Shown here: positions 1-64,000 of the stretch, in pieces
Position numbering within the stretch: the stretch's first letter is position 1
How the letters are laid out: each line of letters begins with the position of its first letter
Origin: Cucumibacter marinus DSM 18995
Lineage (GTDB): Bacteria; Pseudomonadota; Alphaproteobacteria; Rhizobiales; Devosiaceae
NCBI RefSeq assembly: GCF_000429865.1
Contig: NZ_KE386980.1
Span: 63,079 to 127,078 of the forward strand
Direction: 5' to 3'
DNA length: 64,000 nt
Notes under the pieces: generated by a model
Databases searched by the model: none
What the model was told of the DNA's origin: nothing
The model's input: only the letters and a program-made list of their open reading frames with translations
Translations under genes and position numbers: made by a program

Positions 1-54
1 AGCACAAAGGCCGCTCGTTTGGAGTAGCGTCGGGGAAGTGACGCGGCCCTTGGT

Positions 55-354
55 CTACCCGATCCAGTCCGGCCGAGGTGGGGGCACCGGGGCCACCAGA
101 TCGGGATCGATCTCATGCTTCACTGTCGTCTGGCGCTTCGGCTGCGCCAGGTTGGAGGTCAAAACGACAGCGTGGATAGCTTTGCATTCAATTCGGTTGC
201 AGGCGGGGTCCGCGGTCTGCTCGAGCACGATTCGCGCGCCCGCCGCCGTCGCTTCGGCAGCAAGCTGATCGGCGGTCATGGATTGGTGGTTCGCATTTGG
301 TCCGATGACCAGATAGCCCACTCCCAACCAGAACGCTGCACGCAGAATAGCCAT
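55..354 (-). CDS. Small membrane-anchored hypothetical protein (DUF5330-like)
   Basis: This is a 99-residue protein with no clear function. Residues 4-20 form a hydrophobic N-terminal segment that reads as a signal anchor, and the rest is hydrophilic with a proline-rich end. The start resembles the short Rhizobiales proteins annotated as DUF5330, but that assignment rests on remembered similarity only. It is transcribed away from the histidine kinase gene on the other strand. Upstream of its start (plus-strand 361-380) the octamer CTGTCCCG occurs twice, 11 bases apart. Bases 1-54 show nothing I can assign. Confidence 0.5.
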   Translation of the reverse strand: MAILRAAFWLGVGYLVIGPNANHQSMTADQLAAEATAAGARIVLEQTADPACNRIECKAIHAVVLTSNLAQPKRQTTVKHEIDPDLVAPVPPPRPDWIG

Positions 355-485
355 GAAACCCTGTCCCGAAACTGTCCCGGACCTGCCGGGATATGGGATG
401 AGCCTATCGACGGCGCGTAAATCGCCGCTGCAGCAACATCATAAAATTTGAATCGAATTGCACGGGTTCCGGGGCCGCGGGTGGA

Positions 486-500
486 AAAGCTTTGTTTACC
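486..500 (+). promoter_or_regulatory. 15-bp motif shared with the promoter region at 30246-30260
   Basis: The 15-mer AAAGCTTTGTTTACC lies here, in the roughly 290-base gap before the histidine kinase. An identical copy sits 22 bases before the gene at 30283. It contains the palindrome AAAGCTTT. The rest of the 355-645 gap has no convincing gene or sigma-70 promoter. Confidence 0.35.
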
Positions 501-645
501 CTACGGGGCGAAACAACCCGCCTCCCGATGCCTTCCAACCGCCCGCACCGGCTCACTTAATCCTGTCTTAGGGGATCGGTGGAAATGTCAGTGGAAAAGG
601 CGTCAGCCGATCGGCTCATCCCGATCGTGCACAAACTGGATGATC

Positions 646-2538
646 ATGCGAGACTGGTTCGACGAGATATCGCGGGTGCTCGGACGGCACGCGGCCAAGG
701 CTGAGCCCACGGCCCGGTCTGCGACCGCAGGCGCGGACGCGCCGGCGAATGATCGCGGCGCGGCGCCTGCTGCTCAGTCCCCGCGGACCGAACCGGCCGA
801 ACAGACCCGCCGACAGACCCTTCGCACCAACACAGTCGCGGCTCTTGCCGCCGCCATCATGATGGCGCCGATCTGCATCTATCATCTGGCCCAGGGCAGC
901 ATCCTGCCGTCTCTGGTCGGCCTCGGCATCATGGCAAGCGCTGCCATCAGCGAATGGCTGCTGCGCCGCGACAATTTCGGTGCCGTCGTCGCCATTCACC
1001 TGTTCAACTTCTTCTATGCGGGCACGCTGTTCGGCCTTGCCAACCCGGCTCTTGTCGATTTCGGCCTTGCCACGATCCTGATCACGCCGATCTATGCGGC
1101 GCTGCTGACGCGGCCTGCGACCCAACGCAAGGTATGGGTGATCACGGCCCTGCTCGTGACGCTGCTGGTGCTGCAGCCGCTGACCTCGATCTCGTTCCCG
1201 ACCGAACTCGATCCGCTGGCCATCAACCTGCTTGCGGGCGTGGCGTTCGTCATCGGTGGCCTGATCACGGGCTATACCGTGCGGCGGTTGTCGCGCGTCT
1301 TCGCCGTGATCGAGCAATCCCATGTCCGCGCCTTCCAGCACCTTGTGGAAAACGTGCAGGACGCTGTGGTGCGTTATTCGTCAACCGGGGAGATGATGTT
1401 CATTTCCGGCTCCGCCGAAAGCCTGTTCGGATGCCGCCGCTACCAGCTTTCGGGCACCGGCCTGATCGACCGTATGCATGTGCTCGACCGCCCCGCTTTC
1501 CTGTCGGCGCTCAGCCACGCCCGGCTCGACGGCCGCGCCAGTGGCGTCGAACTGCGTATGCGCCGTGACCTGATCAATGATTCGACCTATTTCTGGCTCG
1601 AGGTGACCCTGTCTCCGATCCTGGCATCAGGCGATGCGAGCCGGGGCTATGAGGTCGTCGCTGTGCTGCGCGATGTGACCACCCGCAAGGACACCGAGCA
1701 GGAACTGCGCGCCGCCCACCAGGAAGCGCAGGCTACTTCGATGGCCAAGTCCAAGTTCCTGGCCACCATCGGGCACGAACTGCGCACCCCACTGAACGCC
1801 ATTGTCGGCTTCACCGACATGATGCTGAACAATATCGGCGGCGAACTCAGCGAAGACCACGAGGAATATGCCCGACTGATCCGGCAGAGCGGTCATCATT
1901 TGCTCGATACGGTGACCATGCTTCTCGACATGTCCAAGATCGAGGCCGGAAAGTTCGAGCTGCAGACCGAAACCTTTGATCCTGCCGAGATTGTTGAGCC
2001 TTGCCTCGCCATGGTAGAGGGTGCCGCGGACAAACGCGATATCCGGCTGGTGCGCAATGTCGAACGGCATTTGCCCCAGATCGTGGGCGATGAACGGGCC
2101 TGCCGCCAGATTCTGATCAATCTGGTGTCGAACGCGATCAAGTTCAGCGCGCCCAATTCTGCAGTCCGCATCGATTTCAAGGTGCGCGGTGCGTCCCTGG
2201 TGATGGCGGTCTCGGACGACGGCATTGGCATGTCCGAACAGGACGCCGCTCGCATTGGCGAACCCTTCTTCCAGGCGCAAAACGGCCTCGACAGGCGCTA
2301 TGAAGGCGCCGGGCTGGGGCTTTCCATAGTGCGCGGCCTTGTCGAATTGCACGAAGGCAAGATGAAAGTCGACAGCCGTCTCGGTGAAGGCACGACCGTG
2401 TCGATTTCGCTGCCTATAAACGGTCCGTCAAGCATATCCGGCCATACTGCGGTCCTCTCTTCGATCGAGGATCACCGCGAATCGGTGGAACCCGCCGAAG
2501 AGGTGATGCCCGTTCAAGCCGCGGCCGGAGGACAGTAA
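646..2538 (+). CDS. PAS-domain membrane sensor histidine kinase (DivJ/PleC-like architecture)
   Basis: The protein has about 630 residues counted from the ATG at 646; the frame stays open upstream to a TTG at 448, but that extension looks non-coding. Hydrophobic segments at about residues 62-225 suggest a multi-pass membrane region. A PAS domain (about 230-340) follows, then a HisKA domain with the phosphoacceptor in GHELRTPLNAI (His377), then a HATPase_c domain with N, G1 (DDGIGMS) and G2 (GAGLGLS) boxes. Multi-pass N-terminus plus PAS plus kinase core matches cell-cycle kinases such as DivJ and PleC, but the input signal and partner regulator are unknown. Its stop overlaps the next start by one base, which suggests cotranscription with the peptidoglycan-binding gene. 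Start choice is uncertain because no clear ribosome-binding site is visible. Confidence 0.85.
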   Translation: MRDWFDEISRVLGRHAAKAEPTARSATAGADAPANDRGAAPAAQSPRTEPAEQTRRQTLRTNTVAALAAAIMMAPICIYHLAQGSILPSLVGLGIMASAAISEWLLRRDNFGAVVAIHLFNFFYAGTLFGLANPALVDFGLATILITPIYAALLTRPATQRKVWVITALLVTLLVLQPLTSISFPTELDPLAINLLAGVAFVIGGLITGYTVRRLSRVFAVIEQSHVRAFQHLVENVQDAVVRYSSTGEMMFISGSAESLFGCRRYQLSGTGLIDRMHVLDRPAFLSALSHARLDGRASGVELRMRRDLINDSTYFWLEVTLSPILASGDASRGYEVVAVLRDVTTRKDTEQELRAAHQEAQATSMAKSKFLATIGHELRTPLNAIVGFTDMMLNNIGGELSEDHEEYARLIRQSGHHLLDTVTMLLDMSKIEAGKFELQTETFDPAEIVEPCLAMVEGAADKRDIRLVRNVERHLPQIVGDERACRQILINLVSNAIKFSAPNSAVRIDFKVRGASLVMAVSDDGIGMSEQDAARIGEPFFQAQNGLDRRYEGAGLGLSIVRGLVELHEGKMKVDSRLGEGTTVSISLPINGPSSISGHTAVLSSIEDHRESVEPAEEVMPVQAAAGGQ

Positions 2539-3578
2539 TGCCAGCAAGCGCAGCCCATCGCGCCCAAGATGACACAAACCTGTTTCTGGCTCTTCTCGGT
2601 GCGATATTCGGCCCCGTTTGGCAGCGCATCTCACATGCGCCCATAACCTCGGCCGCTGTCGTCATCGTTGCCGCAGGTTACCTCGTCACGGCGCTTAACG
2701 CCCTCTACTGGCAGGATCTTTCTCTCAAGCCGGTCGAGACCGCGTCCGTCAATGGATCGGCCGGCTTGACTGCGCCGCCACCGGCGCGCCCGGCCACGAT
2801 TCGCGAAGAACCGCGCATCGACACAGCCTCGACCCAGAGCACCCAAGCCCCGGCTTCGAGCGAAGTTGTCCCGGCCCGGCGCAGCTCGGTGGAGATCCCG
2901 GGTCCCGTGCTCGGCGACGAAACGACCTACCGCGTCCAGACCATGCTCAAGGCGCTTGGTCTGTTCTCTGCCGAGATCGATGGCTATTACGGCCCTAACA
3001 CCGCCAACGCGATTCGCGCTTTCGAGGAACGGTCCGGCCTGCCCGCCAAAGGGGCACTGGAACCGGCCATGATCGAAGCGCTGGAGCGCGCCTTCATGAC
3101 CGGCCAGCTGCCGGCTGCTCAGCGCACTGTTGTCACGCCAGCGCCCGAACCGGCGATTGAGCCGGCAGTGACGGCCTCGCGAAGCGAGCCCGCATCCTCC
3201 GAATGGATTGCCGTGGAGCAACCCGCCGCTCAGACCACGCAGAGCGCTCAGACGACACAGAGCAACCCGGTGGAGACGCCGGCACCTGCTGCCGAGCCCG
3301 CCAACGATCCGCTCGCCGACATCGCGCGGACCGCCATGCAGGAAATGCCGCCCACCATCCAGGAGCAGGCCACACCGGCCACCAATCCCGAACTGGTGAT
3401 GAAGATCCAGCGGGGACTGGCGTCGCTCGGCTTCCTCTATGGTGCCATTGACGGCAAACCCGGTGATGCAACGGCGCGTGCGATCCGCCAGTTCGAGATC
3501 TTCTCCAATCTTGATGTGACCGGTGAGATCAGCCCCGAACTCGTCGACCTGCTGCAGGCCGCCGGCGCCACCATCTGA
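2538..3578 (+). CDS. Membrane-anchored protein with two peptidoglycan-binding (PG_binding_1) domains
   Basis: This 346-residue protein has a single hydrophobic segment at about residues 33-55, so the rest is probably periplasmic. Two PG_binding_1 domains are visible: one near residues 130-190 (RVQTMLKALGLFSAEIDGYYG) and one near 285-340 (KIQRGLASLGFLYGAIDG). They are joined by a long Ala/Pro/Gln/Thr-rich linker with a repeated AQTTQS element. There is no catalytic domain, so it likely tethers to cell wall. The start codon overlaps the stop of the kinase gene by one base, and a DUF1491 gene follows two bases after its stop, so the three genes form an operon. Confidence 0.8.
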   Translation: MPASAAHRAQDDTNLFLALLGAIFGPVWQRISHAPITSAAVVIVAAGYLVTALNALYWQDLSLKPVETASVNGSAGLTAPPPARPATIREEPRIDTASTQSTQAPASSEVVPARRSSVEIPGPVLGDETTYRVQTMLKALGLFSAEIDGYYGPNTANAIRAFEERSGLPAKGALEPAMIEALERAFMTGQLPAAQRTVVTPAPEPAIEPAVTASRSEPASSEWIAVEQPAAQTTQSAQTTQSNPVETPAPAAEPANDPLADIARTAMQEMPPTIQEQATPATNPELVMKIQRGLASLGFLYGAIDGKPGDATARAIRQFEIFSNLDVTGEISPELVDLLQAAGATI

Positions 3579-3580
3579 TC

Positions 3581-3919
3581 ATGGCAAGGCTCCGCGCCGA
3601 CATCTGGGTGTCCGCCTTTTTGCGGCGACATGCACAGCTTGGCCGCATCTGCGTTGTCTCCCGCAAGGGCGATCCAGACGCCGGCCAGATCTGGGTCGAA
3701 ATCGACCATCTTAACGGCACATCGAGCTTGCTGGTTCCTGCCCATGGCGACCCGGATGCCGCAACCGACCGGCGGTTTTCGGTGTTGATCGACCGTCAGC
3801 CGAATGCGGACACGGCACAACGCATCACGCGCGAAGCGGATTTCGACCCCGATCTATGGGTTGTCACGCTCGAAGACCGCGCGGGCGACCACGGCCTCGA
3901 GGTGGTATCTGCTCAATAG
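3581..3919 (+). CDS. DUF1491 family protein
   Basis: This 112-residue cytoplasmic protein has the DUF1491 hallmarks: an N-terminal LRADIWVSAFLRR and the segment GDPDAGQIWVEIDHLNGT. The family is common in alphaproteobacteria and has no assigned function. It begins two bases after the peptidoglycan-binding gene and is the last gene of that operon. It is convergent with the DUF2336 gene, with 12 bases between their stops. Confidence 0.8.
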   Translation: MARLRADIWVSAFLRRHAQLGRICVVSRKGDPDAGQIWVEIDHLNGTSSLLVPAHGDPDAATDRRFSVLIDRQPNADTAQRITREADFDPDLWVVTLEDRAGDHGLEVVSAQ

Positions 3920-3931
3920 CGAACCGGCGGC

Positions 3932-5074
3932 CTAGCCATTGCTGGCCAGGCGACGGACAGCGGCGACGGCGCGGCTGACGGCGCTTTCGCGATTGTTTTC
4001 TGCCTGAGCGGCAACGGTGCGCGACGTGGTCTGGGTGACCGGCTGGAATTCAGGTTTCGACAACTCGTTGAGGTCGACATCCCCACGCCAGACCGAGAGC
4101 ATGAACACCATCGAGCGCACGCTCAGCGAGGAAAACAGGCGCGCATACTCGTTGATGATGCGGCTGCGGTTCACCTCATGCGAGGTGGCGTGCAGCAGCA
4201 CCTTCATGCCGTCCTGTGCGTCGCATCCGAAGGCCCTCAGGATAACGAACAGGGCCGCCCCGGTTGTGTCGTGGGCGATCTCGCCGCATCGCACTTCATC
4301 AAGTCCGGTGATCTGGGTGAACAGCCGTGTGACCTCCGGCCGCCGGTTCTCCGAAAACAGCTTCATCAGGGCCTGTGTGAATTCACTGGTCACCACCGAG
4401 ATGTGCTCGAAGGTTCGGCTCAAGGGCGTCTCGGGCAATTGCCGATCGCCAAAGGCGGCGATGACGTCGAGCCGCGAGTCCTCATCGAGCTGGAAGAAGG
4501 CCGGTGCCAAAAGGGCCTTGTCGATGTCCTTGCGGGCGGCAAGGGTTTTGGCGACCTGACCGTCCATCATCGCGGCGCGCGTGATGGCCTTGAGATAGGG
4601 GCCTCGGAACCGGATCGCCGAATTGGAGGCGAGGGCACGGTAGACCGCCCGCGAATTGATCGGGAACAGCTTTGAAAGTGTAAGGGTCGACAGATCGGTG
4701 CGTGCCGCGATTCGTGCGCACAGTTCGACATTACGCTTGTCGAGGATTTCCATGAGCACCGGCTCGGAGATCGAACGCGCAGTGCCGAGATATTCAGGCA
4801 GGCCTTCCTTGATGTTCTGAAAGACGAGCCGTTCAAGCACGGGCGAGAGATAATCCGCCTTGCCGAGCGCCTGGGCGGCGCGGTCGCGCGCAGACGGCGC
4901 GGCGGTAGGGAACAGGCGGGTCGCAAGTGCTTCAAACTGGGACAGTTCTGCCGACTGCGGGCGGGGCCGGCGGGCAAAAGCTTCGCAGGCGGCAACGAGC
5001 AAGGTGTTGGCGCGCTCGACGCCTCCTGTCTCGATCAAGAGTTGAAAGGTTTCATAAGGTTGGAACCCGATCAT
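3932..5074 (-). CDS. DUF2336 domain-containing protein
   Basis: This 380-residue soluble, helix-rich protein matches the alphaproteobacterial DUF2336 family in length and pattern: repeated helical pairs, then the DKRNVELCARIAARTDL-type central stretch. No enzyme motifs are present. Its function is unknown; the repeated helices suggest a scaffold or protein-binding role, which is inference. The start at 5074 (MIGFQPYETF) is the only reasonable one. Its promoter region is shared with the divergent small gene at 5268 and holds a CtrA-like box. Confidence 0.75.
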   Translation of the reverse strand: MIGFQPYETFQLLIETGGVERANTLLVAACEAFARRPRPQSAELSQFEALATRLFPTAAPSARDRAAQALGKADYLSPVLERLVFQNIKEGLPEYLGTARSISEPVLMEILDKRNVELCARIAARTDLSTLTLSKLFPINSRAVYRALASNSAIRFRGPYLKAITRAAMMDGQVAKTLAARKDIDKALLAPAFFQLDEDSRLDVIAAFGDRQLPETPLSRTFEHISVVTSEFTQALMKLFSENRRPEVTRLFTQITGLDEVRCGEIAHDTTGAALFVILRAFGCDAQDGMKVLLHATSHEVNRSRIINEYARLFSSLSVRSMVFMLSVWRGDVDLNELSKPEFQPVTQTTSRTVAAQAENNRESAVSRAVAAVRRLASNG

Positions 5075-5148
5075 AGATCTTTGGCCGCTCGGAACTGGAT
5101 GGAACTGGCAGGCAAATCGCCCACGTCCCCACTAATTCCACCAATTCG

Positions 5149-5165
5149 TTAGCGGACTGTTAACC
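5149..5165 (+). promoter_or_regulatory. CtrA-like binding box
   Basis: The sequence reads TTAG-N7-TTAACC, one base from the TTAA-N7-TTAA consensus for the alphaproteobacterial cell-cycle regulator CtrA. It lies in the divergent promoter region between the DUF2336 gene and the small gene at 5268. A further isolated TTAAC half-site lies near 5210. Binding is inference. Confidence 0.4.
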
Positions 5166-5267
5166 TTGACCATTCCTTAATGGGTTGTCGGCGGATTTTT
5201 TTGCCGCTGTTAACGGTTGCGCAAGGTGAGGAGAAAAGCGCCCCAGGCAACATGTGAAGAGGCCACC

Positions 5268-5435
5268 ATGGGCACGGTCCTGAAATTCACGTTGAAACGG
5301 ACAACGGTGCGGCCGCCAAAAGGCCAGCGACGCGAAGGCGATGTCATTATTTTCCCCGGTGTCCGGTATGAACATTCAAAAAAGGCAAATCCGATCAAGG
5401 CTCGTCCGCACAGGCGGCGTGGCGAGGGCAGCTAG
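5268..5435 (+). CDS. Conserved-looking 55-residue small protein with a FPGVRYE motif
   Basis: The ATG at 5268 has a good ribosome-binding site (GAAGAGG, 5256-5262). The 55-residue product is basic and contains DVIIFPGVRYE, a signature I associate with short conserved Rhizobiales proteins ending an early segment in LFFTGVRYER-like sequence; that recall is not verified. No function is known. Its 3' end overlaps the downstream lipoprotein gene in another frame: by 68 bases if that gene starts at 5368, or 17 if it starts at 5419. Confidence 0.55.
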   Translation: MGTVLKFTLKRTTVRPPKGQRREGDVIIFPGVRYEHSKKANPIKARPHRRRGEGS

Positions 5436-6219
5436 CCTTTCAGCCGCATTGCTGCTGGCCCTGATGGGCGGGGCATGCAACCAGTCCATGGGCGATTTCG
5501 GCCGCGCCAAGTCGAGCCCGATCCGCGACTGGACGGCGCCCGAGACGGGCGGCGACCGGGCGGTCAGAGCGACGGCCATATCCCAGTTCAACCTCGCAGA
5601 CGAAGAACGCGAAATGTACGACCGCGTCTGGCGGTTCCTGATCGCGCCGCATGCGCGCGAATGGATGTTCGATCGCGGGATCGAACCGCAGCGCACCGAA
5701 TTCTTCAAGCTTGTCGATCACCGTTTCAAAACGGAACGCTATTACGAATTCCTGCACCGGCAGAACTTTCAGTCCTCAACCATCCGATTCCGCAAGATCG
5801 GCCAGCACATCAACGCCGATCTCGACACGCTGCCGGCCACGTTCCGCGCCGTATGCGCCGTGGAGCGTCTCGACCGCCGGCGGCGACTGGCCTATGCCGA
5901 GCTGCATGGCGGGAACATTGAGATCGAGGAGAAGCTGGTGGCGCGCGAAGCCGAGAACGATGCCTATATCGAAGGCTTTGTGCGGGCGGTGAGCTACCGG
6001 TTCGATGCTTACCAGTTTGCCTTCGACCGCTATCTCGTGGAGACGCCGCATGAAGAGGCAACGGTGGTCAATGACGGGCTGAACCGGCTCGACGTGTTCG
6101 TGGACAAGGCAAAGCGATACGAATTCTGCTGGACCGACACCGCCGGTGCGCACTGGAATGGGGACGGGGCCATTGCCTCGCGCTATGCCACCCGGACCGA
6201 ACCCGAATACCTCAAATAG
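5368..6219 (+). CDS. Putative lipoprotein of unknown function
   Basis: The product is 283 residues from the ATG at 5368. A shorter GTG start at 5419 would give a cleaner signal sequence beginning ARAASLSAALLLALMGGAC. Either way a hydrophobic stretch is followed by a cysteine in GGACNQ, consistent with a lipobox though with Gly rather than Leu or Val at -3. The mature part is charged and helical (about residues 70-270) with no motif I recognise. It is probably cotranscribed with the overlapping small gene and is convergent with the DUF1254 gene. Confidence 0.65.
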   Translation: MNIQKRQIRSRLVRTGGVARAASLSAALLLALMGGACNQSMGDFGRAKSSPIRDWTAPETGGDRAVRATAISQFNLADEEREMYDRVWRFLIAPHAREWMFDRGIEPQRTEFFKLVDHRFKTERYYEFLHRQNFQSSTIRFRKIGQHINADLDTLPATFRAVCAVERLDRRRRLAYAELHGGNIEIEEKLVAREAENDAYIEGFVRAVSYRFDAYQFAFDRYLVETPHEEATVVNDGLNRLDVFVDKAKRYEFCWTDTAGAHWNGDGAIASRYATRTEPEYLK

Positions 6220-6228
6220 GTCGGAGAC

Positions 6229-6774
6229 TTATCGGACGACGCGGCAGGTCAGCGCGGACAGCGCCTGCTCGTAGCGCGGCGCCAAAGCGTCATATTCGAG
6301 CCAGAGCCGGACCACGGCGGCGACGTCGTTGCCAGCGGCCTCGACGATCAGCAGGCCCTCGTCAATTTCAATCTCCTGTTGGGCCAGAAGGCGGGTCTGG
6401 TCTCGATTGAAAATCCCCACATTCAGGAAATTGTCCGAGGCAGATCGTTCGGTCGTCGAGTAGATCACCGAGCCATCGGGCTCGTAAACGGCCAGCGACC
6501 AGAAACTGTCGGGCAGGACCCCTTCCAGGGCCCCGGGGCCTTCGGCGATGTTCAGCTGGCAGACCGCCTCGATGAAACTCGGATCGAGCCCAAGCGGATT
6601 GGGCGCACCGGGCACCGGACGGTCGAGCAGGGAAAAGCGTTCGTTTGCCTCAAGGGCGGCAACCCGCGTCCAGGCATCGTCCTCGGCAAGGGATGGCAAG
6701 ATCAGGATTGCCACCAGATGGATGATGCCGCCAAGCAGCAGCCCGCCAATGCCCCAAAGCGTGAGCCGGATCAT
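6229..6774 (-). CDS. DUF1254 domain-containing membrane protein
   Basis: This 181-residue protein has an N-terminal membrane segment (LTLWGIGGLLLGGIIHLVAILIL) and a periplasmic-looking remainder. Its pairing with a DUF1214 gene and segments such as AVYEPDGSVIYSTTERSA match proteins annotated as DUF1254 in Rhizobiales. DUF1254 and DUF1214 commonly occur together, and their function is unknown. Its start overlaps the stop of the DUF1214 gene by four bases, so the two are translationally coupled. Confidence 0.65.
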   Translation of the reverse strand: MIRLTLWGIGGLLLGGIIHLVAILILPSLAEDDAWTRVAALEANERFSLLDRPVPGAPNPLGLDPSFIEAVCQLNIAEGPGALEGVLPDSFWSLAVYEPDGSVIYSTTERSASDNFLNVGIFNRDQTRLLAQQEIEIDEGLLIVEAAGNDVAAVVRLWLEYDALAPRYEQALSALTCRVVR

Positions 6775-7346
6775 GCACAGCCCTCTTCGTAGATACCGGG
6801 CAAGGGTGTCGATTCGGCTGAAAGCCCTGCGAAAAGGGAGGTGTCGTAAAGCGTGAGAACGAAATTCACCGGACCCCGGCCGGGGGTCGCGAGCCAGACC
6901 GGTCCAGTGGGCGCGGGTCCGGTGCGCACCAGCATCAGACCATCATCGCCGCGAGGCAGATTGACCCCGTCAATGACGTCGCGGCGTTCATCATGCCCGA
7001 TCAGAGAGCCTTTTTCGTCCTCCGCATAAAGAGTCCAAAGGCTCGCAACCGGTGTTTCGCCCTCTATCCGGTAGCGGCATTCGCGTTTAAGGGGGAAGCC
7101 GTCACTGTCGGTGGTTGCGGCGAACCGGATGCCTTCGGCACGGCCAAGCTGAAGCTGACCGGACCGTGCCAGATAGGCATGGGTATAAGGGTCGGCCTCG
7201 GCAGTGCCGGCGGCGGGCCAGGCCTTCCAGGGGCCAAGGGACAGCGTGACGAAAAGCTCGCCATTCTCAAGCGCGTACCACGCCGAACCGAAGCCGGACA
7301 CCAGCGCGATGGTGATCGCAAAAACGAGGCCGAAGACGAAACGCAC
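6771..7346 (-). CDS. DUF1214 domain-containing protein
   Basis: This 191-residue protein has an N-terminal membrane anchor followed by the DUF1214 pattern: GPWKAWPAAGTAEADPYTHA, then a LWTLYAEDEKG segment and a C-terminal ADxLP-like stretch. DUF1214 is a beta-sandwich family often paired with DUF1254, with no settled function. It sits just downstream of the penicillin-binding protein gene on the same strand (3 bases between them) and overlaps the DUF1254 gene by four bases. All three are probably one transcript, which hints at an envelope role. Confidence 0.7.
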   Translation of the reverse strand: MRFVFGLVFAITIALVSGFGSAWYALENGELFVTLSLGPWKAWPAAGTAEADPYTHAYLARSGQLQLGRAEGIRFAATTDSDGFPLKRECRYRIEGETPVASLWTLYAEDEKGSLIGHDERRDVIDGVNLPRGDDGLMLVRTGPAPTGPVWLATPGRGPVNFVLTLYDTSLFAGLSAESTPLPGIYEEGCA

Positions 7347-7349
7347 GGG

Positions 7350-9545
7350 CTACTCGCTCGCAGACGGCGTGAAATTGGCAGGCGTGAGCGACGGTTCTGC
7401 CGGCGAAGGTGCGGGGCCCTCCGCGGCCTCCAGCGGGGGGCCCTCGCCGGTGAGATCGGTCAGTGCAGCGCGGAAGACGCCGGAAAGCGCCAGCAGCTTG
7501 TCTGCCGCCTCAGGCGACAGGGTGGGCGGACGCTCGCCGCCCTCAGACCCTTCGTTTGAAGCCTCGACGACGCGGGGGAGCGGATCGAAATCCACGCCCT
7601 GGAGCGGTTGCACCTCGATATTGGTGTGGGCGTATTCCATGAATTTCTGCCATGTCTGGGCCGGCAGGCGGCCGCCGGTGAGCCGGCGGGTCGGGGTGTA
7701 ATCATCATTGCCGAACCACACGGCAGCGACATAGTTGCCGGTGTAACCGCAAAACCAGGCATCGCGATAGGACTGGGTGGTGCCGGTCTTGCCGGCTGCG
7801 GGAACGCCCTCGACGATGGCGCGGCGCCCGGTACCCGATGTGACGACATTGCGCAGCATGTCGTTCATGCCGGTGACGGTTTCCTCGGACAGGATCAATT
7901 CGTTCCTGGTCGCGTCGGGCGCCTCGTAGACGAGATCGCCACGGGTCGAGTTGATCCGGGTAATGCCGAAGGCCGGCGTCTTGTGACCCCGATTGGCGAA
8001 CACGGCATAGGTCGAGGCCATATCGAGCACCGAAACCGAAATCACACCGAGCGGCAGCGACCGGGTGACCGGGAACTCGTTGCGGATGCCCATGCGATGC
8101 GCCATGTCGGCGATCGGGCCGCGCCCGGTTGAGATCGACAGGGTGACGGGCACGGTGTTGATCGAACGGGTGAGCGCGGTCTTGAGCGTGACATTGCCGG
8201 CATAGGACCGGCCGTAATTTTGCGGGCACCAGCCGGAGATGCAGACTGGCTGGTCGCGGACCACCGAACTGGGGGAGAACCGGCCGGATTCAAGCGCTGT
8301 GGCATAGACGAAAGGCTTGAACGAGGAGCCGGGCTGGCGATTGGGCGTCGTGGCGCGGTTGAACTGGCTTTTGCCATAGTCGAGCCCGCCCACCATGGCG
8401 CGCACGGCGCCGTCCGTCCCCAGCACCACCATGGCCGCCTGAGAGACGTCGAAGGCGTCGCCTTCCTCGCGAATGACGGTGGAAACGGCTTCCTCGGCAT
8501 AGTCCTGCAGCACGGGATCGATTGTGGTGCGCACCACGAAGCTGATGCCATCCGAGCGCTCCGCAACGATCGATTTGACCTCTTCAAAGGCCCAGTCGAG
8601 GAAATAGTTTGGCGCATCGATTTCGTCTGACCGGTCGACCGGAGCGGCCGGTTTGCGCCGCGCGCCGGTGACCTGGCCTTCGGTCATGAACCCCGCCTGT
8701 ACCAGATTGGTCAGCACGTCGTTTGCCCGGCTGCGCGCGCGGGCGAGATCGATATGCGGGGCGTAATGCCCCGGCGCCTTGAACATGCCCGCCAACATCG
8801 CCGCTTCGGCGAGCGAGATGTCGCGCACCGATTTCGAGAAATAGAATTCGGCTGCCGCCGCAACTCCGTAATTCCCGCCGCCCATATAGGAGCGGTCGAG
8901 ATACATCTTGAGGATCTCGTCCTTGGTGTAGTGGGTCTCAAGCCAGAGCGAGAGGAACGCTTCCTTGATCTTGCGCTCATAAGTGCGCTCGGAGGAAAGG
9001 AACAAATTCTTGGCGAGCTGTTGGGTGATCGAGGAGCCGCCCTCGACCACCGAATTGGCCTGAACGTTGGAAATGAGCGCGCGCAGCGTGCCCATCACAT
9101 CGATACCGAAATGGTCATAGAAGCGCCGGTCTTCGGTCGCCAGGGTCGCCTTGATCAGATAGTCGGGCAGCTTGTCGAGGGCGACGGAATCATCGGTTCG
9201 GATGCCGCGGCGCCCGACCTCGTTGCCATAGCGGTCGAGAAAGGTGACGGCATAGTCTTCCGCCGGATTGAACTGGCCGCTGGCGGTCTCGTCGAAGGCG
9301 GGCAGTGCCAGGGTGGTCAAGACCAGCAGCCCGAGCATGCCGAAGGTCAGCCCGTCCGAGACGAGCTCCACGAAAAGCCGTTTGAAACCGGTCACATGGA
9401 ACCGGCTCATGAAATCCTGGAAATGCTGGTAGCCGCGCCCCAGCCCGGTGAAGAAATCGTAGAGCGTTGAATCGAGCCACGCATCGGCCTGCAAAAGCCG
9501 GGAGCCCTTTTTCTTCCTGGTCTTGTGGTAGAACGGATCTGCCAC
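7350..9545 (-). CDS. Class A penicillin-binding protein (PBP1A family)
   Basis: This bifunctional cell-wall synthase polymerises lipid II glycan strands and cross-links peptides in the periplasm. The GTG at 9545 is the better start (731 residues): AGAGG lies seven bases upstream and the sequence before it looks non-coding. After a cytoplasmic basic N-terminus there is a membrane segment at about residues 63-85. The GT51 glycosyltransferase domain follows, with ATEDRRFYDHFGID, SITQQLAKN and RKIKE. The transpeptidase domain has the SxxK motif at Ser407/Lys410 (SSFK), RSINT as the SxN motif, and KTGTT. The C-terminal tail is Pro/Ala-rich. The DUF1214/DUF1254 genes follow closely. Confidence 0.93.
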   Translation of the reverse strand: MADPFYHKTRKKKGSRLLQADAWLDSTLYDFFTGLGRGYQHFQDFMSRFHVTGFKRLFVELVSDGLTFGMLGLLVLTTLALPAFDETASGQFNPAEDYAVTFLDRYGNEVGRRGIRTDDSVALDKLPDYLIKATLATEDRRFYDHFGIDVMGTLRALISNVQANSVVEGGSSITQQLAKNLFLSSERTYERKIKEAFLSLWLETHYTKDEILKMYLDRSYMGGGNYGVAAAAEFYFSKSVRDISLAEAAMLAGMFKAPGHYAPHIDLARARSRANDVLTNLVQAGFMTEGQVTGARRKPAAPVDRSDEIDAPNYFLDWAFEEVKSIVAERSDGISFVVRTTIDPVLQDYAEEAVSTVIREEGDAFDVSQAAMVVLGTDGAVRAMVGGLDYGKSQFNRATTPNRQPGSSFKPFVYATALESGRFSPSSVVRDQPVCISGWCPQNYGRSYAGNVTLKTALTRSINTVPVTLSISTGRGPIADMAHRMGIRNEFPVTRSLPLGVISVSVLDMASTYAVFANRGHKTPAFGITRINSTRGDLVYEAPDATRNELILSEETVTGMNDMLRNVVTSGTGRRAIVEGVPAAGKTGTTQSYRDAWFCGYTGNYVAAVWFGNDDYTPTRRLTGGRLPAQTWQKFMEYAHTNIEVQPLQGVDFDPLPRVVEASNEGSEGGERPPTLSPEAADKLLALSGVFRAALTDLTGEGPPLEAAEGPAPSPAEPSLTPANFTPSASE

Positions 9546-9698
9546 GATAACACCTCTTGGCCGCACCCCGCGCGACTCGCGGACCGGGGCGGCACGATGA
9601 TGCACCGCAACCCTTTCCACACAGTTGAATGGGGCAGTTTAGCGGCAAAAACAAGACACTTGGCGCCGTTGTGACCGGCGCAGGCGAGACGGAGCCGC

Positions 9699-10148
9699 AT
9701 GCAGTTTTACGAAACAAAGCGCCTCGAAGAGATGACCCAGGCCGAATGGGAGGCACTGTGCGATGGCTGCGCCCGCTGTTGCCTGATCAAGCTCGAGGAC
9801 GAAGACACCGGTGAAATCGTCACTTCGGACGTGCATTGCCGCCTGCTCGACGGCGACAAATGCGCCTGCACCGACTACCCCAACCGCCAGAAACTGGTGC
9901 CCGACTGCATCAAGCTGACCCCGGACAATGTCACCAAGATCCGCTGGATGCCGCCGACCTGCGCCTATCGCCGCATCGCCGAAGGACGGGGGCTGGCCTG
10001 GTGGCATCCGCTGATCTCCGGCGACCCGGAAACCGTGCACACAGCGGGCATCTCGGTGCGCGGGCGCACCGTTTCCGAGAACGATGTGCCGGCCGACGAT
10101 TGGGAGAACCATGCGGTGATGTGGCCCGAAATGGACCCGGACGCCTGA
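9699..10148 (+). CDS. YcgN family cysteine-cluster protein (UPF0260)
   Basis: This 149-residue cytoplasmic protein has the YcgN/UPF0260 pattern: [20 protein letters not shown] near the N-terminus, then [17 protein letters not shown], a later Cys in VPDCIKL, and PPTCAYR. The conserved cysteines suggest a metal site of the CxxCxxCC type. Function is not established. It stands alone, divergent from the penicillin-binding protein gene. Confidence 0.85.
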
Positions 10149-10174
10149 GCTCTCGCACGGCCTGATCGCCCTGC

Positions 10175-10218
10175 TTGGATATTCGCCCACCCCCGGCTAG
10201 TGTTTCGGGAACGGAAAC
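10175..10218 (+). promoter_or_regulatory. Weak promoter candidate with dyad upstream of the SatD-like gene
   Basis: TTGGAT (10175-10180) and TAGTGT (10198-10203) are 17 bases apart, a weak sigma-70-like pair. A GTTTC-N7-GAAAC dyad (10202-10218) overlaps the -10 element. Its half-sites differ from those of the array downstream of the gene. Confidence 0.25.
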
Positions 10219-10253
10219 CGGCGGGCACGCCGACAGGCAGCGGCGGAGGGGAA

Positions 10254-10910
10254 GTGGCTCAAATCATTGCGGTTCTGACCGGCGATGTCGTCGGTTCGCG
10301 CGATCTCGGCGCGGATGGACTCGACAGGCTGTTTGCGGCGCTCGAGGCGGCGGTCAGCGAGATGGCCGGCTGGCCGGGACAGACGGACAAACCGCCCTTT
10401 GCCCGCTATCGGGGCGATGGCTGGCAGCTCGCGCTCAACAATCCGGCGCTTGCGCTGCGGGCGACCCTGGTGGCGCGGGGCGCGGTGAAAGCCGCGGACA
10501 AACGATTCGATACGCGGATCGGTGTGGGTATCGGGCCTGCCAGTGTTCAGGACATCAATGAAATCGGCCAGGCCAGTGGGGTGCCTTTTGAGGCCGCAGG
10601 CAAGGCTCTTGATGATCTTTCTGGTCCAATCCGTTTCGGCTACCGGTCTGATAACCGCTACCCCGAGCATGACAACCTGCTTGATGCCTGCTTGGCGCTT
10701 GCCGATGCATGCAGTGCTGATTGGACGCAGGCACAGGCAGAGGTAATGTCTCGCTTCTTGTTGGACAGCGGATTGACGCACAAGGCTATCGGGGAGTCCT
10801 TGAACCCACCTATTTCGCAACAGACGGTGTGGCGACACTTCCATGCTGCGCGGGGTCCTGCGTTGGAACTTGCCATCAATCGCGTTGAGACTAATTGGAA
10901 AACAGCGTAA
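10254..10910 (+). CDS. SatD-like protein with C-terminal helix-turn-helix
   Basis: The GTG at 10254 follows a strong ribosome-binding site (GGCGGAGGGG) and gives 218 residues. The N-terminal two thirds show the SatD family pattern: LTGDVVGSRD at the start, RYRGDGWQLAL in the middle and DTRIGVGIGPAS. These spaced GD/RGD/IGxG motifs recall nucleotidyl-cyclase-like folds, but this is inference. Residues about 165-210 (LTHKAIGESL...SQQTVWRHFHAA) look like a sigma-region-4-type helix-turn-helix. The last third is less GC-rich than its neighbours. SatD genes are often followed by a DUF3307 membrane protein, as here. The stop codon lies inside the first of six dyads, so the protein may bind its own downstream region. 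Confidence 0.65.
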   Translation: MAQIIAVLTGDVVGSRDLGADGLDRLFAALEAAVSEMAGWPGQTDKPPFARYRGDGWQLALNNPALALRATLVARGAVKAADKRFDTRIGVGIGPASVQDINEIGQASGVPFEAAGKALDDLSGPIRFGYRSDNRYPEHDNLLDACLALADACSADWTQAQAEVMSRFLLDSGLTHKAIGESLNPPISQQTVWRHFHAARGPALELAINRVETNWKTA

Positions 10911-11099
10911 TTTAGCTGTTTTTGTGAAATACAGCTTAAAAGCGCTGTTTTATGGGTGACGCCCAAACAAGTGATTTCGCTGGTTTTTGGCAATTACAAG
11001 CGATTTCGCTTGTTTTTTGATTGGGCGGGCAGCGAGGCCTGAAGGCCCGCGAACAGCCAAAACCGGCTGTATTCCGGGAAAACAGCGTCATCACGCTGT
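10902..11099. repeat. Array of six 18-bp dyads arranged as three 47-bp modules
   Basis: Six sites share a 5-8-5 layout. ACAGC-N8-GCTGT occurs perfectly at 10902-10919, 10931-10948, 11053-11070 and 11082-11099. ACAAG-N8-CTTGT occurs perfectly at 10996-11013 and with one mismatch (CTGGT) at 10967-10984. They form three pairs, and within each pair the centres are exactly 29 bp apart, with an 11-base linker. The pairs are separated by 18 and 39 bases; the longer gap holds a small GCGGGC/GCCCGC hairpin. The array fills the gap between the SatD-like and DUF3307 genes. A protein-binding operator array is the simplest reading; tandem RNA hairpins are the alternative. Confidence 0.8.
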
Positions 11100-11118
11100 G
11101 CAGGAGAGGGGACGCATC

Positions 11119-11867
11119 ATGATCGCCAGTTTCACCGCGCTGCTGGTGGCACATCTGATCGCCGATTTCGTGCTGCAGCCCCAATGGATGGCACGGGCAA
11201 GCAGAAGACGGGGATGCTGCTTGCCCATGTCGTTGTCGTTGTCGCGACCGCGATCATCGTCACCGGATCGCTTGCACCGCTGCCCTTGCTGGCGCTGGGG
11301 GCCAGCCACGCGATCATCGATGCCATCAAGGCGCGGCGGGAGGACAGCTTTGCCGCCTTCATGCTCGATCAGGCCGCGCATGTCGCGGTACTGTTCGTGA
11401 TCGCCTGGTTCGTTCCGGCCCTCTACGCGGCAGGGTGGTGGGGAAGTCCACCTGTGGCCATCGCGGACACCATGCCGTCGCCCGCAGGCGTTCTCCGTGC
11501 GCTGACGCTGATCGGCGGCCTTCTGTTGACCCTGAGGGTCGGCGCCTTCGCCATCGGCAAGTTCATGGACCGGTTCGATCCGGGACCGCTACAGGACGCC
11601 ACCGGGACAACCCCGCGCGAGGATGACGGTTTGCCGGGCGGCGGGCTCTATATCGGCTATCTCGAACGCACCCTGATTTTCATCCTGGTGCTGGCCGGCG
11701 AACTGGCCGCTATTGGTTTTCTCGTCGCCGCCAAATCCGTGCTGCGCTTCGGCGAAGCGCAGAAGCGCCGCTCGAGCGAATACATCATCATCGGCACCCT
11801 CGCGAGCTTCGCCTGGGCGCTCGCGGCGGCACTGGCGACGCGATGGTTGTTGGAGCGGTTTGGGTGA
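11119..11867 (+). pseudogene. DUF3307 membrane-protein gene interrupted by a frameshift
   Basis: The true start is the ATG at 11119 behind AGGAGAGGGG. The first frame gives IASFTALLVAHLIADFVLQPQWMA, the typical DUF3307 opening, but then leaves the family pattern and ends at 11400 after 93 codons. The pattern resumes in another frame as GKQKTGMLLAHVVVVVA and runs to 11867 with several further membrane segments. Adding one G to the GGG run at 11195-11197 restores a single frame reading WMARGKQKTG. So either the gene carries a one-base deletion or the assembly has a homopolymer error. DUF3307 proteins are inner-membrane proteins of unknown function that co-occur with SatD. Confidence 0.75.
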
Positions 11868-12120
11868 GGGGACCCCGGTGCCTCCGGCATCTCCTTAGCG
11901 CTCGAGGGTTAGTTCTCTGGAACGGACTCGCCACCCTTCGAGCATAGCTCTCAGGGCGTCCGTTCATTTCAAAAGGTCGACCGGACAGGGTGAGGTGCCC
12001 AACCCTTCGAGCGTAGCTCTCAGGGTGCTCCTCACTCGATTTGCTCCACCGGAGCAAATCGCACCGCAAGCGGCCTTGGCTGGGGACCCCGGTGCCTTCG
12101 GCACCTCCCCAGCGCTCGAG
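11868..12120. repeat. Intergenic block with two pairs of direct repeats
   Basis: A 39-base element (GGGGACCCCGGTGCC...AGCGCTCGAG) occurs at 11868-11906 and again at 12082-12120 with four differences. Between them a 24-base element (ACCCTTCGAG...GCTCTCAGGG) occurs at 11933-11956 and 12002-12025 with one difference. Both contain internal palindromes. They resemble the dispersed intergenic palindromic repeats seen in many Hyphomicrobiales genomes. No gene is visible in this stretch. Confidence 0.6.
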
Positions 12121-12192
12121 ACCTGCCGATGATTCACTGGATCATCGGCTCGGCGCGTTGCGCCGACCAGTCTCTTGCTAGGAAAAAAGTCC

Positions 12193-12221
12193 TTGACAGC
12201 GTCACGGTGATCCTGTAGGTT
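12193..12221 (+). promoter_or_regulatory. Sigma-70 type promoter of the small RNA
   Basis: TTGACA (12193-12198) and TAGGTT (12216-12221) are separated by exactly 17 bases, and the -35 is preceded by CC, giving the CTTGAC form typical of alphaproteobacterial housekeeping promoters. It points at the small RNA and its terminator. Confidence 0.65.
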
Positions 12222-12227
12222 TTGGCT

Positions 12228-12334
12228 ATGGTCGCAGAAATGGGACCTGAAAACTTCCTCCTCCCTTTGGGTTGTTCCCCATAACCCCGCGTGATTGAGC
12301 GTTTTTCGCCGGATCGCCGCGGGGTTTTCTTTTG
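12228..12334 (+). ncRNA. Candidate cuckoo/alpha-r14-type small RNA with anti-Shine-Dalgarno loop
   Basis: A transcript of about 105 nt is framed by the promoter at 12193-12221 and the terminator at 12283-12334. It carries CCTCCTCCC at 12257-12265, the anti-Shine-Dalgarno motif that defines the alphaproteobacterial alpha-r14/cuckoo RNAs. The motif would sit in a loop closed by ATGGGA (12240-12245) pairing with TTCCCCAT (12276-12283, one bulged base). Family members usually carry this motif in two loops; I see only one here. There is no open reading frame of note. Its likely role is base-pairing with ribosome-binding sites of mRNAs, by analogy. Confidence 0.6.
12283..12334 (+). terminator. Rho-independent terminator of the small RNA
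   Basis: AACCCCGCG (12283-12291) is fully complementary to CGCGGGGTT (12318-12326), and the stem is followed by TTTTCTTTT. The 26-base loop may itself fold. It lies upstream of all the GTA genes, so transcription from the small-RNA promoter should not enter them unless there is read-through. Confidence 0.8.
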
Positions 12335-12463
12335 GGCGCCCCCGGGAGAAGGCTTACGCAAAAATCCGGATATCATTCCTATTTTTCCGTGGTGGTGTGA
12401 CTGAGTCGCGCCGCCGGCGAGAGGTGTGGACATTCAGGATTGTGCTTCGCTCAGGAGCTTTTG

Positions 12464-12985
12464 ATGACCGAATCCGACGCAGCCGAGAACAGCGCCGACG
12501 GGGCCAATGCGGGAGGCAAGGGCGAGCTGGAAGAAATGGCAAGGCGGATTGTCCGCTATGGTCCGGGACCGACCCACACGCCGGATATCGACTGGATTGC
12601 CCTGCGTGCCGAATACGAGACGGGCGCAGAAACGGTGACTTCGCTTCTGGCCCGCTACGGGATTTCAACCACGGCGCTCTACACCCGGATCGCCCAGGAA
12701 AAATGGCGGATGCGGGCGGACGGGCCGCCGGTCACCCGGCGCTTCCTGGTCACGCGCCTGTTCAGGATGATCGAAAAGCAGATCAAGGCCATCGAAAACA
12801 AGCCGCAGGCCGAATTGGGCGAGGCCGAATCCCGGCAGCTGGGCAATCTGACGCGCACGCTCGACAAGCTGATCGAGATCGACGACGCGGATGATGCGGC
12901 GCGGCGCTCGGCCTTTCCTGGTGAGGATATGGCTGCGCTGCGCAAGAAGGTACTCGACCGCCTCGCCGAGATCGCCGGTGATTAG
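12464..12985 (+). CDS. GTA small terminase-like protein (gp1-type)
   Basis: The product has 173 residues from the ATG at 12464, which has AGGAG six bases upstream. Residues about 50-80 (YETGAETVTSLLARYGISTTALYTRIAQEKW) look like a helix-turn-helix, followed by a long helical, charged segment suited to oligomerisation. This layout and the position directly before the large terminase fit a small terminase subunit that recruits DNA for packaging. In GTAs this protein is thought to have lost specific pac recognition, consistent with packaging of random host DNA. The gene overlaps the terminase large subunit start by eight bases if the GTG at 12978 is used. Confidence 0.75.
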   Translation: MTESDAAENSADGANAGGKGELEEMARRIVRYGPGPTHTPDIDWIALRAEYETGAETVTSLLARYGISTTALYTRIAQEKWRMRADGPPVTRRFLVTRLFRMIEKQIKAIENKPQAELGEAESRQLGNLTRTLDKLIEIDDADDAARRSAFPGEDMAALRKKVLDRLAEIAGD

Positions 12986-14285
12986 ACAGGATGAACCAGA
13001 GGTCGAGAGCGACGACCCAAAAGGGCGCTTGGCCGGGGTGAGCGAAGATCGGGTCGCCGGGATGTCGTTTGACTGGCTCGTGTTTGCCCGGGCGGCCCAA
13101 TTGCCGCCCCTCGGCAACTGGACCACCTGGCTGCTGCTGGGCGGGCGCGGCGCCGGCAAGACGCGGACCGGCGCCGAATGGATACGGGGGCTGGCGATGG
13201 GTCTGCCTTTCGCTGCGCCAAAACCGGTGAGCCCGATTGCGCTGGTCTCGGAAACCATCACCGAGGCGCGGGCGGTGATGGTCGAAGGCATGTCCGGGGT
13301 TCTCTCGATCAGCCCGCCGGCGGAACGGCCCAAGCTGATCAGCGGCAAGAACCGGCTCGAATGGCCCAATGGCGCGGTGGCGCAACTGTTCGGGGCGGGC
13401 GATCCGGAAAGCCTGCGCGGCCCGCAATTCGCTGCCGCCTGGTGCGACGAGGCGGCCAAGTGGAGCAGGGCGGAAGCCGCATTCGACATGCTGCAATTCG
13501 GGCTGCGGCTGGGTGACCACCCGCGGCAGCTGATCACGACGACACCCAGGCCCACCCCGCTGATCCGGCGGCTGGTGAGCGATCCGGCGGTGAGGCGCAC
13601 CCATATGCGCAGCACCGAAAACAGGAAGAATCTCGCCCAGAGCTTCTTTTCGGCGATCACCGCGCGCTACGAGCACACCGCCCTCGGGCGGCAGGAACTC
13701 GATGGCGAGCTGATCGAAGACGATCCCAATGCGCTGTGGCAGCGCGACTTGTTCGACCGGCATCGGATGAACCGCGTGCCCGAGCTGGAGCGGATCGTGA
13801 TCGCCATCGACCCGCCGGTGACAAGCCATGCCCGGTCCGACGCTTGCGGCATCATCGCCGCGGGGCGGCGCGGCGAGCGGGCGGTGGTGATCGAGGACCT
13901 GAGCCTGCGGCCCGCACCGCCGATCATCTGGGCGCGGCGGGCCGTTGAGGCGTTTCACCGCCTCAAGGCGGATGTAGTGATCGCCGAGACAAACCAGGGC
14001 GGGGAACTGGTGACCGGATTGCTGCGTCAGGTTGACCCCGATGTGCCGGTGCGGGCGGTGCACGCGAAGCGGGGCAAATGGACCCGCGCCGAGCCGGTTG
14101 CCGCGCTCTATGCCCGCGGGCTTGTGAGCCATGTCGGGCTGTTTGCCGAACTTGAAGACGAAATGTGCGCCTTCGGCCCCAACGGGCTGTCGGGTGGCGG
14201 TTCGCCCGACCGGGTCGACGCGCTCGTCTGGGCTCTCAACGAGCTGATGCTCAATTCAGCGATACCCCGCATTCGCGGGCTCTAG
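12978..14285 (+). CDS. GTA terminase large subunit (gp2-type)
   Basis: This packaging ATPase/nuclease pumps DNA into empty heads. The Walker A motif is GGRGAGKT (residues 55-62 from the GTG at 12978), and WCDEAAKW supplies the Walker B acidic pair. The C-terminal half has an RNase H-like nuclease layout with VIAIDPP and DVVIAETNQGG, and ends with the DRVDALVWALNEL stretch typical of this family. The start is uncertain: GTG 12978 gives 435 residues, while ATG 13062 gives 407; neither has a strong ribosome-binding site. Confidence 0.93.
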   Translation: MIRQDEPEVESDDPKGRLAGVSEDRVAGMSFDWLVFARAAQLPPLGNWTTWLLLGGRGAGKTRTGAEWIRGLAMGLPFAAPKPVSPIALVSETITEARAVMVEGMSGVLSISPPAERPKLISGKNRLEWPNGAVAQLFGAGDPESLRGPQFAAAWCDEAAKWSRAEAAFDMLQFGLRLGDHPRQLITTTPRPTPLIRRLVSDPAVRRTHMRSTENRKNLAQSFFSAITARYEHTALGRQELDGELIEDDPNALWQRDLFDRHRMNRVPELERIVIAIDPPVTSHARSDACGIIAAGRRGERAVVIEDLSLRPAPPIIWARRAVEAFHRLKADVVIAETNQGGELVTGLLRQVDPDVPVRAVHAKRGKWTRAEPVAALYARGLVSHVGLFAELEDEMCAFGPNGLSGGGSPDRVDALVWALNELMLNSAIPRIRGL

Positions 14286-14300
14286 ACAAGGGGAAACACA

Positions 14301-15494
14301 ATGCCCAACTGGCTCGCTCGCCTGACCGGCGGCGGGGCGCCTGAGCGCGTCTCGACTCCAATACCGCCCGAAGGCAAATCGGCGGTACTCAACGCGCTGA
14401 TCGGGGCCGGAGCGCAGGGCGGCAGCGTTCCGCGCAGTTACGCCGGGCTGGCCCGGGCCGGGATGATGCGCAATCCGGTGGTCTTCCGCTGTATCCGGCT
14501 GATCGCAGAAGGGCTGGGCGCCATGCCGCTAGTGGTCGAGGAAGGAGGGCAGCGCTTTACCGAACACCGAGTGCTTGGCCTCATTGAGCGGCCCAATCCC
14601 CGCCAGACGCGGCAGGAATTTCTCGAGACCATCGGCACCAATCTGATGGCGGCGGGAGACGCCTATTGCGAGGCGGTGAGCACCGGTGGCGACCTGGCCG
14701 GGCTCTATCTGTTGCGGCCCGACCGGGTCTCGGTGACGCTGGACGCCGATGGCTGGCCCCGCGCCTATCGCTACACGGCGGGCGGGCGCACCCGGCAGAT
14801 CCCGGCAGGTGGGGCAGGGGGTGGCGAGCCGCTGCTGCACCTCAGCCTTGGCCATCCGCTCGATGATCATCACGGCCTGGCGCCGCTTGCTGCGGCGGCG
14901 GCTGCGCTGGAGGTGCATAACGCGGCTCAGGATTGGAACCGTTCGCTCCTCGCCAATGCGGCGCGGCCATCGGGCGCGCTGGTCTACACCGCAGGCTCAG
15001 GCAATTTGACCGGTGACCAGTTCGAACGGCTCAAAACCGAACTCGAAGCCGGCTACCAGGGCGCGCTCAATGCCGGTCGGCCGCTGGTGCTCGAAGGCGG
15101 GCTCGACTGGAAAGCGCTGGGGCTGAGCCCGCGCGACATGGATTTCATCGAAGCCAAGAACGGGGCGGCGCGCGACATCGCGCTGGCATTCGGAGTGCCG
15201 CCCATGGTGCTCGGCATTCCCGGCGACAACACCTACGCCAATTACGCGGAAGCCAACCGGGCGCTGTGGCGCCAGACCATCATTCCGCTGGCCCGCCGGA
15301 TCACCGGCGATCTGAGCCGCTGGCTCGGCGGACATCTGGGCGGGGACTGGCGGCTGGCGCCGGATACCGACCGCATCGAAGCGCTTTCCGCCGAACGCGC
15401 CCAGCTCTGGGAGCAGATCGGGAAGGCGGACTTCCTGTCCGATGCCGAGAAGCGCCGCATGCTGGGGCTGGGCGAGGGCAATTCGGGGCAATGA
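14301..15494 (+). CDS. GTA portal protein (HK97 family, gp3-type)
   Basis: The 397-residue product is a typical HK97-family portal: RNPVVFRCIRLIAEGLGAMPL near the N-terminus, NPRQTRQEFLETIGTNLMAAGDAY, the GLAPLAAAAAALE helix, and FGVPPMVLGIPGDNTYANY near the C-terminus. Portals form the dodecameric DNA gate at one head vertex. The ATG follows AAGGGG, with 15 bases between it and the terminase gene. Confidence 0.95.
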   Translation: MPNWLARLTGGGAPERVSTPIPPEGKSAVLNALIGAGAQGGSVPRSYAGLARAGMMRNPVVFRCIRLIAEGLGAMPLVVEEGGQRFTEHRVLGLIERPNPRQTRQEFLETIGTNLMAAGDAYCEAVSTGGDLAGLYLLRPDRVSVTLDADGWPRAYRYTAGGRTRQIPAGGAGGGEPLLHLSLGHPLDDHHGLAPLAAAAAALEVHNAAQDWNRSLLANAARPSGALVYTAGSGNLTGDQFERLKTELEAGYQGALNAGRPLVLEGGLDWKALGLSPRDMDFIEAKNGAARDIALAFGVPPMVLGIPGDNTYANYAEANRALWRQTIIPLARRITGDLSRWLGGHLGGDWRLAPDTDRIEALSAERAQLWEQIGKADFLSDAEKRRMLGLGEGNSGQ

Positions 15495-15521
15495 CAACTG
15501 ACCAAGGAGGGGAGAACTTGA

Positions 15522-15719
15522 ATGACCGATCTGACAAGGACAATCGCCGAACGGGGCGATCTGGCGCATCTGGCCCTGTTTCTGTGGGCGAGCGGCGCCA
15601 GCGCCATGCTGGCCTGGTGCCTCAGGGAACTGGTGGCCGCGAACCGGCGCTTCGACACCTTCATCAAGGAGATCGCCGCGCTCAACCAGCTCTTCGGCAA
15701 CAGGGGTAATCCGCAATGA
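15522..15719 (+). CDS. Small GTA-cluster membrane protein
   Basis: The 65-residue product starts at an ATG behind AAGGAGGGG. Residues about 15-38 (LAHLALFLWASGASAMLAWCLREL) form one membrane helix, followed by an amphipathic helix. Small proteins occur between portal and protease in several Rhizobiales GTA clusters, but their role is unknown. Its stop overlaps the start of the next small gene. Confidence 0.6.
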   Translation: MTDLTRTIAERGDLAHLALFLWASGASAMLAWCLRELVAANRRFDTFIKEIAALNQLFGNRGNPQ

Positions 15720-15886
15720 AACGCAAATCGCACCAACGGACGGCAAGGCGAGACAGCGCGCAGGTGTTCCGTGAATTTGCCTTCAACATAGCCGGTACGC
15801 TGATCGGCACCCACGCCACGCGGTTGGGCAAGCCGCGGCCGACGGTGCCGCAAAGACCGCCAAGCCGGGCCGGCGGCACCCGATGA
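15716..15886 (+). CDS. 56-residue basic protein between portal and prohead protease
   Basis: This short frame is fixed by its junctions: its ATG overlaps the stop of the upstream gene in ATGA, and its stop overlaps the protease start in another ATGA (15883-15886). The product is rich in Arg/Lys at both ends, with a central segment FREFAFNIAGTLIGTHATRL. Translational coupling on both sides argues it is translated. I recognise no family. Confidence 0.55.
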   Translation: MKRKSHQRTARRDSAQVFREFAFNIAGTLIGTHATRLGKPRPTVPQRPPSRAGGTR

Positions 15887-16380
15887 AGCCCATGCTGATC
15901 GATGAGAATGGCCATTTCGCCGGCTATGCCAGCCTGTTCCACTCCGCGGACCAATCGGGAGACCGGGTGATGCCCGGCGCTTTCGCCGCGTCTCTGGCAC
16001 GCCGGAACGCAAAGGGCGTGCGCATGCTGTTTCAGCATGATCCGAGGGAACCCGTGGGGGCCTGGGCCCGGCTGGCGGAAGACGACAGGGGCCTGTTCGC
16101 CGAAGGACGGCTGATCGCCGATGGCGGGCGGGCCGATACGCTGAAGCGGCTGATCGGCGGCGGCGCGCTGGACGGGCTCTCCATCGGCTTTCGCACCGTG
16201 CGGGCCGACAAGCAGGGCGCGGGAAGACGCCTGTGGGAGATCGATTTGTGGGAGGTCTCGATCGTGACCTTTCCCATGCATGCCGGCGCCCGCATCTCCG
16301 CCCGATCCCACAGTGACCCGGACCATCTGCACCTTCTGGCCGCCGGCGCCCGGCGCGCCATCGCCGCGCTCGCGGCCTGA
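15883..16380 (+). CDS. GTA prohead protease (HK97 family, gp4-type)
   Basis: This 165-residue serine protease trims the capsid protein and scaffold during head maturation. It has the family order: GYASLFHSADQSGDRVMPGAF, the active-site His region MLFQHDPREPVGAW, and the Ser region LDGLSIGFRT, followed by LWEVSIVTFPMH. It lies directly before the major capsid gene, as in other GTAs and HK97-like phages. Confidence 0.93.
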   Translation: MKPMLIDENGHFAGYASLFHSADQSGDRVMPGAFAASLARRNAKGVRMLFQHDPREPVGAWARLAEDDRGLFAEGRLIADGGRADTLKRLIGGGALDGLSIGFRTVRADKQGAGRRLWEIDLWEVSIVTFPMHAGARISARSHSDPDHLHLLAAGARRAIAALAA

Positions 16381-16416
16381 GCCGACACACTCAACACCCC
16401 AAACCAAGGACCCATC

Positions 16417-17694
16417 ATGACCGAACCGACCAATCCGGCCGGGGCGCAGAACTCTGCGTCTCTCGAAACCAAGGCTCTGCCGGTGGAAAACAAGGCGCTG
16501 CCGACCCCCGAACCGGGTGGCGATGCCGTGAGTGCCATGGAAGAGTTGGCCAGGGCGTTCGAGACCTTCAAGGCCGAGAACGATGCCCGGCTGGCCGATA
16601 TCCAGAAAAAGGGTGCCGCTGATCCCCTGAGCGAGGACAAGCTCGACCGTCTCAACGCAGCGCTCGACCGGCACAAATCGGCGCTCGATGCCATGGCCCT
16701 GAAAGCCGCGCGCCCGGCGCTCGAAACCGGCACGCCGGCTTTCGATGATGAGTATGGGGCTGCCTTTTCTGCCTATGTGCGCCACGGCGAGGAAAAGGCG
16801 CTCTCCATCGGCTCCAACCCCGATGGCGGCTACCTGGTGCCGGACGAAACCGAGACCGAAATCCTGCGCCGGCTCTCCAGCGTCTCGCCGATCCGCTCGA
16901 TTGCCGGGATCCGGCGTGTCTCCGGTCCCAATTACCGCAAACCGATCTCGGTGACCGGTCCGGCGACCGGCTGGGTGGGCGAAACCGATGCCCGGCCCGA
17001 GACCAACTCCCCGGTGCTCGATGCCATCGATTTCCCCACCGCAGAGCTCTACGCCATGCCGGCGGCGACGGCGTCCTTCCTCGACGATGCAGCGGTCGAT
17101 GTCGGCCAGTGGATTGCCGAGGAGATCGACGCGGCGTTCGCAGGGCAGGAAAGCGCGGCCTTCATCAATGGTGATGGGGTCAAGAAGCCCACAGGGTTCC
17201 TCTCCGAGACCCAGGTGGCGGAGAGTGCCTGGAGCTGGGGCAATATCGGCTATGTCGCAACCGGCGTGGATGCCGATCTGCCGGCGAGCGATGAGACCGA
17301 CGTACTGATCGATCTCGTCTATGCGCTCAAGGCCGGCTACCGTCAGAACGCCCATTGGGTGATGAACAGGCGCACCCAGGCCGCGTTGCGCAAGCTCAAG
17401 GATGCGGACGGCAACTATATCTGGCAGCCCGCGCTCGCGCCGAATGGCCGCGCCACCTTGCTGGGCTTCGAATTGGTCGAGGCCGAGGACATGCCCGATT
17501 TCGGCTCCGATGAGACCCCGATTGCCTTTGGCGACTTCCGCCGCGGCTATCTGATCGTCGACCGGCAGGGCGTGAATGTGATCCGCGATCCCTTCACCGC
17601 CAAACCCTACGTCCTTTTCTACACCACCAAACGCGTCGGTGGCGGCGTTGCCGACTTCGACGCCATCAAGCTTCTCAGGCTCTCGGTTTCCTGA
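16417..17694 (+). CDS. GTA major capsid protein (HK97 fold, gp5-type)
   Basis: The product has 425 residues. Residues 1-100 are charged and coiled-coil-like and should act as the cleaved scaffolding region. The HK97 fold follows: SIGSNPDGGYLVPDETETEI, then VSPIRSIAGIRRVSGPNYRKP, WVGETDARPETNSP, and a C-terminal FGDFRRGYLIVDRQG. The start follows CCAAGGACCCATC. It is separated from downstream genes by a strong hairpin, which may help set its higher expression. Confidence 0.95.
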   Translation: MTEPTNPAGAQNSASLETKALPVENKALPTPEPGGDAVSAMEELARAFETFKAENDARLADIQKKGAADPLSEDKLDRLNAALDRHKSALDAMALKAARPALETGTPAFDDEYGAAFSAYVRHGEEKALSIGSNPDGGYLVPDETETEILRRLSSVSPIRSIAGIRRVSGPNYRKPISVTGPATGWVGETDARPETNSPVLDAIDFPTAELYAMPAATASFLDDAAVDVGQWIAEEIDAAFAGQESAAFINGDGVKKPTGFLSETQVAESAWSWGNIGYVATGVDADLPASDETDVLIDLVYALKAGYRQNAHWVMNRRTQAALRKLKDADGNYIWQPALAPNGRATLLGFELVEAEDMPDFGSDETPIAFGDFRRGYLIVDRQGVNVIRDPFTAKPYVLFYTTKRVGGGVADFDAIKLLRLSVS

Positions 17695-17710
17695 CCGGTC
17701 GAGCCCGAGG

Positions 17711-17739
17711 CCCCGGCCGGTCCCTCCCGCCGGCCGGGG
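17711..17739 (+). terminator. Strong hairpin after the capsid gene
   Basis: CCCCGGCCGG (17711-17720) and CCGGCCGGGG (17730-17739) form a perfect 10-bp stem with a 9-base loop. No U-run follows directly. It may cause partial termination or protect the 3' end of the capsid message, giving more capsid than downstream proteins. Confidence 0.4.
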
Positions 17740-17769
17740 CACCCTGCCTTTCGCTTTGAGGATACTTTC

Positions 17770-18348
17770 ATGACATCGATATTGCTGGCGGGACCGGCGC
17801 TTGAGCCGGTGACCCTTGCCGAAGCCAAAGCATTCCTGCGCGTCGACACTGGCGATGAAGACGATCTGATCGCCACCCTGATCGCAGCGGCCCGCATCCA
17901 CACAGAAGTGGTCACGCGCCGCGCCATGATCGACCAGAGCTGGCGGCTGGCGCTCGACGCCTGGCCTGAGGGCCGTGAAGTGCGCATGCCCATCGCGCCG
18001 CTGCGCGCTGTGAGCGCGATCCGGGTATTCGATGCCGAGGGCGAAGAGACCGAATTGCCGCTGGCGCAGTTCATCGCCGAAACCGGCTCGACACCGGCGC
18101 GCCTGATCCTGCCGAGCAGTATCCCCGGGCCGGACACATTGAGGCCTTTCGCAGCAATCGAGATCGACTATCTCGCTGGCTATGGCGAAGCCGCATCGGA
18201 TGTGCCCGCGCCGCTCAAGCAGGCTGTCTTGAGCCTTGTCGCGCACTGGTTCGAGCACCGCGACGCCGTGATCATGGCCGGCTCCGGAGCCGTGGTGCCC
18301 GCCGGTTTCGACCGGCTGGTCGAAGGCTATCGGCAGGTGGCGTTATGA
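17770..18348 (+). CDS. GTA head-tail connector (gp6-type)
   Basis: The 192-residue product matches the phage gp6-like/phiE125 gp8 connector family: PVTLAEAKAFLRVDTGDEDDLIATLIAAARIHTE at the N-terminus and a helical C-terminal part. It forms the adaptor ring under the portal. Its stop overlaps the start of the head-closure gene. Confidence 0.88.
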   Translation: MTSILLAGPALEPVTLAEAKAFLRVDTGDEDDLIATLIAAARIHTEVVTRRAMIDQSWRLALDAWPEGREVRMPIAPLRAVSAIRVFDAEGEETELPLAQFIAETGSTPARLILPSSIPGPDTLRPFAAIEIDYLAGYGEAASDVPAPLKQAVLSLVAHWFEHRDAVIMAGSGAVVPAGFDRLVEGYRQVAL

Positions 18349-18701
18349 GCGACGCGAGGGTCCCTGCTCTTGGCACACTGCGCGACCGGGTGCAGCTGCT
18401 CCGGCGTGTCACGACACCCGACGGCGCCGGGGGCGAGGAAATCGCCTTTGTCCCGTTGGCAACGGTCTGGGCCCGGGTGACTGCCCGAAACCCCGCCCTG
18501 ACCGCGCATGGGGCGGGACCCGCTGCACAATCCACCCACAGCGTCGTGCTGCGCTACCGCACAGATCTGACACCGGGCGATCGGCTGACCTATCGCGGGC
18601 AATCGCTCGATGTCGTCGCGGCGGACGATCTCAACGGGCGAAAGGCCTATCTCTCCCTGACCTGCATGATCGCCGATCCGCTGGGAGGTCTCAGTGCCTG
18701 A
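18345..18701 (+). CDS. GTA head-closure protein (gp7-type)
   Basis: The 118-residue product has the SPP1 gp16-like head-closure pattern: RDRVQLLRRVTTPDGAGGEEIAFVPLATVWARV followed by a short beta-rich domain. It seals the connector after DNA filling. It overlaps its neighbours on both sides (four bases upstream, eight downstream), so it is translationally coupled. Confidence 0.88.
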   Translation: MSDARVPALGTLRDRVQLLRRVTTPDGAGGEEIAFVPLATVWARVTARNPALTAHGAGPAAQSTHSVVLRYRTDLTPGDRLTYRGQSLDVVAADDLNGRKAYLSLTCMIADPLGGLSA

Positions 18702-19116
18702 CACCGACCTCAACAACGCCATGGCTGCGCTGCAAGCTGCGCTGGTGAGCGCGTTGGCTGCCGACCCGGCGGTGGCGGGTGCTATCGGCAGCGACGGAAT
18801 CCTCGATGCGCCGCCCCAGGGCCGGCACCCGCCTTACCTGGCGATCACGCGACACGATGCCCTCAACCGGGACAGTGACCTAGCGCCGGGCGCCGATCAC
18901 CGGCTGACCCTGACCGTCTGGGTTCCGCGGGCCAGCCGGGCAACGGCCCTGGCGATTGCTGCCGATGTTTCCCGGGTTGCACTTTTTGATCTCGGCGATC
19001 CCCCGGGGTGGCGCATCACCCACCGCCATCACGAGCGCACCGACAGCGAAATCGAGCCGCGCCGCGGCTGGACCCGCGCAACTTTGAAGCTGCGGTTCTT
19101 CACCGAACCGGCCTGA
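18694..19116 (+). CDS. GTA tail terminator, DUF3168 family (gp8-type)
   Basis: The 140-residue product starts at a GTG with GGGAGG upstream. It has the DUF3168 layout: N-terminal helix LQAALVSALAADPAVAGAIG, then a beta-strand core with ITLTVWV-like and WRITHRHHERTD segments. DUF3168 proteins cap the tail tube and join it to the head. Confidence 0.88.
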   Translation: MPDTDLNNAMAALQAALVSALAADPAVAGAIGSDGILDAPPQGRHPPYLAITRHDALNRDSDLAPGADHRLTLTVWVPRASRATALAIAADVSRVALFDLGDPPGWRITHRHHERTDSEIEPRRGWTRATLKLRFFTEPA

Positions 19117-19142
19117 ACTCAAGCAAGGCAATGGAGACAATC

Positions 19143-19556
19143 ATGAGTGCTCAGTCCGGCAAGGACATGCTCCTCAAACTCGACGAAACTGGCGCCGGCG
19201 CGTTCATCACCGTGGCCGGGATGCGCAGCCGCGCCCTTGCCTTCAACGCTCAGGCCATCGATGTCACCGATGCAGAATCTGCGGGGCGCTGGCGCGAGCT
19301 GTTGGCTGGTGGCGGTGTCAAAACGGCGGCCGTCAACGGGTCCGGAATTTTCAAAGACCAGGCCTCGGACGCCCGCATACGGGAGGTCTTCTTTGGCGGA
19401 GTGCTGCGTAACTGGCAGATCATCCTGCCCGATTTCGGGATCATCGAAGGCGGCTTCCAGATCACGGCGCTGAGCTTCTCTGCCGACCATGCCGGCGAGG
19501 TCACCTTCGAGATCGCGCTCGAAAGCGCAGGCGAAATCACATTCGAGGCTGCCTGA
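19143..19556 (+). CDS. GTA major tail protein (TP901-1 family, gp9-type)
   Basis: The 137-residue product (MSAQSGKDMLLKLDETGAG...) has the family pattern with FNAQAIDVTDAES, VNGSGIFKDQASD and a beta-rich C-terminus (EVTFEIALESAGEITFEA). It polymerises into the tail tube. The ATG at 19131, four codons earlier, is a possible alternative start. The stop overlaps the next start. Confidence 0.9.
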   Translation: MSAQSGKDMLLKLDETGAGAFITVAGMRSRALAFNAQAIDVTDAESAGRWRELLAGGGVKTAAVNGSGIFKDQASDARIREVFFGGVLRNWQIILPDFGIIEGGFQITALSFSADHAGEVTFEIALESAGEITFEAA

Positions 19557-19879
19557 TGATCAATCCCCGCCGTGGAGAAATCGAAGCCGTGATCGGGGGA
19601 CACAAGCGCCGCCTGTGCCTGACCCTTGGTGCACTGGCCGGACTGGAAACCCGGTTCGGCGCTGGCGATCTCGGCGAGCTTGCCGACCGGTTCGAAAAGG
19701 GGCGGATCTCCGCCCAGGACCTTGCCGCCATCATCGCCGCAGGTCTTGCGGGGGGAGGCGATCCGATGAACGAGGAGGATCTCCTCGCCACCCCGATCGA
19801 AGGCGGCATCGAAGGGGCGGCCCGTATTGCGCTGGCCCTGCTCACCGCAGCATTCGGCACCGACAGGGACCAGGCGTGA
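19556..19879 (+). CDS. GTA gp10-family tail assembly protein
   Basis: The 107-residue product matches the GTA gp10 family: NPRRGEIEAVIGGHKRRLCLTLGALAGLETRFG, then a helical C-terminus. Its place between tail tube and tape measure is that of tail assembly chaperones. The start overlaps the major tail stop, and the stop overlaps the next GTG start in GTGA. Confidence 0.85.
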   Translation: MINPRRGEIEAVIGGHKRRLCLTLGALAGLETRFGAGDLGELADRFEKGRISAQDLAAIIAAGLAGGGDPMNEEDLLATPIEGGIEGAARIALALLTAAFGTDRDQA

Positions 19880-20073
19880 CAAGCTTTCCCTGGTCTGACG
19901 CCATGGCGCTCGCCTTTGGCCATTACCGGCTTTCCCCCAGCGAGTTCTGGGCGCTGACGCCGCGCGAACTCCTCGCCCTGGCTGAGGCCGCGGGATGGGC
20001 GACCGAAACGGCGATGACCCGTCAGGTGTTTGACGACCTCATGACCCGATACCCGGACGAAATCCATGACTGA
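19876..20073 (+). CDS. GTA tail assembly chaperone-like protein
   Basis: The 65-residue product starts at the GTG at 19876, which overlaps the previous stop by four bases. The sequence SWALTPRELL-like stretch (LSPSEFWALTPRELLALAEAAGW) is characteristic of the short phage tail assembly chaperone in GTA clusters. With the gene before it, this is the equivalent of the G/GT chaperone pair of lambda, here made by translational coupling rather than frameshifting. Confidence 0.8.
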   Translation: MTSFPWSDAMALAFGHYRLSPSEFWALTPRELLALAEAAGWATETAMTRQVFDDLMTRYPDEIHD

Positions 20074-20617
20074 AAATTCTGCATTTCGCGAAGCGGCCAG
20101 CGAACTCGGCGATGTCGAAGCCGAACTCGACCGCATCAAGGATCTTGCCGACGCCGTCGGCGCCTCAATGAGCAATGCGTTCAGGCGCGCGCTGACCGAT
20201 GGCCGGTCCTTGCGTGACCTGTTGGGCGATATCGCGAGACGCTTCGCAGATGTGGTGCTCAAGGCGGCCTTCAAGCCGGTTGGCGCTGCGATTTCCCAAG
20301 CCGTGGGATCCCTGTTTGCCGGGCTGAACCCGGCTCTCGGAGGCGTTCAACGCTTTGCGCGCGGCGGGGTCATCAATGCGCCGACGCAGTTCAACTCTGC
20401 AACCGGCCCCGGTCTGGCCGGGGAGGCTGGGCCCGAAGCGATCCTGCCCCTGACGCGCGGGCCGGACGGAAGGCTGGGCGTCAGTGCTGCCGGTGGCAGG
20501 CCCATCATGGTCACAATGAACATCTCGACGCCCGACGCGCGCAGTTTCGTCGCCGGTGAAGCGGAAATAGGGGCTGCGTTGTTGCGCGCAGTGCGCCGCG
20601 GCACGAGGGCGAGCTGA
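20066..20617 (+). CDS. Very short GTA tape-measure protein (gp11-type)
   Basis: The product has 183 residues, much shorter than the 700-2000 residues of typical siphophage tape measures but in the range of known GTA gp11 proteins (about 200). It opens with a helical segment (ASELGDVEAELDRIKDLADAVGASMSNAFRRAL) and then a Gly/Ala-rich stretch with FARGGVINAPTQF and GEAGPEAILPL, common in the C-terminal ends of tape measures. A short tape measure predicts a short tail. Confidence 0.82.
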   Translation: MTENSAFREAASELGDVEAELDRIKDLADAVGASMSNAFRRALTDGRSLRDLLGDIARRFADVVLKAAFKPVGAAISQAVGSLFAGLNPALGGVQRFARGGVINAPTQFNSATGPGLAGEAGPEAILPLTRGPDGRLGVSAAGGRPIMVTMNISTPDARSFVAGEAEIGAALLRAVRRGTRAS

Positions 20618-21246
20618 TGGCCTTTCACCCGGTACGTTTTCCTGCCGACATTGCGCTCGCCGCACGTGGCGGCCCCGAACGGCTGACGGAGGTGACGACG
20701 CTCGCCAATGGTGCCGAAACCCGCAACAGCCGCTGGGCCGGCTCACGCCGCCGGTTCAACGCCGGCTATGGCGTGAAGTCCCGGGCGGACCTGGCGCAAG
20801 TCATTGCCTTCTTTGAGGAAAGGCGCGGACGGCTGCACACTTTCCTGTTCCGTGACCCGCTCGATCACGGCTCCGGCCCCCCTGGCGCCGGGATCACGCC
20901 GCTGGATCAGGAGATCGGAACCGGCGACGGCACTGAAACCGCTTTCCAACTCGTCAAGCGATATGGTGGTACCTTCGATCCTTATGACCGGCGGATCACC
21001 AAGCCTGTTGAGGGATCGGTCCGAACGGCGGTGGCCGGGGTGGAACTGTCGGCGCCCGCAGATTTCGCGGTTGATACAGAGACCGGCTTGGTGACGTTCG
21101 CTGCGCCCCCGGCGAATGGACAGCCGGTCACGGCCGGGTTCCAATTCGATTGTGAAGTGCGGTTCGACAGCGACAGGCTCGACATTGAACTTTCGAGTTT
21201 CGACGCGGCGGCAGCGCCAGATATCACACTTGTCGAGGTGGTGTGA
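20617..21246 (+). CDS. GTA distal tail protein, DUF2460 family (gp12-type)
   Basis: The 209-residue product has the DUF2460 opening (FHPVRFPADIALAARGGPE) and the signatures YGVKSRADLAQVIAFFEERRGRLHTFLFRDPLDH and TAFQLVKRYG. It forms the distal tail ring between tube and hub. Its start and stop both overlap neighbouring genes. Confidence 0.93.
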   Translation: MAFHPVRFPADIALAARGGPERLTEVTTLANGAETRNSRWAGSRRRFNAGYGVKSRADLAQVIAFFEERRGRLHTFLFRDPLDHGSGPPGAGITPLDQEIGTGDGTETAFQLVKRYGGTFDPYDRRITKPVEGSVRTAVAGVELSAPADFAVDTETGLVTFAAPPANGQPVTAGFQFDCEVRFDSDRLDIELSSFDAAAAPDITLVEVV

Positions 21247-22136
21247 TGCGTGTGCTCGACCCGGCATTTGCCGCCCACCTTGAAAGCGGCGAGACAACCC
21301 TGTGCCTGTGTTGGCGCCTGACCCGCAGGGACGGAGCAATTCTCGGCTTTACGGACCACGACCGGCCCCTCACTTTCGACGCTACCGCGTTCGTGCCCAT
21401 GAGCGGGTTTGACGCTGGCGCCGCCTCCGCCCGGTTGGGCGCGGAAGTGGATACCAGCGAAGTTGCCGGTTTGCTCGACGATGATCGGATTACCCCGCGC
21501 GATCTTGAATTGGGGCGATATGCCGGCGCGGTGATCGAGACCTATCTGGTGAACTGGCTCGATCCGGCCGAGCGCCATTTGCGCAGCCGCGACACGATCG
21601 GGGAGGTCACCGAACAGGACGGGGTATTCAGAGCCGAACTGCGGTCGCCGCACGCAGCTCTCAACCAGGCGAACGGCCGGGTCTATCAACGAAGCTGCGA
21701 CGCGGATCTTGGCGATGCGAGATGCGGCGTCGATCTCAGCGGACCCGAGCGGCAGCGCGTGGCGACAGTGACGACCGTGCTCGGCGGTCACCATCTGCGC
21801 GTCACCGGACTTGAGGACCGGCCAGTGGGTTGGTCGGTGCAAGGCAGGGCAGAATGGCTGACTGGCGAGCGTGCCAGCCTCGTCGACCGGATCGCGCAAC
21901 AGGACCGGGATGATGGTGGGGATACCATCGCCACGGATGCAGACCTGCTCGGATCGGTCGCACCGGGAGACACCGTGCGGATAATTGAAGGCTGCGATCG
22001 CGCTTTCGCAACCTGTCGCGACCGGTTTGGCAATGCGGTCAACTTCAGAGGTTTCCCGCATATCCCGGGCGGCGACTTCATCTTGAGATATCCCAGAGAA
22101 GGCAGCCGCTTCAACGGCGAGCCGCTGGTGCCGTGA
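21243..22136 (+). CDS. GTA tail hub protein, DUF2163 family (gp13-type)
   Basis: The 297-residue product shows the DUF2163 pattern: CLCWRLTRRDGAILGFTDHDRPL near the N-terminus and, near the C-terminus, the cysteine-containing EGCDRAFATCRDRFGNAVNFRGFPHIPGGDF. In the solved RcGTA particle the corresponding hub protein binds an iron-sulfur cluster through conserved cysteines; the Cys residues in SCDADLGDARCGV and GCDRAFATC are present here. Confidence 0.93.
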   Translation: MMRVLDPAFAAHLESGETTLCLCWRLTRRDGAILGFTDHDRPLTFDATAFVPMSGFDAGAASARLGAEVDTSEVAGLLDDDRITPRDLELGRYAGAVIETYLVNWLDPAERHLRSRDTIGEVTEQDGVFRAELRSPHAALNQANGRVYQRSCDADLGDARCGVDLSGPERQRVATVTTVLGGHHLRVTGLEDRPVGWSVQGRAEWLTGERASLVDRIAQQDRDDGGDTIATDADLLGSVAPGDTVRIIEGCDRAFATCRDRFGNAVNFRGFPHIPGGDFILRYPREGSRFNGEPLVP

Positions 22137-22573
22137 TGACCGGTGCGACTGGCGGACAGGATGTCGTGACCCTGGCGCGCGGCTGGATCGGCACACCTTA
22201 CCGGCATCAGGCGAGCATCAAGGGGGTAGGCTGCGATTGCCTCGGGCTGGTGCGTGGTGTCTGGCGCGAAGCGGTCGGCCGCGAGCCGATCGCCATGCCG
22301 GCCTATTCCGCTCGCTGGCGCGATCCAGAGGCCGGCATCGACCTTTTGGAGGCAGCGCAACGTTTCTTCAGGCCGGCGGGCGCGTCAGATGCTCCGGGCA
22401 CGCTGGTGCTTTTTCGCATGCTGCCCGGACACCCCCCGAAACACTGCGCCATCCTGACCGCTGCCGACCGCTTCGTTCACGCACTCGAAGGAACCGGTGT
22501 GGTCGAAGTTTCACTCAATGAGTGGTGGCGGTGTCGGATCGCAGCACACTTTCACTTCCCGGAGGAAGGCTGA
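22133..22573 (+). CDS. GTA tail peptidase, NlpC/P60 family (gp14-type)
   Basis: This 146-residue cysteine peptidase likely opens recipient peptidoglycan during DNA delivery. The catalytic Cys36 lies in GCDCLGLVRGVW and the active-site His104 in PPKHCAIL. It opens with ARGWIGTPYRHQASIKGVGCD, typical of phage NlpC/P60 proteins. Its stop overlaps the start of the tail-tip gene. Confidence 0.93.
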   Translation: MMTGATGGQDVVTLARGWIGTPYRHQASIKGVGCDCLGLVRGVWREAVGREPIAMPAYSARWRDPEAGIDLLEAAQRFFRPAGASDAPGTLVLFRMLPGHPPKHCAILTAADRFVHALEGTGVVEVSLNEWWRCRIAAHFHFPEEG

Positions 22574-25500
22574 TGGCCACTCTCGCCCTTTCGCTGGCCG
22601 GCCAGGCTGCCGGCGGTGCGCTGTTCGGTCCGCTGGGTGCAACGCTCGGGCGGGCACTGGGGGCGCTGGCAGGCAACGCGCTCGACGACCGGCTCTTCGG
22701 TGGCAACGATCCCCAGCCTGCAGGCGAACTTCGGCTGCAATATTCGGATATCGGTGCCGGTATCCCGAGGCTTTATGGCTGGTCGCGGCTGAACGGCAAT
22801 ATCATCTGGGCCACTGAGCTTGAACGCCTGGCCGAAGGCGGCGGCATCAAGGGCCTGCTGGCGGAAAGTGACGATCCCGATCGGTTACTGGCCAGTTTCG
22901 CCATCGGGTTGGGTGAGGGACAAATCGCCCATATCGGCCGCATCTGGGCCGATGGCGAACCCATGGATCTGCGCAATACCGCATGGCGCTTCTATCGCGG
23001 CACCGAGGATCAGGTTCCAGACGCTTTCATAGAGGCGAAACAGGGCGCGGGTAATGCGCCTGCCTATCGTGGCACCGCTTACATTGTATTCGAGCGACTC
23101 GATCTGTCGCCCTATGGCAATCGCATTCCACAAATCAGTGTCGAACTGTGCCGGCCGGTCGGCGAGCTTGAGCCCATGATCCGGGCGGTCTGCGTGATCC
23201 CGGGGGCGAGCGAATTCGGCTACGACCCTGAGCCGCGCTACCGCATTCTTGGGCCCGGGGCGTCGCGTCCAGAAAACGTCCATCAGCGGGAGGGGCTGTC
23301 CGACTGGACAGTGTCGCTCGACGAACTGCAGGCGCTGTGCCCCTCGCTCGAGCATGTGGCGTTGGTGGTGAGCTGGTTCGGCGACGATCTGCGCTGCGGG
23401 CAATGCAGCATTCGCCCGAAAACGGTCGGTACCGATCGCGACATACGCGATGCGGATTGGGAGGTCAGCGGCATCGGGCGGAGCGGCGCAACACCCGTCA
23501 CCGAAGCACTGGGTGGCCCCGCCTTTGGCGGTACCCCGAGTGATGCGTCGGTGCTCGCTGCTATCGCGGATCTCAAGGCACGCGGGCTGAAGGTGACGCT
23601 TTATCCCTTTGTGCTGATGGATATCCAGGCGGACAACGCCCTGCCTTCACCCGACGGGTCCGCCAGTCAGCCGGCCTATCCCTGGCGCGGGCGGATCACG
23701 GCCGATCCAGCTCCGGGACAAACGGGCACACCCGACAATAGCGAGGCCGTGCTGTTGCAGGTCGAAGGGTTTTTCGGCTCGGCGGCGAGTGGTGATTTTG
23801 CCCCGGACGGCAACACGGTCTCTTTTTCCGGCGGCGCGGATTGGGGCTATCGCCGGTTTATCCTGCACCATGCCCATCTGGCGGAAATGGCCGGCGGAGT
23901 TGACGCCTTCCTGATCGGCTCCGAGCTGGTCGGGCTCACGCGGCTGCGCAGCGATATGCGTGACTTTCCGGTCGTTGACGCGCTTGCGGTGCTCGCTGGC
24001 GATGTGAGGAGTGTGCTGGGAGAAGGCGCGGCGCTGACCTACGGGGCGGACTGGACCGAGTATCACGGCCTGCAGCCTGAAGATGCGCCGGGCGACAAGC
24101 TGTTTCATCTTGACGGTTTGTGGGCCGATCCCGCTATCGATGCGGTCGGCATCGACAACTACATGATGGCGAGCGACTGGCGCGATGGCGAAGACCACCT
24201 CGATCGCACCGACGCCGATTGTCCCCACGATCTCGATTATCTCGGGGCGGGGATTGCCGGCGGCGAAGGCGCCGACTGGTTTTATGCGGATGAGGCCGAC
24301 AGGCAGACCCAGCAGCGCAGCCCGATAACCGACAGCGTTCATGATGAACCCTGGGTCTGGCGGTTCAAGGACATCCGGAGCTGGTGGTCCAATGCGCATT
24401 ATCATCGCGTGGATGGCGTGCGCGATGCCAGCCCGACAGGCTGGTTGCCAGGCATGAAACCGGTCTGGATGACGGAGATCGGGTGCGGCGCTGTGGAATT
24501 CGGCGCCAATCAGCCCAATGTGTTTCCCGACGCCAAGAGTGCGGAGAATGCACGGCCCTATTTCTCCGACGGCACGCCGGATCCGGCGATGCAGCGGGCG
24601 CATCTGATTGCCCAGCATCGGCATTGGCAGCCCGGCGCAACGGGTTTTGACGCCGCGGATAACCCTGTTTCGGCCGTTTACGGGGCAACGATGGTCGATC
24701 CTGACCGGCTTTATGTCTGGGCCTGGGATGCGCGTCCTTTTCCTGGCTTCCCGCTGCGCGAAGACGAGTGGAGCGACGCCAGCGCTCATGCCACCGGACA
24801 CTGGCTCAATGGACGGTTGGGGGCGGCCACGAGCGACGAGCTGGCGGCGGCCATTCTTGCAGACCACGGTGTTGAGGTGACGAGCCGGCAGATCGTGCTG
24901 CCGCTCATCGAGGGGGTAATTGTCGAGGGCCTGTCATCGGCGCGGAGCGCACTCGAGCCACTGACCGAAGCGACCGGGCTTCAGATCCGGTTTTCGCCGG
25001 AGGGCTGTGAGATCCGCCGGGAAACTGCGGGTCCGGCGCTGACGATCGACCCTGACCAGTTGGCCGACGAAGGGCAGGGGCTCATCACCCGCCGTCATGG
25101 CGACGCCGGTGAGAGCCCGCGCCGGTTGAGCGTCACCTTTATGGACCGCTTGGCGGATTACGCCCGGGCCAGCGCGGCCGCGTCCACCCCCTCACAGACG
25201 GGCGCGGTATTGGCCCACCACGCCGGCATGACCCTCGATCAAGAGGCAGCGCAGGCCATCGCACGACACCTGCTGGCGCGGCAGACTCAGGGCCATCGCA
25301 GCACGGCTTTCACCCTGCCGCCGGTATTCGAAGCGCTCGAACCCGGCGACAGGATCGCGCTCGGCGACAGCAAACCGATGACCGTCACAGCCTTGAGGCG
25401 CGGAACGGGCATCGAGATCGAGGCGGTTACCCGCGGGGCGGTGCCGGAAGCCGGAACGGCGGTGAGTGCGCCAAAATCAGTGCCGGCGCTGATCAAGGGC

Positions 25501-26424
25501 GTTTCGGACCCGGTGTATTTGTTGGCCCCGTTGCCGCCAGTAGACGCAGATGAAAGCGTCGGACGGTTGCTGGTCGGGGCCTATGCCGACCCGTGGCCCG
25601 GCCATTTGACCCTTTATCCGGGTGAGGGCGGCGATCGGCTCTGCCGCCTCGATCACCCCACCTCGATCGGCGAAACGCTGAGTGTCTTGCCCAAGGGCCG
25701 GCATGAACTGTGGCAGGAGGCCTCACTTGAGGTGTCACTGCCCGCCGGACATCCGAGCGCGGTGGAACCGCATGCCGCACTTGGCGGTACCAACCGACTG
25801 GCTCTGTGTCACCCGGACGGACACTGGGAGATTGTCGGCTTTGCGGGTGCCGAACTGATCGGTGTGGGCCAATACAGGCTGACCCGGTTCTTGCGCGGAT
25901 TGGAGAAGACTGACTACGCGATTGGAGGCCCGGTGCCGGCTGGGGCGCAGATTCTTGTGCTGGGTGGCGGTGAGCAAAGCATCAGCCTGCCGCGCGAGCA
26001 CATGGCTGCGGGCACCGAATTTCGCATTCATGCGGGCAGTGCCGACCCGAGCGGCCGCACGGTACCGCTCGAGGCGGACATTACACCCTTGCTGCCATTG
26101 GCACCGGTCCACCTCACGGCCAGGCGTGATCTGGCAAGCGGAGATATCGAGATCAGCTTTGTCCGACGCGGCCGGGTTGATGCCGACATCTGGAGCGGCA
26201 TCGACATCCCGGCTGATCCTGCCGGCCCGATCTATGAGATCGCAATCGGGCCTGAGGAGGCGCCTGTGCGGACCATCACGGCGGCAACCGAGATAGCTCA
26301 CTACGCTGCCACGGACCAGATTGCCGATTTCGGGTCATTGCCCGACAGCTTCGATTTCACCGTAGCCCAGTTCAGTCCGGTTCTGGGCGCCGGCCCGGCC
26401 GCCGCCTCCGGTTTCTCAGGCTAA
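22573..26424 (+). CDS. GTA tail-tip/host-specificity protein with TIM-barrel-like domain (gp15-type)
   Basis: The 1283-residue product starts at the ATG at 22573, behind GGAGGAAGG. It is the baseplate megatron that contacts recipient cells. The N-terminus is Gly-rich (LFGPLGATLGRALGALAGNALDD). Residues about 400-760 form the GTA TIM-barrel-like domain, with WGYRRFILHHAHLAEMAGGVDAFLIGSEL, DWTEYH and LPGMKPVWMTEIGCGAV. A phage-tail fibronectin-like C-terminal third follows. It is the longest gene of the cluster, as in other GTAs. Confidence 0.94.
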   Translation: MATLALSLAGQAAGGALFGPLGATLGRALGALAGNALDDRLFGGNDPQPAGELRLQYSDIGAGIPRLYGWSRLNGNIIWATELERLAEGGGIKGLLAESDDPDRLLASFAIGLGEGQIAHIGRIWADGEPMDLRNTAWRFYRGTEDQVPDAFIEAKQGAGNAPAYRGTAYIVFERLDLSPYGNRIPQISVELCRPVGELEPMIRAVCVIPGASEFGYDPEPRYRILGPGASRPENVHQREGLSDWTVSLDELQALCPSLEHVALVVSWFGDDLRCGQCSIRPKTVGTDRDIRDADWEVSGIGRSGATPVTEALGGPAFGGTPSDASVLAAIADLKARGLKVTLYPFVLMDIQADNALPSPDGSASQPAYPWRGRITADPAPGQTGTPDNSEAVLLQVEGFFGSAASGDFAPDGNTVSFSGGADWGYRRFILHHAHLAEMAGGVDAFLIGSELVGLTRLRSDMRDFPVVDALAVLAGDVRSVLGEGAALTYGADWTEYHGLQPEDAPGDKLFHLDGLWADPAIDAVGIDNYMMASDWRDGEDHLDRTDADCPHDLDYLGAGIAGGEGADWFYADEADRQTQQRSPITDSVHDEPWVWRFKDIRSWWSNAHYHRVDGVRDASPTGWLPGMKPVWMTEIGCGAVEFGANQPNVFPDAKSAENARPYFSDGTPDPAMQRAHLIAQHRHWQPGATGFDAADNPVSAVYGATMVDPDRLYVWAWDARPFPGFPLREDEWSDASAHATGHWLNGRLGAATSDELAAAILADHGVEVTSRQIVLPLIEGVIVEGLSSARSALEPLTEATGLQIRFSPEGCEIRRETAGPALTIDPDQLADEGQGLITRRHGDAGESPRRLSVTFMDRLADYARASAAASTPSQTGAVLAHHAGMTLDQEAAQAIARHLLARQTQGHRSTAFTLPPVFEALEPGDRIALGDSKPMTVTALRRGTGIEIEAVTRGAVPEAGTAVSAPKSVPALIKGVSDPVYLLAPLPPVDADESVGRLLVGAYADPWPGHLTLYPGEGGDRLCRLDHPTSIGETLSVLPKGRHELWQEASLEVSLPAGHPSAVEPHAALGGTNRLALCHPDGHWEIVGFAGAELIGVGQYRLTRFLRGLEKTDYAIGGPVPAGAQILVLGGGEQSISLPREHMAAGTEFRIHAGSADPSGRTVPLEADITPLLPLAPVHLTARRDLASGDIEISFVRRGRVDADIWSGIDIPADPAGPIYEIAIGPEEAPVRTITAATEIAHYAATDQIADFGSLPDSFDFTVAQFSPVLGAGPAAASGFSG

Positions 26425-26442
26425 CGCACAAAAGGATCGAAA

Positions 26443-27213
26443 ATGGACGAGGACACCGCCTTTCGGCGGGCGCTTGAACACGTTCTGGTGTCTGAGGGCG
26501 GCTATGTTGACCACCCTGATGACCCCGGTGGCGCAACGAATATGGGCATTACGCGCAAGACCCTGGCACGCTGGCGGCAGATCAGCCCCTGGTGGGCGCT
26601 TCCGAAGTCGGCGGTGCGCGACCTTGAGGGCAGCGAGGCGGCCCGGATCTATCGGTCGCGCTACTGGTCGGCGGCCAGTGCCGACCGGATGCCGGCGGGC
26701 ATTGGATTCGCGCTGTTCGACTTCGCCGTCAATTCGGGCGTCGGCCGCGCCGCCCGCAGCTTGCAGACAATCCTCGGCGTCAAACGGGATGGGATCGTCG
26801 GACCGCTGACCCTGGCAGCGCTGCACGCTTTCGTCGACGGTCGCGGCGAGCCAGCGCTTGTCGACAGACTTTGCGATGACCGCCTTGGCTTCCTGCGCAA
26901 ACTGGCCGCGTTCGCGGTGTTCGGCAGGGGCTGGCTCAACCGTGTGAAAGCCACGAGGGAGGCGGCGTTGGCTCTCTGCAAGCCCTTCACCGCACGAGAA
27001 AAATCATCCATTCCAAGGAGAAACGATATGTCTTTTCTGGCTGGTTATCGCACCTATCTGGTTGCTCTGATCATGGCGCTGACCGGGATCGCTCAGATCC
27101 TGGGCGTCGAGGTGCCGGCATTCGATCCGCATGCCGGCGGTCAACTCCTCATGGAGGCGCTGGCCATCCTGTTCCTGCGCAGGGGACTGAATACGGAGAT
27201 TGGCAACGCCTGA
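26443..27213 (+). CDS. GH108-type endolysin whose frame continues into a holin-like segment
   Basis: The frame encodes 256 residues. Residues 1-90 are a glycosyl hydrolase 108 domain with catalytic Glu18 in SEGGYVDHPDDPGGATNMGIT. Residues about 95-180 are the associated PG_binding_3 region (DFAVNSGVGRAARSLQ...). From residue 196 the same frame reads SFLAGYRTYLVALIMALTG, a small membrane protein with its own ribosome-binding site. Cell lysis for GTA release is the likely role. In Rhodobacter capsulatus the GTA lysis genes are located elsewhere, whereas here they follow the tail-tip gene by 18 bases. Confidence 0.85.
   Translation: MDEDTAFRRALEHVLVSEGGYVDHPDDPGGATNMGITRKTLARWRQISPWWALPKSAVRDLEGSEAARIYRSRYWSAASADRMPAGIGFALFDFAVNSGVGRAARSLQTILGVKRDGIVGPLTLAALHAFVDGRGEPALVDRLCDDRLGFLRKLAAFAVFGRGWLNRVKATREAALALCKPFTAREKSSIPRRNDMSFLAGYRTYLVALIMALTGIAQILGVEVPAFDPHAGGQLLMEALAILFLRRGLNTEIGNA
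27028..27213 (+). CDS. Holin-like small membrane protein, internal in-frame start
   Basis: An ATG at 27028 with AAGGAG seven bases upstream lies inside the endolysin frame. It would give a 61-residue protein with two hydrophobic segments (YLVALIMALTGIAQILGV and GGQLLMEALAILFLRRG), a size and layout fitting a small holin. There is no stop between the endolysin and this segment, so both a fusion and a free small protein may be made. The strong internal site makes the free form likely. Confidence 0.6.
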   Translation: MSFLAGYRTYLVALIMALTGIAQILGVEVPAFDPHAGGQLLMEALAILFLRRGLNTEIGNA

Positions 27214-27275
27214 ATGCCGAAATCGGGCGGGATTATTCATGTTGCATTCAGATGACCGGCGCTAGAAAGCCTGTC

Positions 27276-27602
27276 ATGAAAAACATGATCCCGCCCCTTC
27301 TGCGTCTTGTTGCCGGTATCGCCCTCGCGGCGGTGCTTTCCGCCAGTGCGGCCCAGGCCCAATATGGCGGCAGCGCCGACTGCCTGGGTCCGGGCGAGAC
27401 GCGCAATGCCGTACTCGCCGGCCAGATCCTGCCCATCAAGGACGCCATCGCGGCGGCGGGGCTCTATGGCGATCCGCTCAAGGTCAATGTCTGCCGGGAC
27501 AACGGCGCATTGGTGTATTACGTTTCGATTCTCGATGCATCGGGCTCTGCGGCGCGATACGTCTTGGATGCCCGTAACGGCACAAACTACGGTACCTACT
27601 GA
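27276..27602 (+). CDS. feuN: Small periplasmic protein, FeuN-like
   Basis: From the ATG at 27276 the product has 108 residues with a signal peptide (LLRLVAGIALAAVLSASAAQA, cleavage before QYGG); an earlier ATG at 27252 is possible. The mature part has two cysteines and a PepSY-like pattern (GQILPIKDAIAAAGLYGDPLKVNVC). It directly precedes genes closely resembling feuP and feuQ. In Sinorhizobium meliloti a small periplasmic protein, FeuN, is encoded upstream of feuPQ and restrains the kinase. The symbol rests on this position and size. Confidence 0.6.
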   Translation: MKNMIPPLLRLVAGIALAAVLSASAAQAQYGGSADCLGPGETRNAVLAGQILPIKDAIAAAGLYGDPLKVNVCRDNGALVYYVSILDASGSAARYVLDARNGTNYGTY

Positions 27603-27620
27603 TACTGGGGGCGGCCACCA

Positions 27621-28280
27621 ATGCGCATTCTCGTTGTTGAAGACGACACCGATCTCAACAAGCAGCTCAACGAGGCTTTGACCGAAGCCGGCTATGTTGT
27701 CGATTCAGCCTTTGACGGCGAGGAAGGGCATTTCCTCGGTGATACCGAACCCTATGATGCCGTGGTGCTCGATATCGGTCTGCCGCAGCTTGACGGGATA
27801 TCAGTGCTCGAAAACTGGCGCCGCGACGGCAAGGCGATGCCTGTGCTTATCCTGACCGCACGCGACCGCTGGAGCGACAAGGTGCAGGGCATCGACGCCG
27901 GCGCCGACGACTATGTTGCCAAACCGTTTCACATGGAAGAAGTGCTGGCGCGGCTGCGGGCCCTGTTGCGACGCGCATCGGGCCATGCCTCCAACGAAAT
28001 CGAATGCGGACCGATCCGGCTTGATGCCCGGGCGGGCAAGGTCACGGTGGATGGCGCCGCCATCAAGCTCACCTCCCATGAGTTCCGCCTCTTGTCCTAC
28101 ATGATGCACCACAAGGGTGAAGTCATCTCGCGCACCGAATTGACCGAGCATATGTACGATCAGGATTTCGACAGAGATTCCAATACGATCGAGGTCTTTG
28201 TTGGCAGGCTTCGCAAGAAACTGCCTGAGGACTGCATCAAGACAATCAGGGGTCTGGGCTACAAGCTCGACATGGCCTGA
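27621..28280 (+). CDS. feuP: OmpR-type response regulator, FeuP-like
   Basis: The 219-residue product has a receiver domain with phosphoacceptor Asp51 (VVLDIGLPQLDG) and Lys in AKPFHMEEV, then a winged-helix DNA-binding domain (LTSHEFRLLSYMMHHKGEVISRTELTEHMYD...VFVGRLRKKL). The stretch GEEGHFLGDTEPYDAVVLDIGLPQ closely recalls FeuP. In rhizobia FeuP/FeuQ respond to low osmolarity and control cyclic glucan export. The kinase gene starts at its stop codon. Confidence 0.8.
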   Translation: MRILVVEDDTDLNKQLNEALTEAGYVVDSAFDGEEGHFLGDTEPYDAVVLDIGLPQLDGISVLENWRRDGKAMPVLILTARDRWSDKVQGIDAGADDYVAKPFHMEEVLARLRALLRRASGHASNEIECGPIRLDARAGKVTVDGAAIKLTSHEFRLLSYMMHHKGEVISRTELTEHMYDQDFDRDSNTIEVFVGRLRKKLPEDCIKTIRGLGYKLDMA

Positions 28281-29638
28281 TGGCCCGCCTTTCAATTGCC
28301 GCAAGACTGTTCTGGCTGTCCTCGATCGGCCTTGTCATCGCGCTGGTGGCGACCGGCCTGCTACTGTCTGAACTGTATTCCCGGGCGCTCGAACGCACCG
28401 TCAACGATACGCTCGATTTTCAGCTCACCACGCTTGTGGCGCGCGTCCTTGAGGCCGAAGACCTGTCGGACCCGGTGATCGCAGCGACCGATCCGCGCTT
28501 CGACCGTCCTGCGTCCGGCTGGTACTGGCAGATCGAGGCGGTGGACAGTGGTGATATCGCGGTCTCGAATTCCACCATCGGCAGTGCGCTGCCAAGGCTT
28601 GATATCCCGTTTGACGAAAACAACGCTCGAGCGGCTAATGCCCGGGACGCCAACGACATCTGGATCCGCATCCGCGAGCGCAAGATCAGCCTGCCTGAGA
28701 TCGGCGATGTCATCATCTCGGTCACCTCGAACTGGGACGAAGTTGCCGGGGACGTCGCGGCCTTTCGTCAGCAAACCCTGTTGGTGCTGGTTCTGGTCGG
28801 CCTGCTTTTGGCCGGGCTTTTGGCGGTCGTCGCCCGAACGGGCCTTCATCCCTTGCGGCGATTGAGAACTGCTGTCGAATCCGTGCGCGCGGGTGAAACG
28901 CCCAGCGTGGCAGGAGAGTATCCGGTGGAAATCGCACCGCTTGCCGAAGAGGTGAACGAGCTGTTGAGGTCGAATGCGCAGATCGTGGAACGTGCACGCA
29001 GCCAGGTCGGCAATCTTGCGCACGGCCTCAAGACCCCGATTGCGGTGCTGCGCAATGATGCGCGCGAAGGGCGCTCGGAAATCGAGCGTTCGGTCCTGAA
29101 CCAGACAGATCGCATGTCGGGGCTGGTTGCGACCTATCTCGACCGGGCCCAATTGTCCGCGCGCTCCGCCATCGTGGGGCAGAGGGCGGATGTCGGGCAG
29201 ATCCTCGACCGGCTTTGTAATGTCATGTCGAAGCTTCACCGCGACCGCGACGTGGCGCTCACCCTGCCTCCGGACGCGGATATCTGGTTCAGGGGGGATG
29301 CGGGCGACCTTGAAGAAATGACCGGCAATCTTGTCGACAACGCTTGTAAATGGGCGAGGTCGTCTGTGATGGTTTCCGCGAGCCTGGCGGGCAAGGCCAA
29401 GGATCGCGTCCTCATAGAAATCGAGGATGACGGCGCCGGCCTGACCGAAGAGGAATGTGAAGCGGTGCTCAAACGGGGCGTCCGGCTTGACGAAAAGACG
29501 CCTGGTTCCGGCCTTGGTCTCGACATCGTCAAGGAACTCGTTGATATCTACGGCGGTTCACTTCAATTGGGCCGTGCGCAGCTCGGCGGACTTTCGATCC
29601 GCCTTGACCTGCCGGCTGCCCGCATGTCTCGCGGGTAA
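28280..29638 (+). CDS. feuQ: Membrane sensor histidine kinase, FeuQ-like
   Basis: The 452-residue product has a membrane segment at residues about 8-31, a periplasmic sensor region, a second membrane segment at about 168-190, a HAMP linker, the phosphoacceptor His248 in NLAHGLKTPIAVL, and a HATPase_c domain (NLVDNACKWA, DDGAGLTEEE, GSGLGLDIVKELV). It forms an operon with the FeuP-like gene, overlapping by one base, and is its likely partner. Confidence 0.82.
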   Translation: MARLSIAARLFWLSSIGLVIALVATGLLLSELYSRALERTVNDTLDFQLTTLVARVLEAEDLSDPVIAATDPRFDRPASGWYWQIEAVDSGDIAVSNSTIGSALPRLDIPFDENNARAANARDANDIWIRIRERKISLPEIGDVIISVTSNWDEVAGDVAAFRQQTLLVLVLVGLLLAGLLAVVARTGLHPLRRLRTAVESVRAGETPSVAGEYPVEIAPLAEEVNELLRSNAQIVERARSQVGNLAHGLKTPIAVLRNDAREGRSEIERSVLNQTDRMSGLVATYLDRAQLSARSAIVGQRADVGQILDRLCNVMSKLHRDRDVALTLPPDADIWFRGDAGDLEEMTGNLVDNACKWARSSVMVSASLAGKAKDRVLIEIEDDGAGLTEEECEAVLKRGVRLDEKTPGSGLGLDIVKELVDIYGGSLQLGRAQLGGLSIRLDLPAARMSRG

Positions 29639-29695
29639 CCAAATTTTCGCCCTATTAGGGAATGATGAACCATACGCCAGCCTGAAGGGAATGCC

Positions 29696-30187
29696 ATGTT
29701 TCGCCAGATCGCCCCGCTTTCGCTCCTCGCCCTCGTCCTGGTGGCGGGATGTGCGCGCTTTGATTCGGGCGTTGCGACCTCGCGGCTTTCGTCCGTCGGG
29801 CCCCAGCCCCAGCCGATTTCGTCCGAGCCCGCTACTCAGCCACAAACCACGCAGACGCAGCCGACCGCTGCGCCACGCCTGGCCGATAGTTCCGGCCTCG
29901 ATTTCCTGGACCCCACGGTTGCCGGCAAGCTGAGCGCTGCAGACCGCAGCGAGGCCGCGTCGGCACAGTTCTACGCCTTGCAGTTCGGACGTCCGGGTGC
30001 TCCGCGCAAATGGCAGGGCACCGGCGGGGCGTCCGGCGAAGTCACCGTCGGTCCTTATGTTCGCGTGAATGCCCTTGATTGTCGCGATTTCACCCACTCG
30101 GTGACTTTGTCCGGTCAGGATTACAAGAAGTCGGGTACAGCCTGCCGCGAGGCTAACCAGAACTGGCAGGTCGTCGCGAGCCGCTAG
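29696..30187 (+). CDS. Lipoprotein with RT0821/Lpp0805-type surface-antigen C-terminus
   Basis: The 163-residue product has a clear lipoprotein signal (LSLLALVLVAGC), a Pro/Gln/Thr-rich linker and a C-terminal domain with CRDFTHSVTLSGQDYKKSGTAC...NWQVV, the pattern of the 17-kDa surface antigen/RT0821 family. It is probably in the outer membrane. A terminator hairpin follows its stop. Confidence 0.72.
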   Translation: MFRQIAPLSLLALVLVAGCARFDSGVATSRLSSVGPQPQPISSEPATQPQTTQTQPTAAPRLADSSGLDFLDPTVAGKLSAADRSEAASAQFYALQFGRPGAPRKWQGTGGASGEVTVGPYVRVNALDCRDFTHSVTLSGQDYKKSGTACREANQNWQVVASR

Positions 30188-30197
30188 GCATGATTTC

Positions 30198-30220
30198 GGG
30201 CACGGTGTAACACCGTGCCC
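30198..30220 (+). terminator. Terminator hairpin after the lipoprotein gene
   Basis: GGGCACGGTG and CACCGTGCCC form a perfect 10-bp stem with a TAA loop. A T-rich stretch (GATTTATTTG) follows nine bases later rather than directly. Confidence 0.6.
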
Positions 30221-30245
30221 CCAATCGATTTATTTGTTGGCTGAC

Positions 30246-30260
30246 AAAGCTTTGTTTACC
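30246..30260 (+). promoter_or_regulatory. Second copy of the 15-bp motif AAAGCTTTGTTTACC
   Basis: This is identical to 486-500, which lies before the PAS histidine kinase. Here it ends 22 bases before the GTG start of the unknown 429-residue gene, close enough to be a core-promoter or operator element. Confidence 0.35.
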
Positions 30261-30282
30261 GCTGACCGGCAGGATTGGGGCC

Positions 30283-31572
30283 GTGCAAGTAACCAGCGTA
30301 AATCAGCCATTGACCCCTTCGAATCCAAGACCCGCTGACAGGTTGAGCGCGCTCAAGGGCAGCGCTGCCGCACCGAATGCCGCCAGTGCTGCCGTGCGAA
30401 ACCGCCCTGCAGCGGCCCAGGCGATCGCCGAGGCGCTTTCGCCTGTGCTGTTGGATGTCGAACCCATAATTCCCGGCGCCGCCCTTTACGCCAAGCATCT
30501 CAATGACTTCTGGGTCTGGTTCGCCCGCGATGTGGCGCCCGAATTTGCCTCCGACCTTGACCTGATGGTTGCCGCGGAGCCGGACCGGGCGGTGGAGCTG
30601 TTTGCCGAGGCGGCAGCGAAGATTGTGTCTCTTTCCGAAGCGGCGCTCGCCGCAGCCGAAACCGAAGAACAACGCAAGCGCATCGCCGTGCAGCTCGGCG
30701 GAAATGAGGTGCTTGAATCCATCCCGGCCATCTTGTCATGCGTTGCCCAGGTGAAAATGCTGCATCGCGCGGCAGAATTTGGCGGCGTGATGGCCCAGCT
30801 GGATTCAGCAACGCGAATTTCGCTTGCCTTACAAGCCGTCGACCTGCCGAAGGGCAGTTTCCGCCGCTACTGGTGCCTGGCCGCGATCGGCAGCATCCCC
30901 GACCCCTTCGAGTTCATCGGCGCCATGGTTATGGCGGCGGAAAGCGACAGCGAGGCGGATCTCAAGAATGCCGGCTTCGGAATCTGGATGGATGCGTTCA
31001 TCATCGATGCCCAGCGCCAGGACCAGCTGGTCAAAGGAGCCGTGGGCCTGTTCGCGGATGTCGATCTGGCTTGCAAGGCGATTCATCGGTTCCACACCAT
31101 CGCTCGCGCCATGGTCCTGCAGCTTGAATTGCCGGCCAATTCTGTCTGGGGGCATTCCCTCAAGCGCCTGACCAAGGATATCAGCCAGCAAATCGAGCCG
31201 AAACTCGAGGATGTCGTGCGCGATGTCACGCTTTCGCTAAGGCCTGCCCGCGACGGTGTCGACCGCTTCAACGAAGAAGCCGTGCTTCAGGCGCTCAACG
31301 GGCTTTACCTCCTCGCAACCGCACGGGACAGCCGGGACTCCTTGGCGGTCAATGCGGTCACCGAACGCGTGTGGTCACAGACCGGCCAGACCATTGAGAC
31401 CTTGCTGAACAGATCGATCGATGCCTTGCGGGATGTTGGACCGGACAAGGACGTTGCCGTCCGCCGCGTCGATGCCGGTATCAAGATGGCGGGGATCCGG
31501 TTCGGGGCGGATTATGCCCAGGTGATCGAGCGGAGCCGGGACGTCATTCTTCGTCGCCATAAGGTTCACTAG
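30283..31572 (+). CDS. 429-residue hypothetical protein
   Basis: Starting at a GTG, the product is soluble, largely helical and Ala-rich. There are no membrane segments, signal peptide or enzyme motifs, and I do not recognise a family. Residues 1-50 are disordered-looking; the rest has regular amphipathic helices. It is preceded by the 15-bp motif shared with the kinase at 646. Its last 29 bases overlap the convergent flavoprotein gene. Confidence 0.6.
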   Translation: MQVTSVNQPLTPSNPRPADRLSALKGSAAAPNAASAAVRNRPAAAQAIAEALSPVLLDVEPIIPGAALYAKHLNDFWVWFARDVAPEFASDLDLMVAAEPDRAVELFAEAAAKIVSLSEAALAAAETEEQRKRIAVQLGGNEVLESIPAILSCVAQVKMLHRAAEFGGVMAQLDSATRISLALQAVDLPKGSFRRYWCLAAIGSIPDPFEFIGAMVMAAESDSEADLKNAGFGIWMDAFIIDAQRQDQLVKGAVGLFADVDLACKAIHRFHTIARAMVLQLELPANSVWGHSLKRLTKDISQQIEPKLEDVVRDVTLSLRPARDGVDRFNEEAVLQALNGLYLLATARDSRDSLAVNAVTERVWSQTGQTIETLLNRSIDALRDVGPDKDVAVRRVDAGIKMAGIRFGADYAQVIERSRDVILRRHKVH

Positions 31573-33634
31573 GCAGTCCATCGGCTGCCGGGCCGAGTTT
31601 CCGCGACACAATCGCACTCACCCGCCCCCCGATATCGGCAATGCTGACCGGCTGATCTTCGTCAACGCGATGGGGATCGCACAAAGCCGTCCAGCCTGGA
31701 CTGTCTCCGGGGGAAGGGCCGATGACGCAGCCGATCGCCATATCGAGGCCGCGGGCATCTGAATTGGCGTAAACGAGGCGGCCCGGTACCGGGCGCCGGT
31801 CATCCTCGGCCGCGATCTCGTAGAACGCCGCATCCGGCCCGAAACGGCCACGCAGATAGGGCGGGAGCCCCGATCCTCCGGGTGCTCCGGATTGCTGCGC
31901 CGGCGTTTCATCCAACCGTTCCTGCGCGAGTGTCGTTTCGGGCAGAACCCTTTCTCGGGCGATCACTTCGATTGCCTCAGGGACAATCTCACCCAACACC
32001 ACGCGGGCCGCAGCTTCCATCATGCGCATGGGCTGGCTTTCGAGCCGCAATTGGTCGCGTTCGGCCCGCGCCGCTCCACCCAGAAACCGCGCGACAGATT
32101 CCAAAGCGCCGGTTTCCGCCGTTTCGACAGGCAAGGTCAAGACGCTGCCAGATTCGAAAAAACCAGGCTGCTCTCCTTCCCTGACCGGCGCGAATGCCGG
32201 CCAACTGCCATCGGTGCTCTCGAAGGCCGGATCGATCCGCTTGTCCTTGATCCGCCCGCCCTTTTCACCGAGCAGGGTCCCAACGGCCTGCTCACCGCTG
32301 GCGAGGCAGGCGCTGAGGCTTTGATAACCGGCCGCCTCGCCGCACGCGGCCATGCCGCCTTCGCGTGGCAGAGGCACCAGAATCTGACGATCTACTTCCC
32401 AATGCACCCGTCCGCCGGACTGGACCCACAAATCGAGCGCAGGCTGGGTGCCTGCGGAGACGACCAAAGCCTCCGGCGTCGTGGTCTGTTCGCGCCGATT
32501 GGCAGGCGCCATCTCGGAAATGCTTTCCACTTCGAGCGGGCCGTCGAGACCCTGGGGACGACGGATCGCGGACAAGCCCCGGCCATAAGAAAGGCGAATA
32601 CCGTATGCCTTGGCGAAGGCGATGTGGCGTGAGGCCGGGTCCGGGCGGGTGTCCATGATGCGCGAGACCCTGACGCCGGCATCCGAAAGCTGGACCGCGA
32701 GCCGATAGGCGGCGCTGGTGGCAACAGCGAACTCGGTGTCGCTGCCGTACCAGATGCCGAAGCGCCGGGCCAACTGCCAGGCAAACCGGGCGGAAAGGAC
32801 GCCTGCAGAACGGTTACCCGCAATCAGCGGCAGGCGCTCGGCCCCGCCCGTCGCAAGGACGATCTTCGGCGCCGTGATGATGTGCCGGACGACGGACAGC
32901 GTTGCATCTTCCTCAAGGCGTGTTTCCAGCGCCACAAGCCGGCTTTCACCGATCTGAATAACGTCAGTGCCGGTCAGGAGCCGTACACCGTCCAGGGTTT
33001 CAAGCTCGGCTGTGAGAGCTGCTATGGCTTCCAACGGACCCTGTTCGCCGTCGACCTTGCCATAAAAGTCCGCAACGCCGCCCAGTTCGCGATCGCGTTC
33101 GATGAGGCACGTGTTCAGGCCTCTTCTGGCAGCTGCCCGCGCTGCCGCAAGACCGGCAGCCCCCCCACCGACGACGACGAGGTCATAACCGCTGGATTCG
33201 GTGCGGGAAAAGCGTCCGACCTGATCCGAAAGCACGGCGCGACCGTCGACGATTTGCCCGAGAGAACGCAGGCCGCTTGTCTGCTTCTTGCGCTGCCAGA
33301 AAGGGCGCTGCACCTTCGGGATGGGGGCGGGGAGGCGGTATTCGGCGCCATCCCGGGCCGGGCAAACCCAGGCTGGGACGCGGCAGGCCTGCTCGTCGCC
33401 CGCGCCGCCGTTGAGAAGAATGTAAAAAGGGCTCTCCGGCCCGATCTGCAGGTCGTGTCCGTCAAATGTGCCAAGGCTGAGATAGCCGGAAGCCATGACA
33501 GCCGACATCACCGTGTCGCCTGCATAGCCTTCGATCTCTGTCCCCGAAAGCGTGAACTTCAGCTTGCGGGACCTGTTGATCGCAGTACCGGCGAGCTTGT
33601 GATCGCCGGTCTCGGGCAGACGAAAGCGCGTCAT
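31544..33634 (-). CDS. Sarcosine-oxidase-alpha-like flavoprotein lacking the GcvT domain
   Basis: From the ATG at 33634 the product has 696 residues. Residues about 15-110 resemble the N-terminal ferredoxin-like domain of sarcosine oxidase alpha (RSRKLKFTLSGTEIEGYAGDTVMSAVMASG). Residues about 150-500 form a two-dinucleotide-binding domain, with YDLVVVGGGAAGLAAARAAARRG as the FAD site and IVLATGGAERLPL. The folate-binding aminomethyltransferase domain of the real alpha subunit (about 1000 residues) is missing. The substrate is unknown. It overlaps the upstream flavoprotein-like gene by four bases (ATGA), suggesting a two-subunit enzyme. Confidence 0.68.
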   Translation of the reverse strand: MTRFRLPETGDHKLAGTAINRSRKLKFTLSGTEIEGYAGDTVMSAVMASGYLSLGTFDGHDLQIGPESPFYILLNGGAGDEQACRVPAWVCPARDGAEYRLPAPIPKVQRPFWQRKKQTSGLRSLGQIVDGRAVLSDQVGRFSRTESSGYDLVVVGGGAAGLAAARAAARRGLNTCLIERDRELGGVADFYGKVDGEQGPLEAIAALTAELETLDGVRLLTGTDVIQIGESRLVALETRLEEDATLSVVRHIITAPKIVLATGGAERLPLIAGNRSAGVLSARFAWQLARRFGIWYGSDTEFAVATSAAYRLAVQLSDAGVRVSRIMDTRPDPASRHIAFAKAYGIRLSYGRGLSAIRRPQGLDGPLEVESISEMAPANRREQTTTPEALVVSAGTQPALDLWVQSGGRVHWEVDRQILVPLPREGGMAACGEAAGYQSLSACLASGEQAVGTLLGEKGGRIKDKRIDPAFESTDGSWPAFAPVREGEQPGFFESGSVLTLPVETAETGALESVARFLGGAARAERDQLRLESQPMRMMEAAARVVLGEIVPEAIEVIARERVLPETTLAQERLDETPAQQSGAPGGSGLPPYLRGRFGPDAAFYEIAAEDDRRPVPGRLVYANSDARGLDMAIGCVIGPSPGDSPGWTALCDPHRVDEDQPVSIADIGGRVSAIVSRKLGPAADGLPSEPYGDEE

Positions 33635-34722
33635 ACTGTTGCCTCGCTGTCCCAAAGCGCACCGATCTCCGCAACCGTGCTGGTGAAGGGATCCCGGAAA
33701 GGGGTGCGGGCGCGCCAGAATTCCTGCTCGATGTCACTTGCCTCGCCGGCGATCAGGCGGGCGAGGGAAGGGGCAAGGAAAAATGCGCCCGTCCCGAGGC
33801 CGGCCAGAAGCCAGTGCCGGATTGCGCGCCCCTTGCCCGCGATCGGAGCGGCATCCGCAGTGACCAGCCGCTCAAAGCGCCCGCGGCCCGCGATCTTGAG
33901 TTCGGCCAGCCCGGGCATGGCGTCGAGCAGGGTCCGCGCGGCCTCTTCCCGGTCTCCCCTGACAACACAGGCGATCGCCAAGTCGGGGCGCTGCTGCAGC
34001 GCGATCCGGTCGTCGAGCCAGACGGGGATCTGTTGGGGCAGGCGAACGGCGCCCGGCTCCAGCAGGTAGGCGGTGAAGACCTGTTTGCGCAAGGCTTGTG
34101 AAGTGTCCTCTGGCGACGCGTGGCGCAGCATCATCGCCCCACCCGCGAGCACTGCATCATCGCTGGTGATCCTGTCTTCGCCTCGGGCGATGCGGACGCC
34201 GCCATCTCGCACAAAATTGATCGAATCAACGGTGCCGAGGCTGAGCTGTTCCAATCCCAACCGCTGGTGCCAGTCATCCATTCTCGATCGCATCGCCAGC
34301 CTGTCGACGAAATCGACATCGCGGAAGATGAGGCCCGCCTGGTGGTTCCCGGCAAAATCGGCCGGCACCCCGACAAGCGGTTCTGCCGCTTTGCGCACGG
34401 TTTCGGCCAGTGCCTGCACGTGGCCCAGCGCTGCTTTGTCGCCGAGCCGCAATGCAATATCGAGGCGGGTCAGACCGCCTTGAGCCTTGGCGGTCCTGAG
34501 CCTTTTGCGGCTTTCTGTGGCCCCTTCGGTGAGCAGGCGCCACATCCCGGGCCGGGCATAAGCGCCGGCCGCGGCATCAAACCGTCGCGCCAGCCTGCGG
34601 CGGTTCGCCGGATTGTGTATGAGGATCACTTTGCGCGAATGGTCTTCATGCAGCAGCGCTGCTAGAAACAGCGCGAACGGATCGGACCCCAAAACCGCCA
34701 AATCGTAATGCTGGGAAGTCAT
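33631..34722 (-). CDS. Putative FAD-dependent oxidoreductase partner, degenerate Rossmann motif
   Basis: The 363-residue product opens with YDLAVLGSDPFALFLAALLH, a dinucleotide-fold beta-alpha-beta where the usual GxGxxG is replaced by GSDPFA. A C-terminal TADAAPIAGKGRAIRHWLLAGLGTGAFFLAPSLARLIAG resembles the final FAD-contact segment of the DAO/glycine oxidase family. It is coupled to the next gene by an ATGA overlap. Together they look like a diverged heteromeric amine oxidase; FAD binding by this subunit is uncertain. Confidence 0.55.
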   Translation of the reverse strand: MTSQHYDLAVLGSDPFALFLAALLHEDHSRKVILIHNPANRRRLARRFDAAAGAYARPGMWRLLTEGATESRKRLRTAKAQGGLTRLDIALRLGDKAALGHVQALAETVRKAAEPLVGVPADFAGNHQAGLIFRDVDFVDRLAMRSRMDDWHQRLGLEQLSLGTVDSINFVRDGGVRIARGEDRITSDDAVLAGGAMMLRHASPEDTSQALRKQVFTAYLLEPGAVRLPQQIPVWLDDRIALQQRPDLAIACVVRGDREEAARTLLDAMPGLAELKIAGRGRFERLVTADAAPIAGKGRAIRHWLLAGLGTGAFFLAPSLARLIAGEASDIEQEFWRARTPFRDPFTSTVAEIGALWDSEATV

Positions 34723-34888
34723 GGGTGTGCGGTCCTGGTGTGCGACTGGTCAAACGGAATCGGGCGCAGGTTACCCTGAAATGGATTGAACCGGCGGCAA
34801 AACAACATGTTAAGACCCGCATTGACAGATTTCGAGTTTCATTTCGACGGTCCGGTTTGCCGGATCCGCGGGGATTGGTGACGCGCCG

Positions 34889-36055
34889 ATGATGTTCTGG
34901 GTGATTGCGGCCGCATTGGGCTTGGCCTGTTGTGCGGTGTTGGCGCTGGCTTTTCTGAGGGCGCCGGCACGTCTTGCCGGGTCCAATGACGAACAGCGCG
35001 GTGACGTCGCCATTTACAAGGCGCAGCTAACCGAACTCGACCGCGACCTCGAGGCGGGTGCCATTTCTGAGGAGGAAGCGGAGGCGGCCCGGGCCGAATT
35101 GGGCCGGGAATTGCTGCGCAATCGCGACCGCGCGCCGGATGCCGCTGCGCCGGGCAGGGCATCCAAGGCCATCGGCATCGCGATGATCCCTTTGGTCCTG
35201 GTGATTGCCGGTGTGACATATGCAGTCATCGGCAGCCCCGAAACGCCGGATCTGCCGATTTCGGAACGGCCGGAAGTGCGCCAGCGCGCCGAGCTGCTCG
35301 CCGCCGTATCACAGGCGGAGCAGCGTCTGGTGCAGACCCCCGACGATGTTCGCGGATGGCAGGTGCTGGGTCCCATCTATATGCGGCTCGAGCGCTATGA
35401 AGATGCGGCAAATGCTTTCGCCAAGGTGCTGTCCCTGACCGAACCGACTGCCGACATGGAAACCAACCTCGCCGAAGCGCTGATGTTCGCTGATGAAGGC
35501 CGGGCCAGCGCCGACGTATTGACCCTTTTGCGCAGCGCCGCATCGCGCGATCCCGATCATGCCCGCTCCCGTTTCTATCTCGCGGGCGAGGCGACGCGCA
35601 CTGGCCAGTTTGATGAAGCGATTGCTCTCTGGCAGCAGGTTCTCGACAAATCGCCTGCAGATGCACCATGGCTTGAGATCGCAAGAGCGGGTCTCGCCTT
35701 CGCCGAGCAGCAAAAAACAGCCGGCAGCGCTGCACCTCCCCTGGTGGATGCACCGCCCGGCCTGGCAGAAGACATTGCCGGCCTTGAGGCTGAAGACCGT
35801 CAGGCCGCCATTCGGTCGATGGTCGAAGGGTTGACGGAGCGCCTTGCCAGCGACGGGGGGACACCGCAAGAATGGGCTCGCCTCATTCGGTCGCGGATGG
35901 TTCTCGGCGAACCAGACCTCGCCCGCGAGGCACTGGATAACGGTCTTGAGGCCCTCGACGACCAGCAGGACCGCGACCAGCTCCTCGCGTTGGCCGAAGA
36001 GATCGGCCTAGCATCGGACGATCAGACGCCACCCGCACCGGAACAAGAGCAATAG
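34889..36055 (+). CDS. ccmI: Cytochrome c maturation protein CcmI (CycH)
   Basis: The 388-residue product has two N-terminal membrane helices (residues 2-23 and about 92-112) flanking a cytoplasmic leucine-zipper-like loop. A periplasmic TPR region follows (VRGWQVLGPIYMRLERYEDAANAFAKVL and later repeats). CcmI holds apocytochrome c for heme ligation. It is the first gene of ccmIEFH, matching rhizobial cycHJKL. Confidence 0.9.
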   Translation: MMFWVIAAALGLACCAVLALAFLRAPARLAGSNDEQRGDVAIYKAQLTELDRDLEAGAISEEEAEAARAELGRELLRNRDRAPDAAAPGRASKAIGIAMIPLVLVIAGVTYAVIGSPETPDLPISERPEVRQRAELLAAVSQAEQRLVQTPDDVRGWQVLGPIYMRLERYEDAANAFAKVLSLTEPTADMETNLAEALMFADEGRASADVLTLLRSAASRDPDHARSRFYLAGEATRTGQFDEAIALWQQVLDKSPADAPWLEIARAGLAFAEQQKTAGSAAPPLVDAPPGLAEDIAGLEAEDRQAAIRSMVEGLTERLASDGGTPQEWARLIRSRMVLGEPDLAREALDNGLEALDDQQDRDQLLALAEEIGLASDDQTPPAPEQEQ

Positions 36056-36067
36056 TCGGAGAGCAAT

Positions 36068-36553
36068 TTGGCCAAACTCACCCGGAAGCAGAAACGACTG
36101 GTGATCATCGGCGGCCTTGCGGTTGTCGTTGCTATTGCCGCGGGCTTCATTCTGACCGCGCTGCGCGACCAGATCATCTATTTCTACTCACCGACCGAAT
36201 TGCTTGAGCGCGACATCGCAGCAGGCCAGCCGGTACGGATTGGCGGCCTGGTCAAGGACGGGTCCTGTGCCCGCACGGCCGAGGCCCTGAGTTTTGTTGT
36301 GACAGACGGCGCCAACGAGACCAAGGTCGCCTATAATGGCATCACGCCGGATCTGTTCCGCGAGGGGCAGGGCGTCATCGCCGAAGGCAGTCTCAATGCC
36401 GGTGGCGAGTTCGAGGCGACAACGATCCTCGCCAAGCACGACGAGAACTATATGCCCAAGGAAGTCGCCGACGCCTTGCGCGAACAGGGAGAGTGGTATG
36501 GCGAGGGCGAACAGCCCGCTGCTCCGCCGGCCGCTGAGAACGCATGTCGATAG
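36068..36553 (+). CDS. ccmE: Heme chaperone CcmE (CycJ)
   Basis: The 161-residue product starts at a TTG with GGAG upstream. One membrane anchor (VIIGGLAVVVAIAAGFILTAL) is followed by the OB-fold domain. The heme-binding His124 and Tyr128 are in KHDENYMP. It carries heme to the CcmF/H ligation machinery. Its stop lies ten bases inside the ccmF gene. Confidence 0.92.
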   Translation: MAKLTRKQKRLVIIGGLAVVVAIAAGFILTALRDQIIYFYSPTELLERDIAAGQPVRIGGLVKDGSCARTAEALSFVVTDGANETKVAYNGITPDLFREGQGVIAEGSLNAGGEFEATTILAKHDENYMPKEVADALREQGEWYGEGEQPAAPPAAENACR

Positions 36554-38520
36554 AACTCGGCCATTTCGCCCTAATTCTCGCGCTGGCTATTGCCGTGGCG
36601 CAGACCATTCTGTCTTTTGTCGCCTGGCGTAATCCGTCAGAAGGCACCGTTGCCTTTGTCCGGCAGGCATCGCTCCTGCAGTTCCTGCTCGTCGGTGCTG
36701 CGTTCGCCACGCTGATCGTGGCGTTCGAGGCCTCTGATTTCTCCCTCAAGCTGGCCTACGAGAATTCTCACACGCTTCAGCCGGCGCTCTACAAGTTCAC
36801 CGCCGTCTGGGGAAACCACGAAGGCTCCATGCTCTTATGGGTGCTGATCCTGGTGGCCTTCGGCGCAGCGGTCGCCGCGTTTGGCAATCAGCTCACGGCG
36901 CAATTGCGCGTGCTGGTCCTCGGGTTCCAAGGGCTCCTCAACGTCGCCTTTATCGGTTTCTCGCTATTCACTTCCAATCCGTTCGAGCGGTTGGTACCTG
37001 CCCCGCTTGAAGGCAGCGATCTCAATCCGATCCTTCAGGATATCGGCCTCGCGATCCATCCGCCGATGCTCTACATCGGCTATGTCGGTTTCTCGGTCTG
37101 CTTTTCTTTCGCCATGGCGGCGCTCGTATCCGGCAAGATCGACGCCGCATGGGCGCGCTGGGTCCGGCCCTGGACCCTGTTCTCCTGGACCTTCCTGACC
37201 CTTGGCATCGCCATGGGCTCCTACTGGGCCTATTACGAGCTTGGCTGGGGCGGCTGGTGGTTCTGGGATCCGACCGAAAATGCCAGCTTCATGCCCTGGC
37301 TGGCGGGCACGGCCCTTCTGCATTCCGCGTTGGTGATGGAAAAGCGCAACGCGCTCAAGATCTGGACGATCCTTCTCGCCATCATCACCTTTTCCCTGAG
37401 CCTTTTGGGCACCTTCCTGGTGCGCTCGGGTATCCTGACCTCAGTCCATTCCTTCGCTTCCGATCCGACGCGCGGGCTCGTCATTCTTGGCATTCTGGCC
37501 GTTGTGATTGGCGGGGCCTTCTCGCTGTTTGCCTTCCGCGCGCCGTCCCTGCGCGCTGGCGGGTTGTTTTCGCCGGTCAGCCGCGAGGGCGCGTTGATCG
37601 TGAACAATCTATTCCTCGCTTCCGCCACCGGCGCGGTGCTGGTCGGCACGCTCTATCCCTTGCTGCTCGATGCGGCCACGGGCGCGCGGATATCTGTCGG
37701 GCCTCCGTTTTTCAACCTCACCTTTGGCGGGCTCATGGTGCCGCTTCTGCTGGTACTGCCCTTCGGTCCGTTCCTGCCCTGGAAGCGCGCCGACCTGCTG
37801 GCGGTTAGCCAGCGCCTGATGGCGGCCATGATAGCGGCGGTGCTGATCACCGTCGCCTGGTCCGCCGTGCTGTGGCAGGGGCCAAGCATGGCGCCGATCG
37901 GCTTTTTGCTGGGGTTCTGGGTGATGGTCGGCTCGATTGCCGATCTCGTCGAACGGGGAAAGATCGGCAAGGTGCCCTTTGCCAAGAGCATTGCTCGGCT
38001 CAAGGGCCTGCCGCGTTCGGTCTGGTCCACGGCCTTGGCGCATTTCGGGCTGGGCGTCGCGGTCATTGGCATCGTCACCGTCTCGGTCTACGAGACCGAA
38101 CTGGTCACGACCCTTGAACCGGGTCAGGAAGCCACCCTTTCCGGCTACACCGTTCGTTTTGTCGAAGAAGTCGATCTGCCCGGTCCGAACTACCGGTCCG
38201 AACGGGTGAATCTGACGGTGACGAAGGGGACTGGTATCCGTGAGACTCATAGCGAGCGCCGGATCTTTGTCGCCAGCGGTCAGCCGACGACCGAGGCGGG
38301 CATCGAAACCTTCGGGCTTTCCCAGCTATACGTTTCCATGGGCGACCGCTCCGGGGCCGAAGGCCGCGTCATCCGCATCTGGTACAAGCCCTGGGTGTTG
38401 TTGATCTGGCTGGGGCCGGTAATCATGGGCTTTGCCGGTTTCCTGTCGCTCACGGACCGCCGGCTTCGCGTCGGCGTGCCGCGTCGGGCGACCAATCGCA
38501 CCGCAGGCGAGGCCGCCTGA
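36544..38520 (+). CDS. ccmF: Heme lyase component CcmF (CycK)
   Basis: The 658-residue polytopic protein has the WWD domain (ELGWGGWWFWDPTENASFMPW) that presents heme, conserved His residues (NHEGSMLLW near the start), and many membrane helices. It ligates heme to apocytochromes with CcmH and CcmI. It overlaps both neighbours. Confidence 0.95.
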   Translation: MSIELGHFALILALAIAVAQTILSFVAWRNPSEGTVAFVRQASLLQFLLVGAAFATLIVAFEASDFSLKLAYENSHTLQPALYKFTAVWGNHEGSMLLWVLILVAFGAAVAAFGNQLTAQLRVLVLGFQGLLNVAFIGFSLFTSNPFERLVPAPLEGSDLNPILQDIGLAIHPPMLYIGYVGFSVCFSFAMAALVSGKIDAAWARWVRPWTLFSWTFLTLGIAMGSYWAYYELGWGGWWFWDPTENASFMPWLAGTALLHSALVMEKRNALKIWTILLAIITFSLSLLGTFLVRSGILTSVHSFASDPTRGLVILGILAVVIGGAFSLFAFRAPSLRAGGLFSPVSREGALIVNNLFLASATGAVLVGTLYPLLLDAATGARISVGPPFFNLTFGGLMVPLLLVLPFGPFLPWKRADLLAVSQRLMAAMIAAVLITVAWSAVLWQGPSMAPIGFLLGFWVMVGSIADLVERGKIGKVPFAKSIARLKGLPRSVWSTALAHFGLGVAVIGIVTVSVYETELVTTLEPGQEATLSGYTVRFVEEVDLPGPNYRSERVNLTVTKGTGIRETHSERRIFVASGQPTTEAGIETFGLSQLYVSMGDRSGAEGRVIRIWYKPWVLLIWLGPVIMGFAGFLSLTDRRLRVGVPRRATNRTAGEAA

Positions 38521-39014
38521 TGCGCAGGTTTGCCCTGATCCTGTTGGTGATGGTTGCGCTGGTCACGCCTGTTCTGGCCGTTCAGCCCGACGAGATGCTG
38601 GACGATCCGGTGCTCGAACAGCGCGCCCGCGAGATCTCTTCCGGGCTGAGATGCCTTGTGTGCCAGAACCAGTCTATCGATGACAGCGATGCCGATCTGG
38701 CGCGCGATCTCCGCCTGTTGGTGCGGGAACGGCTGGTTGAGGGCGACACGAATAAGGAAGTCGTCGATTATGTCGTCGACCGCTATGGTGAATTCGTTCT
38801 GCTTCGGCCGGTTTTCGATATGCGCACGCTGGCACTGTGGCTGGCGGCGCCGGTCCTGTTTCTCGTCGGCGTCATCGCGGTCCTGATCCGCTCCCGCCGG
38901 CGCAAACAGCGTACGGGCAGCGAACTGACCGCCGACGAACAGGCTGCCATCGACGCCATGCTGAGTGACGGAGGACCCGATGCCGACCTCACAACCCCGC
39001 CCCGAAAAGATTGA
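38520..39014 (+). CDS. ccmH: Cytochrome c maturation protein CcmH (CycL)
   Basis: The 164-residue product has a signal peptide, a redox pair in RCLVCQNQSI (Cys45 and Cys48) and a C-terminal membrane helix (LALWLAAPVLFLVGVIAVLI). It keeps apocytochrome cysteines reduced. CcmG, the thioredoxin-like partner, is not in this operon, as in rhizobia. The next gene overlaps its last 35 bases. Confidence 0.93.
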   Translation: MRRFALILLVMVALVTPVLAVQPDEMLDDPVLEQRAREISSGLRCLVCQNQSIDDSDADLARDLRLLVRERLVEGDTNKEVVDYVVDRYGEFVLLRPVFDMRTLALWLAAPVLFLVGVIAVLIRSRRRKQRTGSELTADEQAAIDAMLSDGGPDADLTTPPRKD

Positions 39015-40209
39015 GTTCGAGGGTGCAGCCGGGCATGCGCTGGCGGCGGCCATCGATTGGCCTGCGGGCCGAACCCGTGCATTCGCGATCTTTGCCCATT
39101 GTTTCACCTGCTCGAAGGACGTCTTCGCTGCCCGCCGCGTGGCCCACGCCCTGACCGCTCACGGTTTCGCGGTGCTGCGTTTCGACTTCACGGGTCTGGG
39201 GTCCTCGCAGGGCGACTTTTCGAACACCAATTTCTCTTCAAACGCCGCGGATATCGTTGCCGCCGCGGAGTGGCTGGCTCGCACATACGATGCGCCGCGC
39301 CTGCTGGTCGGGCATTCGCTGGGCGGTGCAGCAGTGCTCGCGGCGGCATCAGAGCTGCCCTCGATCGAAGCCGTAGCGACCATTGCCGCGCCATCGAGCG
39401 CCGATCATGTATTGAAGCATTTCGACCGCTCGCTCGACGCGATCCGCCAAAAGGGCGAGGCGACGGTCGACATTGCCGGTCGGCCTTTCATCATCAAGAA
39501 GCAATTCATCGAGGATGCTGAAGGCTCCCGGCTGACCGACCGTATTCATACCCTGCGCAAACCGCTTCTGATTCTGCATTCCCCGATCGATGCGATCGTG
39601 GGGATCGATAATGCGGAGGCCATCTTCAAGGCCGCCCATCACCCCAAGAGTTTTGTCTCCCTCGATCAAGCCGACCATCTGCTGTCCGACCATGCCGACG
39701 CCATTTATGCCGCGGACGTAATTGCGGCCTGGGCCTCCCGGTTTGTCCCGGCGGAAACCGAGGAACTGTCCGACGAAGGCCATGTCGTGATCGCGGAAAG
39801 CGGGGAGGGACCCTATCATCTCGAGATCAACGCCTCCGGCCATGCCCTGTCCGCCGACGAGCCCGAGGATGTTGGTGGCACCAATCGAGGGCCGACACCC
39901 TATGACCTGCTTTGCGCGGCGTTGGGCGCCTGCACCACAATCACGCTGCGCATGTACGCAAATCGCAAGGACCTGCCCGTCACCCATATCGAAACGCGGG
40001 TGGACCACGAAAAACGCCACGCTCAGGACAGTGAGGGCGCCGAAGACAATTCGACAAAGATCGATGTGTTCAGGCGCACTCTGATCATCGATGGCGATCT
40101 CACCGAAGATCAGCGCAACCGGATGGCGCAGATCGCCGACCTGTGTCCGGTCCACAAGACCCTTGAGCGCGCGTCAAAGGTCGAGACCGAGCTCGCGCCA
40201 CAACGCTGA
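38980..40209 (+). CDS. Bifunctional alpha/beta hydrolase - OsmC family protein
   Basis: From the ATG at 38980 (GGAGGA upstream) the product has 409 residues. Residues 1-250 are an alpha/beta hydrolase with the nucleophile elbow GHSLGG and a His in QADHLL. Residues about 265-405 are an OsmC domain with GPTPYDLLCAALGACTTITLRMYA and PVHKTL, which holds the peroxidatic Cys pair (Cys in GACTT and in LCPVHK). OsmC proteins reduce organic hydroperoxides. The fusion is a known arrangement; the hydrolase substrate is unknown. Confidence 0.88.
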   Translation: MPTSQPRPEKIEFEGAAGHALAAAIDWPAGRTRAFAIFAHCFTCSKDVFAARRVAHALTAHGFAVLRFDFTGLGSSQGDFSNTNFSSNAADIVAAAEWLARTYDAPRLLVGHSLGGAAVLAAASELPSIEAVATIAAPSSADHVLKHFDRSLDAIRQKGEATVDIAGRPFIIKKQFIEDAEGSRLTDRIHTLRKPLLILHSPIDAIVGIDNAEAIFKAAHHPKSFVSLDQADHLLSDHADAIYAADVIAAWASRFVPAETEELSDEGHVVIAESGEGPYHLEINASGHALSADEPEDVGGTNRGPTPYDLLCAALGACTTITLRMYANRKDLPVTHIETRVDHEKRHAQDSEGAEDNSTKIDVFRRTLIIDGDLTEDQRNRMAQIADLCPVHKTLERASKVETELAPQR

Positions 40210-40257
40210 GCCCCCAACCGACTTGCGTTTTTGAGCCGACGGGTCTAACCGCTCTTC

Positions 40258-41022
40258 ATGCCTGACTTCGCTGCGCTCCTTGCCCTGTCTGGTCTGGAGC
40301 CCTCCGTTATTATCATTCTCGCGGCAACCAGCTTTGTCGGATCTACCCTGACCGCCGCACTCGGGCTGGGTGGCGGTTCGCTGATGATCGCTGTCATGAG
40401 CATCTTCATGCCGGCAGCGATTGCGGTTCCTGTTCATGGCGGGGTGCTGCTCGGATCGAATGTCGGGCGTGCCTCGATCCTGCGTAACTTCATCGACTGG
40501 AGACTGGCGGGCTGGTTCGCGCTTGGCAGCGCCATTGGCGCGCCTATCGGCGGCCAGATTGTCAGCCTTTTGCCGGACGCGGCCTTCAAGGCCCTGATCG
40601 GGCTGTTCCTGCTCTATGTGGTGTGGGGGCCGAAGCCGAAGGTCCGCACCCACCGGCCCTGGCGTTCAGTCGGCGCAGGCGGGTTTACTGCCGCCATTGG
40701 CATGGTGGTCGGCGTTTCCGGTCCCCTCGTGATTGCTTTCCTCTCCCACCTCACCGACCGCCGCCAGATCGTGGCGACTCATGCACTTCTGATGAGCATT
40801 CAGAACACGCTCAAGGTGGCGACGTTCACCGCGCTCGGCTTCGCCTTCGGGCAATATCTGCCCTTGCTGGTCCTGCTCATCGCTTGCGGATTCGCTGGTA
40901 CGCTTGTCGGCACCCAGTTTCTTCACCGACTGCCCGAGCGGGCATTCCGTGTGCTGTTCCGTGTAGTGATCACCTTGATCGCTCTGGATTTGCTCAGGCG
41001 TTCCGCAGGTCTCGGCGTCTGA
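40258..41022 (+). CDS. TauE/SafE (TSUP) family membrane permease
   Basis: The 254-residue product has about eight membrane helices and the TSUP pattern: FVGSTLTAALGLGGGSLMI at the N-terminus and a repeated VGVSGPLVIAFL in the second half. TSUP members move sulfite, sulfonates or similar anions out of, or in some cases into, the cell. There is no sulfur gene beside it to suggest the substrate. Confidence 0.85.
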   Translation: MPDFAALLALSGLEPSVIIILAATSFVGSTLTAALGLGGGSLMIAVMSIFMPAAIAVPVHGGVLLGSNVGRASILRNFIDWRLAGWFALGSAIGAPIGGQIVSLLPDAAFKALIGLFLLYVVWGPKPKVRTHRPWRSVGAGGFTAAIGMVVGVSGPLVIAFLSHLTDRRQIVATHALLMSIQNTLKVATFTALGFAFGQYLPLLVLLIACGFAGTLVGTQFLHRLPERAFRVLFRVVITLIALDLLRRSAGLGV

Positions 41023-41058
41023 ACCGGTCATCCGCAAAAATGCAGCGATTAAAGAGGT

Positions 41059-41087
41059 TTGCCACAGTTCTGCCCGGAGCATTACGA
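41059..41087 (+). promoter_or_regulatory. Possible degP promoter
   Basis: TTGCCA (41059-41064) and TTACGA (41082-41087) are 17 bases apart. The match is moderate. The 156-base gap before degP needs a promoter, and this is the best candidate I can see. Confidence 0.3.
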
Positions 41088-41178
41088 AACTTTAATGTAG
41101 CTGAAATGATTGCGTAAGGCGCCGTTTGGCAAAAGGGCCGCATCGAATTCTCTTGTGACTGCTCCAAAGGAGAAGTGA

Positions 41179-42684
41179 ATGCGAGCCCTCACCAAAACCC
41201 CAATGCGTCGTGCCATCCTCGCCGCTACCGCGGCGGTCTTTCTGACCGGCACGGCGGTCACGACCGGCTATCTCACCTCCAACACCCCCGCCCAGGCGCA
41301 GATTTCGGTTGAGACGCCGGCGCCGGCCAGCTTCGCCGACCTTGTGGAGGCTGTCAGCCCCGCCGTGGTGTCGATCCGTGTCCGCTCGGAAATCCAGTCC
41401 CGCCGCGGTGGCCCGCGTACCCAGTTCCGCTTCGATTTCCCGGACCTGCCTGAAGGGCATCCCCTCGAGCGTTTCTTCCGTGATTTCGAAGACCAGTTCG
41501 GCGGCAATAATGATCGCCGGCCCGGCCCCAATCGCCGCCAGTTTGCTGAAGCGGTCGGTTCCGGCTTCGTGATCTCCAAGGATGGCTATGTCGTCACCAA
41601 CAACCACGTCGTCGATGAATCCGACGAAGTGACCGTGGTGATGGACAATGGCGACGAACACCTTGCCCAGGTGATCGGCGTCGATGAGCGCACCGACCTT
41701 GCCCTGCTCAAGATCGAGGCCGGCGAAGACCTGCCTTACGTCGAGTTTGCCGACGCCGAAGCGCGTGTCGGTGACTGGGTCGTTGCGGTCGGCAACCCGT
41801 TCGGCCTTGGCGGCACAGTGACCGCCGGCATCGTCTCGGCCCGTGGCCGCGACATCAACGCCAACGCCTATGATGACTTCATCCAGATCGATGCGGCGGT
41901 GAACCGCGGCAATTCGGGCGGTCCGGCCTTCAACATTTCCGGCCAGGTGGTTGGCGTCAACACGGCGATCTTCTCGCCCAATGGCGGCAATGTCGGCATC
42001 GCCTTCGCGATCCCCGCCGATGTGGTCAAACAGGTCGTGTTCGATCTCATGGACGATGGCAATGTCACCCGCGGCTTCCTGGGTGTGACCATCCAGAACG
42101 TGACTTCGGACATCGCCGACAGCGTCGGGCTTGATGATGCCCGCGGCGCCCTGGTGACCGAGCCGAGCACAGATTCCCCCGCGGCTGATGCCGGTGTTCG
42201 TTCGGGCGACATCATTCTCGAGGTCAATGGCCAGGCGGTCGAGTCCTCCCGCGCCCTGTCGCGCATGATTGCGGCGCTCGACCCCGGTACACCGGTTGAC
42301 CTCACCGTCTGGCGCGATGGCGGCGAACAGCAGATCGAGGTGACCCTTGGCACGCTGTCCGAACAGAACGTCATCACCGACGAACAGCAGCCCGACCAGA
42401 CCCCGGCCGAACCGGAGCCTGCTGAAACCTCGCTGGGCCTGACCCTTGTGCCCAACAGCGACGGCCCCGGCCTGCTGATCGAGGATGTCGATCCTGAAAG
42501 CAATGCCGCCGAGAAGGGCTTTGCCCCTGCCGATGTGATCCTCGAGGCCAACAGCCGCCCGGTCACGTCAGTCGGCGAATTCGAGGATGCGGTGAGTGCA
42601 GTGCGCGATGCGGGCCGCAACACCATCCTCATCAAGACGAGCCGCGATGGTGCGGTGCGTTTTGTCGGCCTGCCCATTTCCTAA
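41179..42684 (+). CDS. degP: Periplasmic serine protease DegP/HtrA
   Basis: The 501-residue product has a signal peptide (AILAATAAVFLTGTAVTTGY), a trypsin-like domain with His143 (NNHVVDES), Asp173 (ERTDLALLK) and Ser246 (RGNSGGPAFN), and two PDZ domains (about residues 285-380 and 410-495). It degrades misfolded envelope proteins. AAGGAG lies six bases upstream. Position after the ccm genes and before a two-component system matches rhizobial genomes. Confidence 0.95.
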   Translation: MRALTKTPMRRAILAATAAVFLTGTAVTTGYLTSNTPAQAQISVETPAPASFADLVEAVSPAVVSIRVRSEIQSRRGGPRTQFRFDFPDLPEGHPLERFFRDFEDQFGGNNDRRPGPNRRQFAEAVGSGFVISKDGYVVTNNHVVDESDEVTVVMDNGDEHLAQVIGVDERTDLALLKIEAGEDLPYVEFADAEARVGDWVVAVGNPFGLGGTVTAGIVSARGRDINANAYDDFIQIDAAVNRGNSGGPAFNISGQVVGVNTAIFSPNGGNVGIAFAIPADVVKQVVFDLMDDGNVTRGFLGVTIQNVTSDIADSVGLDDARGALVTEPSTDSPAADAGVRSGDIILEVNGQAVESSRALSRMIAALDPGTPVDLTVWRDGGEQQIEVTLGTLSEQNVITDEQQPDQTPAEPEPAETSLGLTLVPNSDGPGLLIEDVDPESNAAEKGFAPADVILEANSRPVTSVGEFEDAVSAVRDAGRNTILIKTSRDGAVRFVGLPIS

Positions 42685-42717
42685 AGGCCCCCGAGGGAAA
42701 CAGGCTGACCTCCAAGC

Positions 42718-42745
42718 GCCGTCCGGAACCAACCCTCCGGGCGGC
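42718..42745 (+). terminator. Hairpin between degP and the response regulator
   Basis: GCCGTCCGG and CCGGGCGGC form a 9-bp stem (one G-U pair) with a 10-base loop. No U-run follows, so it may only attenuate transcription. Confidence 0.3.
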
Positions 42746-42802
42746 GTGATTGTGTCCGGCGATGGCCACCAGTACATTCAGCCGGCAAACAAGGCTTGAG
42801 CG

Positions 42803-43474
42803 ATGAAGATTCTGATCATCGAAGACGACAGGGACGCCGCCAGCTACCTGATGACCGCGCTCGATGAGGCCGGCCACGTCACCCACCATGCGGGCGATGG
42901 CGACACAGGCTACGCCATGGCCAGTTCCATGGATTATGACGTGCTTATCGTCGACCGCATGCTGCCCCGGCGTGACGGGCTGTCGATCATCGAGAGCCTC
43001 AGGGCGGAAAACAACAAGACCCCGGTGTTGATCCTGTCGGCCCTGGGCGAAGTTGATGATCGTGTCGAAGGCCTCAGGTCAGGGGGCGACGACTACCTCA
43101 CCAAGCCCTATGCCTTCTCCGAGCTCCTTGCCCGCATCGAAGTGCTGGCGCGCCGCTCCGCGCCGGCGGAAGCCGCGACCAGCTATCAGGTCGGCGATCT
43201 GTCCCTCGACCGGCTCTCCCGCAAGGTGACCCGCGCCGAAGAGGACATCCAGCTCCAGCCCCGCGAATTCCGGCTCCTCGAATATCTCATGAAACATGCC
43301 GGGCAGGTGGTCACCCGCACCATGCTGCTCGAGAATGTCTGGGACTATCATTTCGACCCGCAGACCAATGTGATCGACGTGCACATGTCGCGGCTGCGCT
43401 CGAAGATCGACCGGGGGCAGGACAATCCGCTCCTGCACACCATCCGCGGCGCCGGGTACATGATCCGTGACTGA
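42803..43474 (+). CDS. OmpR-type response regulator
   Basis: The 223-residue product has a receiver domain with Asp51 (LIVDRMLPRRDG) and Lys in TKPYAFSELL, and a winged-helix C-terminus (LQPREFRLLEYLMKHAGQVVTRTMLLENVWDYHF). Its place after degP and before a kinase suggests a CpxR-like envelope-stress circuit, which is inference. The kinase gene overlaps its end by eight bases. Confidence 0.9.
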   Translation: MKILIIEDDRDAASYLMTALDEAGHVTHHAGDGDTGYAMASSMDYDVLIVDRMLPRRDGLSIIESLRAENNKTPVLILSALGEVDDRVEGLRSGGDDYLTKPYAFSELLARIEVLARRSAPAEAATSYQVGDLSLDRLSRKVTRAEEDIQLQPREFRLLEYLMKHAGQVVTRTMLLENVWDYHFDPQTNVIDVHMSRLRSKIDRGQDNPLLHTIRGAGYMIRD

Positions 43475-44927
43475 TGGCAACGGCCCCACGACCGAGCGCG
43501 CGCGGCCGCGGCGCCTGGCGCTGTGGCGCACGACGACATTCCGTCTGACGGCGATCTTCGTGCTGATCTTTGTCCTGTTTGCGGTCAGCCTGCTTGGCTA
43601 CATCGCTTACCAGTCCTCGATCCTCATTCAGCGCCAGCAACTTGTCGATATCGAACGCGAACTCGGCCAGCTCAACCGTGAATACCAGCTCGGCGGCACA
43701 AGGGCGCTGGTCCTTGCCATTCAACGCTTTGCCCGTGGTCCGGGTCCCGGCATCTATTTCGTCGCCGACCCCTCCGGCGTCGGCATTGCCGGCAATGTCA
43801 TCGATGTGCCGATCAGCGTGCTCGAAGAGCCGGGTCAGCACACCTTCGCCTATGAGCGAGACCGGCCATCCTTCGGCGATGAGGATCCCAACCGGCCCGA
43901 GGCGCGGGGCATGGCGCTGGTGCGTAGCTTCGTGTTGCCCAGCGGCTACCGGGTCGTGGTCGGGCGCGACATCGTCGAGCGGCGCAGCTTTGCGGTGATC
44001 ATTTTCCAGGCCTTTTTCTGGGGGGTTATCGGCATCATCGTGTTCTCGGTCATTGCCGGGGCGATCTCGGCGAGGCGGGTCTTGCGCCGCATCGATGCCA
44101 TCGGCGCCACCAGCCGCATGATCATGACCGGCGATCTCGGCCAGCGCGTACCGGTGACCCGCCGCAATGACGAATTTGACGGTCTGGCGACCTCCCTCAA
44201 CGCCATGCTCGACCGTATCGAACAGCTCATGCAGGGCATGAAGGACGTGACCGACAATGTCGCCCATGACCTGAAGACCCCGCTCACCCGTATGCGCAAC
44301 AAGGTCGAGGCGGCCCTGCGTGACGACAGGGACGAAGACGCCGCCAAGCGGGCCCTCGAATCGACGATCGAGGAATGCGACCACCTCATCAAGACATTCA
44401 ACGCCTTGTTGATGATCGCGCGGGTCGAGGCCGGCACACCGGCCTCGGCATTTGAGCAGACCGATCTGTCCGCCGTGGCCAACGATGTGGGCGAACTTTA
44501 TGCGCCGGTGCTCGAGGATGCCGGGCTCGACCTCAAGGTGGAGGTGCCTGAAAGCCTCTCCCTGCGCGCCAATCGCGAACTGCTCGGCCAGGCGCTGGTC
44601 AATCTGCTCGAAAATGCCATCAAATATGTGCCGCGCCCCGACAAGGGCCACAGTACCGTCACCATCGCCGCGCGCGAGGCCGGGGAAAACGTCATTCTGG
44701 AAGTTGCCGATCAGGGGCCGGGCATCCCCGAGGCAGACCGCGAGCGTGTGCTCGAACGCTTTGTCAGGCTTGAAAAAAGCCGGACCGAGGCCGGGTCGGG
44801 TCTCGGCTTGTCCCTTGTCGCCGCAGTGGCGCAGTTGCATAAGGGGCGGGTTGAGATTGATGACAACCATCCCGGTGCCATATTGCGGCTGATCCTGCCG
44901 CGGCAAACGGGAGAAACTGCGGCCTGA
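43467..44927 (+). CDS. Membrane sensor histidine kinase
   Basis: The 486-residue product has two membrane segments (about residues 25-50 and 177-202), a periplasmic loop between them, a HAMP domain, the phosphoacceptor His267 in NVAHDLKTPLTRM, and a HATPase_c domain (NLLENAIKYV, DQGPGIPEAD, GSGLGLSLV). It is the partner of the regulator it overlaps. glnE begins three bases after its stop. Confidence 0.92.
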   Translation: MTDGNGPTTERARPRRLALWRTTTFRLTAIFVLIFVLFAVSLLGYIAYQSSILIQRQQLVDIERELGQLNREYQLGGTRALVLAIQRFARGPGPGIYFVADPSGVGIAGNVIDVPISVLEEPGQHTFAYERDRPSFGDEDPNRPEARGMALVRSFVLPSGYRVVVGRDIVERRSFAVIIFQAFFWGVIGIIVFSVIAGAISARRVLRRIDAIGATSRMIMTGDLGQRVPVTRRNDEFDGLATSLNAMLDRIEQLMQGMKDVTDNVAHDLKTPLTRMRNKVEAALRDDRDEDAAKRALESTIEECDHLIKTFNALLMIARVEAGTPASAFEQTDLSAVANDVGELYAPVLEDAGLDLKVEVPESLSLRANRELLGQALVNLLENAIKYVPRPDKGHSTVTIAAREAGENVILEVADQGPGIPEADRERVLERFVRLEKSRTEAGSGLGLSLVAAVAQLHKGRVEIDDNHPGAILRLILPRQTGETAA

Positions 44928-44930
44928 TAT

Positions 44931-47858
44931 ATGCCCCTGACCATCGCTGAAGCACTCCGGCCCCTGCCACCTGCCGACGATCCGCGCGGCACATTCGAGG
45001 CTGTGTTGGAGGCGCTGGAACGCGAAGCGGACCAGGACCGGATCGCCAGCTCACGGGACGCCTTGGCGCCAATCTTCACACGGGCGCCTTATCTTGCCGA
45101 AACGGCCCGCCAGAATGCCCAATGGCTGGCGTCTGCGCTCGAAACCACGCCCGAACAGGCCTTCGAAGATCTGCGCGATGCGGCGGAAAAGGCCGGTTCG
45201 GCAGAGGCGCCCGAAGGACATCTGGGTGAAACCCTGCGACGGTCCAAGGCCCGGTTTGCGCTGCTTGCGGCGATCCTCGAATGCGGCGGCATCTGGTCGA
45301 CCGAGACTGCCTGTGGCGCGATCTCGGATTTCGCCGACACCTGCCTTGATGCCTGTCTTGATTTCCTGATCGCCGAGGCGGCCGATGCCGAGCGCATCAC
45401 GCTTGAACCGGGAACCAGGCCAGGCCGCCAGTCCGGCCTCACGCTTCTGGCATTGGGCAAGCTCGGTGGCCGCGAACTCAATTACTCCTCCGACATAGAT
45501 ATCGTCGCTTTCTACGATGTCGAGCGGGCCAATCTGGCGGATCCGGAGAACGCCCAGAAATTCTATGAACGCATCGTCCGCCGGCTCGTTGCCCTCATGC
45601 AGGAGCGCACCGAGCATGGCTATGTCTTCCGGACCGATGTGCGGCTGCGGCCGGATCCGGGCTCGACCCCTGTCGCGCTCTCGGTGGATGCGGCGCTCGG
45701 CTACTATGAATCCCGCGGGCAGAACTGGGAGCGTGCGGCCTGGATCAAGGCTCGCGCCGCGGCAGGCGACCTGACCGTTGGCGAGTGGTTTTTGGGCGAG
45801 CTCGCACCGTTCATCTGGCGCAAGCATCTCGATTTTGCCGCCATCGCCGACATTCAGGCGATGAAGCGCCAGATCAACGCCGCCCACAAGGTCGGCGGCG
45901 AGCGCGCCCGCGGTCACAACGTCAAGCTTGGCCGCGGCGGCGTGCGCGAGATCGAATTCTTCGCCCAGACCCAGCAGTTGATCGCTGGCGGCCGCGAGCC
46001 CGAGCTTCGGCGCCGCGGAACGGTCCTCACCCTGGAAACGCTGGCCGAGAAGCGCTTCATCGCTGCCGACACTGCCAGCGATCTCACCAGCGCCTATTGG
46101 TATCTGCGCGCGGTCGAGAACCGGGTGCAGATGATCAATGATGCCCAGACCCATTCTCTCCCGGAGGCCGACGATGCCTTCGCTGCGATTGCCGGTCTGA
46201 TGGGGGAAAGCGACCCGGAAGCCTTTGCCACTCGCTATCGGGCGACCCTGACGACCGTTATTGACCACTATGCCGCCCTGTTTGCAGGCGGAACATCGCT
46301 GGCTTCGACCTCGGGGAACCTCGTTTTTACCGGCTCGGACGATGATCCAGATACCATCGCCACACTGACGCGGCTGGGCTTCCGCGATGCCCTCGGCGCT
46401 TCCGCCGTCATCCGCAAATGGCACTATGGCGGTTATGCCGCCACCAGGGCCGACAAGGCCCGTCAGCACCTGACCGAACTCATGCCGGTGTTGCTGGAGG
46501 CGCTTGCTGCTACCGGCAATGCAGACGAGGCGCTCAAACAATTCGATACCTTCCTCTCCAAGCTTCCTGCTGGGGTGCAGCTGTTTGCTCTGCTGCGAAA
46601 TTCCGATCAACTTCGCCGGGTCTTCATCGATGTCATGGCGGCCGCGCCGAAGATGATGGAGGCCGTCCTTCAGCGCGTGCACATCGTCGATGGCCTCATT
46701 GACCCGGCCTTTTATGCCGAACTGCCTACCCGCGAGGAACTGACCGAACGCATTGATGGGTTTCTGGATGAAGCCCGCGATTTCGAGGAGTTTATCGACC
46801 GCGCCCGTATCATGGGGCAGGAACAGATCTTCTTGACCTCCGCCGGGCTTGTCGCCGGCACATTGCCGCCGGGCCACGCCGGTGCCCAGTTTACGACCAT
46901 CGCGGATACGCTGCTGCGCCGTATCTTCGAGCATGTGTCCGAAGCCTTCGCCGAACGCCACGGCAAGGTACCGGGCGCTGATGCGGCGCTGCTGGCCTTT
47001 GGCAAGTTTGCCAGCCAGGAGATGACTGCGGCCTCCGATCTCGACTTCATCCTGATCTATGATGCACCCGAAGGCGCCGATCACTCCGATGGAGCCCGTC
47101 CGCTCGAAACCCCGCACTACTATGCACGCCTTACGCAGCGTCTGATTGCCGCCCTTTCCGCACCGACGGCACAGGGCGTACTCTACGAGGCCGATATGCG
47201 GCTGCGCCCTTCAGGCAATGCCGGTCCGTTGGCTACCAGTTTCAAGGGCTTTTCACGCTACCAGCGCGAGAAGGCGTGGACCTGGGAGCACCTCGCGCTC
47301 ACCCGCGCCCGCGCCGTGCTGGGCACCGGCGGGCTCGATACGCGCATCGAGGGGTTGCTCGAAGAGGTGATGGCATTGCCGCGTGAGCCACAGGCCGTGC
47401 TCACCGAGGTTCGCCGCATGCGTGAGCTGATGGCTCGCGAGCGCAAGCCGAAGAACCTGTTCGACCTCAAGCTGGTGCGCGGTGGGCTCGTCGATCTCGA
47501 GTTCATGGTGCAAAGCGCCAGGCTCATACACCCTGACATCTTTGACGGTGAAACCCGCCCCACTTCGGACTGGCTGCGTCTGGGCGGTGAGAACGGCGTC
47601 TTCGCCAATGGCGAGCGCCTCGCCGAAATCTATCAGCGCTATTCCTCGATCCTGCAGCTGATGAGTGCCTGCCTGATCGATCCTTTTGCCATTGATCGCT
47701 GGAGCGAAGGGTTTCGGGAGCTGCTATTGCGGGTGACAAATCAGCCGGACCTGACCCATCTCGAGACAGTGCTGACGGAAATCCAGGCCGAAGCGGCAGA
47801 GGCCTTCGACGTCTTTGTTCCACCTTTGGATGAGAAGGCGGAGCAGGGCGCCCAATAG
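44931..47858 (+). CDS. glnE: Bifunctional glutamine synthetase adenylyltransferase/adenylyl-removing enzyme
   Basis: The 975-residue enzyme attaches and removes AMP on glutamine synthetase according to nitrogen status, under control of PII proteins. Two nucleotidyltransferase domains are visible: LALGKLGGRELNYSSDIDIV (residues about 165-185, deadenylylating half) and LAFGKFASQEMTAASDLDFI (about 690-710, adenylylating half), each with the DxD metal pair. Length is normal for the family. It is convergent with the kinase gene at 47869, 10 bases away. Confidence 0.95.
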   Translation: MPLTIAEALRPLPPADDPRGTFEAVLEALEREADQDRIASSRDALAPIFTRAPYLAETARQNAQWLASALETTPEQAFEDLRDAAEKAGSAEAPEGHLGETLRRSKARFALLAAILECGGIWSTETACGAISDFADTCLDACLDFLIAEAADAERITLEPGTRPGRQSGLTLLALGKLGGRELNYSSDIDIVAFYDVERANLADPENAQKFYERIVRRLVALMQERTEHGYVFRTDVRLRPDPGSTPVALSVDAALGYYESRGQNWERAAWIKARAAAGDLTVGEWFLGELAPFIWRKHLDFAAIADIQAMKRQINAAHKVGGERARGHNVKLGRGGVREIEFFAQTQQLIAGGREPELRRRGTVLTLETLAEKRFIAADTASDLTSAYWYLRAVENRVQMINDAQTHSLPEADDAFAAIAGLMGESDPEAFATRYRATLTTVIDHYAALFAGGTSLASTSGNLVFTGSDDDPDTIATLTRLGFRDALGASAVIRKWHYGGYAATRADKARQHLTELMPVLLEALAATGNADEALKQFDTFLSKLPAGVQLFALLRNSDQLRRVFIDVMAAAPKMMEAVLQRVHIVDGLIDPAFYAELPTREELTERIDGFLDEARDFEEFIDRARIMGQEQIFLTSAGLVAGTLPPGHAGAQFTTIADTLLRRIFEHVSEAFAERHGKVPGADAALLAFGKFASQEMTAASDLDFILIYDAPEGADHSDGARPLETPHYYARLTQRLIAALSAPTAQGVLYEADMRLRPSGNAGPLATSFKGFSRYQREKAWTWEHLALTRARAVLGTGGLDTRIEGLLEEVMALPREPQAVLTEVRRMRELMARERKPKNLFDLKLVRGGLVDLEFMVQSARLIHPDIFDGETRPTSDWLRLGGENGVFANGERLAEIYQRYSSILQLMSACLIDPFAIDRWSEGFRELLLRVTNQPDLTHLETVLTEIQAEAAEAFDVFVPPLDEKAEQGAQ

Positions 47859-47868
47859 GCGCCGCCGG

Positions 47869-49596
47869 TCATGCGGCTGCCGCGCTGCCCTGACGTGCCG
47901 CGTTGGCGAGCGGCAGGGCAATGGCAACAGTCGTGCCCATGGCGGGAGTACTGTCGATCACCAGCGAGCCGCCGCTCAGTTCGGCAACAGCGCGCGAGAT
48001 CGCCAATCCCAGGCCCATACCTGCTTCACCCTTGCCGAAGGCGGATTCACCCAGCACGAAAGGCTGAGCCAGCTGGCTCAGGCGATCTTCGGGAATGCCG
48101 ATGCCGGTGTCCGTCACTTCGATGACCACACCATCTTCCGCCGTCCAGGCTGCCAGCGAGATCTGCCCGCCGGACGGGGTGAACTTCATGGCATTGTCGA
48201 GAACATTGTTGAGCATCCGCACCAGGAGGTGGCGGTCGCCAAGCACCATGGATTTTTCCGGGAGGGCTTTTTTGAAAACGAGCCCGGCGCGCTCGGCGCG
48301 ATCGCCATAGCGGTCGCCCATCGCCTCGAACAGATCGGCAATGTCGATCCGCTCTGCCTTCCAGGGCGTTTCGCCCGCTTCGAGCTGCGCGAGATCGAAG
48401 ATCTCGGCAAACGAGGTCAGCAGTTTTTCGCCTGAGGCCTTGATATCTCCGACATAGGATGTGTAGCGCGCATCGCCCATCGGCCCGTAGAGCTGGTGTT
48501 GCATCAGGTCGGCAAAGCCGATGATGTGATTGAGCGGCGTGCGGATGTCATGGCTGAGATGGGCCAGGAACGCGGTCTTGGACCGGCTCGCGGCCTCGGC
48601 CTTGAGCTTCTCCTCGTGGAACCGTCGCGCCAGTTCGCGCTGTTCGTTCCGCGCCTGATCGATAAGGGAGAGGTGGCGGTGATGTTCGGTGGTGTCGGTC
48701 ACCACGCTCAGCATGCCACCGTCCTGCAACGCCTTTTCTTCGACCATCAGGAAGGTGTCGTCGGCGCACCGTGCCTCGGTCTGTCGGACATCATTGAGCT
48801 CGGAGACCGGCGTGTAGTGTTCGGGGCGCTCTGCCTGCCCGGACACGACCTCATAGGTCAGCCCGACAAGATCGGCATTGGCGGGTAACCCCATCAAGGT
48901 TCGGTATGCCGGGTTACACCAGACCAGCTGACCACGGTCGTCCCAACGGGCGAGCCCGAACTTGACCTGGTTGAGAACTGTGGCCTTGCCCAGGTGCCGG
49001 ATCGGACCTGTCTCCGAAACGCTGCTCTGGGTTCCCGGATTGCGCAGGCCGACGGCAAACGCAACCAGCGCCGCCCAGACGACGAGTGAGGAGCCGCCCA
49101 AAAGAAGAAGGCGCTGCCGATGGTCGGCAAGCGCCTCAGTCAGGGGCAAAGAAGCGATGACGCGAGTGGCCTGTTCTGGATCGCCGGCCGTCGCGCTGAC
49201 AAAACGCGATGGATCGAGAAGCTGGGCCGCCGTGAGGGTTGCATTGGCTGTCTGTGCACTTGCGGTACCGTCGACGGAGGCCGAGGCGACGATGGCGCCT
49301 GGCACCAGATCACCCAGGGTTTCGCCGGAGCTGGCATTGATCAGCGAGTGTTCGGCCAGCATGCGAAGATCGTCCGCGACCTCGTCAAGGGTCCGACTGT
49401 AGTCATAGACACCGAGCGCTGTCGAAAGCACGGCGACCAGTGCCGTCGCGAACAGGATCGCGCCGAGATGCGGACGCAGGAATGTGGTCAGGCGACCGGG
49501 CCCGGTTTGGCCGCTGGGGTTTGGGAAGGGGTGGTCCGGTTTATCTCCAGATACAACTCGCCCCTCGCCGAAAACGGATTTCTCCGCCGAACCCAT
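47869..49596 (-). CDS. PAS-domain sensor histidine kinase
   Basis: The ATG at 49596 has GGAGG five bases upstream, giving 575 residues. A membrane segment (AILFATALVAVLSTALGVY) is followed by a periplasmic loop, a second segment (LLLLGGSSLVVWAALVAFAVGL), a PAS domain (about residues 225-330), the phosphoacceptor His349 in HLSHDIRTPLNHI, and HATPase_c (NVLDNAMKFT, DTGIGIPED, GMGLGLAISRAVA). No cognate regulator is adjacent. The glnE-kinase-pepN order recurs in rhizobia. Confidence 0.88.
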   Translation of the reverse strand: MGSAEKSVFGEGRVVSGDKPDHPFPNPSGQTGPGRLTTFLRPHLGAILFATALVAVLSTALGVYDYSRTLDEVADDLRMLAEHSLINASSGETLGDLVPGAIVASASVDGTASAQTANATLTAAQLLDPSRFVSATAGDPEQATRVIASLPLTEALADHRQRLLLLGGSSLVVWAALVAFAVGLRNPGTQSSVSETGPIRHLGKATVLNQVKFGLARWDDRGQLVWCNPAYRTLMGLPANADLVGLTYEVVSGQAERPEHYTPVSELNDVRQTEARCADDTFLMVEEKALQDGGMLSVVTDTTEHHRHLSLIDQARNEQRELARRFHEEKLKAEAASRSKTAFLAHLSHDIRTPLNHIIGFADLMQHQLYGPMGDARYTSYVGDIKASGEKLLTSFAEIFDLAQLEAGETPWKAERIDIADLFEAMGDRYGDRAERAGLVFKKALPEKSMVLGDRHLLVRMLNNVLDNAMKFTPSGGQISLAAWTAEDGVVIEVTDTGIGIPEDRLSQLAQPFVLGESAFGKGEAGMGLGLAISRAVAELSGGSLVIDSTPAMGTTVAIALPLANAARQGSAAAA

Positions 49597-49612
49597 TCTG
49601 ACCTCCGATGTA

Positions 49613-49626
49613 ACCAATTGATTGGT
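49613..49626. promoter_or_regulatory. ACCAAT-TG-ATTGGT palindrome upstream of the kinase gene
   Basis: This perfect 6-2-6 inverted repeat lies 17 bases before the kinase start, in the kinase-pepN gap (49597-49754). It could be an operator near the kinase promoter. The rest of the gap is AT-richer but shows no clear promoter. Confidence 0.3.
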
Positions 49627-49754
49627 CAGCCCCCTGACCGATGTCGGTAACACGTTGAATCAAAACAGCGAGTCTTGTCCAGCCCGGAAATCGGCGGCTC
49701 TGTGTACGCTTTGATTTTTCCGAGTCATTTGAATCACTTAACAAGTGGTAAATT

Positions 49755-52403
49755 TTACTCCTTGCCCAGCATCCTCACGAGAATGTCGTTGGTATCGCGC
49801 GACAACCCGCCTTTTTGCGTAAGTGATTCCAGCGTTTGCCGTGCTGCGGCTCGCCGGCTTGATTCGTAAATACCGTAATCGCTGAACACCGTCAGCAGGC
49901 GCGAGGCCAGTTGCGGGTTGCGGCCATCGAGCCAGGCAATCACATCGGCCACAAAGGCGAAGCCTTGCCCGTCTGCCCGGGCGAATTGTGCCTGGTTCCC
50001 GGCAGCGAAGCCGCCGATCAGCGACCGCAACCGGTTGGGATTGCCACGGTCGAATTCGGCGCTGTCATAGACGGCCTTGACCCGGTCGAGGGCGGCCGCC
50101 GACGGGGTGGCGCCCGTCAGGCGCAACCACTTGTCGAGCACGAGCGGGTCGGCGCAGAACCGCTCATGGAAATCAGCCATGCAGGATTCGGCGGCCGGCG
50201 CATTCGAGGCGACGAGCGCTCCAAGCGCCGCCATCCGGTCGGTCATGTTTCCTGCATCGCGATAATGGCGTTCGGTCCGGTCCTGATCGGCGGGCTCGCC
50301 GGTTGCGGCCAGCAATGAGCTGGCCTGGTTGCGCAGCCCGCGCGGGCCGGCCTGCTGTGCACCCGGATCATACGCATCCGCAGCCGGCGCCGCGTCGGCG
50401 AGATCACCGAGTACGCCGCGTAGCTGCTCGCCGAGCATGGCGAGCACGTCACGGCGAACTTGATGCACCCGCTCCGGGTCGACGTTTCGCGCCAGCGTCC
50501 GCGCCAGCGAGCTTTCGGTCGGCAGGGCGAGGCAGGATGCCTTGAAGGCCGCATCAAGGCTTGCATCGCGCAGGGTCTGCTCGATCGCCCCGGCCAGGGC
50601 CTTTACGGCATCCGCGTCCACCGGCCCATCGCCCCGTGCCGCCGGCACCAGAATGGCGCTCGCAACGTCTTGCATCGCCTGCCAGCGGTTGAACGGGTCA
50701 CGGTCGTGTCCGGCAAGGAACAGCCGCTGATCGGCGTTCATCGGCGCATCGAGTGTCACCGGGGCGGAAAAGCCCCGGAACAGCGAGGGCACCGGCCGCG
50801 CCGACAGACCCTCGAAGGTAAGGGTTGTCGTTTCATCCTCGATCTCGGCGACGTCGCCGCGAATGACGGCGCCCCTGGCACGCTCCCATTCCATATCGGC
50901 ACCGTTCGGCCCGACGAGGCCGAACCGCATCGGCATCTTCAGCGGCTGTTTGGTCTCTTGGCCGGGTGTGGGCTCGGTGCGCTGGGCCAGGGTCAGCGTG
51001 TAGCGCCGGTTTGCTTCATCCCAATGATCCGTGACGGTGACGCGCGGCGTGCCGGCCTGGGCATACCAGCGGTAAAACGCATCGCCCAATGAGACCTTGT
51101 TCGCGTCCTCGAAGCTCTTGAGGAACGCCTCGACCGTGGTCGCTTCTCCGTCGTGGCGTTCGAAATAGAGGTCCATGCCGGCGCGGAACCCGTCTTCGCC
51201 CAGAAGGCTGGCAATCATCCGCACGACCTCGGCCCCTTTGTTGTAGACCGTCGCCGTGTAGAAGTTGTTGATCTCGCGGAATTTCTCCGGCCGGACGGGA
51301 TGGGCGAGGGGGCCGCCATCCTCGGCGAACTGTGCTTGCCGCAACAGGCGCACATCCTCGATCCGGTTCACTGCCTTCGAGCGCATGTCGGCACTGAACG
51401 CCTGGTCGCGATAGACCGTCAGCCCTTCCTTGAGGCAGAGCTGGAACCAGTCGCGGCAGGTGATGCGATTGCCGGTCCAGTTGTGAAAATACTCATGCGC
51501 CACCACCCGCTCGATATCGGCATAGTCGGCATCCGTCGCGCTTTCCGGGTCGGCCAGGATAAACCGGTCGTTGAAGATGTTGAGCCCCTTGTTCTCCATC
51601 GCCCCGGCATTGAAGCTCGACACGGCGACGATGTTGAACACGTCGAGATCATATTCGCGCCCGAACCGCTCCTCGTCCCACTTCATCGAACGCTTGAGGG
51701 AATCCATCGCATAGTCGGCACGCGCGGCCTTGCCGTGCTCGGTATAGATATTGAGGTCGACCGTCCGGCCCGACGCGGTGGTGAAGCTGTCCGAAATCTT
51801 GTCGAGATCGCCGGCCACCAGCGCAAACAGATAGGCGGGTTTGGGGTGCGGATCGTCCCAGACTGCAAAATGCCGGCCGTCGGGCAGTTCGCCTGTCTCG
51901 CGCGGATTGCCATTCGAGAGCAGCACCGGCGCTTCTGCCTTGTCGGCCGTAATGCGCACCGAATAGGTCGCCATCACATCCGGCCGGTCGAGGAAATAGG
52001 TGATGCGGCGGAACCCTTCCGCCTCGCACTGCGTGCACCAGATTCCTTCCGACCGGTAGAGCCCGGAAAGCTCCGTGTTCTCTTCCGGCTCGATATCGAC
52101 TTCGGTTTCCAGCACGAAGGCGGCAGCAGGCGGCGTGTGGATTGTCAGACCGTTTTCGGAAGCCTCATAGGCGTCTTTGGTCAGCGCCTTGCCGTCGATC
52201 GAAACCGAAACCAGGGTGAGTTCTTCCCCGTCAAGCACCAGCGGTGTGCCCGGCGCCGTGCCTTTGCGGGGCGCCATGGCCAGCCTGGCCGCAACCCGGC
52301 AGGTGCCTGGCGCGATTGTCACGTCGAGGTCAACGGAATCGATCACATAGGCGCTGGGTGCGTAGTCTTTGAGATAGATGAACGGGGACGCATTGTCGGA
52401 CAT
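49755..52403 (-). CDS. pepN: Aminopeptidase N
   Basis: The 882-residue M1 metallopeptidase removes N-terminal residues from peptides in the cytoplasm. It has the GAMEN exopeptidase motif (NAGAMENKGLNIF), the zinc site HEYFHNW (His303 and His307) with the third ligand about 18 residues on, and a catalytic Tyr region. The C-terminal half is the helical DUF3458-type domain. Length is normal. Confidence 0.95.
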   Translation of the reverse strand: MSDNASPFIYLKDYAPSAYVIDSVDLDVTIAPGTCRVAARLAMAPRKGTAPGTPLVLDGEELTLVSVSIDGKALTKDAYEASENGLTIHTPPAAAFVLETEVDIEPEENTELSGLYRSEGIWCTQCEAEGFRRITYFLDRPDVMATYSVRITADKAEAPVLLSNGNPRETGELPDGRHFAVWDDPHPKPAYLFALVAGDLDKISDSFTTASGRTVDLNIYTEHGKAARADYAMDSLKRSMKWDEERFGREYDLDVFNIVAVSSFNAGAMENKGLNIFNDRFILADPESATDADYADIERVVAHEYFHNWTGNRITCRDWFQLCLKEGLTVYRDQAFSADMRSKAVNRIEDVRLLRQAQFAEDGGPLAHPVRPEKFREINNFYTATVYNKGAEVVRMIASLLGEDGFRAGMDLYFERHDGEATTVEAFLKSFEDANKVSLGDAFYRWYAQAGTPRVTVTDHWDEANRRYTLTLAQRTEPTPGQETKQPLKMPMRFGLVGPNGADMEWERARGAVIRGDVAEIEDETTTLTFEGLSARPVPSLFRGFSAPVTLDAPMNADQRLFLAGHDRDPFNRWQAMQDVASAILVPAARGDGPVDADAVKALAGAIEQTLRDASLDAAFKASCLALPTESSLARTLARNVDPERVHQVRRDVLAMLGEQLRGVLGDLADAAPAADAYDPGAQQAGPRGLRNQASSLLAATGEPADQDRTERHYRDAGNMTDRMAALGALVASNAPAAESCMADFHERFCADPLVLDKWLRLTGATPSAAALDRVKAVYDSAEFDRGNPNRLRSLIGGFAAGNQAQFARADGQGFAFVADVIAWLDGRNPQLASRLLTVFSDYGIYESSRRAAARQTLESLTQKGGLSRDTNDILVRMLGKE

Positions 52404-52467
52404 GATCGCTGCCTTGATCGGTTATTTGGCCCTGGCGCGGGCCGGGTGGGTTGTGGCGCGGCTGCAA

Positions 52468-52486
52468 CAGCCTTGTCACAAGGCTG
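52468..52486. promoter_or_regulatory. 8-3-8 perfect palindrome between pepN and the ABC exporter
   Basis: CAGCCTTG-TCA-CAAGGCTG is a perfect inverted repeat in the 240-base divergent promoter region (52404-52643). Its size fits an operator for a dimeric regulator controlling one or both genes. A GC-rich hairpin at the RNA level is the alternative. Confidence 0.4.
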
Positions 52487-52643
52487 GTGATATTCTGTCC
52501 GGCTCGCCGCGAGTCGGAGTGTTCGCATATTGGCATTCACGGCGCGGCGGGCAAGCACGTTGAAAAAGTTCGCGCCCGGCGCTATGGGCTCGATCCCACA
52601 TACTCTTCCGGCGTCTGCCGGCACCAATAATGGACTTGATACA

Positions 52644-54500
52644 ATGGTTTCCGCAATTTTCGGCTGGTTTGAAAACCTGCTCGATCCCTATCCCAAAGAG
52701 CCGCCGAGCCGTCCGCCGCGCGGTCTGATCGCTTTTTGTCGCCACTATACTCGTGGCGTCGAGGGGCCTCTTTTGATGATGGCCGTTACCACTGCCGTCA
52801 TCGCTATTGCCGAAGTCGCCCTGTTCGGCTTTCTGGGCAACATGGTCGACTGGCTTTCCGGCGTCTCCCGCGAGGAGTTCCTCGCCAACGAATCCGGCAA
52901 GCTGATGCTGATCGCGGCGGTGGTGATCGGTCTGCCGGTCGCAGTCGCCTTCAACACCATGCTGATCCATCAGACGCTTCTGGGAAACTATCCCATGCGC
53001 ATCCGGTGGAACGTGCACCGCTATCTCATCCGCCAGTCGATGAGCTACTTCCAGGACGAATTCGCCGGCCGCATCGCCACCAAGCTGATGCAGACCTCGC
53101 TCGCCGTGCGCGAGACGGTGATGAAGCTCCTCGACGTGCTCAACTATGTCATCGTCTATTTTATCGGAACCTTGGTCATTGCCGCCGCAGCCGATTGGCG
53201 GCTGATGATCCCGTTCCTTGCCTGGCTGGTGGGCTACATCCTGTTGCTACGTCATTACGTGCCCAAGCTGCGCCGCATCTCCGAGGCGCAGGCCGACGCC
53301 CGTGCGGCCATGACCGGCCGGATCGTCGACAGCTACACCAACATCGCCACGGTCAAGCTGTTCTCCCACTCCAACCGGGAAGAAGCCTATGCCCATGAGG
53401 CAATGGACGGTTTCATGCAAACCGTGCACAGCCAGATGCGCCAGGTTTCCGCGCTCAACATCCTGATCTACGGCATGAATTCGACGCTGCTTGCGATGAT
53501 CGGCGGCCTCGGAATCTATCTGTGGACCCAGGAAGCGATCACTGTCGGTGCGGTCGCCACCGCCATCGCACTGGTCCTGCGCATGTATGGCATGTCGCAA
53601 TGGATCATGTGGGAGATGTCGGCCCTGTTCGAGAATATCGGCACGGTCGAAGACGGCATCAATTCGATCTCCTTGCCGCGCCTGGTCGCCGACAAGCCCG
53701 GTGCCAAGCCGATCGAGAACGTCTCGGGTGCCATCCGTTTTGAGCACGTGACCTTCAAATACGGCCAGGAAAAGGGAGTGATCGAGGATCTCGACCTGTT
53801 CATCCCGCCGGGCCAGAAGGTCGGTCTCGTGGGGCGTTCGGGCGCCGGCAAGTCGACGCTGGTCAACATCCTCCTGCGCTTCTACGACGTCGAGAACGGG
53901 CGCATTACCATCGACGGCAAGGATATCTCGGAGGTCACCCAGGACAGCCTTCGGGCGAATATCGCCATGGTGACCCAGGACACCTCGCTCCTGCATCGAT
54001 CGGTCCGCGACAACATCATGTATGGCCGCCCGCATGCGACCGAGGAGATGGTGATCGCCGCTGCCAAACAGGCCGAAGCGCATGACTTCATCCTCGACCT
54101 TGAAGACATCAAGGGCCGCCGCGGATACGACGCCCATGTCGGTGAACGCGGGGTGAAGCTGTCCGGCGGTCAGCGTCAGCGCGTCGCCATTTCGCGGGTG
54201 ATCCTCAAGGATGCTCCGATCCTGGTGATGGATGAGGCGACTTCGGCCCTCGACAGCGAGGTCGAGGCGGCGATCCAGAGCCAGCTCGACCGGCTGATGC
54301 AGGGCAAGACAGTGATCGCCATCGCCCACCGCTTGTCGACGATTGCGGCCATGGATCGGCTGATCGTGATGGATCAGGGACGGGTGGTCGAAGATGGCAC
54401 CCATGAGGAACTGCTGGCGCTTGGCGGGCACTATGCCCGGCTCTGGCACCGTCAATCCGGCGGTTTCATCGACTCCGAACCGGCCGACATCACGGCCTGA
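52644..54500 (+). CDS. ABC exporter, fused membrane and ATPase domains
   Basis: From the ATG at 52644 the product has 618 residues; the frame is open further upstream but that part looks non-coding. Residues about 35-330 form the six-helix exporter domain. The ATPase domain has Walker A (GRSGAGKST), signature (LSGGQRQRVA), Walker B (ILVMDEATSALD) and the switch His in AHRLSTIAA. It works as a homodimer. The substrate is not evident. Confidence 0.92.
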   Translation: MVSAIFGWFENLLDPYPKEPPSRPPRGLIAFCRHYTRGVEGPLLMMAVTTAVIAIAEVALFGFLGNMVDWLSGVSREEFLANESGKLMLIAAVVIGLPVAVAFNTMLIHQTLLGNYPMRIRWNVHRYLIRQSMSYFQDEFAGRIATKLMQTSLAVRETVMKLLDVLNYVIVYFIGTLVIAAAADWRLMIPFLAWLVGYILLLRHYVPKLRRISEAQADARAAMTGRIVDSYTNIATVKLFSHSNREEAYAHEAMDGFMQTVHSQMRQVSALNILIYGMNSTLLAMIGGLGIYLWTQEAITVGAVATAIALVLRMYGMSQWIMWEMSALFENIGTVEDGINSISLPRLVADKPGAKPIENVSGAIRFEHVTFKYGQEKGVIEDLDLFIPPGQKVGLVGRSGAGKSTLVNILLRFYDVENGRITIDGKDISEVTQDSLRANIAMVTQDTSLLHRSVRDNIMYGRPHATEEMVIAAAKQAEAHDFILDLEDIKGRRGYDAHVGERGVKLSGGQRQRVAISRVILKDAPILVMDEATSALDSEVEAAIQSQLDRLMQGKTVIAIAHRLSTIAAMDRLIVMDQGRVVEDGTHEELLALGGHYARLWHRQSGGFIDSEPADITA

Positions 54501-54506
54501 TTTGGT

Positions 54507-54530
54507 GGGGGCGGCCCCAGGGCCGCTCCC
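54507..54530 (+). terminator. GC-rich hairpin after the ABC exporter
   Basis: GGGGGCGGCCC and GGGCCGCTCCC form an 11-bp stem (one G-U pair) with a CA loop, in the gap between convergent genes. No U-run follows. Confidence 0.45.
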
Positions 54531-54554
54531 GCATTCTGCCGCCGGGAGTCAGCG

Positions 54555-54968
54555 CTACGGCGCGGCCGCACGTCCGGCCTTGTCTCGCGCGCTGGCGGCC
54601 CCCTTGATTCCCAGATGCGTCACATCCGGCGTGTCGGGATACCTCAACCCATATCCGACCAGCCGGTCGAGCCCGATATGGGCCGCCCAGATCAGTGCAA
54701 ACGACAGGACCGGCGCCCAGCCCGCGAAGAAGGCGAGGGTACCGAGCACCAGCGGCCCGGTATAGGTGTGAACCGCATCATAGGCGAGCACACCCGCCCG
54801 CTTGTTCACCGCATAGACGATGAAGCTGAGATCGGGCCACAGGAACAAGACCAGATAGACCCACCAGACGCCCCCGGTCTGCCAGAAGGCAATGGTGGCA
54901 ACGGCAAAGACCGCCAGCCCTTCAAAGCGGAGCGCGTTGCGCACGGCCCCAGTTGTGTATCCGCTCAT
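54555..54968 (-). CDS. DUF4260 family membrane protein
   Basis: The 137-residue product has about four hydrophobic segments and the DUF4260 signature AAHIGLDRLVGYGLRYPD near the C-terminus. Function is unknown. It begins two bases after the methyltransferase-like gene on the same strand. Confidence 0.78.
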   Translation of the reverse strand: MSGYTTGAVRNALRFEGLAVFAVATIAFWQTGGVWWVYLVLFLWPDLSFIVYAVNKRAGVLAYDAVHTYTGPLVLGTLAFFAGWAPVLSFALIWAAHIGLDRLVGYGLRYPDTPDVTHLGIKGAASARDKAGRAAAP

Positions 54969-54970
54969 GC

Positions 54971-55465
54971 CTAGAACAGCCCCCAGCGTCGAACCTTTGT
55001 CAGATAGGCGGTATAGACCCCGCCGAACTTGCGAGTCAGGTAATCCTCTTCACGCACCACCACCAGGAAATGCAGGGCGATCCAGAGAACCGGCGCCAGG
55101 ATCAACGCCCATTCGAGTGCAGCGGCGAATCCAAGCCCGATCAGCACAAGCACAAAACCCACATACATCGGGTTCCGCACAAAGGCGAACGGGCCCGTTT
55201 CAACGATTCGGCTGGTGGGCTTCCACGGCCTGACATCGGTATTGTGTCGCTTGAAGGTGTTCTCTCCCCACCAGGCCAGGGCCAATGCCAGCGCGATGAG
55301 CACCACACCGGAGCTGAGTGATGCGACGTGCCAGAGCGGCACGAACCGGACAGGAATGAGAAAATCGAGCGCAATCGCACCCACAAGGGCGATGGCAAGA
55401 AACAAGGGCGGCGGCATGATCAGCCCCGCATTGTCAGGGGTGTGCGCGGCCGGTTGGTCGGTCAT
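54971..55465 (-). CDS. Isoprenylcysteine carboxyl methyltransferase-like membrane protein
   Basis: From the ATG at 55465 (AGAAAGGG upstream) the product has 164 residues with about four membrane segments. The C-terminal half has VETGPFAFVRNPMYVGFVLVLIG and VREEDYLTRKFGGVYTAYLTKVRR, the PEMT/ICMT family pattern for membrane-bound methylation. The substrate is unknown in bacteria. Confidence 0.82.
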   Translation of the reverse strand: MTDQPAAHTPDNAGLIMPPPLFLAIALVGAIALDFLIPVRFVPLWHVASLSSGVVLIALALALAWWGENTFKRHNTDVRPWKPTSRIVETGPFAFVRNPMYVGFVLVLIGLGFAAALEWALILAPVLWIALHFLVVVREEDYLTRKFGGVYTAYLTKVRRWGLF

Positions 55466-55579
55466 ACCCTTTCTCCCGCTTTGATCTGTCAAATCGACTT
55501 AAATTCAAATGGCTTTTGAGATGCGCGGCCCTCTCGACTACAGTGCGCCCCGCTGCGTGGCATATGGGGGCGGACCCGA

Positions 55580-58027
55580 ATGGATTCCAGCATGAATGTC
55601 GATCTGAAGGGAATTTGGCGGCTGACGGGCCGCCGGCCGGAGGATGCTGTCGACATCGCCATCCCCGGGGATGTCCATTCTGCGCTGATCGCGGCCGACC
55701 GCCTTGCCGATCCCTATCCCGGTGACCGGGAGAAGCAAATGCAGTGGGTCGCCGCCACGCCGTGGGTCATCGAGCGCGGTTTCGAACTCGCGACCGATCC
55801 CGCAGAGGGCCACTGGACCCTCGCCATCGATCGGCTTGATGGCGTTGCGTCAATCATTCTCAACGGTTCGCATGTGGCGGACACCGACAACAGTTTCATT
55901 CGCCACGATCTTCCGGTGACCGGCCTGCTGCGCCAGGGCGAAAACACCATCCGTATCGAGTTTTCTCCGGCGGCAACCGAAGCCGCGATCCGGGCGAAAA
56001 AGCACCCCTTCGTGGTGCCGTCGACTTTCAACTCACCGGACTACCCGCATCTCAACTTTCTGCGCAAACCCGCCTGCCATGGCGGTTGGGATTGGGCTTT
56101 GGCAACGATGCCGCTCGGTATCTACGGTGATGTCCGGCTCGAAAGGGCCCCGCTTGCCCGGCTCGATGCGGTCCAGGTCCGCCAGCACCACGCGCCCGAC
56201 AGATGCGAGCTCGAGATCATTGCCCATATTCACGCCTTCGCTGACGGCGAGATTGAACTCAACCACAGGATCGGTGAACAGACGGCAGGCAATGAGACCC
56301 GCTTGCGCAGGGGACACAACCGGCGCGTGCACCGGATCACGATCGAAAACCCCGAGCTCTGGTGGCCGGCCGGGCAGGGCGGGCAACACCTCTATGAACT
56401 GGTGACCCAACTCGGAGACACCCAACAGCGCCGCCGCCTCGGCCTGCGCAATTTGCGGGTGATCGAAGAGCCTGACGTCGAGGGCAATGGCGCGGGCTTC
56501 GCGGTGCGGGTCAATGGCCGCGATGTCTTCATGAAAGGCGCGAACTGGATTCCCGCCGACGCCTTGCCGGGCCGCATAACGCATGATGTCGTTCGCGATC
56601 TGCTGGTTTCGGCCCGTGATGCCAATATGAACATGATCCGCGTCTGGGGCGGCGGGCAGTACGAGCCGGACTGGTTCTATGAGCTGTGCGACGAACTCGG
56701 CCTGCTTGTCTGGCAGGATTTCATGTTCGCCTGCATGCCCTATCCGTCGGACGAGCCGTTCCTTGAAACCGTCCGCCAAGAAGTCGTCCAGCAGGTGAGA
56801 CGCCTGTCGCATCACGCCTCGATTGCCCTGTGGTGCGGTGACAATGAAGGGATCAATGCCCTCGACTGGTACGAGGAAACCCGCGGCGACCGTGAGCGAT
56901 ACGTCGCGAACTATGCACGGCTGAATGCGGTGCTGGAAAAGGTCTGCAATCATGAGGACCCGGGCCGGCTTTACTGGCCATCTTCGCCTTGTCGGGGGCC
57001 GTTCGACTACTCGGGTGGCATCGGAGCCTCGAATCGGGGCGACAGCCATTTCTGGGAGGTCTGGCACGGGGCCAAACCGTTGACCGCCTATCGCGAAGCG
57101 AAACCCCGCTTCGTGTCGGAATTCGGATTTCAGTCCTTTCCCTCCATGCCTATCATCAAGACCTTCACCGAAAAGGCTGACCGCAACCCGTCCTCGCCGG
57201 TCATGGAAGCGCATCAGCGCGATCCCGGCGGCAATGCGCGCATTATCGAAAGCCTGACCCGGCAATTCCGGTTTCCACGCAATTTCAAGCAGATGGTTTA
57301 TCTGAGCCAGGTCCAGCAAGCCTTGGCCATCACAACAGCGGTCGACTACTGGCGCAGCCTCAAGCCCTGGTGCATGGGGGCTCTTTATTGGCAACTCAAT
57401 GATTGTTGGCCGGGCGCCTCATGGTCGAGCCTTGACTATGGCGGGGGCTGGAAGCTGCTCCATCATGCGGCGAAACGCTTTTTCGCGCCGGTCCGTGTGG
57501 CCGCCATTCCCGAAGTCGCAACCGGCGATATCCGCCTGGTCGGGCTCAACGATCTGCCCGATCCGATTACCCTCGATCTCACCGCATACACTGTCGATAT
57601 GGCCGGCAGAACGCGGCTCGTGGCGCAAACCCGCGGTGCCGTCCCCTATGATCGGGCGGCACGGCTGGCGCAGATACCCGCCAACGCTTTGCGGCCGGGC
57701 GAAATGCTCCTTTATCGCTGGTCAGAACCCGAAACCGGGGCGTCGGGCGAGGAGGTTTTTGCCCCCCATCCATTCAAGGCCTACGACCTTGATGAACCCG
57801 GCCTTTCGATCGAGTGGGAGACGGTTGACGGTCGAGCAGAGGCGGTGGTCTCGAGCAAATGCCTGGCCCTGTTCGTCGCCCTTGAAACGGCGATCCCGGG
57901 CCGATTCTCGGACAATGGCTTCGTGGTCTTGCCCGACGCACCCCGCCGGGTCATCTTCGAGCGCAGTAGTGAAACGGACATCGATCCAGACGCGGTGAAG
58001 ATCCGCCATTTGCGTGCAAGTTATTGA
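55580..58027 (+). CDS. Beta-mannosidase (glycoside hydrolase family 2)
   Basis: The 815-residue enzyme removes terminal beta-mannose. It has the GH2 layout: jelly-roll sugar-binding N-terminus, an immunoglobulin-like domain, and a TIM barrel with acid/base Glu423 in WCGDNEG and nucleophile Glu514 in FVSEFGFQSFPSM. The stretch FMKGANWIPADALPGR is typical of beta-mannosidases. No signal peptide is visible, so it acts on imported oligosaccharides. The isomerase gene follows 17 bases later. Confidence 0.92.
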   Translation: MDSSMNVDLKGIWRLTGRRPEDAVDIAIPGDVHSALIAADRLADPYPGDREKQMQWVAATPWVIERGFELATDPAEGHWTLAIDRLDGVASIILNGSHVADTDNSFIRHDLPVTGLLRQGENTIRIEFSPAATEAAIRAKKHPFVVPSTFNSPDYPHLNFLRKPACHGGWDWALATMPLGIYGDVRLERAPLARLDAVQVRQHHAPDRCELEIIAHIHAFADGEIELNHRIGEQTAGNETRLRRGHNRRVHRITIENPELWWPAGQGGQHLYELVTQLGDTQQRRRLGLRNLRVIEEPDVEGNGAGFAVRVNGRDVFMKGANWIPADALPGRITHDVVRDLLVSARDANMNMIRVWGGGQYEPDWFYELCDELGLLVWQDFMFACMPYPSDEPFLETVRQEVVQQVRRLSHHASIALWCGDNEGINALDWYEETRGDRERYVANYARLNAVLEKVCNHEDPGRLYWPSSPCRGPFDYSGGIGASNRGDSHFWEVWHGAKPLTAYREAKPRFVSEFGFQSFPSMPIIKTFTEKADRNPSSPVMEAHQRDPGGNARIIESLTRQFRFPRNFKQMVYLSQVQQALAITTAVDYWRSLKPWCMGALYWQLNDCWPGASWSSLDYGGGWKLLHHAAKRFFAPVRVAAIPEVATGDIRLVGLNDLPDPITLDLTAYTVDMAGRTRLVAQTRGAVPYDRAARLAQIPANALRPGEMLLYRWSEPETGASGEEVFAPHPFKAYDLDEPGLSIEWETVDGRAEAVVSSKCLALFVALETAIPGRFSDNGFVVLPDAPRRVIFERSSETDIDPDAVKIRHLRASY

Positions 58028-58044
58028 GAGTGAAAGGAAATGCC

Positions 58045-58731
58045 ATGCGCCGTTCTGAAATCAACGCGGTCCTGCGGGACGGTGATGCCTTCATCAAGGC
58101 GCATGGTTTTGCATTGCCGCCTTTTGCACGGTTGAGCCCGCATGACATGCAGGTGCGCAAGGACGAACTGCGTGGTGTCACGGGCGCGCGGCTGGGTTGG
58201 GACGTCACCGATTACGGGCTTGGCGATTTCCACGAAACAGGGCTTTTCCTGTTCACCCTGCGAAACGGACGGGCTGAAGATCTCTCCAGGGGCAGCGGCA
58301 TGCTTTATGCCGAGAAGCTGCTGATTTCCAAGGAAAACCAGCTTTCCCCCATGCACAAGCATCTGGTCAAGGCCGAGGATATCATCAATCGCGGCGGCGC
58401 GCGGCTTGTGGTTGAGCTCTTTGCCTCCGATCCAGAGGGCAATATCGACGAGAACGCTGACGTCACCGTGCCCTGCGATGGCGTCGAGACGACGGTTAAG
58501 GCCGGTGGCAAGGTCGTGCTGCTGCCCGGCGAGAGCATAACCCTGATGCCGGGCGTCTGGCATGCCTTTTGGGCCGAAGGCGGCAACACGCTGATCGGCG
58601 AGGTTTCAACGGTCAATGATGACGAGACCGACAATTATTTCCGCGATCCTGTCGCCCGCTTTTCCGACATCGAGGAAGACGAGGAGCCCGTGCATCTCCT
58701 GGTCTCGGACTACGACACCTGGCTTTCCTGA
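58045..58731 (+). CDS. D-lyxose/D-mannose family sugar isomerase
   Basis: From the ATG at 58045 the product has 228 residues and is a cupin of the D-lyxose ketol-isomerase family: SPMHKHLVKAEDIINRGGARLVVELF carries the metal-binding His and Glu residues, with a further His in PGVWHAFWAEGG. Such enzymes convert mannose to fructose. The position after beta-mannosidase fits a two-step path from mannoside to fructose. The end overlaps the convergent pcaQ by 22 bases. Confidence 0.85.
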   Translation: MRRSEINAVLRDGDAFIKAHGFALPPFARLSPHDMQVRKDELRGVTGARLGWDVTDYGLGDFHETGLFLFTLRNGRAEDLSRGSGMLYAEKLLISKENQLSPMHKHLVKAEDIINRGGARLVVELFASDPEGNIDENADVTVPCDGVETTVKAGGKVVLLPGESITLMPGVWHAFWAEGGNTLIGEVSTVNDDETDNYFRDPVARFSDIEEDEEPVHLLVSDYDTWLS

Positions 58732-59675
58732 CCAGCCTCGCGTTCTGCGGCGATCTCGGCCCGCGCCAGGTCCCGCAATGAGCTGATGATCACATCGGCC
58801 GCCGCGTTCGGCACGCCTGTGATGCGGGTTGTGAGCCCCACCGGGCCGAAGGTCACGCCTGTGTCGATCGGCAGTTCGATGAGCCCGCCGGCACGCAATT
58901 CCGCGTTCACGACCGAACGCGAGATGATCCACACCGCATCGGTCTGCTTGATATAGGCGATAGAGAAGACCGGTGAGACGGTCTCGATGATGTCGTTGAA
59001 ATCCCCGATCCCGTTTGCCACCAGCAGCCGGTCGACCTCGGGCCGGATAATCGATTCCGCTGGCGGCAGCACCACCGTGAACGCGTTGATCTGGCTCATC
59101 GGCAGGCCCTTTCGGGCGGTCAGCGGGTGTCCGTCGCGCACAACGAAGACGATCCGCTCGGTGTAGAGCCGCTCGAAACTGAGATCGGCCATCGCTTCCT
59201 GCCCGGCCATGCGCCCGACAACGATGTCGATCCGCCCCGCCTTGAGTTCCCCGAGCAAATAGTGATTAGGGCCTGTGATCACCCGGATGGGGGCTTCGAG
59301 CCCCTGCTGCTTGGCCGCCAGCACCGCTTTGGGCACCAATTCGCCTGCCACCGAGGGCAGAGCACCGATGGTGACCGCGCTCATCTGCTGGCGCTGGATG
59401 GCATCGACGCTGGCGACACCCTGCTGCAGGGCGGCGATGGCGGCGCCGGCATGACGGCGAAAGGCCTGGCCATGCGCTGTCAGCCGCACCCCGGCGCGGC
59501 TGCGCGTGAACAGTGTTACGCCAAGTGCGTGTTCGAGTTCGCCGATGGCCTTGGAAACCGCTGGCTGGGTCAATCCGAGTGCATCTGCCGCGCCGACAAA
59601 GCTTTTTCGGCCTGCAACCTCCAGAAAACACGATAAGTGCCTGAATTTGATGCGATGCGGGGACAGGGCGGACAT
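58710..59675 (-). CDS. pcaQ: LysR-type activator PcaQ
   Basis: The 321-residue product has an N-terminal winged helix (FRHLSCFLEVAGRKSFVGAADALGLTQPAVSKAIGELE) and a LysR substrate-binding domain. It matches PcaQ in length and is divergent from pcaD, the arrangement in Agrobacterium and Sinorhizobium, where it activates the pcaDCHGB operon in response to beta-carboxymuconate-type metabolites. Confidence 0.9.
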   Translation of the reverse strand: MSALSPHRIKFRHLSCFLEVAGRKSFVGAADALGLTQPAVSKAIGELEHALGVTLFTRSRAGVRLTAHGQAFRRHAGAAIAALQQGVASVDAIQRQQMSAVTIGALPSVAGELVPKAVLAAKQQGLEAPIRVITGPNHYLLGELKAGRIDIVVGRMAGQEAMADLSFERLYTERIVFVVRDGHPLTARKGLPMSQINAFTVVLPPAESIIRPEVDRLLVANGIGDFNDIIETVSPVFSIAYIKQTDAVWIISRSVVNAELRAGGLIELPIDTGVTFGPVGLTTRITGVPNAAADVIISSLRDLARAEIAAEREAGQESQVS

Positions 59676-59696
59676 GAAATTTCCATATCGATTCGG

Positions 59697-59715
59697 TTAT
59701 GTATCAATGTCATAA
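59697..59715. promoter_or_regulatory. Likely PcaQ-binding dyad
   Basis: TTATG-N9-CATAA lies 22 bases from the pcaQ start in the divergent gap and contains the LysR T-N11-A layout. The preceding GGTTAT matches one half of the published PcaQ target form with ATAACC and GGTTA halves. The gap downstream is AT-rich. Confidence 0.45.
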
Positions 59716-59823
59716 TTTTATTTTCAATTCAATTTTGGAATGAATAGGATGGTGTGGAATGAGGATGCCGGCCGTATGCGCGGCCCGGCTTGAGATGTCT
59801 TTTCGGTGCTCCGGGGGCTGGAT

Positions 59824-60621
59824 ATGCAATTCGCCAGAATTGGTGACATCGCCATGTGTTTCGCCACCCGCCAGCAGGCGGGGGAGGGCGCGCCCTGGAT
59901 CGTGTTTGCCAATTCTTTGGGCACCGATCACCGCATCTGGGACGCTGTCGCCGACCGTCTCGAAGACCGCTTCAATATCCTCGTCTACGACAAGCGCGGC
60001 CACGGGTTGAGCGACGCCACCCCGGCGCCTTACACCATGGACGACCACATCGGCGATCTCGCCGGCTTGGTCGACCACCTCGAAATCGATCGTTTCGCAA
60101 TCTGCGGCGTCTCTGTCGGCGGCATGATCGCCCAGGGCATCGCCGACCGTCTGGCAGATCGTGTCACCGCAGCCATTTTCTGCGACACCGCGCACAAGAT
60201 CGGTGACGACGCCTTCTGGCAGGAACGCATCGGCAAGATCGAGGCCGGGGGCGTTGAGGCCATCGCCGACGGAATCCTTGAGCGCTGGTTTACACCCGCA
60301 TTCTGTGACCCCGATCGCGCCGATTACCGCGGCTATCGCAACATGCTGACCAGGACCTCTCTTAATGGCTATGTCGGCACCTGCGGCGCCCTCGCCACCA
60401 CCGATTTTACCGATCTTGCCGCCGGGCTTTCCTTGCCGGTGCTGTGCATTGCCGGCGCTGAGGACCGCTCGACACCGCCCGACCTGGTGCGCTCGCTTGC
60501 CGGCCTCGTTCCCGGTGCCCGTTTCGAGATGATCGAAGGTGCAGGCCACATCCCCTCTATCGAGCAGCCCGAGGCGCTGGCCGGCCTGATCGCCGATTTC
60601 ATCAAGGACAGATCCCGATGA
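59824..60621 (+). CDS. pcaD: 3-oxoadipate enol-lactonase
   Basis: From the ATG at 59824 the product has 265 residues and hydrolyses 3-oxoadipate enol-lactone. It has the alpha/beta-hydrolase pattern: FANSLGTDHRIWD (oxyanion region), YDKRGHGLSD, the nucleophile Ser in GVSVGGMIAQG, Asp in AGAEDRSTP and His in GAGHIPSIEQP. It is first in the operon and overlaps pcaC by four bases. Confidence 0.93.
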   Translation: MQFARIGDIAMCFATRQQAGEGAPWIVFANSLGTDHRIWDAVADRLEDRFNILVYDKRGHGLSDATPAPYTMDDHIGDLAGLVDHLEIDRFAICGVSVGGMIAQGIADRLADRVTAAIFCDTAHKIGDDAFWQERIGKIEAGGVEAIADGILERWFTPAFCDPDRADYRGYRNMLTRTSLNGYVGTCGALATTDFTDLAAGLSLPVLCIAGAEDRSTPPDLVRSLAGLVPGARFEMIEGAGHIPSIEQPEALAGLIADFIKDRSR

Positions 60622-61010
60622 ACGACGACCGCTATAATGAAGGCATGAAGACGCGGCGCTCGGTTCTCGGCGACGCCCATGTCGACCGCGCCAGCCAGTC
60701 GATCACCGAATTCGACGCCGATTTCCAGCGTTTCATTACCGAAGGGGCCTGGGGTTCGGTCTGGTCGCGCCCCGGCCTGTCCAAACGCGAACGCTCCATC
60801 ATCACAATCGCGCTCCTCGCCTCGCTCGGCCACTATGAGGAAGTCGCCATGCATATCCGGGCAACCCGCAACACTGGCGCCACTCCCGAGGACATCTCGG
60901 AAGCCATGCTCCATGTCGCGGTCTATGCCGGTGTCCCCGCCGCCAACGCAGCCATCAAGGTCATCAAGCAAACCTACGCCGAACTGGAGGCGGACAACCC
61001 CAATGAGTGA
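60618..61010 (+). CDS. pcaC: 4-carboxymuconolactone decarboxylase
   Basis: The 130-residue product matches the CMD family: GMKTRRSVLGDAHVDRA, then EGAWGSVWSRPGLSKRERSIITIALLASLG and HIRATRNTGATPEDISEAMLHVAVYAGVPAANAA. It decarboxylates gamma-carboxymuconolactone to the enol-lactone used by PcaD. It overlaps pcaD by four bases and pcaH by eight. Confidence 0.95.
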   Translation: MNDDRYNEGMKTRRSVLGDAHVDRASQSITEFDADFQRFITEGAWGSVWSRPGLSKRERSIITIALLASLGHYEEVAMHIRATRNTGATPEDISEAMLHVAVYAGVPAANAAIKVIKQTYAELEADNPNE

Positions 61011-61758
61011 TTTCGAAAACAAACCTGGCGTGCCGGAGAACGGGGCCTTCTTCCCCCGCGATCTCGAGATGCATCCCCCGGCCTTCTATCCTGACTACAA
61101 GACCTCGGTCCTGCGCTCGCCCAAGCATGCGCGGCTGTCGCTCAACAACACCATCTCGGAGATGACCGGCCCGGTCTTCGGGCACAATATGCTCGGCGAG
61201 CTCGACAATGATCTCATTCACAATTTCGCTGAGGCCGGTCAGTCGGCGATCGGCGAACGGATCATCGTCTATGGCAAGGTCCTCGACGAGCGCGGCGTCG
61301 GTGTTCCCGGCGCACTGCTTGAGGTCTGGCAAGCCAATGCAGGCGGGCGCTATCGCCACAAGAAGGAAGGCTATATCGCACCGCTTGACCCCAATTTCGG
61401 CGGCTGCGGGCGCGTCATCACGGACGAACAGGGCAACTACCGTTTCCGCACGGTCAAGCCGGGTCCTTACCCCTGGCCGAACCGGGTCAATGACTGGCGG
61501 CCTTCCCACATCCACTTCTCGATCTTCGGCCACGCCTTTGCGCAGCGCCTGATTACCCAGATGTATTTTGAAGGCGATCCGCTGATCTGGACGTGCCCGA
61601 TCGTGGCCACCATTCCCGACAAACGCGATATCGAGCGTCTCGTCGCACCGCTCGATATGGCCAACACGATCCCCATGGACGCCCGTGCCTATAAGTTCGA
61701 CATCGTGTTGCGCGGTCGCCGTTCGACCTATTTTGAGAACCGCCGGGAGGGCAACTGA
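61003..61758 (+). CDS. pcaH: Protocatechuate 3,4-dioxygenase beta subunit
   Basis: The ATG at 61003 gives 251 residues. The beta subunit carries the non-heme iron(III) site, with the tyrosine and histidine ligands in GRYRHKKEGYIAP, KPGPYPWPN and RPSHIHFSIFG. With PcaG it cleaves the protocatechuate ring. The stop overlaps the pcaG start. Confidence 0.95.
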   Translation: MSDFENKPGVPENGAFFPRDLEMHPPAFYPDYKTSVLRSPKHARLSLNNTISEMTGPVFGHNMLGELDNDLIHNFAEAGQSAIGERIIVYGKVLDERGVGVPGALLEVWQANAGGRYRHKKEGYIAPLDPNFGGCGRVITDEQGNYRFRTVKPGPYPWPNRVNDWRPSHIHFSIFGHAFAQRLITQMYFEGDPLIWTCPIVATIPDKRDIERLVAPLDMANTIPMDARAYKFDIVLRGRRSTYFENRREGN

Positions 61759-62372
61759 TGGTCCAGCCGCTCAATCTTTTGAAAGAAACCCCGTCCCAGA
61801 CCGCCGGCCCCTATGTCCATATCGGGCTGACTGCGAACTATGCTGAGATCAAGGGCATCTATCCCGAGGACATTGGCGCGGTGATGCTCACCGACAAGAC
61901 CAAGGGCGAGCGCATCAAGATCACCGGGCGCGTGATCGATGGGGCTGGCACGCCACTGCGAGATCCCGTGATCGAGATTTGGCAAGCCGACGCCAACGGG
62001 CTCTACAACAGCCCGGAGGAGAAGCGCGGCAAGGCCGATGAGAACTTTCTTGGCTTCGGGCGTTGCGCCTGTGATCTCGAAACCGGCGTCTACAGCTTCG
62101 AGACCATCAAGCCCGGCGCGGTGCCCTTCATCGACGGGCGCATGATGGCGCCGCATATCACCTTCTGGGTGGTGGCCCGCGGCATCAATCTGGGCCTGCA
62201 TACGCGCATGTATTTCGGCGATGAAGAAGAGGCCAACGCCAGCGATCCGATGCTTTCCCGCATCGAGCAGCAGGTGCGCATGCCGACCCTGATCGCCGAG
62301 CGCAAGGGCGATACCTACCATTTCGACATTCATCTGCAGGGCGACAAAGAGACCATCTTTTTCGACATCTGA
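61758..62372 (+). CDS. pcaG: Protocatechuate 3,4-dioxygenase alpha subunit
   Basis: The 204-residue product has the alpha-subunit opening ETPSQTAGPYVHIGL, the shared core DPVIEIWQADANGLY and the C-terminal MPTLIAERKGDTYHFDIHLQG. It lacks the full iron ligand set, as expected, and pairs with PcaH. pcaB, which usually follows in rhizobial operons, is absent here. Confidence 0.95.
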   Translation: MVQPLNLLKETPSQTAGPYVHIGLTANYAEIKGIYPEDIGAVMLTDKTKGERIKITGRVIDGAGTPLRDPVIEIWQADANGLYNSPEEKRGKADENFLGFGRCACDLETGVYSFETIKPGAVPFIDGRMMAPHITFWVVARGINLGLHTRMYFGDEEEANASDPMLSRIEQQVRMPTLIAERKGDTYHFDIHLQGDKETIFFDI

Positions 62373-62428
62373 GGATGCGCATCGGCGGAACCCCATCGTC
62401 CGCCGGTGCTTTGACAAGGCAAAGACAA

Positions 62429-62441
62429 CGGTCCGTGACCG
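62429..62441. promoter_or_regulatory. CGGTC-CGT-GACCG dyad before pcaI
   Basis: This perfect 5-3-5 inverted repeat lies in the 110-base gap between pcaG and pcaI, 41 bases before the pcaI start. A TTTGACA at about 62411 precedes it. A separate promoter for pcaIJ is possible. Confidence 0.25.
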
Positions 62442-62482
62442 CCGGTTTGCGGCCACGGGCGCCAACGGGAACCAAGAGCGTA

Positions 62483-63340
62483 ATGGTCAAATTCGTTTCG
62501 CTGGCCGAGGCGATCGCTGACAATCTCCATGACGGGGACAGCGTCGCCTTTGAAGGCTTCACACATCTCATTCCCCATGCCGCCGCGCATGAGGCGATCC
62601 GGCAGGGGATCAAGGATCTCACCCTGATCCGCATGACCCCCGACATCATCTATGACCAGATGATCGGCATGGGATTGGCGAAAAAGGTCGTCTTCTCCTA
62701 TGCCGGCAATCCCGGTGTGGGACTGTTGCGCCGCCTGCGCGACGCCGTGGAGAACCAGCATCCGCGCGCCATCGAGATTGAGGAGCACAGCCACGCCGCC
62801 ATGGCCAATGCTTATGAGGCTGGCGCCTCGGGGCTGCCCTGCGCGATCTTCCGCGGCTACAAGGGCGCCGAACTGGCCAAGGTCAATCCGAACATCAAAT
62901 CGGTGACTTGTCCCTTCACCGGCGAGGAACTGGCGGCGGTGCCCGCCATTCGGCCCGATGTCTCGATCATCCATGCGCAGAAAGCCGACCGGCGGGGCAA
63001 TGTGCTGGTCGAAGGCATTGTCGGGGTCCAAAAGGAGGCGGTGCTGGCCGCCAAACGCGCTGTCGTAACGGTCGAAGAAATCGTCGAAGATGTCACCAAA
63101 GTGCATCCCAATGCATGCGTCCTGCCGCATTGGACCATCACCGCAATCGCCGAGGTGAAGGGCGGGGCGCACCCCTCCTATGCCCATGGCTATTATGATC
63201 GCGATAATGCCGCCTATCTCGAATGGGACAAGATCTCGGCGGAGCGCGATCTGTTCGAAAGTTGGATGAAGGCCAATGTCATCGATGCGCTGCCCGGCGA
63301 TTTCGCCGCCCGTGTCGCCGATCTGGAGGTGAACAAATGA
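62483..63340 (+). CDS. pcaI: 3-oxoadipate CoA-transferase subunit A
   Basis: The ATG at 62483 gives 285 residues; the upstream in-frame part looks non-coding. The product is a class I CoA-transferase alpha subunit (SVAFEGFTHLIPHAAAHEAIRQG, then IEEHSHAAMANAYEAGASGLP). With PcaJ it moves CoA from succinyl-CoA to 3-oxoadipate. Related glutaconate CoA-transferases share this pattern, but the pca context decides. Its stop overlaps the pcaJ start in ATGA. Confidence 0.88.
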   Translation: MVKFVSLAEAIADNLHDGDSVAFEGFTHLIPHAAAHEAIRQGIKDLTLIRMTPDIIYDQMIGMGLAKKVVFSYAGNPGVGLLRRLRDAVENQHPRAIEIEEHSHAAMANAYEAGASGLPCAIFRGYKGAELAKVNPNIKSVTCPFTGEELAAVPAIRPDVSIIHAQKADRRGNVLVEGIVGVQKEAVLAAKRAVVTVEEIVEDVTKVHPNACVLPHWTITAIAEVKGGAHPSYAHGYYDRDNAAYLEWDKISAERDLFESWMKANVIDALPGDFAARVADLEVNK

Positions 63341-64000
63341 GCGGGAATGACTTCACGGCCGACGAGATGATGACCATCGCCGCGGCTCGCGCGCTCTCGA
63401 ATGACGATGTGGTCTTTGTCGGCATCGGTGCGCCGTCCGCCGCCTGCAATGTTGCGCGGCTGACCCATGCCCCGGATATCACGCTGATTTACGAGAGTGG
63501 CACCATCGGCACCAAACCCGACGTGCTGCCGCTTTCCATCGGCGATGGCGAACTGTGCGAGACGGCGGTCACAACCGTCGCGGTCCCCGAAATGTTCCGC
63601 TACTGGCTGCAGGGCGGGCGCATCACGCTCGGCTTCCTCGGCGCCGCCCAGCTCGACCGTTTCGGTAATATCAACACTACCGTCATCGGCTCCTATGACG
63701 ATCCCAAGGTCCGCCTGCCGGGCGGCGGCGGGGCGCCGGAGATTGCCTCGTCCTGCGGCAAGATCTTCATCACCATGAAGCAATCGCTGCGCGGCATGGT
63801 CGAAAAGATCGATTTCTTCACCTCCTTCGGTCACGGGGAAGGTGGAGACCATCGCAAGCGCCTCGGCATCACCACCGAGGGCCCGGTGCTGCTGATCACC
63901 GATCTGGCGATCTGGGAACCCGATCCCGAAACCAAGGAATTCACTGTCGTGTCCCTGCATCCCGGCGTCACCCGCGATCAGGTACAGGACACCTGCGCCT
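63337..64000 (+). CDS. pcaJ: 3-oxoadipate CoA-transferase subunit B (partial, cut by window end)
   Basis: The visible 221 codons encode the beta subunit, with the catalytic Glu53 in IYESGTIG, then LGFLGAAQLDRFGNINTTVIG and LPGGGGAPEIASSCGKIFITMKQS. The 3' end lies beyond the window. It is coupled to pcaI by a four-base overlap. Confidence 0.88.
   Translation, partial: MSGNDFTADEMMTIAAARALSNDDVVFVGIGAPSAACNVARLTHAPDITLIYESGTIGTKPDVLPLSIGDGELCETAVTTVAVPEMFRYWLQGGRITLGFLGAAQLDRFGNINTTVIGSYDDPKVRLPGGGGAPEIASSCGKIFITMKQSLRGMVEKIDFFTSFGHGEGGDHRKRLGITTEGPVLLITDLAIWEPDPETKEFTVVSLHPGVTRDQVQDTCA

Follow-up and report, generated by a model that had tools for sequence, protein, structure and literature searches.

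The satD-like locus of Cucumibacter marinus

The window analysed here is a stretch of 64,000 nucleotides (64 kb) from Cucumibacter marinus DSM 18995, in which a satD-like gene is followed by a gene for a DUF3307 membrane protein, and the gap between the two holds an array of six short dyads that are recognised from the sequence itself and by pattern search. The features of the locus are the following.

10254..10910, + strand: satD-like gene, 218 amino acids from a GTG start, with a class III cyclase-like domain and a C-terminal helix-turn-helix (HTH)
10818..10847, + strand: recognition-helix codons, for residues 207-216 by the numbering of the 236-residue frame, with the specificity residues Q207, Q208, T209 and R212
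10902..10919: dyad 1, ACAGC-N8-GCTGT, including the satD stop codon (10908-10910)
10931..10948: dyad 2, ACAGC-N8-GCTGT, 29 bp from dyad 1
10967..10984: dyad 3, ACAAG-N8-CTGGT, with one mismatch
10996..11013: dyad 4, ACAAG-N8-CTTGT, 29 bp from dyad 3
11053..11070: dyad 5, ACAGC-N8-GCTGT
11082..11099: dyad 6, ACAGC-N8-GCTGT, 29 bp from dyad 5
11119..11867, + strand: DUF3307 membrane-protein gene, frameshifted near 11180-11200, with PF11750 matched in two frames

The first-pass annotation had described six dyads of 5-8-5 geometry forming three pairs at exactly 29 bp, with the satD stop codon inside the first dyad, and both the sequence and the repeat and pattern searches confirm this; the DUF3307 start codon (ATG at 11119) lies 19 bases past the last dyad rather than the 20 given there. 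As had been supposed, the array is not a product of chance: the paired pattern with its 11-nt linker occurs three times with at most one mismatch, compared to 0.00 expected from 100 shuffles, and ACAGC-N8-GCTGT alone is found 4 times in the window against 0.04 expected. The centres of successive pairs are separated by 36 and 57 bp. Across the complete 3.71 Mb genome no paired match with one mismatch or none is found beyond the three of the window, so the array is real and confined to the satD-DUF3307 gap; when up to three mismatches are allowed there are 11 paired matches in all versus 25 for a reversed control pattern. An isolated perfect ACAGC-N8-GCTGT elsewhere in the genome (G000:C9:54865) lies inside a coding sequence, by eye of the membrane antiporter type, and was rejected as a chance occurrence. 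An imperfect inverted repeat, GCGGGC...GCCCGC, is located at 11025-11050 between the second and third dyad pairs and has a geometry unlike that of the dyads.

The start of the satD-like gene was picked by eye from the purine-rich stretch ahead of the GTG at 10254, while the mechanical open reading frame begins at 10200 and encodes 236 residues. The SatD family model PF16264 matches the protein at 13.4 bits (E 0.06), which is under the curated cut-off of 29 bits, and we therefore refer to it as SatD-like; the family name derives from the sat genes of Streptococcus mutans. The same model matches 13 of 56 aligned homologues at E ≤ 0.1, and when used as the search family at E ≤ 0.001 it finds only 2 of 297 genomes and misses that of C. 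marinus. The AlphaFold2 model of the protein has a mean pLDDT of 95.5. In a profile search with 55 SatD-like proteins, the N-terminal half matches Ma1120, a class III cyclase (E 3.7e-5), and the C-terminal part matches an HTH found in regulators of zinc transport (5yhz, E 2.2e-4). Structural neighbours of the N-terminal domain include class III adenylyl and guanylyl cyclases, GGDEF domains and GTP cyclohydrolase III (Foldseek E from 1.5e-4, the value for Ma1120; VIA-align Z to 11.2); the superpositions on Ma1120, Rv1900c and Rv1625c give Z of 9.7-11.2, the highest for Rv1625c, with rmsd of 2.7-3.3 over 133-137 residues and sequence identity of about 15-20%. As modelled, the domain is a class III nucleotidyl cyclase fold, and it differs from these cyclases in being fused directly to an HTH. 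Class III nucleotidyl cyclases have two metal-binding aspartates, and D11 (in a column conserved in at least 90% of the 55 sequences) and D55 (invariant) of SatD both align with aspartates of Ma1120. Class III cyclases also carry a catalytic Asn-Arg pair, and the SatD-Ma1120 profile alignment ends before the helix that bears it. The N-terminal domain is probably a dimerising sensor of a nucleotide or a metal.

The DUF3307 family model PF11750 passes its curated cut-off of 23 bits in the translations of both 11119-11205 (27.3 bits) and 11184-11864 (36.8 bits), which reveals a frameshift that the first-pass annotation does not mention; it could be a genuine mutation or an assembly error, and the sequence is compatible with either. 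The intact copy of a relative (G009, see below) was modelled as an all-helical protein with pLDDT of 94.2. Nine residues are invariant among 33 sequences (H12, D16, H37, H64, D68, K71, D84, Q85 and H88), and this set of H, D, K and Q looks like a candidate metal site. The sequence search gave no solved relative of DUF3307, Foldseek gave no match at E ≤ 0.001, and VIA-align no row above Z 6.7, so we claim no fold for it.

The pair is preceded by the gene of a CxxCxxCC (PF03692) protein at 9699-10148, and a gene that resembles it by eye sits after the pair in G009 (L006, 3046-3498). Adjoining the pair on the other side, the genes at 12440-18350 look by eye like a head gene cluster of a phage or gene-transfer agent (terminase, portal, protease, capsid).

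Paired dyads at related loci

A satD-like gene is present at E ≤ 0.001 in 2 of 41 genomes, namely that of C. marinus and G009 of the same family, and a survey of 136 genomes of this family found it in the same two only. The 166-bp gap between satD and DUF3307 in G009 contains four dyads (at most one mismatch) at exact 28-bp steps, with half-sites of the types ATAAG, ATAGC, ATAGA and ATCGA, which differ from those of the window. The first protein search of genome contigs gave no matches, but a search with a DUF3307 alignment did find loci and contributed 110 more; these are best matches, mainly from Rhodobacterales to judge by such record titles as are given, and with some genomes counted twice, and the locus counts given below are accordingly no unbiased census. 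Among 147 loci parsed, 19 had no recognisable gene pair and 128 had the satD-DUF3307 pair; dropping 13 entries whose SatD protein was already represented left 115 distinct loci. Start codons were set mechanically; this is clearly wrong for locus L012, and the window's own copy (L005) was hand-corrected for geometry scoring.

Each locus was scored for its best pair of 5-8-5 dyads at 20-40 bp from each other by the agreement of the four half-sites, the maximum being 20. The best pair scores at least 18 in 98 of the 115 distinct loci compared to 1 of 345 dinucleotide shuffles, and at least 17 in 110 loci compared to 10 shuffles. The five loci that stay under 17 are L012, with its misplaced start, L081, which is cut by a contig end, and L017, L064 and L070. 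The spacing is narrowly distributed: at a score of at least 18, and bearing in mind that shifted registers of one site can be counted repeatedly in such regional totals, 32 of 33 matches in the gap regions lie at 28-29 bp and 128 of 144 matches in the 400 bp upstream of satD lie at 28-30 bp, whereas the control regions, DUF3307 coding sequence (21 matches) and downstream DNA (2 matches), have zero at 28-30 bp. The satD coding sequence used as a further control has 26 of its 59 matches at this distance because the mechanical reading frame often begins within the upstream array; when rechecked, 19 of the 26 fell wholly before the chosen start, 1 straddled it and 6 were inside the gene.

The position of the array depends on how the two genes are joined. 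Homologous loci without dyads in the gap had been named in advance as evidence against a regulatory unit, and gapless pairs indeed have none there, but 77 of the 79 loci whose two genes overlap or abut carry the array upstream of satD instead (score at least 17). Where there is a gap, it contains the array in 26 of 36 loci at the same score: 14 of these 36, the window included, have a gap array only, 12 have arrays in both places, 7 upstream only and 3 neither, although three of the 36 are doubtful as gap loci (L061 and L076 with truncated satD frames, L016 with a misplaced DUF3307 start), all with upstream arrays only. Three dyads are found in 39 and four in 16 of the 96 upstream arrays. Half-sites are largely common within a locus and different between lineages, with types including GCAAG, TCAAG, GCAAC, GCAAA, ACAGC, ACAGG, TCAAC, ATAGC, GTAGC and others. 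The window array, which mixes ACAGC with ACAAG, counts against a simple picture of one half-site type per regulator.

Paired sites also occur in plasmids. That of Sphingomonas insulae (NZ_CP048421.1, 70013-76642) carries a pair of TCAAC dyads at 28 bp. Plasmid records from four more distant organisms were judged by score alone for pairs before satD, and three of them contain a pair scoring at least 18 of 20: Segatella (Bacteroidota) at 28 bp, Pseudoalteromonas with a perfect GTAAC pair at 28 bp, and the archaeon Haloplanus with two pairs at 29 bp. The best pair of the fourth, a Salinivibrio plasmid, scores 17. The arrangement may thus reach archaea. On the haloarchaeal plasmid (NZ_CP098520.1) the two dyad pairs are of the TTCGG/TTCGC type, score 19 of 20 each and lie at most 200 bp before the SatD gene.

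The gene surroundings are often similar as well. Motifs that we take to be those of SufT (DUF59) upstream and SufA (HesB) downstream flank 90 of the 115 satD-DUF3307 loci, with the downstream motif only in 7, the upstream only in 1 and neither in 17; judged by these motifs, the pair seems often to be situated within an iron-sulphur assembly neighbourhood. In the S. insulae plasmid the pair is near annotated genes for a Pycsar effector, an adenylate/guanylate cyclase and TIR-domain proteins.

Coupling of SatD helix residues to half-site bases

Mutual information between SatD alignment columns and half-site bases was computed for 108 loci, with the half-site register fixed on A at position 3 and a mild preference for C or T at position 2 and A or G at position 4; base 3 is always A for that reason, and base 2 is little variable (C in 97 of 108 loci). 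By z, the top columns for bases 1, 2, 4 and 5 were 207 (27.7), 208 (12.5), 209 (12.2) and 212 (20.6), respectively. All four residues are located at the start of the second HTH helix, which is 189-198 of the 218-residue model and corresponds to 207-216.

Among the 106 loci that remain when L061 and L076 are left out, which were also used for the tree-controlled test and the cluster prediction, R207 goes with G at base 1 in 71 of 74 loci, P, T or A with T in 17 of 17, and Q with A in 10 of 12; at residue 208, Q goes with C at base 2 (94 of 98) and P with T (4 of 5); at residue 209, A goes with A at base 4 (73 of 76) and S with G (10 of 12); and at residue 212, K goes with C (23 of 23) and Q with G (25 of 25) at base 5, the remaining residues being less clean.

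Shared ancestry was addressed in two ways. When shared changes are counted on a tree of the N-terminal domain, columns 207, 208 and 212 come first for bases 1, 2 and 5, and for base 4 column 191, which changes fast, comes ahead of 209 in second place. When bases are predicted for clusters of loci left out in turn, the accuracy for bases 1, 2, 4 and 5 is 0.89, 0.95, 0.88 and 0.72 with 31 clusters, compared to 0.52, 0.86, 0.67 and 0.44 for the commonest base, and 0.93, 0.94, 0.89 and 0.80 with 87 clusters, compared to 0.68, 0.89, 0.80 and 0.59. Of the 203 columns compared, the best predictors with 31 clusters are 207, 208 (tied with 105) and 209 for their bases, whereas 212 comes second, slightly behind 93; with 87 clusters each of the four is the best, 208 again in a tie with 105. 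Two of the distant plasmids served as held-out checks by eye: the residues R, V, N and K of Pseudoalteromonas predict G, T, A and C at positions 1, 2, 4 and 5, in agreement with GTAAC, while in Segatella R predicts G at position 1 and T is seen. The coupling looks as is expected of a recognition helix reading its half-site.

Regulation by SatD and alternative readings

We conclude that the dyads are very probably DNA operators of the adjoining SatD-like one-component regulator, through which it would control the membrane-protein gene. The first-pass annotation had proposed that SatD binds the dyads and that the membrane protein responds, and this proposal is now strongly supported by the paired sites at 98 of 115 loci, by the coupling between helix and bases, and by the restriction of arrays to the satD locus in 13 genomes. 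The binding itself is strongly inferred from these comparisons. As to the restriction, 12 genomes of one family (f60), which to judge by their proteins would be Rhodobacterales, contain 26 matches to the GCAAG pair with up to three mismatches. Of these, 24 fall at the satD locus, among them every match with one mismatch or none; the two off-locus matches carry two and three mismatches, and three matches are obtained with the reversed control pattern. This concentration of matches suggests that SatD is a local, dedicated regulator. Binding by some other cellular protein, for which neither the restriction in the 13 genomes searched nor the position of the best-coupled SatD columns in the recognition helix would be expected, is hardly credible.

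The position of the upstream arrays suggests what SatD might do there. In 46 of 96 upstream arrays, 2-3 nt separate the end of the last dyad from the start codon chosen for satD, and the operon with an upstream array may be leaderless. A TTG hexamer is found in 78 of these 96 arrays versus 6 of 26 gap arrays. Among 60 upstream arrays with a 29-bp last pair, 36 have TA at 17 bp past the preceding dyad's TTG hexamer, compared to 6 of 60 one dyad earlier (Fisher p 9e-9), and gap arrays have TA at that place in 4 of 20 (p 0.004 versus upstream). The paired operators consequently appear to span both the -35 and the -10 element of the satD-DUF3307 operon. Counting against the operator reading, the promoter-like pair is missing from the window array, as it is from gap arrays in general, and a promoter scan of 10100-11200 gave no sigma-70-like site.

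In the mechanism that we propose, SatD would be a one-component regulator composed of an N-terminal class III cyclase-fold sensor and a C-terminal HTH. Each 18-bp dyad would be bound by one SatD dimer via its two recognition helices, and adjacent dimers would occupy paired sites 28-30 bp apart. In most relatives examined, where the array is upstream, the pair would lie over the presumed operon promoter and SatD would act as a repressor of its own operon, to be released by a signal. Gap arrays, including that of the window, would give SatD separate control over DUF3307, exerted by a block on transcription that enters the gene or begins at an internal start. SatD is probably an autorepressor; repression rather than activation, dimerisation and cooperativity are inferred.

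The alternative that survives best is that the dyads are SatD sites but SatD acts as an activator or as an anchoring type of binder. The gap arrays overlap no recognisable promoter and many upstream arrays have three or four dyads, which goes beyond the needs of simple repression, but the upstream sites lie over the presumed -35 and -10 and often end just ahead of the start, which is the position of a repressor, and we consider this alternative unlikely.

A second alternative is that the dyads act in the mRNA as tandem hairpins controlling DUF3307 translation, attenuation or processing. Gap arrays could be transcribed, and the RNA of the window array folds more stably than shuffles (z -4.8), with a minimum-energy fold that joins neighbouring dyads into longer hairpins; this carries little weight because tandem dyads fold stably anyway. 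One terminator-like dyad with a T-run was found, against a mean of 1.4 in shuffles, and an Rfam search gave no family at its cut-off (best mir-964, E 0.13), though Rfam need not contain every structured RNA. Paired RNA stems should tolerate G-U in place of Watson-Crick pairs, but there is no excess of G-U among the mismatches: the 179 of upstream arrays include 28 G-U and 35 A-C, and the 40 of gap arrays 2 and 9, although the power of this comparison is limited by the small number of mismatches. Within a locus the half-sites also largely agree from dyad to dyad, a likeness that RNA stems would not require, promoter-like elements lie inside the upstream arrays, and residues of the SatD helix predict the bases. 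The absence of G-U bias, the promoter-like overlap and the helix-base coupling make DNA operators a much better reading than RNA; the tandem hairpins with 11-nt linkers suggested in the first-pass annotation find no support, the commoner upstream arrays being promoter-like, and an RNA role is highly improbable.

The closest known systems are one-component HTH regulators that repress themselves through paired operators over their own promoter. SatD resembles them in the two-fold symmetric sites, the fixed spacing that suggests cooperation, the overlap with a promoter and the regulator gene adjoining its target. It differs in the class III cyclase-fold sensor, in sites that also lie between the two genes, and in tandem arrays of 2-4 dyads, mostly at 28-30 bp, in the 96 upstream arrays. 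Mycobacterial cyclase-HTH fusions such as Rv0386 likewise combine a cyclase-type and a DNA-binding domain in one protein, but unlike SatD they have an additional ATPase domain and an HTH of the LuxR type.

A further speculation is that SatD and DUF3307 form a Pycsar-like pair, found from Proteobacteria to Bacteroidota and haloarchaea, in which the cyclase-fold domain would make or sense a nucleotide signal while SatD sits as an array of several dimers on its own promoter and DUF3307 would be the membrane effector; we regard this as doubtful. A reading as anti-phage defence was rejected, PADLOC assigning 0 families to 5 proteins, and tblastn of a phage collection with the SatD protein of G009 (L006) gave no match.

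DUF3307 is named in a Ralstonia phage genome paper (PMC8504454), the SatD family in a Fusobacterium annotation paper (PMC10326533) and satCDE in a third (PMC12077213). Within the parts of the open-access literature that were searched, no function or DNA site is described for the satD-DUF3307 pair; operators and autoregulation are of a known kind, while a cyclase-fold one-component regulator with tandem 28-30-bp arrays next to DUF3307 was not found described in the same sources.

The same paired sites accompany SatD relatives in many bacteria, and a DNA-reading code can therefore be derived from sequence alone. From about 100 natural operator variants it assigns residues 207, 208, 209 and 212 to bases 1, 2, 4 and 5 in readable form. 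The SatD family thereby gains a testable function, sequence-specific autoregulation, and its cyclase-type fold becomes the likely sensor within a one-component regulator that has a DNA-binding domain. The DUF3307 membrane protein is in turn tied to the SatD regulator, with a nucleotide or metal signal in question.
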